From NCBI GenBank assembly GCA_007695355.1, contig REDX01000118.1, forward strand, positions 1 to 36,718: a DNA stretch of 36,718 nt. Reading direction: 5' to 3'. Each line of letters starts with the position of its first letter. The stretch's first letter is position 1. Below are positions 1-36,718 of the stretch, in pieces. The notes under the pieces are model-generated. The model did no database searches, was not told where the DNA came from, and saw nothing but the letters and a program-made list of their open reading frames with translations. Origin of the DNA: Planctomycetota bacterium. Its GTDB lineage: Bacteria; Planctomycetota; UBA11346. A program made the position numbers and the translations under genes.

Positions 1-180
1 CGGGGGGCAGCGGGGGGGCGGCAGCCCCCCAACGGCCGCCGAGGGAGGTAAGGGCGGATATAATCGCGAAGCGATCCGCCCTTAGGCGCGCAGCGCCGGC
101 CTCCCGACAGCGGCCGGGGGGAGCACGAGCCTAGGCGAGTGCGGACCGGGGGAGCCCGAGGGGGCAAAGCCCCCTCGAAA
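1..180 (-). repeat. GC-rich intergenic repeat, copy A (left part cut by window edge)
   Basis: Read on the minus strand, this segment starts with TTTCGAGGGG and runs through several GC hairpins to the window edge. A related element lies on the plus strand from 10541. The two share the TTTCGAGGGG start, a 23-base block around the central hairpin (here about 54-76) and a block of about 37 G/C-rich bases at 1-37. Both copies sit at the 3' end of a gene and in the same orientation relative to its transcription. Copy A also overlaps the last codons of the SGNH hydrolase gene. The function is unknown; a mobile or BIME-like repeat, or a transcript 3'-end element, are options. Confidence 0.75.
49..84 (-). 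repeat. Hairpin of repeat copy A
   Basis: An 11-base inverted repeat (arms 49-59 and 74-84) encloses a 14-base interior that can itself form a small hairpin. The equivalent hairpin in the other copy (10631-10664) has the same interior, but two stem pairs are swapped on both arms, so pairing is kept. Confidence 0.7.
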
Positions 181-805
181 TAAAAACGTACGAAAAGACA
201 CACCCCGCCAACCAATGCCCCTGGGCCGCGCAAATCGCAGGCTGAAAATGGACATGGTCGCGGTAGAGGTCGATTGCGTCGCCAAGGCCGAGGGTAAAGG
301 CGTGGAGATCTATGATCGGTATACCGGCGGCGGCCATAAGTTGATCAGCGCAAGCATTATAAGCGTCAACATCGGCAGCATGGCGGTGGAAGCGAATACC
401 TGGGCGCCGGTTATGGATATTATCGAGCAAGGGGGTAATGCGCAGCCACCAGAGGGGCCAAGAGCGCTGGGCGGCGAGGGTAATAATTTTGTTGAGTTGT
501 GTCGCGTAGGTATCAATGGGGACTTGCAGGGCATTCGCCGGTTGAGCGCGTTTAATGTCGTGAAGTCCGCAATTGAGCAGCATGAGATCTGGCTGGCCAA
601 TATCATCAGCGGCAACTTCAAGGTATTCGAGCACCTGCCCGCTATCGCCGCCATTGGCGCCACCTGCCACATCCAAGTTTAAACGAGCTAGGTCTCCCCC
701 CTCTTTGCGTCGATAGTCGGCCCAGGGCGCCAAGCTAGATCGTAGGCTTTCACCATAGTCCAGGCTAATGGAGTCGCCAAGAACAAAGACCTGTGGCCGA
801 ACCAT
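131..805 (-). CDS. SGNH/GDSL-family hydrolase
   Basis: Predicted 224-residue esterase/lipase-like hydrolase of the SGNH fold; the substrate cannot be told from sequence. Visible family blocks are block I with GDS (nucleophile Ser12), a Gly/Asn-rich block II near residues 48-55, a block III variant NCGLHD (Asn78), and block V DHVH (Asp183, His186), so the catalytic set looks complete. I see no signal peptide, which suggests a cytosolic enzyme. It starts 12 bases after the upstream ATPase gene ends and is probably co-transcribed with it. The ATG at 805 is preceded by an AGGGCAGG-like ribosome site. The last 15 or so residues are read from the GC-rich repeat, so the natural C-terminus was probably altered or replaced when the repeat arrived. 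Confidence 0.75.
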   Translation of the reverse strand: MVRPQVFVLGDSISLDYGESLRSSLAPWADYRRKEGGDLARLNLDVAGGANGGDSGQVLEYLEVAADDIGQPDLMLLNCGLHDIKRAQPANALQVPIDTYATQLNKIITLAAQRSWPLWWLRITPLLDNIHNRRPGIRFHRHAADVDAYNACADQLMAAAGIPIIDLHAFTLGLGDAIDLYRDHVHFQPAICAAQGHWLAGCVFSYVFISRGLCPLGLPRSALA

Positions 806-817
806 GACGCCTGCCCT

Positions 818-2503
818 TTAGGAATCTTGTTTGGCGATACGCAGCACTTCTTCGGGGGTGGTAATGCCCTGAAGGACTTTACGCACGCCGTCCATGGCCA
901 GGGTATTCATGCCATTGGCAATGGCGGCGGCGCGAACTTGATCGGTGGTGGCACCATCAAAGGCGAGCTGCCGAATCTGGCCGTTCATAACCATCAACTC
1001 ATAAATGCCGCGGCGGCCCTTATAACCGGAGAAATTGCATTTCTCACAGCCGCGCCCGCGCATGAGGGTGCGCCCTTCGAGCATTTCCGGGGTGATTTTC
1101 AGGGCTTTCAGATGCTTGGGATCGGCATTGAAGGGTTCTGCACAATGGGCGCAGTTGGTACGGATGAGGCGCTGGGCCAGTACCGCCTGGATGGAGGTGG
1201 CCACCAGGAAAGGCGCCACATCCATGTCGGTGAGACGGGTGATCGCCGAAGGCGCATCGTTGGTATGCAGGGTACTAAATACTAAGTGTCCAGTTAGCGC
1301 GGCGTTAATCGCGATGTTCGCCGTTTCGTGGTCGCGAATTTCACCGACCAGAATGACATTAGGAGCCTGGCGCAGCATGGCGCGGAGAATACGTGGAAAG
1401 TCCAAGCCAATGCGATGGCGCACTTGGCACTGATTAATCCCATCAAGCATGTATTCCACCGGGTCCTCGGCGGTAATGATTTTGCGATCAGAGGTATTGA
1501 GCTCGTTGAGGGTGGCATAGAGCGTAGTGGTCTTGCCCGAACCGGTGGGCCCTGTCACCAGAATAATGCCATTGGGCCGACGGATGAGGTCACTAAAGCG
1601 CTTATAGTCGGTGGGATCGAAACCCATATCGCCGAGACTCAGCTTCAGATTGTCTTGGTCGAGAATACGCATGACCACGCTCTCGCCATAAACCGCCGGC
1701 AGGGAACTGACGCGCAGGTCGATCATCTTACCGGCCAATTGCGCCTTAATCCGGCCGTCTTGGGGGCGGCGGCGCTCTTCTACCTGCATGCCGGCCATGA
1801 TTTTAATGCGCTGGATCACCGGGCCTTGTAAGCGCTTGGGGGCCGGATCCATGGCAAAGCAGATACCGTCGATGCGATAGCGAATGCGCAGGCGGTCGGC
1901 CATCGGCTCGATATGGATATCGGAGGCCTTGCTGTCGAGGGCGTTTTGCAGGATCTGGGTAACGTAGCGAATGACCGGGGCATCATCGCCGCTGGCTGTT
2001 TCTTCGTCTTCCAAATCGCGGTATTCGATGTTCTCCGTGAGCTCACCAAGCATTTGGTCAAGCTTGTCTTCGGAGTAGCCCCAGCCCCTTTCGAGGGCCT
2101 TAATGATTTGCCGCTCAGAAGCCACCGCCGCTTCAATCTGCCGCGACGTAGAGAAGCGCAGCGAGTCGATAATGCCCAGGTCGAGGGGATTGGCCATGGC
2201 CACGGTGAGGGTGCCTTCGCGCACCGCCACCGGGATGACCTTATTCTCGCGGCAGGTATCGCGGGGGATGAGCTCCAGCAGCTGGGTGGGGATCTCCATG
2301 GCTTCCAGGTCGATAAAGCGCATGTCGTACTGCTCGGCCAGGGCGCGGGCCACGTGCTCGGGCTGGCAGGCCTTCATCTCAACCAGGATTTCACCGATCG
2401 GGCGGGTATCGTTATCGTCGCGCTGCTTGGCTAGCGCAGCATTCACCTCAAGATCGGTGGTGACCTCCATCTCGGTGAGAATTTCGCCCAAGAACTTACG
2501 CAT
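818..2503 (-). CDS. Type IV pilus / type II secretion assembly ATPase (PilB/GspE/MshE family)
   Basis: Hexameric ATPase that powers pilus or pseudopilus extension at the inner membrane. It has 561 residues from the ATG at 2503, which has an AGGGAAGGG ribosome site; an in-frame ATG 22 codons upstream lacks one. Domain order is as follows. Two 24-residue MshEN-type repeats (4-27, 35-58) come first, then the N2 region. The core has Walker A GPTGSGKTT (318-326), an Asp box around EDPVEY (346-351) and Walker B ILVGEIRD (384-391, Glu388). The His box is near STLHTND (410-416). A zinc-type four-cysteine site is at Cys451, 454, 486 and 489. The MshEN repeats lack Arg1 and Gly10 of the c-di-GMP consensus, so nucleotide binding is doubtful. 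No other pilus or secretion gene is nearby, so PilB versus GspE is open. Confidence 0.92.
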   Translation of the reverse strand: MRKFLGEILTEMEVTTDLEVNAALAKQRDDNDTRPIGEILVEMKACQPEHVARALAEQYDMRFIDLEAMEIPTQLLELIPRDTCRENKVIPVAVREGTLTVAMANPLDLGIIDSLRFSTSRQIEAAVASERQIIKALERGWGYSEDKLDQMLGELTENIEYRDLEDEETASGDDAPVIRYVTQILQNALDSKASDIHIEPMADRLRIRYRIDGICFAMDPAPKRLQGPVIQRIKIMAGMQVEERRRPQDGRIKAQLAGKMIDLRVSSLPAVYGESVVMRILDQDNLKLSLGDMGFDPTDYKRFSDLIRRPNGIILVTGPTGSGKTTTLYATLNELNTSDRKIITAEDPVEYMLDGINQCQVRHRIGLDFPRILRAMLRQAPNVILVGEIRDHETANIAINAALTGHLVFSTLHTNDAPSAITRLTDMDVAPFLVATSIQAVLAQRLIRTNCAHCAEPFNADPKHLKALKITPEMLEGRTLMRGRGCEKCNFSGYKGRRGIYELMVMNGQIRQLAFDGATTDQVRAAAIANGMNTLAMDGVRKVLQGITTPEEVLRIAKQDS

Positions 2504-2672
2504 GATGTGAACCCTTCCCTCGCCAAAACCGCTGATCGGTGATAATGGTAGCCAGCACAGGTTCAGCACGAACCATCACGCCAGCCCCGCAGCGGCCATA
2601 AGATTAGGCCGATTCGCCATAACCAAGACCCAAGGGCTTAGCCCTGGCCCCTGGTCGTGTGACATGCCGCGC

Positions 2673-3074
2673 TTAGTGAGCGTGATGCTTGAGGGCCACC
2701 ACGGCATCGATTTCCACCACCCCGCCCTTTGGCAAGGCGGCCACCTGAATGCACGCGCGGGCCGGATAAGGCTGACTGAAGGCCTCGGCATACAGGCCAT
2801 TGACTAGGGCAAAGTCTCTCAGGTCGGTCAAATAGATGGTGCAGCGCAAGGCCTGGTGCAAACTGGTGCCGGCGGCCTCACAGATCGCCTGTAGATTGGC
2901 CAAGGCCTGACGGGTTTGAGCCTCTATGCCGCCTTCAACCAGGTTGCCGCTAACCGGGTCTAGGCCCAGTTGGCCACTGATCCAAAGCTGGCCCCCACTC
3001 TGCATGGCCTGGGAGTAGGGGCCGATGGCGGCCGGGGCCTGGGGCGTGGCAATGGGCTGACGGTCGATGGTCAT
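2673..3074 (-). CDS. ridA: RidA family enamine/imine deaminase
   Basis: A 133-residue member of the RidA/YjgF/UK114 family, cytosolic trimers that hydrolyse reactive enamine or imine intermediates such as 2-aminoacrylate. The active-site arginine is Arg106 in PARACIQV, followed by PKGG and the conserved Glu121 in the VEIDAV signature. IGPYSQA and the WISGQ strand are also typical. The ATG at 3074 is chosen because GAAGGA lies six bases upstream; a TTG two codons earlier is less likely. It lies 44 bases after the metallophosphoesterase gene and probably belongs to the same operon. A 169-base gap without an obvious promoter separates it from the ATPase gene. Confidence 0.93.
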   Translation of the reverse strand: MTIDRQPIATPQAPAAIGPYSQAMQSGGQLWISGQLGLDPVSGNLVEGGIEAQTRQALANLQAICEAAGTSLHQALRCTIYLTDLRDFALVNGLYAEAFSQPYPARACIQVAALPKGGVVEIDAVVALKHHAH

Positions 3075-3118
3075 GAACAATCCTTCGGGCTGGGGAGTGA
3101 AGAGTGGGTCGAGGGGGA

Positions 3119-3895
3119 TTAGATACCTTCACCCAGGCGCTCAGCGAGAAACTCGTGGAGGCCGGCGGCGAGTATTTTGGCTTGGGTGGTGGCAATATCA
3201 TAGGCCAAGCGATGGAAGGTAATGCGATCGCCATCGATGGTGGCAAAGCTTGCACGTGGGTCATTGTCCCGGGGTTGGCCAACCGAGCCCACACAGACAT
3301 AAGCCTTATGCCCCTTAGGCAGGACGAAGGTATTGTGGGCGTCATGGGGAAATAAGGTTCCGATGCGCGTCGCCATAAAAGGCGTATGGTTATGGCCCGC
3401 AAAGCAGAGATCGAAGCCAGCGAAGTCCCGTTCAAGGGTTTCGATCATTTGTTCGGCTTCGACGGGGTTTTCCGGTTCATCGACATAATCGTGCACCGGA
3501 TCATAGATCGATCCATGCACCAGCAGATGATTGTCGAGAAGTTCGAAGGGCTTGCGCTCGGAAAACCAGGCGAGGCGATCAGGGGCAGTGCGGCTAAACA
3601 TCTTGGTGATCGCATTGCTGCCACCGCGCAATTGCGAGCGCGTCCAATCGATGGCTTGGGCGGCATAAGGATTGAAGCGGTGCTTGCCGGTGACCAGAGC
3701 CTCTTCGTGATTGCCCATAAGGCTCACCGAAAAACGTTCGATGGCGATATCGGCCACCGCTACCGGATCTGGCCCATAACCGATGACATCGCCGAGGCAG
3801 CGAATTTCGCTAACCCCCAATTCATCGCATTTGGCCAGCACCACGCTTAGCGCTTCAAGGTTGGAATGGATGTCGGAAACAATCGCAATGGGCAT
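3119..3895 (-). CDS. Calcineurin-like metallophosphoesterase (YfcE/ApaH-like fold)
   Basis: Cytosolic 258-residue two-metal phosphoesterase. The metal-binding blocks appear in order: SDIHSN (Asp8, His10), CLGDVIGYGPDP (Asp36), GNHEE (Asn62, His63), LLVHGS, and FAGHNHTP. The GYGPDP extension and the GNHEE motif fit the subgroup often annotated as diadenosine-tetraphosphatase-like or generic metallophosphatase. The true substrate (phosphodiester, nucleotide or protein phosphate) cannot be told. The ATG lies one base after the maf stop codon, and its ribosome site GAGGAG is inside the maf coding end, so the two are translationally coupled. Confidence 0.88.
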   Translation of the reverse strand: MPIAIVSDIHSNLEALSVVLAKCDELGVSEIRCLGDVIGYGPDPVAVADIAIERFSVSLMGNHEEALVTGKHRFNPYAAQAIDWTRSQLRGGSNAITKMFSRTAPDRLAWFSERKPFELLDNHLLVHGSIYDPVHDYVDEPENPVEAEQMIETLERDFAGFDLCFAGHNHTPFMATRIGTLFPHDAHNTFVLPKGHKAYVCVGSVGQPRDNDPRASFATIDGDRITFHRLAYDIATTQAKILAAGLHEFLAERLGEGI

Positions 3896-3896
3896 G

Positions 3897-4508
3897 TTAC
3901 ATCTCCTCAGGCTGCTGACCGGTGACCTGACGATACAGCCGGCGCACCACTCCTACCTGCAAACCTATAACTGTGTCGCGCTCACCGCTGATATCGGCGA
4001 CAAAGGGATCTGCATCCCCCTGAATGGCATAGCCGCCGGCCTTGCCGATGCCTTCGCCGCTGGCGACGTAGTCATCGATCTGCTGGGGCGAGAGGGGAAG
4101 CATGGTGACCTGGGCCAGGGCCACCGCCACCGCCTCCACCGGCTCTGCACCATCAAGGGCCGGGCGGTAGCAGCAATGGGCCGTCATCACCGTATGGCGG
4201 CTGCCACTCAAGCGCTGCAGCATATCCCGAGCTTCTTCCGGCGTCGTTGGCGAGCCGAGGGCCTGGTTGCCATGAGCGACCACCGTATCGGCGGCGAGAA
4301 TGACGGCGTGGGGCTGGCTAAAAGCAGCGCGGTGATCCTGCCACTGGGCGGCCAGGGCCTTCGCCCGAGCCCGCTCAATGGCGATGGCCTGGGCCACTCC
4401 AGAGCCCGCCGCTGCGGCGTCATCGAGGGTGTCGATGGTGAGAAAGCGCAAGCCTGCTTGGCGCAGCAGGTACTGGCGCTGAGGGCTGCGGCTGGCGAGC
4501 AGGATCAT
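3897..4508 (-). CDS. maf: Maf-type nucleoside triphosphate pyrophosphatase
   Basis: A 203-residue Maf/Ham1-like house-cleaning enzyme that hydrolyses non-canonical or excess NTPs to NMP and pyrophosphate. The N-terminal ASRSPQR loop, the LAADTVV motif (Asp74) and the KAGGYAIQG segment are present. The last of these is the form found in the dTTP/UTP (YhdE-type) branch rather than the m7GTP (YceF-type) branch. The ATG at 4508 has GGGGAGA six bases upstream; the frame stays open for another 107 codons upstream, but that part is Arg/Pro/Ser-rich and overlaps the divergent hemL. It is the first gene of a minus-strand run with the phosphoesterase and ridA. Confidence 0.92.
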   Translation of the reverse strand: MILLASRSPQRQYLLRQAGLRFLTIDTLDDAAAAGSGVAQAIAIERARAKALAAQWQDHRAAFSQPHAVILAADTVVAHGNQALGSPTTPEEARDMLQRLSGSRHTVMTAHCCYRPALDGAEPVEAVAVALAQVTMLPLSPQQIDDYVASGEGIGKAGGYAIQGDADPFVADISGERDTVIGLQVGVVRRLYRQVTGQQPEEM

Positions 4509-4728
4509 TGCATATCTCCCCTTGACGATGACGGCGGTATACTCCTGAGTGTGGGGGCTAGATGGCGGGGAGCAAGACTGCTGATCCTGCCCTGGACGGT
4601 TTCGGGCTGGGGGCGGCGACCGGCGGCAAACCGCCTTAACGGGATGTGATGAGCAGGCGCGGGGTGGGCCTGGACCCGCCCCGGCACACGACACACTGGC
4701 CGCGCGCCCCCTGCATCCAGGAGTTCCC

Positions 4729-6057
4729 ATGTCGCCACGCCCCGCCGCTGCAACCACCACCGAACTGAGCGGGCTGCGCTCGCGCCGCCTCTTTGCCGAG
4801 GCCCGGCGCTGGATCCCCGGCGGGGTCAATTCGCCGGTGCGCGCCTGGGGCCGCCTAGGCGGTGAGCCACCGCTGATCGAGCGCGGCGAAGGGCCCTGCC
4901 TGATCGACGAGGACGGCCGTCATTATATCGACTATGTGCTATCTTGGGGCCCCCTGCTGCACGGCCATGCCCACCCCAAGGTGCTGGCAGCGGTCAGCGA
5001 GGCAGCCCAGCGGGGCCTGAGCTTTGGCGCCCCCACCCGCCATGAAACCGCCCTCGCAAAGGTATTGACCGAGGCCCTGCCCGGCTGCGAGCAGGTGCGC
5101 ATGGTGAATTCCGGCACCGAGGCAACGATGAGCGCCCTGCGTCTGGCCCGGGCTGCCACTGGCCGCGATCTCATTATTAAGTGCGAGGGCTGCTACCACG
5201 GCCACGCCGATCACCTGCTGGTGGCCGCCGGCAGCGGTGCCGCCACCTTTGGCCATCCCGATTCGGCAGGCGTTCCCGCGGCCTTTGCGGAAAAAACCCT
5301 GGTCGTGCCCTATAATAATACCGCCGCCATGGAGGCCGTGCTCAAGGCCCACCGCCATCAGGTGGCAGCGATAATTATCGAACCGGTGGCCGGCAATATG
5401 GGCTTCGTGCAGCCGGTGGATGGCTACCTGCGGGCCCTGCGCCGCCTCGCCACCAGCCACGGCGCCCTGCTGATTTTTGATGAGGTGATGACCGGATTTC
5501 GCACCGCCTGGGGCGGCTATCAGGCGCGCTGCCGAGTGCGCCCAGACCTCACCTGTCTGGGCAAGGTGATTGGCGGCGGCATGCCGGCGGCGGCCTACGG
5601 CGGCAAACGCGCGATTATGCGGCTGCTGGCCCCCGAGGGCCCCTGCTACCAGGCCGGCACCCTCAGCGGTAATCCGGTGGCGGTGGCCGCCGGCCTGGCC
5701 ACCCTGCGCCTGGCCGCAGCCAAGGATTTTTACCAAAAGCAGGAACTGCGCCTTAGCCGCCTGGTCCAGGGCCTAGAAGCGCGGGCGCGCCAGCACGGGG
5801 TGCCCTTCCAAGCCGGGGTCTGCGGCACCATGTGGGGCTTTTTCTTTGCCCCGCGCACGGTCACCAATTTTGCCGAGGCGGCGGCGGCGCACCTCGAGCG
5901 CTGGACCGCCTTTATTCGCGTCATGTACGCCCGCGGCATCTACCTGGCGCCCAGCCCATTCGAAGCAGCATTTTGGTCCAGCGTGCACCGCAGCAGCCAT
6001 GTCAAGGCCACCCTCGCCGCCGCCGATGAGGCATTTGCGGCGGCAGCGGCGGTTTAA
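4729..6057 (+). CDS. hemL: Glutamate-1-semialdehyde 2,1-aminomutase
   Basis: PLP enzyme of the C5 tetrapyrrole pathway, converting glutamate-1-semialdehyde to 5-aminolevulinate. It has 442 residues, the usual length. Seen in order: the start signature RRWIPGGVNSPVRAW, MVNSGTEATMSALRLARAATGR, the GCYHGHAD loop, FDEVMTGFR (cofactor Asp), and the PLP lysine in LGKVIGGGMPAAAYGG (Lys279), followed by YQAGTLSGNP. The ATG has AGGAG five bases upstream. It is transcribed away from maf across a 220-base intergenic region that must hold both promoters; I see no convincing core promoter there. The adjacent LysR gene follows after 63 bases. The class III aminotransferase relative diaminobutyrate transaminase is excluded by the VNSPVRA and GTLSGNP motifs. 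Confidence 0.97.
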   Translation: MSPRPAAATTTELSGLRSRRLFAEARRWIPGGVNSPVRAWGRLGGEPPLIERGEGPCLIDEDGRHYIDYVLSWGPLLHGHAHPKVLAAVSEAAQRGLSFGAPTRHETALAKVLTEALPGCEQVRMVNSGTEATMSALRLARAATGRDLIIKCEGCYHGHADHLLVAAGSGAATFGHPDSAGVPAAFAEKTLVVPYNNTAAMEAVLKAHRHQVAAIIIEPVAGNMGFVQPVDGYLRALRRLATSHGALLIFDEVMTGFRTAWGGYQARCRVRPDLTCLGKVIGGGMPAAAYGGKRAIMRLLAPEGPCYQAGTLSGNPVAVAAGLATLRLAAAKDFYQKQELRLSRLVQGLEARARQHGVPFQAGVCGTMWGFFFAPRTVTNFAEAAAAHLERWTAFIRVMYARGIYLAPSPFEAAFWSSVHRSSHVKATLAAADEAFAAAAAV

Positions 6058-6120
6058 GCCACCCCTGCAAAGACCACCGAGGATCGTTTGCCTCCCCGCC
6101 GAAGCTGACAGGATAGGGGC

Positions 6121-7062
6121 ATGCTGCCGCGTCCCCTGCCCCCCGTTGAACAGTTGACCGGCTTCCTCACCGTTGCCCGCTACGGAAGCTTTACCCGCGC
6201 CGGCAAGGATCTCGGTCTTTCCCAGCCCGCCTTGAGTCGTCAGGTCATGGCCCTGGAGAAAAACCTTGGGGTCAAACTCTTTGACCGGGTGGGCCGCAGC
6301 GTCCGCCTTACCCCGGCTGGGGAAGAGTTGGAAGCCAGGCTTTCGCCACTCATGGAAGAGCTCTCACGGGTAACCGTGAATCTTGCTTCCTCCTCCGGTA
6401 GCGTTGCCGGGCGAGTTCGCCTGGGCGCTTCAGAAACCGTCGCTGCCCATGTGCTGCCGATGATTTTACGCCCCCTATTGGCCAATAATCGCCGACTTGA
6501 TCTGCGCCTCACCTGTGCCACCACCGAACAACTTCCGGTTATGGTCGCTTCTGGGGAATTAGATATGGCGGTCACTTCGGTGGAAATCGATTCCCCCGGC
6601 CTGACTACTACGCGGCTTTGGGAGGATGAGTTGGTACTGGTGCTGCCGATGGGTCACTCCTCGCGTTCGCGCTCGATTACCAGCTACCTGGGCGATGACT
6701 TCATTCTCCTCTCCCACGCCACAATTACCCGTCGCCTGCTTGACCGTGCCCTTCAGGCCAAGGGCATTAGCCTGAATGTCGTTCTCGAACACAACTCCAC
6801 CGAAGTGATTAAGGCGATGGTCTTTGCCGGACTCGGACTGGCCATTTTGCCGGAACCGGCAGTGCGCCGCGAGGCACGCCGGGGCGAGCTTGCCACCTGG
6901 CATCTCGCCGATCTGCGCATCGTTCGTCCAATTGTAGCGATCACCGATCCGCGCCGGGAACCATGGCCGGCCGAGGTTGCCCTACTGAATGCGCTTACGC
7001 ACTATGGTCGACAAAATTACGCCTCTGGCGCCAACAGCGCCGAGGCCAATCTCACCGCATAA
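6121..7062 (+). CDS. LysR-family transcriptional regulator
   Basis: A 313-residue LysR-type regulator. The N-terminal winged helix-turn-helix lies around residues 15-60 and includes GSFTRAGKDLGLSQPALSRQ. A linker helix and a periplasmic-binding-protein-like effector domain follow (about 90-300), with the usual LRLTCATTEQLPVMVASGELDMAV-type region. The effector is unknown. The ATG at 6121 is close to an AGGGG, so the spacing is poor and a downstream non-ATG start is possible. It lies between hemL and mltA on the same strand, 14 bases before mltA. LysR genes usually control a neighbour that is divergent or adjacent, but nothing here identifies the target. Confidence 0.9.
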   Translation: MLPRPLPPVEQLTGFLTVARYGSFTRAGKDLGLSQPALSRQVMALEKNLGVKLFDRVGRSVRLTPAGEELEARLSPLMEELSRVTVNLASSSGSVAGRVRLGASETVAAHVLPMILRPLLANNRRLDLRLTCATTEQLPVMVASGELDMAVTSVEIDSPGLTTTRLWEDELVLVLPMGHSSRSRSITSYLGDDFILLSHATITRRLLDRALQAKGISLNVVLEHNSTEVIKAMVFAGLGLAILPEPAVRREARRGELATWHLADLRIVRPIVAITDPRREPWPAEVALLNALTHYGRQNYASGANSAEANLTA

Positions 7063-7076
7063 TTTCAGGAGCTCCC

Positions 7077-8231
7077 ATGCCCCGCCACCTGTCCTTGGTT
7101 CTTCTGCTTACTCTCTTACTCGGCGCCTGCGCCCGCCAGACCAAGGATTATTCCCGACCATTGCCCCCCGGCGCCATCGCCCTTGAAGAGGTGCCCTACC
7201 ACCAATGGCCTTCATTTAGCGTCGCCAATCTTGATCGCCGCGCCTTCCTCAAAGGCATCGAGCACAGCCTGACCTATCTCAGGGCCCCCTCGGCGGCGCA
7301 GCACTTCCCGGTTGCAGGTGTCAGCCAAGATCAGGTTGAGCGAGGCCTACGCCGCTTCCGCGACTTACTCTTATCCGGAGCCAGCGATAGCGAGATCCGA
7401 CAGGTGCTGCGAAATGAATTTCGCGTCTATCGCTCGGTGGGCTGGGACGGTTCCGGTGAGGTTCTCTTTACCGGCTACTATACCCCCATATTCGAAGCCC
7501 GCACGAGTCCCGATGCCCGCTTCCGCTATCCGGTCTACCGCCGCCCCGATGATCTCATTCCCGGTGCCACCCATACCACCATCGCCCAACAACGGCTGCC
7601 CGATGGCCGCACCCGCCCCTATCCCAGCGCCGGCGAACTCCGTCGCTCCGGAGCCCTGCGCGGACGGGAATTGGTGTGGTTTGCTGACCCCTTTGACGCC
7701 TACATTGTGGTGGTTCAAGGATCGGCCAAACTGCGGGTGGAAGGCGGACGGGAGCTGGAAATCGGCTATGCCGGCACCAATGGCCACGCCTATCGCGCCA
7801 TTGGCCGCGATCTGGTGGCCGAGGGCCGCCTCAAGCCCGATCAACTCAATTTGAGCAGCATGCGCCGCTTCTTCCGGGAAAACCCTGATCAGGTATGGAA
7901 CTATATTGATCGCAACCCGCGCATCGTCTTCTTCCAAGAAGCCCCCGGCGGCCCCTTTGGCTCCCTCGGCCAGCCGGTGACCACCGATGTCTCCATCGCC
8001 ACCGACAAGGCCATCTTCCCCCGCGCCGCCCTCACCTTTGTCACCACCCAAACCCCAGATCCGCGCAATCGGCCCATACCCTATGCCGCTTTCCGCCTCG
8101 ACCAGGACACCGGCGGCGCCATCCAGGCTCCCGGCCGCGCTGATCTCTATATGGGTGTCGGCGAAACCGCCGAACAACGGGCCGGACACCAGCTCTACGA
8201 GGGCTTTCTCTACTACCTCGTCGCCCGCTAG
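7077..8231 (+). CDS. mltA: Membrane-bound lytic murein transglycosylase A (MltA)
   Basis: Outer-membrane lipoprotein that cleaves the glycan strands of peptidoglycan to 1,6-anhydro-muropeptides. It has 384 residues from the ATG at 7077, which has CAGGAG five bases upstream. The signal peptide ends in lipobox LLGAC with the lipidated Cys18. Family landmarks are FTGYYTPIFEA, the YPVYRRPDDL region, GRELVWFADPFDAYIVVVQGSAKL, AYRAIGRDLV, MRRFFRENP and the C-terminal GRADLYMGVG with the catalytic-type aspartate. It starts 14 bases after the LysR gene, so the two are likely one transcript. This protein is good evidence for a Gram-negative envelope. Confidence 0.94.
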   Translation: MPRHLSLVLLLTLLLGACARQTKDYSRPLPPGAIALEEVPYHQWPSFSVANLDRRAFLKGIEHSLTYLRAPSAAQHFPVAGVSQDQVERGLRRFRDLLLSGASDSEIRQVLRNEFRVYRSVGWDGSGEVLFTGYYTPIFEARTSPDARFRYPVYRRPDDLIPGATHTTIAQQRLPDGRTRPYPSAGELRRSGALRGRELVWFADPFDAYIVVVQGSAKLRVEGGRELEIGYAGTNGHAYRAIGRDLVAEGRLKPDQLNLSSMRRFFRENPDQVWNYIDRNPRIVFFQEAPGGPFGSLGQPVTTDVSIATDKAIFPRAALTFVTTQTPDPRNRPIPYAAFRLDQDTGGAIQAPGRADLYMGVGETAEQRAGHQLYEGFLYYLVAR

Positions 8232-8249
8232 GGGGGCGAGGGACGACGA

Positions 8250-8281
8250 GCGCAGGGCGATGGTCGGCTTTCGCCCTGCGC
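8250..8281. terminator. Hairpin between convergent mltA and the small minus-strand gene
   Basis: Perfect 10-base arms GCGCAGGGCG (8250-8259) and CGCCCTGCGC (8272-8281) with a 12-base loop, located 19 bases after the mltA stop. There is no T-run, so a bidirectional or factor-assisted terminator is a guess. The 11-base CGATGGTCGGC occurs twice (8258-8268, 8282-8292). Confidence 0.5.
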
Positions 8282-8304
8282 CGATGGTCGGCCGCGTCGC
8301 TTCT

Positions 8305-8724
8305 TCAGCTTGCTAACCAGGCCGCAATATCGCGCTGGGGGGCGCACCAAATACGGGCGTGGTGATCTCCTAACCAGGAGAGCAACTGCTGATGGCCCTC
8401 TTGGCCTAAGCCCACCAAGGTTTCAGCATGCACCGTCCACACCCGCCATTGCTTGGCTTGCACCACCGCCTCAATGGCTGCCTGGGCTGGCCCCAATTCC
8501 AGCGGCAGGGGGAGAGAGAGCGCGTGCTCGACAGTGGCACCAAGATCCCAATGACGCTCTAGTAACCGTTCCTGCAGCTCTGGCTCAATACTTGCCGCGA
8601 CCGAGGCGCGAATCCCTACTCGGCGATGGTGTTCAACCACCCAGGGCCACTGGGCCGGGGTGAGGATACCATAACATAAACTAGCCGCCCCTTGACGGCC
8701 TTCTTTCCATTGATCCGTGGGCAT
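8305..8724 (-). CDS. Small protein of unknown function, faintly NodB-deacetylase-like
   Basis: I do not recognise this 139-residue protein with certainty. Its pattern resembles a very shortened NodB/polysaccharide deacetylase. GAASLCYGILTPAQWPWVVE sits where the family has SLxFDDG and the first helix. RHWDLGATVEH sits where GHExGxHxxxH is expected. The end RIWCAPQRDIAAWL resembles the closing strand and helix of some family members. The catalytic Asp pair and the paired metal histidines are missing, so any such relative would be inactive. There is no signal peptide. The ATG at 8724 has GAAGG six bases upstream. It starts 35 bases after ruvA and is the last gene of the rpe-ruvA run. The coding reading is fairly secure; the fold suggestion is weak. 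Confidence 0.6.
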   Translation of the reverse strand: MPTDQWKEGRQGAASLCYGILTPAQWPWVVEHHRRVGIRASVAASIEPELQERLLERHWDLGATVEHALSLPLPLELGPAQAAIEAVVQAKQWRVWTVHAETLVGLGQEGHQQLLSWLGDHHARIWCAPQRDIAAWLAS

Positions 8725-8759
8725 GGGAAACCTTCGCGAAAGAGGATGGAAAAACCGGA

Positions 8760-9368
8760 CTAGCCGCGGCGCAGGAAGCCCAGGGCCCCCCGCACCAAGG
8801 TTTCGCTGTCAGCATCGGCGCCGAGTTGGGCCAGGGCCTGCTCGGCTTCGCGGGCGCTAAAGCCAAGGGCAACCAAGGCGCGATGGGCTTCATGGCGGGG
8901 ATCATTGACCACTGGCGCAGCCGCTAAGCCGGAATCTTCAAGGCCTTCAACGACCGTCGGAATCCGCTCCACCTTATCACCCAATTCAAGGACTAAGCGT
9001 TCCGCCATTTTCGGGCCCACGCCCTTCACCTTTTTCAGTATTGCCGGATCCTTGGCCAGCAAAGCGCGGCGCAATTCATTGACGCCAAGGGTGGATAGCA
9101 CGCTCATCGCATGGGCTGGCCCTACCCCCTGCACCGCGGTCAAAAGATCGAAGGCCGCGCGCTCTGCACCATCATAAAAACCAAAGAGCAGATGCTCGTC
9201 CTCGCGCACCACCAAGCGGGCATGCAAGAGCACCACCGAGCCATCCAGGGGAATCGCGCGACGGGTGGCATCGCTCACCCGCAGGCGATATCCAATGCCA
9301 TTGACATCAAGGCAGCAATTGCCCAAGTTATCAAGATGAACCGGAATACCACGAAAGAACTCATACAT
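8760..9368 (-). CDS. ruvA: Holliday junction branch migration protein RuvA
   Basis: DNA-binding subunit of the RuvAB branch-migration motor in recombinational repair. It has 202 residues, the normal length. The N-terminal OB-fold domain spans roughly residues 1-63. Two helix-hairpin-helix motifs follow, GVGPAHAMSVL and VKGVGPKMAERLVLEL. A flexible linker leads to the C-terminal RuvB-contact domain (about 155-202, with ALVALGFSAREAEQAL). The usual partners ruvB and ruvC are not in the window; here the gene is between rpe and a small unknown gene. The ATG at 9368 has GGAG seven bases upstream and begins 19 bases after rpe. Confidence 0.95.
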   Translation of the reverse strand: MYEFFRGIPVHLDNLGNCCLDVNGIGYRLRVSDATRRAIPLDGSVVLLHARLVVREDEHLLFGFYDGAERAAFDLLTAVQGVGPAHAMSVLSTLGVNELRRALLAKDPAILKKVKGVGPKMAERLVLELGDKVERIPTVVEGLEDSGLAAAPVVNDPRHEAHRALVALGFSAREAEQALAQLGADADSETLVRGALGFLRRG

Positions 9369-9387
9369 GAGTCATCACTCCATCCCC

Positions 9388-10044
9388 CTACACATACTGC
9401 CCTGATTCGGCCCACGCGCGCAGGCCGGCGGGATCAGCATCATTAAAATAGGCAGACCCACAGACCAAGCGATTAGCGCCATCCTCCACCACCATGGGAA
9501 TGGTGCGGCGATCGATACCGCCATCGACTTGAATTGGCAATTCCGGGAAACGACCCCTGAGAAAACGGATACGCGGGCGCACCGCCGGAATAAAGGCCTG
9601 CCCGCCAAAGCCTGGATACACCGTCATCAACATCACTTGATCCACCTGAGCAATCGCCTCCACCCACATTTCCACATCCGTATCCGGATTGAAAGCAAGG
9701 CCAGTGCGAGCGCCTGTGGCCCGCAGTTGATCGAGCTTTTCAGTAATACCCCGGGGGCCCAAGGCTTCGGCATGCACGGTAATGGCATCGGCTCCGGCGT
9801 CGCGGAAAGCCTGCGCGTAATCGAGAGGCTGAGTCATCATGAGGTGCACGTCCAATACCAAATCGGTGGCCCGGCGCATGGCCGCCACCAACAACGGGCC
9901 AAGGGTAAGATTGGGCACGAAGTGACCGTCCATTACATCGACATGAACCACCTGAACGCCCGCCGCCTTACAGCCCGCCAATTCCTCGGCAAGACGTGAA
10001 AAGTCGCATGACAGCAAACTGGGCAATAAGAGTACATCGTTCAT
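9388..10044 (-). CDS. rpe: Ribulose-phosphate 3-epimerase
   Basis: TIM-barrel enzyme interconverting ribulose-5-phosphate and xylulose-5-phosphate in the pentose phosphate or Calvin pathway. It has 218 residues. Metal and catalytic residues are visible in HVDVMDGHFVPN (His34, Asp36, Asp39) and DVHLMM. The phosphate-binding and product loops appear as MTVYPGFGGQAF and QVDGGIDRRT. The ATG has GGAG seven bases upstream. It is the first gene of the minus-strand run rpe-ruvA-unknown and is divergent from trxA across 181 bases. Confidence 0.96.
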   Translation of the reverse strand: MNDVLLLPSLLSCDFSRLAEELAGCKAAGVQVVHVDVMDGHFVPNLTLGPLLVAAMRRATDLVLDVHLMMTQPLDYAQAFRDAGADAITVHAEALGPRGITEKLDQLRATGARTGLAFNPDTDVEMWVEAIAQVDQVMLMTVYPGFGGQAFIPAVRPRIRFLRGRFPELPIQVDGGIDRRTIPMVVEDGANRLVCGSAYFNDADPAGLRAWAESGQYV

Positions 10045-10225
10045 CTATACGCTCCAGGGGATCCGGGACTAACGCCCAGTATCACACCTGCGTACCATCC
10101 TCCCATCCCTAAGACCAAGGCAATGCCCGGCCATCCCCTTGTCACAGAGCTCCGCATCACCATGGTATGCTTCCATATTGGAACCACCCAGATTCCACGA
10201 CGACCCCCTTCCAAGGAGTACTCCT

Positions 10226-10540
10226 ATGGCCACTGAATTCACTGACGCCAATTTCGAAAGCGCCGTCCTCGGCAGCGATAAACCTGTCCTGGTCGATTTT
10301 TGGGCCCCCTGGTGCGGCCCCTGCAAAATGGTTGGCCCAATCGTTGAAAAGCTCGCCGGGGAAATGAGCGATGTCCTTATCGGCAAGCTCAATGTCGACG
10401 ACAACCCCGCCACTGCTGGCAAGTATGAAATCATGTCCATTCCCACCATGCTGCTGTTTAAGAATGGCGAAGTAGTGGCCAAGGGGATGGGGTTTATGCC
10501 GGAGCCGAAGCTGCGGGAATTTATTTCTCAGGCTCTTTAG
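10226..10540 (+). CDS. trxA: Thioredoxin 1
   Basis: A 104-residue cytosolic thioredoxin with the active site WCGPC (Cys30, Cys33), the buried Asp of VDFWAPW and the cis-proline loop SIPTMLLF. It reduces protein disulfides, using NADPH via thioredoxin reductase. The ATG at 10226 has AAGGAG seven bases upstream; 29 codons of open frame before it are not thioredoxin-like. The coding region ends exactly where the GC-rich repeat begins: the TAG is followed at once by TTTCGAGGGG. Confidence 0.97.
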   Translation: MATEFTDANFESAVLGSDKPVLVDFWAPWCGPCKMVGPIVEKLAGEMSDVLIGKLNVDDNPATAGKYEIMSIPTMLLFKNGEVVAKGMGFMPEPKLREFISQAL

Positions 10541-11060
10541 TTTCGAGGGGCTTTTTGCTCAGGGGCTCTGCCCCTACGGCCCTGCGGGCCTACCCCGCGG
10601 CCTCGGTCGGGGAGCCGGTGCTCCGCACCTATGGCCGGATCGCTTCGCGATTATATCCGGCCATCTCCCCTCGGTCGGCCGTTGGGGGGCTGCCGCCCCC
10701 CCGCTGCCCCCCGCCGTATGGGCGTATGGTGGTCACTTGGGGGTATCTTGGTTCGACTCGTCTGGGGGGCTTTGCCCCCTGGCCCCCCTCCGGCCCTGCG
10801 GGCGTTTCGTGCTCACGCTGGGTAACTGTGGTTCGACTCTTTTGGGGGCTGCGCCCCTTACCCCCCTCCGACGCTGCGGGCTTCTCGGCGCGATGCGCCG
10901 CCCGGAGGGTGGGACTTGAGTCCCACCAATTCGCTACCGTGCGCAGCAAAGCTGCCCTTCGCCCGTCGCTCTGGCGGGGTGCCGGTTGCCTTGCGTGCTT
11001 GCCTCAGGGCGTATTGAGCGGCGACTTTTGGGGGCTGCGCCCCCTGCAGAAGATGTGAGG
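10541..11060 (+). repeat. GC-rich mosaic repeat array, copy B
   Basis: A gene-free stretch (about 554 bases between trxA and sfsA) full of inverted and direct repeats. The first part (10541 to about 10712) matches repeat copy A at the left window edge, in inverted orientation. After it, a module beginning GGTTCGACTC and ending in CTGCGGGC occurs twice, about 81 bases apart (from about 10749 and 10830), with diverged loops. A third piece of the same hairpin, GGGGGCTGCGCCCCC, lies near 11030. Other hairpins are GGCGC-gat-GCGCC (10887-10899) and 9-base arms at 10908-10916/10919-10927. A long open frame exists across it but gives repeat-driven low-complexity protein, so I regard it as non-coding. 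Confidence 0.75.
10631..10664 (+). repeat. Hairpin of repeat copy B
   Basis: Arms ATGGCCGGAT (10631-10640) and ATCCGGCCAT (10655-10664) enclose the same 14-base interior as the hairpin at 49-84. Two stem pairs are reversed relative to that copy, a compensatory pattern. Confidence 0.7.
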
Positions 11061-11094
11061 GGTGGGTTGAGGGCGGTTGAAGGGGTGCTGAATT

Positions 11095-11823
11095 ATGGAA
11101 ATGCGGCTGCGCGAGGGTCGGTTTTTGCGGCGCTGGAAGCGCTTTTTGAGTGAGGTGGAATTGGATAATGGGGAGGTGGTTACCGCCCATTGTCCGAATT
11201 CGGGGTCGATGGCGACGCTCTTGAATCCAGGAATTGCCGCCTGGCTGCGGCATGACCCTTCGCCGAAGCGAAAACTGGCTTGGACCCTGGTGCTTCTGGA
11301 GACGCCAGCCGGTGGTTTAGCGGTGGTGGATACCCAGTTGCCTAATCGTGTGGTGGCCGAAGGGGTGGCGGCGGGATTGGTGCCGGAACTCGCTGGCTAT
11401 GGGCGGGCACGGCGGGAAGTCAGCATGCATTGTGCGGCCATGGGAGATGAAAACTCTCGCTTTGATCTCGTCCTCGACGCCTGCCCGAATGGGCGGCCGG
11501 CCTGCATTATTGAAATCAAAAACGACACCATGCTTAGCCAGCATCAGCCTGGGCGGGCCGATTTTCCCGATGCCCGCACCGAACGGGGGGCGAAGCACCT
11601 GCGCCATCTCGCTGCCCTGGCCCAGGCCGGATTTCGCTGCGTTCAGTTCTATCTGGTGAATCGCAGCGACTGCGATTCCGGTGGCATTGCCGACTACATT
11701 GACCCCGCCTACGCCGTCGCCCTTGGCCTTGCCCGCGCCGCCGGCGTGGAGGTCCTCGCCTACCGCGCAGAGATTCAGCCCCAGCGCCTGGGTATTGGCC
11801 AGGCCTGCCCGTTTATGATTTAG
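11095..11823 (+). CDS. sfsA: SfsA family DNA/RNA nuclease-like protein
   Basis: A 242-residue SfsA, named for sugar fermentation stimulation in E. coli. The family has an N-terminal OB-like nucleic-acid-binding part and a C-terminal PD-(D/E)XK-like nuclease core. Recognisable blocks are RFLSEVELDNGEVVTAHCPNSGSM near the start, then ENSRFDLVL and the IIEIKND block (IEVK-type catalytic motif). RADFPDARTERGAKHLRHL and a C-terminal ADYIDPAYAVAL segment complete the set. The ATG at 11095 is preceded by AAGGGG. It faces secDF across only 45 bases; no clear terminator is visible there. Confidence 0.93.
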   Translation: MEMRLREGRFLRRWKRFLSEVELDNGEVVTAHCPNSGSMATLLNPGIAAWLRHDPSPKRKLAWTLVLLETPAGGLAVVDTQLPNRVVAEGVAAGLVPELAGYGRARREVSMHCAAMGDENSRFDLVLDACPNGRPACIIEIKNDTMLSQHQPGRADFPDARTERGAKHLRHLAALAQAGFRCVQFYLVNRSDCDSGGIADYIDPAYAVALGLARAAGVEVLAYRAEIQPQRLGIGQACPFMI

Positions 11824-11868
11824 GGCGCCGGGGCGGGGATCTCGACTTGTCGACTTGGCAAGGGTTGG

Positions 11869-14800
11869 CTAGCGCGGTTCGAGCTCTGCCCCCGGCCCGT
11901 AGACCGGCATCTCATCTTCGCCCTCGGGGGTCTCACCTGGCTTGGCTGGGCGGTCAAGGAACAGCAGCACCGGCGAGGCGATAAAGATCGAAGAATAAGT
12001 ACCCAAGATCAAACCAATGATCAGGGTGAGGCTAAAGGCGCGCACCCCATCACCACCGAAGACAAAGAGAATCACCACCACCGATAGGGTGGTTAAGGTG
12101 GTCATAACGGTTCGACTCATGGTTTGGGCAATGGCCTTATCGATGACCTGGGCCATAGTGAGCTCGGGGTTCAGTTTGCGCACCTCGCGAATGCGATCGA
12201 AAACCACGATCGTATCGTTAAGCGAATAACCGATAATGGTCAACAATGCCGCCACCACGGTGAGATCAATGCGCACGCCGAGGAAGACCAAAAGCCCAAT
12301 GGTAATCGGAATATCATGGAAGAGGGCGGTCACCGCGCCGACGCCATAGCGGAACTCAAAGCGTGCGGCGACATACAATAAAATACCCAAGAGCGCCACC
12401 GCCAAGGCGAGGGCCGCCTGAATCTTCATTTGCGAGGCAACCAAACCAGAGAAGTGCTCTTGGCTGGGGAAGGGCCGTTCGGTACGAATGCGCTCTGCCG
12501 CGGCGGCCACATTGAACTGCGAATAAGCGCGGAAAGCAGCAATCGCATGGCCATTTAAGCGATCACCTTCAAACCCGGCCTCAGCCAAGAGGGCGCGCAC
12601 TCGATGGGCCGCCGGTTCATCGAGGTCAAAGTCTGCGCTCACGCCTGGCAACTGATTAAAGCGCAGGGTCATAAGAATGGCATTTTCGCCGGCCTGTGCC
12701 TCGGCTTCACGGATTTGTGGCTCGGCCAATAAGGCTTCACCGATGCGCACTAAAGCATCCGATGGAGCTGGATCAATAATCCCGACTTCAAAACGCAAAG
12801 TATTCTCAACCATCTCCAAGGAACGGATCTGCGAGCCCGGTTCGGCAATCAGCCCAGGGAAGGCCTGATCGCGCAGCTGGGCAGCAAGAATATCCGTTTG
12901 CCCAGCAATGCGGTCCTGCAGTTCGCGCACCCGCGGCATCAGCTCTTGACGCTCACGGTCGATACGGACAGCCGCCGCCTCATCGGGCTCGGACTGCGTG
13001 CGCAGGCTATTGCTGCGTCGTAGAAGACGGGCGACTTCGGTTTCAAGATCGGAGAGCTCTCGCTCTAAAACAGAGGCCTCATCATCGCGAGCTTTAAACA
13101 TCCACTGGCGAGAACCGCCACCGGCGCCAAAGCCTTGGAAGTAGGGCTGCATCTGTACCGCACCAGGATAGAGGTGTTGGAGCCCTGCATCTGCAGCCCG
13201 CTGCAAGCCTGCTGTAACCGCCGCCTGATCCATTTCTTCGACGAAGGTCACCTGGATCATATTACCGCCGGTGAAATCGATGTCGAAGTTCTGATCGGGA
13301 TTGGTCCAGACAAAGAACTCGAGGAAACCAGCGATAATCATTAAGCCAGAAAGGCCAAAGGCGGCAAAGCGCCAGCGCACATAGGGCAGATTGATTTCAC
13401 CAACGTAATCGGGGACATGGGCGCTTTGGCGCTTGCGGTAGAGCAGCAACGTAATGGTGCGGCCAACATAGACCGCCGAAAACATCGAGGTGGCAATGCC
13501 GATCATCAGGGTCAAACCAAAGCCCTGGATGGGACCAGTGCCGATAACGTAAAGAATTAACGCCGTCAAAAAGGTGGTGACATTGGCGTCGATAATCGCA
13601 CTTAAGGCGCGCCCGTAACCCGCTTCAATACTGCTGGGAAGATCGGAATCATTCTTTAATTCTTCGCGTATACGTTCAAAAATCAGAATATTTGCGTCCA
13701 CTGCCATACCGACGGTGAGCACCAAACCGGCAATGCCCGGTAGGGTAAGGGTAGCACCAAAGACCACCAGGACACCAAACACCAATCCCGTGGCGCAGAC
13801 CAAGGAGGTCACCGCCACAATGCCCATGCGCTGGTAATAGAAGCCCATTACCAACAAGACCAGAATCATCGCCGAGATCATCGACCAGGTGGCCTTGGTG
13901 ACGGTTTCGGCACCGAGGGAGGCACCAACCACACGCTCGGCCAGCACCTGCGGCGTCACCGCCAGCGAACCTGCCTTCAATACGGTGACCAGGTTTTCAA
14001 TCTCGTCTTGAGTGAAATTGCCAGTCACCACCGAACTGACTGAGGAGGGATTAATAATTACTGGCGAGGATTCAACAACGCCATCAAGGCTAATCGCCAT
14101 GCGGCCAGTGCCGGTGCCATTGCCAAATTCGCCACGGGAATGAATACTGGTGGTGAAGCGATTATTTTTCGCCGCGCCAGCAGTGGTGAAGGTCATGCCA
14201 ACGGCGCGGCGGCCATCTTGGGTGGTGGGGTAGGCTGTGGAAACATCCTGGCCGGTAAGGCCGGGGGGGGCAAGACGGTAAAAACGTCGCGGACGTTCAC
14301 CACGGAAGGGCGGCTTGGCCGGGTAAAGGACATCGGTAAAGCCCATATACTCGGTTTCAGACAGGCGATACACGCCCGGTTCTACCTCGATCACCTTATG
14401 CCCCGGTTCACGCGGACCGCCATCGCCAAAGACCGCCAAAACCTCCCGGAATTCTAAGCGACCGGCGGTTTGCAGAACGCGGCGGGTGCGCGCCGCATCG
14501 GCCTGGGTGCCGCCGGGAATGACCACCTGCACATCGCCATTGGACAATCGCGAGACCTGGGGCTCAGACAAACCACGGGCGTCAAGACGATTGCGCAAAA
14601 TCACCACCGTGTCTTCGTCGGCGGCAACCCGGGCCCCGTCATCGTCATAGAGGGCAAGTCGGAATTCGACGCCGCCACGCAGGTCGATACCGAGAGGGGC
14701 ATACCAGAGGGGGAGTGGTTCATTGCGACGGCGATAGGGGTGGGCCACCACCACCTGGCGCAGATCAACCAAGGAAGCATCCCGGGTCAGGGCAAAGTTC

Positions 14801-15114
14801 ATGCGCTGGGTCACCGGGTTAATGGTTAGGCTGTCGGGATCAAAGTGCACCCGTGGCAAATTCGGATCGGCCTCACGGGTGAGCAGACTGCGTAAGCGTT
14901 GAAGTTCATTCTCGGTGGCGTTCACCTCGCGACCACCGAGATCATTGAGGGATACCTCTACCGGCCCCGCCGGCACCACCCCATCCACTGCCTCGACACG
15001 CAGCAGGGCGAAAAATTCTTGTTCGCCAACCAAAACCTTGTTCTTAATCGCCATCAAGGTGAGGACCGAGGCCAAAGCCAAGAAAATGACAGTAAAACGG
15101 CTTATAATATGCAT
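11869..15114 (-). CDS. secDF: Fused protein translocase subunit SecDF
   Basis: Membrane protein that uses the proton gradient to help complete Sec-dependent export. It has 1081 residues and is SecD and SecF in one chain. The SecD part has an N-terminal membrane helix (about 7-23), the GIDLRGGVEF motif (about 142-151), a large periplasmic domain and the helix bundle with GMAVDANILIFERIREEL. The SecF part begins near residue 577 with a new membrane helix, then FDIDFTGGNM, and later IGYSLNDTIVVFDRIREV. A charged, probably coiled-coil insertion lies at about 675-741 within the SecF periplasmic domain. There is one continuous frame with no internal ribosome site signal at the joint, so the fusion is real. 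It follows yajC by 52 bases. Separate secD and secF genes are the usual state in Proteobacteria. Confidence 0.95.
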   Translation of the reverse strand: MHIISRFTVIFLALASVLTLMAIKNKVLVGEQEFFALLRVEAVDGVVPAGPVEVSLNDLGGREVNATENELQRLRSLLTREADPNLPRVHFDPDSLTINPVTQRMNFALTRDASLVDLRQVVVAHPYRRRNEPLPLWYAPLGIDLRGGVEFRLALYDDDGARVAADEDTVVILRNRLDARGLSEPQVSRLSNGDVQVVIPGGTQADAARTRRVLQTAGRLEFREVLAVFGDGGPREPGHKVIEVEPGVYRLSETEYMGFTDVLYPAKPPFRGERPRRFYRLAPPGLTGQDVSTAYPTTQDGRRAVGMTFTTAGAAKNNRFTTSIHSRGEFGNGTGTGRMAISLDGVVESSPVIINPSSVSSVVTGNFTQDEIENLVTVLKAGSLAVTPQVLAERVVGASLGAETVTKATWSMISAMILVLLVMGFYYQRMGIVAVTSLVCATGLVFGVLVVFGATLTLPGIAGLVLTVGMAVDANILIFERIREELKNDSDLPSSIEAGYGRALSAIIDANVTTFLTALILYVIGTGPIQGFGLTLMIGIATSMFSAVYVGRTITLLLYRKRQSAHVPDYVGEINLPYVRWRFAAFGLSGLMIIAGFLEFFVWTNPDQNFDIDFTGGNMIQVTFVEEMDQAAVTAGLQRAADAGLQHLYPGAVQMQPYFQGFGAGGGSRQWMFKARDDEASVLERELSDLETEVARLLRRSNSLRTQSEPDEAAAVRIDRERQELMPRVRELQDRIAGQTDILAAQLRDQAFPGLIAEPGSQIRSLEMVENTLRFEVGIIDPAPSDALVRIGEALLAEPQIREAEAQAGENAILMTLRFNQLPGVSADFDLDEPAAHRVRALLAEAGFEGDRLNGHAIAAFRAYSQFNVAAAAERIRTERPFPSQEHFSGLVASQMKIQAALALAVALLGILLYVAARFEFRYGVGAVTALFHDIPITIGLLVFLGVRIDLTVVAALLTIIGYSLNDTIVVFDRIREVRKLNPELTMAQVIDKAIAQTMSRTVMTTLTTLSVVVILFVFGGDGVRAFSLTLIIGLILGTYSSIFIASPVLLFLDRPAKPGETPEGEDEMPVYGPGAELEPR

Positions 15115-15166
15115 GTTGGGATCCCTATCAGGGAGGGGTGGTGAAACTACCGACGGAAAAAGGCCT

Positions 15167-15559
15167 TTAGACTTCGGCGCCCTTCACCGAGGCAATCGCG
15201 GTGAGGTTAAAGGTAACCACCGGGCCTTCGCCCAGCTTCAGATCCACTTCGGCTTCACCCTTGCGCACCACTTCGCCATGGATGCCGCCAATGGTCACCA
15301 CCTTCTGACCCACGCGTACCCCCTCCATCATTTCTTGACGCTGACGGGCCTCGCGCTTTTGCGCCCGGGAAGAGGACAGCATGAGCACAATCAACAAACC
15401 CAAGGGCAAAAGCCAAATCCAGAGCATAGCCCCACCACCCTGGGGGGCACCGGGACCTTCACCAGGAGCCGGCGCCGAACCGGGGCCGCCGCCTTCGGCA
15501 GCGAGGGCTGCAGTGGCGGTGGCAATGAGCAGACAGAGCGGAAAAAGCAAACGAGTCAT
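15167..15559 (-). CDS. yajC: Preprotein translocase subunit YajC
   Basis: A 130-residue small inner-membrane partner of SecDF. The N-terminus looks like a signal peptide or first hydrophobic segment (MTRLLFPLCLLIATATAALA), followed by a Gly/Pro linker. A second membrane helix (about 46-62) precedes the basic stretch SSRAQKREARQ and the cytoplasmic YajC domain with GVRVGQKVVTIGGIHGEVV. The usual RPQ after the membrane helix is replaced by SRAQ. The ATG at 15559 has AAAGGA seven bases upstream; the longer frame upstream is less likely. The common neighbours tgt and queA are not upstream. Confidence 0.93.
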   Translation of the reverse strand: MTRLLFPLCLLIATATAALAAEGGGPGSAPAPGEGPGAPQGGGAMLWIWLLPLGLLIVLMLSSSRAQKREARQRQEMMEGVRVGQKVVTIGGIHGEVVRKGEAEVDLKLGEGPVVTFNLTAIASVKGAEV

Positions 15560-15716
15560 AACAGAATCCTTTGGGGTTGAGAGGCGTCGCGAAGACGCCG
15601 TGATGAAATGGAAGGGGAAACGCAGGTCCATCGCTGGAGGCGCGGGCTTAGGCCAAGGGTGGCCACCGCCAAGCCGCCCTCACCTAGGCGATAAGCCAGG
15701 GAGCAGCGGCGCATAA

Positions 15717-15740
15717 CATCGGGCTGCATACAACCCGATG
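15717..15740 (-). terminator. Short hairpin downstream of the small secreted ORF
   Basis: Arms CATCGGG and CCCGATG (15717-15723, 15734-15740) with a 10-base loop, 15 bases after the stop of the minus-strand ORF at 15756. There is no T-run, so a terminator role is tentative. Confidence 0.35.
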
Positions 15741-15755
15741 CCAGAGGGGCTTCAT

Positions 15756-16169
15756 TTAGGGGGCGCGGGGACCGCCGCTGGATCCACGCCGCAGTTTGCA
15801 GGCGGGAGAGCCGGCATCTGGGCCAATGGCCCCAGTCTGCCGCAGGCCTTGAAGGGCATGCAGATCGGGGACATCGGCGAGGATCAATGGCGGTGAGGAA
15901 GCGCTGGGACCTAGGCCGGAAATGCTGCGTGCCGACTCTGCGCTTAAGGCCGATCCGCTAGGGATAGGCAGCAGCAGGTAGTCGGCTAAGCACGGTGCCG
16001 TGCAGGGGCCAGATCCAGGGGCGCTGAAATCATCGGCGTGCAGGCCGAGTTGGCGCACTGCCCCTGGGGCAGCCAGCGCCAAGCACCACCATGCAAAGAT
16101 TGCCGTAAGCAGTCGCCAAACCAACATGGCCAGGAGGCTAGGGCACAGGGCGCGGGGGGCAAGGCCCAT
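15756..16169 (-). CDS. Doubtful small secreted protein, unknown function
   Basis: This is an open frame of 137 residues with no family I recognise. The N-terminus reads as a signal peptide, a hydrophobic run MLVWRLLTAIFAWWCLALAA preceded by arginines. The rest is Ser/Gly/Pro-rich with several cysteines (GPCTAPC and a later SPACK). Either the first ATG (16169) or the one at 16127 could start it; neither has a good ribosome site. A small hairpin follows the stop. The plus strand here also has an open frame, which is the spurious upstream extension of the nucleotidyltransferase and looks less like protein. It may be a lineage-specific exported peptide or simply a chance frame in GC-rich DNA. Confidence 0.35.
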   Translation of the reverse strand: MGLAPRALCPSLLAMLVWRLLTAIFAWWCLALAAPGAVRQLGLHADDFSAPGSGPCTAPCLADYLLLPIPSGSALSAESARSISGLGPSASSPPLILADVPDLHALQGLRQTGAIGPDAGSPACKLRRGSSGGPRAP

Positions 16170-16320
16170 GGTGAGCCGTGGCGCAGCTCAACCGCAGACC
16201 ATCGACAATCGACGAACAACGCTTGTCCATCCTGGCTCAGTCATTGCCTTGCGCTGGGGCCTATGTCCAAGGCCAGGGCTGGTGACTGGCACCTGCCACC
16301 ATCGCAGCTATGGTCCTCCC

Positions 16321-17547
16321 ATGTCCATGCCCCATCGCCAAGCCTGGCAGCTTCCGCAGCAGCGTCCCTGGCTGCAAGCCCTGGAGGTGATTAAGATCTT
16401 GCAGCAGGCAGGACACCAAGCAGTGCTCGTGGGCGGCTGCGTGCGTGATCACTTGCTGGGGGTGGCAGTACACGACTGCGATATCGCCACCAGCGCCCCC
16501 CCGGAAGTGGTCGAGCGCCTCTTTGCCAAAACGGTAAGCGTGGGCAAGGCCTTTGGCGTGGTGGTGGTAATTATGGCCGACCTCCATTTTGAGGTCGCCA
16601 GCTTTCGTCACGATGGGGCCTATATCGATGGCCGACGGCCGCAGACGGTGCGCCCCGGCGACGAGGCCAGCGATGTCTGGCGACGGGATTTCACCATCAA
16701 TGCCCTGATTGCCGATCCCCTGGCCGGGGAAATCCGCGACCACGTGGGCGGCCTCTCTGATCTCCGCGCGCGCTGCCTAAGGGTGGTGGGCAAGGCCGAG
16801 GATCGCTTGGCCGAGGATCGCCTGCGCATCCTCCGCGCCCTGCGTTTTAGCGCCCGCTTTGGCCTGCAGATTGAGGCAGAGAGCGATGCCGCCCTGCGCC
16901 GCCTGCGCCCCCATGGCCTTTCCCGTGAGCGTCTGTGGGAGGAATGGGACAAGTCCCTGGCCCTGCCCCAACGCGCCGCCTGGTGGCACCTGCTCTGCCG
17001 CTATGAACTAACAGACTACCTCCTCGACCCCAGCCTGCAGCTTAACCCGCTCGCCATTGGCGCCGATCTTGAGCGCCTCGATCCCGCTGCCGACGCCGCC
17101 ACCGCCGGTGCCCTGATCCTTCTCCAGGCCGAGAGCGATAATCTTACCCAATGGCTTCAGGGCCAACCGATCAGTCGCCAACGGCGAGAGCAGCTCCTTG
17201 CGGTCCAATACCTTTGCCAGGCATGGACCGCTTTGGGGGTGGATTCCACCAGCGCCCAGGCTCGCCGCCTCGCCCGCCACCCCCAGGCCGGCCAGGCGAT
17301 AACCTGTTTGCAAGCCCGAGAACGGGGCGCCGAAGCCAAGGCCCTGGCCGACCTACAGAACAGTGAAAGCCAACGGGGACCCATCCCGGCCCTGATCCGC
17401 GGCGATGATTTGCGGCAACTGGGCCTGCCCGCCGGTCCGCACTACGCCCGCATTCTCACACGCGCCGAGGACGCCTGGCTACGCGAGGAGATCAGCGACC
17501 GCCAAGGGGCCCTGGCTGCCCTGCCGCAGTGGATTGAGCAATCCTAA
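16321..17547 (+). CDS. CCA tRNA nucleotidyltransferase / poly(A) polymerase family (class II)
   Basis: A 408-residue RNA nucleotidyltransferase that either adds or repairs the tRNA 3' CCA end or polyadenylates RNA; the family members are hard to tell apart. Motifs are the nucleotide-binding GGCVRD (38-43), the metal-binding pair Asp52/Asp54 in HDCDIATSA, WRRDFTINALI (120-130), and EDRLRILRALRFSARFGL in the neck. The C-terminal part is helical and diverged. There is no HD domain. I place the start at the ATG at 16321, since the protein family begins there. It lacks a clear ribosome site, and an open frame runs 107 codons further upstream without recognisable protein features. Confidence 0.88.
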   Translation: MSMPHRQAWQLPQQRPWLQALEVIKILQQAGHQAVLVGGCVRDHLLGVAVHDCDIATSAPPEVVERLFAKTVSVGKAFGVVVVIMADLHFEVASFRHDGAYIDGRRPQTVRPGDEASDVWRRDFTINALIADPLAGEIRDHVGGLSDLRARCLRVVGKAEDRLAEDRLRILRALRFSARFGLQIEAESDAALRRLRPHGLSRERLWEEWDKSLALPQRAAWWHLLCRYELTDYLLDPSLQLNPLAIGADLERLDPAADAATAGALILLQAESDNLTQWLQGQPISRQRREQLLAVQYLCQAWTALGVDSTSAQARRLARHPQAGQAITCLQARERGAEAKALADLQNSESQRGPIPALIRGDDLRQLGLPAGPHYARILTRAEDAWLREEISDRQGALAALPQWIEQS

Positions 17548-17859
17548 CCGCGGACCGGCTGGATTGTAGGGTAGCGCAAAGGGCGATCGATGAGGGGGCA
17601 GTCGACGGCACGCGCCAGTCCCCCTTCGCCCATCGGCCATGGTCGATTGCCGCTGCACCAGCGCTCCTGACCCACAGATAGCCAGCCAAGGAACGCAAGG
17701 CTTCACAAAACCCTCTTTTGTCGGCTTTCTGGGCCAGGGCCGCATTGACCCGCAGGGTCTGTCCACTAACCTCTCGCCCTCACTTCTTCCTTCTAACCCA
17801 CCCGCATGCCCCGCACGCACCTGGGGCATGCTTCATTTCCACACCCGGAGATCATTTCC
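17548..17859. other. 312-base gap before ppdK with one long imperfect hairpin
   Basis: No gene is seen. Between 17581 and 17631, two nested arm pairs (GGGCGA with TCGCCC, and GGGGG with CCCCC) form an interrupted hairpin with a 21-base loop. It could end the nucleotidyltransferase transcript or sit in the ppdK leader. I could not identify a convincing promoter. Confidence 0.4.
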
Positions 17860-20739
<2,880 letters not shown>

Positions 20740-20770
20740 TGCGCCCCGCGCAAGCATAGCCCCTGCTATA

Positions 20771-20802
20771 AACCCCCGCTGCAGCAGCAGCGGGGGTTTT
20801 TT
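20771..20802 (+). terminator. Rho-independent terminator of ppdK
   Basis: Perfect 12-base arms (20771-20782 and 20787-20798, core CCCCCGCTGC/GCAGCGGGGG) with a 4-base loop and a T-run to 20802, 31 bases after the ppdK stop. Confidence 0.95.
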
Positions 20803-20980
20803 CGTTGGTAGATGAATCCCAGACAGCGCAACAGGGATGCCCGGCCTCAGTAGTCCATGATCGCATGGTCGATTCCGAAAATCAGAGAGCAAGCAACGGA
20901 AACAACTCAAAAGCCGCCACCAGACCACGCCTTGCCCCAAACCATTATAAGGGCCATGATGGGCCCTGGAGGGACTGCTT

Positions 20981-22351
20981 ATGCTGCCGGTCATCGATCC
21001 CAGCAACGGGAAAACCATTCGCGAAATCGCCATTGACGATGCGCCAACGATTGAAGCCAAACTCGCCGCCGCTGCCCGCGCCGCCGAACCCTGGTCCCGC
21101 CTCAGCTTTGCCGAGCGAGCAGTGGTCCTGCGCAAGGTTGCCGGCGTCCTGCGCCAGCAACGGGATGCCCTGGGCCTGGTAATGACCGAAGAGATGGGGA
21201 AACCGCAGCGGGAGGCGGTGGCCGAGGTCGATAAGGCCGCCTGGTGTGCCGAGCACTACGCCGAGCACGCAGCTGGATATTTGGCAGACGAAAGCCTGGA
21301 GAGCGATGCCCAACATTCTTATGTGCGCTATCTGCCCCTGGGCCCGGTACTGGGAGTACTACCCTGGAATGCACCCATCTGGCTTGCCTTCCGCTTCTGC
21401 GCCCCAGCCCTTATGGCCGGCAACCCCTGCCTGATCAAGCACGATCCCCATACCCCCGGTTGCGCCCAGGGAATTGTCGCCGCCTTCCAAGAGGCTGGGG
21501 CCCCGATTGGCATTATGGACGCCCTCTATCTCGATAATCCGCCGGTGGAAAAGGTCATTCATGACCCGCGCATTCACGCCGTTTCCTTTACCGGCAGCGG
21601 TCGCGGCGGCGCCGTGGTGGCCAGCCTGGCTGGCGCTGCCCTCAAGCCAACGATTCTCGAACTCGGCGGATCCGACCCCTGCGTTATCCTCAATGGGGCC
21701 GATCTCGAAGCTGCCCTGCCCGCCATCTGCACCTCCCGCATAATTAATGCCGGACAAAGCTGCATCGCCGCCAAGCGCATTATCGTCGAGGAGAGCTCCT
21801 ACGATGCGGTGGTCAGCGGCATTACCGACCGCTTTCGCGCCCTGGTTCAAGCCGATCCCCGGGAATCGACGACGGACGTTGGCCCCATTGCCCGCCAGGA
21901 TCTGCGCGAATTACTGCACCGTCAAGTCAGCGATACCATTAATGCTGGTGCCCGCTGCACCCTTGGCGGTAAGCTTCCTGAAGGCCCTGGCTTCTTTTAT
22001 CCCCCCACTGTACTCGCCGATGTCAGCCCACAGATGGCCGCCTTCCGCGAGGAAACCTTTGGCCCCATCGCGGTGATTATCCCTGCCCGCGACGCCAAGC
22101 ACGCCCTCAAACTAGCCAATGACACTGACTACGGACTCGCCGCCAGCGTCTGGGGCCCGGCCGAGGCCGCCTGGGAACTCGGCCGCCAGATTATCACCGG
22201 GCAGATCGTGATTAATGGCATCGTCAAAACCGATCCCCGCCTGCCCAGCGGCGGCATTAAACGCTCTGGCTACGGCCGCGAACTCGGCCCTCACGGCATC
22301 CGCGCCTTCGTCAATGCCCAGCAGGTGTGGATCGGCCCCAAACGGGGTTAA
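20981..22351 (+). CDS. NAD(P)-dependent aldehyde dehydrogenase, candidate DoeC (aspartate-semialdehyde to aspartate)
   Basis: A 456-residue ALDH of the short succinate-semialdehyde dehydrogenase (YneI/Sad-like) branch. The oxyanion Asn130 (LPWNAPIWLAFRF), the general base Glu227 (LELGGSD), the catalytic Cys261 (NAGQSCIAAKR) and ETFGPIAVI are all present. The enzyme is complete. By context it would oxidise aspartate semialdehyde made by the facing transaminase gene, the DoeC role in ectoine breakdown. From sequence alone, succinate semialdehyde is equally possible. The ATG has GGAGGG seven bases upstream. It is transcribed alone on the plus strand and converges on the doeA-like gene, so it is a separate unit. 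Confidence 0.9.
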   Translation: MLPVIDPSNGKTIREIAIDDAPTIEAKLAAAARAAEPWSRLSFAERAVVLRKVAGVLRQQRDALGLVMTEEMGKPQREAVAEVDKAAWCAEHYAEHAAGYLADESLESDAQHSYVRYLPLGPVLGVLPWNAPIWLAFRFCAPALMAGNPCLIKHDPHTPGCAQGIVAAFQEAGAPIGIMDALYLDNPPVEKVIHDPRIHAVSFTGSGRGGAVVASLAGAALKPTILELGGSDPCVILNGADLEAALPAICTSRIINAGQSCIAAKRIIVEESSYDAVVSGITDRFRALVQADPRESTTDVGPIARQDLRELLHRQVSDTINAGARCTLGGKLPEGPGFFYPPTVLADVSPQMAAFREETFGPIAVIIPARDAKHALKLANDTDYGLAASVWGPAEAAWELGRQIITGQIVINGIVKTDPRLPSGGIKRSGYGRELGPHGIRAFVNAQQVWIGPKRG

Positions 22352-22457
22352 GCGCGCACAGCGGTGATGAACGAAGATCGAGCGCAAAAGCGAGCAACCT
22401 GTTTTGATGCCACCTTGAGTTACGGCCAAGAACTCAGGCTTCCGCAATCTCCGGAGC

Positions 22458-23666
22458 CTACTTTTGGGCCTGCTCTTGCTCTTGGGCCTTCATTGATCCC
22501 TCCTCGGGCTTGCAGACGAATTCCCGTTCCATGCTAAAGAAGGATTGGCAGCCCCGTTCGGTGACATAGATGCTATCGGAGATACCGACGGTTTTATCGC
22601 CATCCACGCCCCACATCCAAGGGATGAGATGGAAGGTCATACCCTCTTCCAAAATCGTCGAGTCACCCTGCATGAGGGAGAGGATATAGCCTTCATCCCA
22701 ACTCGGGGGGAAGGCAATGCCGATGGAATAACCAGAACGGGTAATCAATTTGGCGCCGATATCATTGTCGGCGATAATATCGCGGACGATATTATCAGCA
22801 TCGGAAACGGTAAGGCCCGGGCGGATTGCCGACTCGACGTCTTCGAGGGCCCGCATCATGCGCTCTTGGGCCTTCAGCATGGAAGATGAAATATCATCGA
22901 GGAGCACCGTGCGCATCATCGCCGTGTGGTATCGGCGATAGCAACCGCCCACCTCAAGAAAGACATGCTCACCCGGCTGCACGACGCGGCCTTCCCAGGT
23001 GGCGTGGCCGATCATCGAGCGAGGCCCAGAAGTCACATAGGGCATGACCGCTGGCGGTTCGCCGCCGGCGGTAAACATGGCCGCCGCAATCGCGGCGCCA
23101 ATATCGTTTTCAGTTACCCCCGCCCGGGTGGCGGCAAAGCCGGCCCGCATGCCAGCCTCGGTAGCGAGGGCGGCCTTACGCATGACCGCAATTTCTTCAC
23201 TCGACTTGCGAATTCGGCCCTGCTCAACAATGCCAAAACAGTCGATGAGCCGGCCATCGGTGAAACTCGTATGGATGCGGTCCTGCTGATAGGCAGGGAA
23301 AAAATAACTATTTCGCTCATAGCCCACATCCGCCTTACTCAATCCCATACCCTTAAGGACGCCAATAACAGTCTGAATGGCATCGCCAATATCAGGATAG
23401 GGCTGAGTTTTCTCTACCCAGGTGCGCTGGATAACGTTGGATTCTTCCATGCCACGGGTGACCATCACCGGATCGCCTTCTAAAGGCACAATCAGGGCCT
23501 GGAAAAAGGAATAGCCGGTGGTTTGGTAATCGGTGAGATACATCAGGTTCTCAGGATCTGAAATAATCACCGCATCGAGTAAACGCTGCTGCATGCGCTG
23601 ACGCAATTCGCCCAGGCGGCGCTCGTACTCAGCCATGGAGAAGGTCATATCATCACGATTGCGCAT
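22458..23666 (-). CDS. doeA: Ectoine hydrolase-like M24/creatinase-fold protein (DoeA/EutD)
   Basis: A 402-residue pita-bread-fold protein with an N-terminal creatinase domain (about 1-155) and a C-terminal M24 domain. Where metallopeptidases have the first metal-binding aspartates, this protein has FLEVGGCYRRYHTAMMRT, which is the creatinase-like, metal-free pattern. The final HE/E signatures are also not canonical. Ectoine hydrolases open the ectoine ring to N-acetyl-diaminobutyrate and belong to this group. Length and the directly adjacent diaminobutyrate transaminase support this over Xaa-Pro dipeptidase or creatinase. The ATG at 23666 overlaps the transaminase stop by 14 bases and has GAGGAG seven bases upstream, so translation is coupled. 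Confidence 0.8.
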   Translation of the reverse strand: MRNRDDMTFSMAEYERRLGELRQRMQQRLLDAVIISDPENLMYLTDYQTTGYSFFQALIVPLEGDPVMVTRGMEESNVIQRTWVEKTQPYPDIGDAIQTVIGVLKGMGLSKADVGYERNSYFFPAYQQDRIHTSFTDGRLIDCFGIVEQGRIRKSSEEIAVMRKAALATEAGMRAGFAATRAGVTENDIGAAIAAAMFTAGGEPPAVMPYVTSGPRSMIGHATWEGRVVQPGEHVFLEVGGCYRRYHTAMMRTVLLDDISSSMLKAQERMMRALEDVESAIRPGLTVSDADNIVRDIIADNDIGAKLITRSGYSIGIAFPPSWDEGYILSLMQGDSTILEEGMTFHLIPWMWGVDGDKTVGISDSIYVTERGCQSFFSMEREFVCKPEEGSMKAQEQEQAQK

Positions 23667-24921
23667 GGCGGTGCTCCTCAATACCGGCTGCCAGGGCAGC
23701 GGCGAAAATGGTCAAACCCTCGTCCAGGTCCGCATCGGAAATGACCAGGGGCGGAATCAGTTTTAAGACCCTGCCGCCGCAGCCGCAGGGGCCGATCAGC
23801 AGCCCCCGCTCAAAGCAATGCCGGGCCACGGTTTTTGCCAAGGCGCCATCGCCGACATCAAGCGCCTGCATCATCCCCTTGCCGCGCACCGCAAAACCCT
23901 GACCGTGCTGCTGGGCTAAAGATTGTAGGGCCTCTGCCATGCGCGCGCCCTTAGTTTTCACCGCCGACATGAGGACATCGTCGGTGAAATACCTCAGGGC
24001 TTCCGCACCGGCGACAAAAGAAATATCCTGTCCACGGAAGGTGCCGGTGTGCTCTCCGGGAGACCAGTGGGCGTCGTACTCGGGCTTATTGAGGTTCATT
24101 GCCATCGGGGTGCCAAAGCCGCCAATGCCCTTGGCAAGGCAGATAATGTCGGGAGAAAGTCCCATTCCATCGAAGGAGAAATAGCTGCCGGTGCGTCCGC
24201 AGCCAGCCTGAATATCATCGAAAATCAATAGGGCCCCCTGGGAATGGGCGAGGTCTTGCAGGGCAAGAAGAAATTCTCGACTCGCCACATTGACGCCGCC
24301 CTCTGCCTGGATTGGCTCAATCATAATCGCCGCCAATGGTTCAAGACCGCTGCTAGCCATGGCAAAGGCCGCCTGCAACTCGCGGATCATGCGCACCCCA
24401 CCGCCAGCGGCATTTTCAAAAGGAATGCGCATGACATTATCGAGGGGGACGCCGGCAGCATTGCGAAAATACTCATTGGCGGTGCAGGCCAAAGCGCCCA
24501 GGGTCATACCATGGAAACCATTGCTGGCCGCCAGCACGGTACGCCGGCCAGTAACCCGACGCGCCAATTTTAGCGCCGCCTCTACGGCATTGGTACCTGT
24601 TGGGCCCATGAATTGTAGGCGATAATCCATCGCCCGCGGTTTCAAGATAACCTCGACAAAGCGCTCAATGAAACGACGCTTCGCGGTGGTGTACATATCC
24701 AAACTATGGACCACGCCGTCCGCCTGCAGGTACTCAATTACCGCCGCTTTCATCCGCGGATCGTTGTGCCCAAAATTCAGCACACCGGCCCCAGCGAAAA
24801 AATCAATGTAACTGCGGCCGTCCTCGTCAATCTGACGGGCGCCAGAAGCACTGGCGAAAACCGTTGGATAGGCCCGACAATACCCGCGAATGCCGGATTC
24901 CCAGCGTTCGAAAATCTCCAT
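23653..24921 (-). CDS. doeD: Diaminobutyrate-2-oxoglutarate transaminase (EctB/DoeD type)
   Basis: A class III PLP aminotransferase of 422 residues that interconverts 2,4-diaminobutyrate and aspartate semialdehyde. Motifs are GPTGTNAVEAALKLAR, GFHGMTLGAL, IFDDIQAGCGRTG and the PLP lysine Lys264 in CLAKGIGGFGTPMAM. HWSPGEHTGTFRGQ follows, the EctB-type substrate loop. EctB (synthesis) and DoeD (breakdown) are sequence-alike. The doeA-like partner and the absence of ectA and ectC point to breakdown. The ATG at 24921 has AAGGA eight bases upstream; a TTG six codons earlier is less likely. A 244-base leader separates it from the upstream M20 gene and holds a possible promoter. Confidence 0.87.
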   Translation of the reverse strand: MEIFERWESGIRGYCRAYPTVFASASGARQIDEDGRSYIDFFAGAGVLNFGHNDPRMKAAVIEYLQADGVVHSLDMYTTAKRRFIERFVEVILKPRAMDYRLQFMGPTGTNAVEAALKLARRVTGRRTVLAASNGFHGMTLGALACTANEYFRNAAGVPLDNVMRIPFENAAGGGVRMIRELQAAFAMASSGLEPLAAIMIEPIQAEGGVNVASREFLLALQDLAHSQGALLIFDDIQAGCGRTGSYFSFDGMGLSPDIICLAKGIGGFGTPMAMNLNKPEYDAHWSPGEHTGTFRGQDISFVAGAEALRYFTDDVLMSAVKTKGARMAEALQSLAQQHGQGFAVRGKGMMQALDVGDGALAKTVARHCFERGLLIGPCGCGGRVLKLIPPLVISDADLDEGLTIFAAALAAGIEEHRHAQS

Positions 24922-25007
24922 GCCAAATGTCCTTATCAAAGCTGCTCCAGACCGATCGCCTGGGCGTTAGGGTTATGCTAAGCCACCGTCTCAGCAGCGG
25001 CCTGTCT

Positions 25008-25036
25008 TGAATAAACCGTTGGATTCGGCAGGACAA
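25008..25036 (-). promoter_or_regulatory. Possible sigma70-type promoter for the doeD-doeA pair
   Basis: On the minus strand, TTGTCC (25031-25036) and TATTCA (25008-25013) are separated by 17 bases, about 85 bases before the transaminase start. Each box matches the consensus in four of six positions. Confidence 0.4.
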
Positions 25037-25165
25037 GGCAATGCTTTATCGTGCATCATTAGCTGCGGCGTACCCCTCGCAGCCACCCGGATTTTCCTGC
25101 ATTGTGGCAGCATTTGCCCCAGCAGACTGGGCGCAAACGCTGCTCAATGAAGCATATGATATCGC

Positions 25166-26329
25166 TTAGATCCGACCCGGTTCAACTCCACAAAGCCGGG
25201 AGTAACAAGCCACTACTGCCGGGATAAGCCCATCATGGAAATCGTAATGGGGGCTGTGACAGGATGGCGATGCTGCCACTTCTGGACGGCCGGCGCCAAC
25301 CAGGGCAAAGGCCCCCGGCACCACTTCAAGGTAATAACTAAAGTCCTCAGAGGCCATAATCGGCAAGGGCGTTGCCTCACTCAAACAAGCCGGCCCGAGG
25401 GTATCGGCCAGGGCTTGGCGCATGGTTTGCGCTGGTCCTGGATGATTGACCGTGGCGCCGTAGCGGGGGCTGTGCTCGACTCGAGCCTCAACGCCATGGG
25501 CGCTGGCACAGGCGCATGCGATTTCGTCAATAAGCTGCTCGACACGTTGGCGCATGGCAGTGGTCGAGGTGCGAATACCGCCACGCACCACCGCCTGCTC
25601 GGGAATCACGGTATCGGTGGCATCGGCGATAATATTGGTCACGCTAACCACGGCGGCGGCCTGCGGAGGCAAACGGCGACTCACGATTTGCTGCAGGGCC
25701 TGGGTAATCGCCGCCCCAGCGAGCACCGGGTCGCGGCAGGTTTCCGGCTGACTGGCATGGCCGCCGCGGCCCTGCAGATGAATGGCAAAGGTACCATTGG
25801 CACACATTACCGTACCATCGGGACAAACCGCTTGGCCAAAGGGTATTGCTGGCCAATTATGCCAACCATAAATGCAGTCGACACCCTCCAGGGCCCCCTC
25901 CTCTATCATCCGCTGAGCACCGTGGCCACCCTCTTCGGCGGGCTGGAACAGCAGACTCACCGGCCCAGATAAGCGATCTTCGTGCAGCTTTAGCCAGGCG
26001 GCGGTCGCCATCAGGGTGGCAGTATGGCCGTCATGACCGCAGGCATGCATGACCCCATTGCGCTTGGAACTCCAGGGCAAGCCGGTGGATTCGAGGATGG
26101 GCAGAGCATCAATATCCCCACGCAGGGCAATATGCGCACGGGGCGCACGGGCGGCCAACATTCCCACCGTCCCGGTTCTCGCACAGGGCCGCCAAGGGAT
26201 TCCCAATGCATCGAGATTCCGCCGGATGGTGGCAGCGGTGCCTTCTTCCTGCCAAGTCAACTCGGGCTCTTGATGCAGTTGATGCCGGAGCACCACCGCC
26301 CCTTCCATAATCCGATTCCAGTCGCTCAT
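25166..26329 (-). CDS. M20-family amidohydrolase, candidate N-acetyl-diaminobutyrate deacetylase (DoeB2-like)
   Basis: A 387-residue M20D amidohydrolase, the family of IAA-amino-acid hydrolases and N-acetyl-diaminopimelate deacetylase. The dinuclear metal site is seen in HACGHDGHTA (Cys97, His99), QPAEEGG (Glu132/133), GWHNWP (His157) and a C-terminal CHSPHYDF. A lid domain with GRGGHASQP lies in the middle. In ectoine degradation the acetyl group is removed by DoeB/EutE (aspartoacylase-like). No such gene is here, and an M20 enzyme, which I recall being annotated as DoeB2 in some genomes, would fill the gap. The ATG at 26329 has only a weak ribosome site. It begins 60 bases after cheB on the same strand with no clear terminator between. 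Confidence 0.8.
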   Translation of the reverse strand: MSDWNRIMEGAVVLRHQLHQEPELTWQEEGTAATIRRNLDALGIPWRPCARTGTVGMLAARAPRAHIALRGDIDALPILESTGLPWSSKRNGVMHACGHDGHTATLMATAAWLKLHEDRLSGPVSLLFQPAEEGGHGAQRMIEEGALEGVDCIYGWHNWPAIPFGQAVCPDGTVMCANGTFAIHLQGRGGHASQPETCRDPVLAGAAITQALQQIVSRRLPPQAAAVVSVTNIIADATDTVIPEQAVVRGGIRTSTTAMRQRVEQLIDEIACACASAHGVEARVEHSPRYGATVNHPGPAQTMRQALADTLGPACLSEATPLPIMASEDFSYYLEVVPGAFALVGAGRPEVAASPSCHSPHYDFHDGLIPAVVACYSRLCGVEPGRI

Positions 26330-26389
26330 GAGTACCCAAGGTGCTGAGTCGTTGATCGCGGTAAAGCGACAGTTAGCAGCGCAATCAGC

Positions 26390-28328
<1,939 letters not shown>

Positions 28329-28368
28329 GTATTTTCCTTATGTATGACCCATTAAGAGAAGAATCACC

Positions 28369-30006
28369 CTACGATTCCGACCCCCGATACCCTACACGTT
28401 GTTGACGATTATTTTGATCAGCGTGCCCCGCCGTACCGCGGACCAGGAGCAGAAGATTCCGCACCATGCTCTGCAGTTCATCTGCCTGGGCATTTAATTC
28501 CTCACTCACCGATGCTGACTCTTCTGCCGCAGCGGCGTTGGATTGAGTTACTTCATCAAGCTGCTGAACGCCGCCGTTAATTTGATCGATACCACGGGAC
28601 TGTTCTGCGCTTGCCGTCGATACTTCACCGATGAGTTGAGTCACTTTACTAATACCGCTAATTATGCGTCCCAAAACCTCTTCGACTTCCTGCGAGACGG
28701 AAACCCCATTGGCGGCATTGGATTGGCTTTCAGAGATCAGTTCTGCGGTATTGCGGGCAGCCTCAGCGGATCGCTGGGCTAAATTGCGGACCTCTTCAGC
28801 CACTACCGCAAAGCCCTTTCCGGCATCTCCAGCGCGGGCTGCCTCTACCGCCGCATTCAAGGCGAGAAGATTGGTTTGGAAAGCGATTTCATCAATCGTT
28901 TTAATGATTTTAGCTGTTTGATCTGCACCGGATTTGATCAGCCCAATGGCTTCTATCATGCGCTGCATACTGACTCGAGACTGATTTACCGCCTGCTCGA
29001 CTTCGCGGGTCATACCATCGGCCTGGCCAGCATTGTCGGCATTCTGACGCGTCATCGAGGATAGCTCTTCAAGGGCTGAAGCGGTTTCTTCTAGGCTGGC
29101 CGCTTGTTCACTGGCCCCCTGAGCCATGGATTGGCTAGCCGAGGACACCTGCCCGGAAGCAGACGATACTTGATCGGCGCCTTCACCTAAGGAAGCCGCA
29201 ATTACTGAAATTGGGCGCTCAACCGTGCGGATAATGATCGCAGCAAATCCAAGGCCTCCTACCGCTAAGGCCAGAAGCACCGCAAGACCACCCCACATCA
29301 TCGTACTCGCCAGATCAGCATCTGCTTCGTCCAATGATTGAGAAATCATGAAGGCAGCGTGAAAATCCCCAAGTTCCATGCCCTCCATAGCAACACCTGT
29401 CGGGTCAAGGCCACGCGGATTGTCCTTGGGGTTTGGCCAAATATTGTGCGCGGGATTGCTCGCCGATCCGTGACAATAGAGACAGGTCTCGCCCAGATAC
29501 ACCGCCCTATAATAACGCACGGCATTGTTTGCCGGATCGCGCAAAACCAAATCGTTGTCATTGGTATTTCCCGGCATGAGACGGGGGCGCTGACGCTGCA
29601 ATTGCTCTAGAGCTTTGAGATCAAGCGCATCCGGCTTGTTCAACCTATTGCGCGGATTCACCTTCGGCGCTCGGAAAGTGTAGCCGCCAGCCTCAGCCTG
29701 CATTGAAGCAGCACGCAATGCCGATATAACAGGCACAGCTTCAAGAATTCGACGCCGACCTTCTCTACCCTCTTGCGACCAAGCCTGCAACTGTTCTGCA
29801 TGGAAGGCGCCAACTGCCCACTTATCTTCCATATTTAGACGCGCCGACTCGGCGGTCAGCGTTATTCCGATAGCCTTTTCTACTAAGGCATCTTCTGTGG
29901 CCTGCTTTGTCTGGAAGAAATAAAAGACAAAGAGTACCGTTAAAAGGATCGCCGGAAAGGCGATGCCAATGCCGACAAGCTTAAAGCGCAAGGATTTGCG
30001 TTGCAT
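28369..30006 (-). CDS. Methyl-accepting chemotaxis protein with periplasmic c-type heme (Tll0287/DUF3365-like) sensor domain
   Basis: A 545-residue receptor. Membrane helix 1 spans about residues 11-31, the periplasmic sensor 32-235, helix 2 about 236-259, and a long cytoplasmic signalling coil follows. The sensor has [18 protein letters not shown] with a CxxCH heme-attachment motif (Cys175, Cys178, His179), matching the Tll0287-like (DUF3365) family. The signalling tip has [21 protein letters not shown] and a full [19 protein letters not shown] region. No HAMP domain is obvious. No C-terminal CheR-docking pentapeptide is seen. The start is set at the ATG at 30006 because GGAG lies nine bases upstream. 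It likely senses redox state or a diatomic gas, and it sits with cheR and cheB. Confidence 0.93.
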
Positions 30007-30146
30007 GTATCTAATCTCCATAGTGGACAGGTTGTCCTAATGATAAAATCTTGAGCTATCAACTCATACCACCAACTTCGACTCGCCTATTCGTACCAAT
30101 GATTTTGATGACTTCAAGCGCCAATCCTCAATAATACTACCCACTT

Positions 30147-32639
30147 TTAACCATGAGCGAGGGCCACTAAAGCAGGAGGATCGGCAATCAGGCCAACACT
30201 GCCATCAGACATAATCGCCCCACCAGCGATGCCTGGCACTTGACGCAAACCACTGCCCAAACTCTTGATCACGATCTGCTGTTTACCAAGAAGTTCATCC
30301 ACCATCAACGCCACCTTTCGCTGCGTATCATCGAGCACCACCAGTAAGGCCTGTTTCGGATCCTCAATCGCATCGGTGACGTTCAGTAAGCGATGCAGGC
30401 GGATTATGGGGATCACCTCACCGTGCAGGTTTATCAACTCCCCTTTGCCCAAAGCTTTGGAAAGTTGCTCCGGCATAGGTCGCATCGAGCGAGTAATCGC
30501 AAGCGTCGGAATAATGTAACGCTCACCGCCAATACGACACACCATCCCATCGATAATTGCCAACGTCAGCGGTAGGCGAATGGTGAACGTCGATCCTTTG
30601 CCCAATGATGAATCGATGTCCACTTGCCCACGTAATTCTTGAATTGCCTTTTTCACCACATCCATGCCGACACCGCGACCGGAAAGATCGCTGACTGCGG
30701 CAGCAGTGCTAAATCCCGGGTGGAAAATCAGTTTATAAACATCGGAATCGCTCATCTCTTGAGCTTCCGCAGCACTAATAATCCCTTTTTCAACCGCTTT
30801 GCTCGTCAAACGAGTACGGTCCATGCCGCGACCGTCATCGCGGATTTGAATGCAAATGTTGCCACCCTGATGGAAGGCTCGCAACTCGACCAGGCCAGTT
30901 GACGATTTACCTGCCGTTTGCCGCTGCGCGGAATTTTCCTCTAATCCATGGTCAATGGCATTGCGCACCATATGCACCAGTGGATCACCGATGCGATCAA
31001 CCACATTCTTGTCTAACTCTGTGTCCTCTCCATACATACGGAAATCCACCGCTTTTCCCGTTCGAGTGGCGACATCCCGGGCCAATCTGGCCATGCGCTG
31101 AAAAGTACTTTTAATCGGCGTCATTCGCAATGAGGTTGCAATCTCTTGCAACTCACGGGTTATTTTTCCAAGTAGATTCAGCCGTTGTCCTAATTCGGAA
31201 CCTGCCTGAGCAAGCCTGCGCACATCCGAATCTTGGCTGACCATGCTTTCTGCTATCACCAACTCGCCAATTGCGTCAACCAAACGATCGAGACGAAGCG
31301 CATCGACTTTTACTGCATCACGCACCACCGTTGCCCCGGATTGTCGTTGCCGGCGTAAAGCCTTCGATACTTGCTTGGCATCTACCACCTGCTGCCGCAC
31401 CAGAACCTCACCAAGGCGCCGCTTAGTGCCATCGGCACCGGCTTGGCGCTGCAGGGCCTGTGTAAGTTCCTCTTCTTCAACCAATCCCGACTCGACTAAA
31501 ATCTCCCCCAATCGCGGCCCTTGGGGATCCGGCTGCGCCGCCTCCTCGCCATTACCAAACATACGCTCGTCATCTACCGCCCGCAGCAATCGACCGCACA
31601 GAGTGTCAAGGGGGATATCGATAAGCAGTTCCGACTTGCCCTTTTCAATGGCCTCCCGAAGCCCCAAATTAAGTCGCTTCATCCCATCGATGGCATCGAA
31701 GACCAGGTCAATCGCCGCCGAAGAAGGCGGCCGTTGGCGACAAATGTCAAGAAAGGTTTCGGCGTGGTGAGCAAGTTTCTGAATGGGATCCAACTCCATG
31801 AATCCGGCCAGTCCTTTAATCGTATGAAATGATCGAAAGAGCGCATTAATCGCTTCAACATTGCTGGCATCAGTATCCAATTCGAGTAAATGTACTTCAG
31901 CGTTTTCCAAATGTTCACTAGCCTCAGTCGTAAATTCTCCCAGTAGGGCGGCATCTGCGGCGAGTCTAAATCCTGCAGTCGCCGGACTCAGGGCTTGATC
32001 ATCGACGAGGGCCGCCAGCACCACACCCAAGTCTGGTATAGTGGATTCATCACTGGAGTCTCTGCCCCCAAGCCGCCAACGCAGCCAGGTCAAAGCTGGG
32101 AATAAGGCCTGACTCGGCAATCGCGGCGCAGCCAGCGCGTCTTCAAGCCCGCTACACCACTGCTGCACATCCGCCAATTCCAGCATACCGCTTTCACCTT
32201 TGATGGTGTGCACGTGGCGACGCCAAAACGACCTTGCTGCCTCATCGCTTTCGTCCTGCTCCAACATCTGTGCCTGCTCTTCTAAAGCATCAAGGAGTCC
32301 AAGGGCGCGTTGGGCAAATTCCTCTAAGATGGCGCCAGCATCCTCTTCCTGGGCGGTGGAGAGCGTTTGCAGATCCAACTCCGCGGCACCCTGCAACTGA
32401 GCCACTCCATTGACTAAGGCCGTATAGACCGCCTCGTTGTCAGACGCGCGTTCATGGATAAGATCATCGAGTTGGCTGTCCATGTGCGCAAGTACGGCAC
32501 GCCGTGGATCGTCGTCGCTAAAAGCTTCCAGTAATTGTTGACAATACTGCTGGGCGGTAAGCAGACTCTGCCAATCGGTGGCGTCGAGTAAGACAACGGC
32601 TTCGGCCAAGCGTTCAATCGTGGCGTCATGTTCTGACAT
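30147..32639 (-). CDS. cheA: Chemotaxis histidine kinase CheA with tandem HPt and an MshEN-like tandem motif
   Basis: An 830-residue CheA. The first HPt domain has its phospho-histidine in HTIKGESG (His144). A second HPt follows with FHTIKGLAGF (His272). Where the P2 domain would be expected there are two 24-residue motifs, 376-399 and 408-431, each starting RLGE and ending in Q, like the MshEN c-di-GMP-binding repeats. The first fits the full consensus, the second deviates at positions 10 and 17. Then come the dimerisation helices (DALRLDRLVDAIGELV), the ATP-binding domain (N box HMVRNAIDHG, DDGRGMD, GRGVGMDVV) and a C-terminal CheW-like domain. The ATG at 32639 has GGGGAAGAG directly upstream. 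A 140-base AT-richer gap to the receptor gene holds no clear promoter. Confidence 0.95.
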   Translation of the reverse strand: MSEHDATIERLAEAVVLLDATDWQSLLTAQQYCQQLLEAFSDDDPRRAVLAHMDSQLDDLIHERASDNEAVYTALVNGVAQLQGAAELDLQTLSTAQEEDAGAILEEFAQRALGLLDALEEQAQMLEQDESDEAARSFWRRHVHTIKGESGMLELADVQQWCSGLEDALAAPRLPSQALFPALTWLRWRLGGRDSSDESTIPDLGVVLAALVDDQALSPATAGFRLAADAALLGEFTTEASEHLENAEVHLLELDTDASNVEAINALFRSFHTIKGLAGFMELDPIQKLAHHAETFLDICRQRPPSSAAIDLVFDAIDGMKRLNLGLREAIEKGKSELLIDIPLDTLCGRLLRAVDDERMFGNGEEAAQPDPQGPRLGEILVESGLVEEEELTQALQRQAGADGTKRRLGEVLVRQQVVDAKQVSKALRRQRQSGATVVRDAVKVDALRLDRLVDAIGELVIAESMVSQDSDVRRLAQAGSELGQRLNLLGKITRELQEIATSLRMTPIKSTFQRMARLARDVATRTGKAVDFRMYGEDTELDKNVVDRIGDPLVHMVRNAIDHGLEENSAQRQTAGKSSTGLVELRAFHQGGNICIQIRDDGRGMDRTRLTSKAVEKGIISAAEAQEMSDSDVYKLIFHPGFSTAAAVSDLSGRGVGMDVVKKAIQELRGQVDIDSSLGKGSTFTIRLPLTLAIIDGMVCRIGGERYIIPTLAITRSMRPMPEQLSKALGKGELINLHGEVIPIIRLHRLLNVTDAIEDPKQALLVVLDDTQRKVALMVDELLGKQQIVIKSLGSGLRQVPGIAGGAIMSDGSVGLIADPPALVALAHG

Positions 32640-32689
32640 CTCTTCCCCTTCACCAAGATTTACCATAACGGCCAGCCAGGCCCCGGCGA

Positions 32690-33640
32690 TTAAGCACCCG
32701 AAGCACTCTCAGCCTGGCGCACCTGCACCGCCGTACGGGCAGCCCGCAGTAACTTCGGCACTAAACTACGCTGTACCGCCTCACTGTCTCGGTACAAATT
32801 GAGCTCTTCTTTATCCACCACATCAACCGCCCCCGCTTCCATCACCTTGCGCCGCATTGCCGATCCTTCTTTCGCGATGGTGGAAACCACAACTGTCGGT
32901 ATGGGCTTATATTGCATAATTTTCCGCAGAAAGGTAAGGCCATCCATGCGCGGCATAATAATGTCTAAACATAATACGTCAGGGTCTAACTCCAAAACCA
33001 ATTCACGGGCCTCATAAGGATTTTCAGCCTCACCGCATATCTCCAAACTTTTGCTTAACTCTATGCCATTGCGCAATAAACGCCGTACCGTGCTGGAATC
33101 GTCAACGATAAGCACTCGCGGCAATCTTCCCTGTAGGCGCTCTTGGCGTTGCGCGGCGGCCTGGTTCTGTTCGCTCTGATTAATCAGATTGACTCGTACC
33201 TCCCCCGTAGCCACATCGAAGAAAAGCTTGCGCCCGGTGGTACCCCCTACTTGGCGCTCGGTAATTCGCAGACTGTGGTCGCGGCATAGACGATCGGCAA
33301 TTTCTATATTGCGATTGCCAATATCCATACTGCCGACACTGGCTAAATGCCCAACTACCCTTGCCCCACCATAGAGACGACCGCGCAAATCCTCAATTCG
33401 ACAGCCAGCCATGAGCGCCACCTTAAGCAGATTAGCAATCGCTTTGTCACCGTATTTACCGGGCGCCAAACCGCCACCGCCTTGATCCGATTCTGGCAGC
33501 ATATAGTGGTTCATGCCACCCCATTTACGCTTCGCATCGTGAATCACCAATGCAATGCACGATCCCAGCAAAGTGGAAATAACCGTTGGCTCTTTGGCAA
33601 AATGAGCTTCACCCGGTAGTAAAAATACGCTTTTATTCAT
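32690..33640 (-). CDS. CheD deamidase fused to a CheB-type receiver domain
   Basis: A 316-residue protein of two parts. Residues 1-155 are CheD, the receptor glutamine deamidase, with the Thr23/Cys28/His45 triad (STLLGSC and GGMNHYMLP) and the conserved GKYGDKAI and GGTTGRKLFF stretches. After a Gln-rich linker, residues 174 to about 300 are a receiver domain with phospho-acceptor Asp226 in CLDIIMPRMDG and a CheB-like tail (STIAKEG, AGAVDVVDKEE). The methylesterase domain of CheB is absent. It sits between the two cheA genes, 50 bases before the second. The fused receiver could place deamidation under CheA control, or the receiver could act as a phosphate sink. Confidence 0.93.
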   Translation of the reverse strand: MNKSVFLLPGEAHFAKEPTVISTLLGSCIALVIHDAKRKWGGMNHYMLPESDQGGGGLAPGKYGDKAIANLLKVALMAGCRIEDLRGRLYGGARVVGHLASVGSMDIGNRNIEIADRLCRDHSLRITERQVGGTTGRKLFFDVATGEVRVNLINQSEQNQAAAQRQERLQGRLPRVLIVDDSSTVRRLLRNGIELSKSLEICGEAENPYEARELVLELDPDVLCLDIIMPRMDGLTFLRKIMQYKPIPTVVVSTIAKEGSAMRRKVMEAGAVDVVDKEELNLYRDSEAVQRSLVPKLLRAARTAVQVRQAESASGA

Positions 33641-33705
33641 TTATCTTCCCTCATTCAGGCAATCATAGCTTAATAAAGATTATGACACATAGGGTGAATT
33701 CAACT

Positions 33706-35880
33706 TCATCCGATCCCTGTCGCAGTTAAAATCTTTATGTTCTCTGGCCCAGTCTGCGATGGGTGACCTGCACCACATAAGCAATCAAGATCTATTATCA
33801 GGGCAACGCTTCCGTCACCGAGGAGGGCGCCTCCTGAAATAAGCCGGGTATCAGTACCAAGCCCGTCGATAGCACGAACGACCACTTGCTGCACGCCAAG
33901 TACCGCATCGACCACCAAGAGAAAACGCCGTAAATCTTGCCCATGACGAATTTGACAACAGACCCCAACCCGCTCCGACTCGCTGGCCGTCGAAATCTGT
34001 GACCAGGCCAGTGGATCAAAGACTGCCGCCAGGGGTATGACTGGGAAAATGGAGTCTTCACTTCGGTAGCCATAGCGATCAGACTCTAGACGATGCAAAC
34101 GCTCGGCGTCAAAGCGCATATTGCTGTGGACGCGATCCATCGGCAAAACCAAAACATGCTCGCGAACGCGCACGAGGAACCCCTGGATTATCTCGGTGGT
34201 GACTGATTTCGGCAGGCTCATGCGGAATTGCGTTCCCATCCCCGGTTGGAATTCTATATCGATCCGACCACCCGCCTCGACAATGCTTGCATGAACCACA
34301 TCTAAACCTACCCCCCGTCCCGAAATTTCCGAAACTTCTTTGGCGGTACTTAAGCCAGAGGAAAAAATCAATCGCGATAGGGTGTCGGCATCGATGACCG
34401 CACCTGGGGCTAAAAGGCCTCGACGCTCGGCCGATTGACGGATCGCAGCATGATCCAGGCCACGCCCATCATCGCTAACACATAATCGGATCATCGATTC
34501 GTCTTCTTCGATGGAAATGCGCACCTCTGCACACGGATCTTTATTCGCAGCCCGGCGCTGCTGGGGGCTTTCGATGCCATGATCCACGGCATTACGGACG
34601 AGATGCACTAATGGCGCATCAAGAAGTTCAACCAAACGCTTATCCAGGCGTAAGCCCTCACCTTGTAGAATGACGCGCACTTCCTTTCCTTGGTCGCTAG
34701 CCACATCTCGCACCAAGCGTGGCAAGCGCCGTAATAGCACCTCGGCCGGCAGCTGCCGTATGGACATAATGCTTGACTGAAGCTTTCCTGATAGGCCCTG
34801 GAACGTCTCATGGGCGCGTCGCAGATCTGTAGCCAAGGTGCTCAACGCAGTTTCGTGCGCGCTGGCTGCAAGGCCTGCTAAACGCCGCTGAAGGTGGTGA
34901 AAGGTATCGCCAATGACTAGTAAATCGCCAACATAGGCGAGAAAGGTGTCAATATGCTCTTCACTGACACGCATCGTTCGCTGCTGATCGCCGGTGGCTT
35001 GCATCGCAAGCGTTGACATATCCGGCGCTGACACGGATGGCGATCGTTGTTGAACTTGTGCCGTCGAATCCGCTTCTCCATTATGCCACGCCCATTGTGC
35101 TTTTGTCGCCATCTCATCGACATGGTTCAATAGCCATTGCCGGAGGGTTTCATCAAAACCGACGCTCTCAGTAAAGACCTGATATCCATCCCAACATTCT
35201 TCAGCCAAAGCCGAGGCTTCATCATCTAGAGCAGCTGCACGAATTTCCTGCAGTATAGATTCCACCTCCAAACAGGTGTCATCATCCAGGACTTCTTCAA
35301 TCGGCTCTTTGAGCAGAGAACGCAATCGAGATGGTGGGCTATGGCTTCCCTCGCTTGCTCCTACACTATCCCCAACTGCCAAAGCCTCCGCGATGTGCTG
35401 CAGGCGCGCAGCCAAGGGGTGCCCGTCGTTGTGCAGAGATTGCAGCACATCAAACAGTTCATGCTGCCATTTGACCTGAGGACCGACTCGCGATCGTGCC
35501 GCAGTAAGGCGAGTTCTTAAATCCTTAACCGAAAGCCCTTGCACATCGGCATGCCGCCCTTGCCGCAACTCGCCAAGGGTCTTTCTACTCCAATCAAGAA
35601 CCGCGAGAAGGACTTCGATAATCTGGGGCCCCGGCTTTTCCTGCCCCTGCCGCAGGCCGTCGAGGAGATACTCTGCATCGTGGGACACTAGCTTTAAAGC
35701 CTCACATCCGAAAAGCGCGGCATTGCCTTTGAGAGAATGAATAATCCGGAATATCTCCTGCACCTCTTTAGCAGCCGGACGCCCATGCTCAAGGGCTAAG
35801 AGACAGGCTTCGGCAGCCTGAATCCCCTCCAAGCTCTCCTCAATAAATTCACTCACCAATCCCGCATCTAGCCCATCCAT
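33706..35880 (-). CDS. Chemotaxis histidine kinase CheA, second paralogue
   Basis: A 724-residue CheA-type kinase. An HPt domain has IIHSLKGNAALFG (His48). A long variable region without a recognisable P2 or MshEN motif follows (about 130-300). Dimerisation helices follow near VSEEHIDTFLAYVGDLLVIGD. The ATP-binding domain has HLVRNAVDHGIE, DDGRGLD and GRGVGLDVV. A CheW-like domain ends with GGALLGDGSVALIID. It starts 6 bases after cheY. Two CheA kinases in one operon imply either a heterodimer or two outputs. The dimer interface differs from the other CheA, which favours separate roles. Confidence 0.93.
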   Translation of the reverse strand: MDGLDAGLVSEFIEESLEGIQAAEACLLALEHGRPAAKEVQEIFRIIHSLKGNAALFGCEALKLVSHDAEYLLDGLRQGQEKPGPQIIEVLLAVLDWSRKTLGELRQGRHADVQGLSVKDLRTRLTAARSRVGPQVKWQHELFDVLQSLHNDGHPLAARLQHIAEALAVGDSVGASEGSHSPPSRLRSLLKEPIEEVLDDDTCLEVESILQEIRAAALDDEASALAEECWDGYQVFTESVGFDETLRQWLLNHVDEMATKAQWAWHNGEADSTAQVQQRSPSVSAPDMSTLAMQATGDQQRTMRVSEEHIDTFLAYVGDLLVIGDTFHHLQRRLAGLAASAHETALSTLATDLRRAHETFQGLSGKLQSSIMSIRQLPAEVLLRRLPRLVRDVASDQGKEVRVILQGEGLRLDKRLVELLDAPLVHLVRNAVDHGIESPQQRRAANKDPCAEVRISIEEDESMIRLCVSDDGRGLDHAAIRQSAERRGLLAPGAVIDADTLSRLIFSSGLSTAKEVSEISGRGVGLDVVHASIVEAGGRIDIEFQPGMGTQFRMSLPKSVTTEIIQGFLVRVREHVLVLPMDRVHSNMRFDAERLHRLESDRYGYRSEDSIFPVIPLAAVFDPLAWSQISTASESERVGVCCQIRHGQDLRRFLLVVDAVLGVQQVVVRAIDGLGTDTRLISGGALLGDGSVALIIDLDCLCGAGHPSQTGPENIKILTATGIG

Positions 35881-35886
35881 GAACTA

Positions 35887-36300
35887 TCAACCCAACGATT
35901 CTTGGCCTGGCACCAATCCTAATTGTCCCAGGGCCTGGGCTAAACCTTCAGTGGTAATCGGTTTGGTGAGATAACCATCTGCATTACCGCGAAAGGCCCC
36001 AAAAATATTGTCCTTATCACTCATGGAGGTGGTCATCAGTACCTTTGCCCCCTTGCCGATGGGATATCCGGCGGCTTGCTCACGCAGCCGCAAGGCTTTA
36101 AGGGTGGCCTGACCATCCAGATTAGGCATCTGAATATCAAGGCAGATCAAATCATAGGGACGACCATCAGCGAGAGCAAGATCCACCGCCTGTAAGGCCT
36201 CAACCCCGTCGCTAGCAATATCACAGTCGCCAAAACGAGCCAACTGAGCCGAAAGCGCCTTACGGCAAACAAAATCATCTTCAACCACCAGACTAAGCAT
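35887..36300 (-). CDS. Single-domain response regulator (CheY-like)
   Basis: A 137-residue stand-alone receiver domain with acidic pocket EDD near residues 7-9, phospho-acceptor Asp55 (CLDIQMPNLDG), Thr90/Thr91 and Lys113 in LTKP. There is a Gly-rich loop insertion near 78-85. No output domain follows, so it acts through protein contact, as CheY does on a flagellar or pilus motor or as a phosphate sink. It is the first gene of the operon. The ATG has GGGAGAG five bases upstream, and the stop is 6 bases before the next cheA. Confidence 0.92.
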   Translation of the reverse strand: MLSLVVEDDFVCRKALSAQLARFGDCDIASDGVEALQAVDLALADGRPYDLICLDIQMPNLDGQATLKALRLREQAAGYPIGKGAKVLMTTSMSDKDNIFGAFRGNADGYLTKPITTEGLAQALGQLGLVPGQESLG

Positions 36301-36718
36301 AATCGCTCTCCCTCGCAGTGCATGCGTTAACAGAGATCAGTAAGAGAACCTGTGAGTTAAGATCGCGGCAGGACTCGTAGGAAGATGATATTGCATAGGG
36401 GCACACAATGGCAAGGACTAAGATAGCCAAAAATCTACGCAGTTGCTAGAATTACCCTAGGCCCGTGATGGTTCTATGCAGCAGCTGTCATCCTGGACCA
36501 TCAACTGGCAGAAGCACTCGCTGTGCCCTGGAGATCGCGGCACCAACATAATGCAAACTATAGACGACGATTTCCAGCTTTTCAGGGGCCCCCAAGAGGC
36601 ACTGCACGCTAGTCATACTCCGGGTTATCCGTGGGCCAGAACACTTGAGCGACAGCGGCCTAAGACCAATGTTGTTCACTTAACGACCACCTCGCTGAAT
36701 GGTCCTTCCATGCGGTCG
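36301..36718. other. 418 bases without a gene at the right edge
   Basis: I see no convincing coding region. The only notable items are the promoter candidate at 36385-36414 and a small CTAG...CTAG inverted pair at 36446-36460. The region is richer in A and T than the rest of the window and is probably the control region of the chemosensory operon. Confidence 0.5.
36385..36414 (-). promoter_or_regulatory. Sigma70-type promoter candidate for the chemosensory operon
   Basis: On the minus strand, TTGCCA (36409-36414) and TATCAT (36385-36390) are separated by 18 bases. Each box has one mismatch to consensus. It lies about 85 bases before the cheY-like start. Confidence 0.5.

Follow-up and report, generated by a model that had tools for sequence, protein, structure and literature searches.

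The window analyzed here is a stretch of 36,718 nucleotides from a Planctomycetota bacterium (contig REDX01000118.1). Between positions 26390 and 36300, its minus strand carries a chemosensory gene cluster in the order CheY, a CheA that lacks the module described below, CheD-REC, a CheA that contains this module, a chemoreceptor, CheR and CheB:

35887..36300, minus strand: CheY-like receiver (Pfam PF00072)
33706..35880, minus strand: second CheA of the cluster, without the MshEN motif pair (Pfam, NCBIfam)
32690..33640, minus strand: CheD-REC fusion (Pfam PF03975 and PF00072)
30147..32666, minus strand: CheA histidine kinase, ORF of 839 residues, with the order HPt1, HPt2, MshEN_N motif pair, P3, HATPase, CheW (ORF, Pfam, full-length AlphaFold2 model)
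28369..30021, minus strand: chemoreceptor with a Tll0287-like sensor domain (Pfam PF00015 and PF11845)
27540..28328, minus strand: CheR (Pfam PF01739)
26390..27583, minus strand: CheB (Pfam PF01339 and PF00072)

Two CheAs are encoded in this one cluster, with the MshEN pair in one only and the CheD-REC fusion alongside. In a congener (L195) the ORF order of the cluster is apparently kept, as judged by size and opening sequence. The Tll0287-like sensor domain of the chemoreceptor contains a CxxCH motif (CLYCH), which suggests that this receptor may be a c-type haem sensor. A second CheA-MshEN with a receptor, 67% identical, is found in the same assembly (L034, G000:C131, positions 1-4558) and is either a genuine paralogue or a contaminant that stems from a related species.

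Within the module-bearing CheA, an internal ATG would give a protein of 830 residues. Because the sequence AAGGGG adjoins this ATG on its 5′ side and is absent 5′ of the first ATG, the shorter form looks right as the more likely product. Residues are nonetheless numbered here in the 839-residue ORF, such that 385-408 and 417-440 correspond to 376-399 and 408-431 when counted from the internal ATG. The features of this CheA, together with the comparison copy of the motif pair in the PilB/GspE-type ATPase of the window, are:

32073..32348, minus strand: HPt1, about residues 107-198, His153 (Pfam Hpt in two stretches, HTIKG at 153, AlphaFold2 helices)
31689..31946, minus strand: HPt2, residues 241-326, His281 (Pfam PF01627)
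31443..31514, minus strand: MshEN motif I, residues 385-408, RLGEILVESGLVEEEELTQALQRQ, all consensus positions matched (PMC5013675)
31419..31442, minus strand: spacer AGADGTKR, 8 residues (5 in MshE, 1 to 13 in other CheAs)
31347..31418, minus strand: MshEN motif II, residues 417-440, RLGEVLVRQQVVDAKQVSKALRRQ, Gln at position 10 and Val at position 17
31134..31316, minus strand: P3 dimerisation domain, residues 451-511 (Pfam PF02895)
30564..30986, minus strand: P4 ATPase domain, residues 561-701 (Pfam PF02518; N, G1 and G2 boxes intact)
30162..30548, minus strand: P5 CheW-like domain, residues 707-835 (Pfam PF01584)
2330..2494, minus strand: degenerate MshEN pair of the PilB/GspE-type ATPase, residues 26-80 (comparison copy)

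All CheA hallmarks are present, namely the phospho-accepting His153 and His281, P3, the P4 boxes (HMVRNAIDH, DDGRGM and GRGVGMD) and P5. A Pfam scan gave no match to a P2 family in this protein, and the MshEN_N bundle occupies its place. P2, the CheY/CheB-binding domain of E. coli CheA, is missing from many CheAs, and a protein without it may still belong to the family. The initial annotation had put the motif pair in the place of P2, between HPt and P3, and both Pfam and the full-length AlphaFold2 model indeed locate it directly before P3; it left unmentioned that there are two HPt domains, marked by His153 and His281. Residues 12-96 (window 32379-32633) form four helices with good model confidence and have no Pfam match, and may be a further HPt-like domain or another type of bundle.

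The MshEN consensus spans 24 residues, RLGxx[LVI][LVI]xxG[LVI][LVI]xxxxLxxxLxxQ (PMC5013675). A six-frame search of the window with a relaxed form of this motif gave four matches only, two in CheA and two in PilB; shuffled windows averaged 0.017 single matches each, and none of 300 shuffles contained a pair. The NCBIfam model NF053729 (“cyclic di-GMP-binding domain-containing protein, MshE-related”; 53 positions, curated cut-off 38 bits) aligned in full to CheA residues 385-440, scoring 45.4 bits (E = 5.2e-12). These data rule out chance similarity as the source of the pair. When solved structures were searched with the single CheA sequence (phmmer), PilB (5TSG) and MshE (5HTL) were recovered with E-values of 1.5e-7 and 1.5e-4, respectively, and a profile of 34 CheA linkers matched PilF (6F8L, 2.6e-28) and MshE (5HTL, 3.8e-10). 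Profile comparison of the CheA element with the PilB of the window gave a probability of 96%. Thus, the CheA element shares ancestry with MshEN_N, the subdomain that binds c-di-GMP. The initial annotation had described two 24-residue repeats separated by 8 residues at 31347-31514, the first fitting the entire consensus and the second departing from it at positions 10 (Gln) and 17 (Val); its coordinates and numbering are exact, and the sequence bears out both readings. It had also considered the CheA copy better kept than that of PilB (818-2569), and the scores agree, as PilB reaches 35.7 bits on NF053729, just under the cut-off, compared to the 45.4 bits of CheA. A sub-threshold match to Pfam DUF4388 (22.4 of 25 bits) at CheA residues 415-450 overlaps motif II only, and that partially.

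By contrast, the Pfam MshEN profile, PF05157, found no match in the CheA of the window at E ≤ 1. This search, the first check that the initial annotation had proposed, yields a false negative: in the PilB of the window PF05157 covers residues 81-161 (2087-2329), directly after the motif pair at 26-80. The profile describes the C-terminal subdomain, MshEN_C, and so is unable to test for the motif pair, and we dismissed it as the deciding test. MshEN_C is absent from CheA, where P3 starts about 10 residues past motif II, and the protein is therefore of the MshEN_N-only type. Pfam-based annotation overlooks MshEN_N-only proteins, as PF05157 leaves out the c-di-GMP motif pair.

AlphaFold2 modeled the domain and the start of P3 as four helices, with pLDDT values of 93-96 in the best-modeled blocks. 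The top Foldseek match of this model was MshE with c-di-GMP (5HTL), at a probability of 1.00 and an rmsd of 1.1 Å across 60 columns; PilF GSPII-B structures with bound c-di-GMP came next. The Foldseek E-values were modest (0.018 and up) because the domain is small. Comparison of a model with c-di-GMP-bound MshE had been suggested at the outset, and it returned the paired MshEN fold. The models show an MshE-type four-helix bundle as the predicted fold of CheA residues 385-440. In the full-length CheA model (mean pLDDT 77.7) the helices span residues 386-392, 398-408, 418-424 and 430-444, and low-confidence linkers, 372-381 and 445-454, flank the bundle. Because of these linkers, the MshEN_N bundle looks like a tethered module rather than a rigid extension of P3. 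A rigid junction of helix 4 with P3 was considered, since the fragment model contains a long helix there, but the full-length model replaces it with the low-confidence linker.

The grip of MshE on each guanine comes from Arg1, from a cluster in which Leu2 of one motif meets Leu17 and Leu21 of its partner, and from the backbone amides at Gly3 and residue 4; Gln24 holds ribose and phosphate (PMC5013675). The CheA of the window keeps R1, L2, G3, L17, L21 and Q24 in both motifs, except for the conservative replacement of Leu17 of motif II by Val. Studies of PilF showed that positions 17 and 21 accept other large hydrophobic residues, and that Lys, Leu or, in GSPII-C, Pro can stand in for Arg1 (PMC11731258, PMC12002112). 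In PilF GSPII-A, Leu to Ile changes at two aliphatic positions shifted affinity only 2.4-fold, Gly3 to Ala loses about 10-fold affinity, and Gln24 is required (PMC12002112). Position 10 is a turn glycine that makes no ligand contact (PMC5013675). Nor is MshEN_C needed for binding, because isolated MshEN_N (residues 1-62) binds c-di-GMP at 0.35 μM (PMC5013675). These comparisons show an intact predicted ligand site in the CheA of the window, and we consider it quite likely that the protein binds c-di-GMP. Counting against this are the replacement of the turn glycine by Gln at position 10 of motif II and the spacer of 8 rather than 5 residues. Furthermore, a matching consensus is not proof of binding, since PilF GSPII-A with its consensus restored did not bind in the full domain (PMC12002112). 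The bundle might instead have kept the MshEN_N fold and lost c-di-GMP binding, and would then do the job of P2, either as a plain spacer or by giving CheY, CheB or CheD-REC a place to dock. Gln at position 10 of motif II and the location of the module in the P2 position fit this reading, as does XpsE, a known MshEN protein that does not bind (PMC5013675). We regard it as rather unlikely, however, in view of the conservation of the element among CheAs.

At least nine phyla have CheAs with the motif pair, as seen in CheAs of related and of named genomes. A survey of CheA homologues, as the initial annotation had advised, found it in 73 of 112 CheA ORFs retrieved by using the CheA of the window as bait and in 8 of 41 CheA ORFs that lie lower in the ranking and belong to the same phylum; both sets were gathered by similarity to a pair-bearing CheA, and these fractions are not prevalence estimates. 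The titles of pair-bearing records name Planctomycetota, Nitrospirota, Deltaproteobacteria, Actinomycetota (Virgisporangium, Actinoplanes), KSB1, Omnitrophota, Chitinispirillia, Holophagaceae, Eisenbacteria and Halorhodospira. NF053729 matches all 34 linkers of a reduced set, with the linker of the window giving the best E-value there. In a tree built from 151 CheA cores, the occurrences of the pair cluster, yet about 21 gains or losses are needed, and a single origin of the CheA-MshEN combination could not be claimed. CheA relatives from the phylum of the window group with Scalindua and other Planctomycetota, which makes an origin of the window in Planctomycetota probable. Cultured hosts also carry the pair, namely Desulfacinum infernum (L070), Malonomonas rubra (L076) and Actinoplanes (L079, L081).

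Across 90 aligned CheA pairs (about 66 effective), mean column entropy was 1.16 bits for ligand contacts, 1.50 bits for the core and 2.74 bits for other surface positions; because a profile of this very element served to collect the sample, the absolute values are inflated and it is the order of the column classes that is informative. In these pairs Gly3 is found in 98% in both motifs, and Gln24 in 79% for motif I and 98% for motif II. Gly387, Gly419, Gln440, His281 and ATP-site residues are invariant in 16 full-length CheAs. Over many phyla, the columns in contact with the ligand vary less than those of the hydrophobic core, which argues against a loss of binding, and the conserved polar Gln24 would be superfluous in a mere spacer. 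On the other side, orthologues of the same family carry degenerate motifs, as would be expected if binding had been lost. Indeed, the ligand site is not strictly kept within the bacterial family of the window, because position 1 of motif I is Pro in the nearest congener and two CheAs of this family (L006, L007) have degenerate motifs; in the second copy of this genome the same position is Lys. Loss of the motif could not be tied to missing diguanylate cyclases within the family, a comparison that did not discriminate, as GGDEF was found in 20 of 23 genomes and the other three are incomplete.

Several variants of the module were evident. One CheA subfamily in the bacterial family of the window (L022, L025, L031, L032, L033, L027, L029) keeps the fold pattern and has lost Gln24 of motif I, and its members are probable non-binders as judged from their motifs. 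Some CheAs of Omnitrophota, Scalindua and Deltaproteobacteria (L037, L087, L046, L051, L057, L059) contain three or four tandem MshEN half-motifs and perhaps bind more than one ligand. Nitrospira-type CheAs (L043, L047, L058, L062, L063, L066, L067, L069 and others) have a spacer of one residue only, and so short a link may impose another geometry or a site shared between two molecules of a dimer.

The genome encodes two GGEEF proteins (diguanylate cyclases), one with an RxxD I-site, and two HD-GYP proteins, as well as FliG and three MshEN-type ATPase matches; these counts come from profile searches of an assembly that is 86% complete and 6% contaminated. The same searches gave no match to EAL or PilZ, absences that are provisional at this completeness, and MshEN domains were the sole standard c-di-GMP receptor family found in the 86% complete assembly. 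Because GGEEF proteins are encoded, the organism probably makes c-di-GMP. These cyclases also bear on whether the module recognizes another dinucleotide, such as 3′,3′-cGAMP, or is specialized for a different ligand. MshE does bind cGAMP, albeit weakly (0.33 mM; PMC5013675), but the presence of GGEEF-type cyclases and the retention in both motifs of Gly3, whose backbone recognizes guanine O6/N7, make this reading extremely improbable.

We judge it reasonably likely that the module is an MshEN_N-only c-di-GMP receptor that stands in the P2 position and adjusts CheA kinase output. On this proposal, residues 385-440 would form a free-standing MshEN_N bundle, without MshEN_C, between HPt2 and the P3 helices, where E. 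coli CheA has P2, and one c-di-GMP would most likely bind across the two half-motifs. The bound ligand would then alter the access of the tethered HPt domains to the ATPase core, or the docking of the module. In this way c-di-GMP may adjust CheA phosphorylation and couple the sessile or motile state to the chemosensory pathway. That c-di-GMP affects kinase output, in one direction or the other, is a plausible conjecture. Speaking against it, the low-confidence linkers leave no rigid link between module and kinase visible in the full-length model. The flexible linkers on either side of the bundle in the full-length model would also suit a module that binds c-di-GMP and controls not the kinase reaction but where, or with which partner, CheA assembles (the pole, the pilus machine or the second CheA). 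The second CheA without the module in the same cluster and the related modules on MshEN-type ATPases of the same genome are in keeping with such a role; coupling to the kinase is equally easy to imagine, however, and we hold control of assembly to be improbable. The broader proposition that CheA is gated directly by c-di-GMP, bound inside the kinase without an adaptor, in a family that extends over at least nine phyla and for which the literature searched (open-licence papers) yielded no experiment on a CheA-MshEN, appears to us evenly poised between true and false. Known links between c-di-GMP and chemotaxis lie mostly around the kinase, for example in PilZ adaptors or in chemoreceptors that bear PilZ (the Cbp1 and MapZ papers). 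If the receptor reading is true, c-di-GMP could influence the kinase through a receptor domain within CheA, ahead of any response regulator. The conservation of the ligand site makes c-di-GMP binding by CheA-MshEN worth measuring.

The combination of CheA and MshEN was already noted in 2016 and is widespread, and what is new is this CheA as a further example. The initial annotation knew of no described CheA with MshEN, a statement refuted by Wang et al. 2016, who include “chemotaxis protein kinase CheA” among MshEN fusions (PMC5013675). The motif pair is also common in CheAs of many phyla, and NCBI already models it. The fusions of Wang et al. resemble the protein of the window in joining MshEN to CheA; they are only listed there, and the accessible part of the main text reports no CheA member as tested (PMC5013675). 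V. cholerae MshE (5HTL, PMC5013675) shares the two 24-residue motifs, the four-helix bundle and the same ligand-contact residues; unlike MshE, which is an ATPase, the protein of the window is a CheA, lacks MshEN_C, has a spacer of 8 rather than 5 residues and carries Gln and Val at positions 10 and 17 of motif II. PilF GSPII-C (6F8L) is the best-scoring relative among solved structures, with a spacer that likewise exceeds 5 residues, but PilF is a traffic ATPase, and in its GSPII-B the two Arg residues kept in the CheA of the window are replaced by Lys and Leu. E. coli NfrB provides an example of a non-ATPase regulated via its MshEN domain (Kd of 1.0 μM; PMC8669469), although NfrB is a glycosyltransferase and its MshEN is C-terminal. 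Finally, classical CheAs (E. coli 6S1K, Thermotoga 4XIV) share P1, P3, P4 and P5 with the CheA of the window, which differs from them in having MshEN_N for P2 and two HPt domains.
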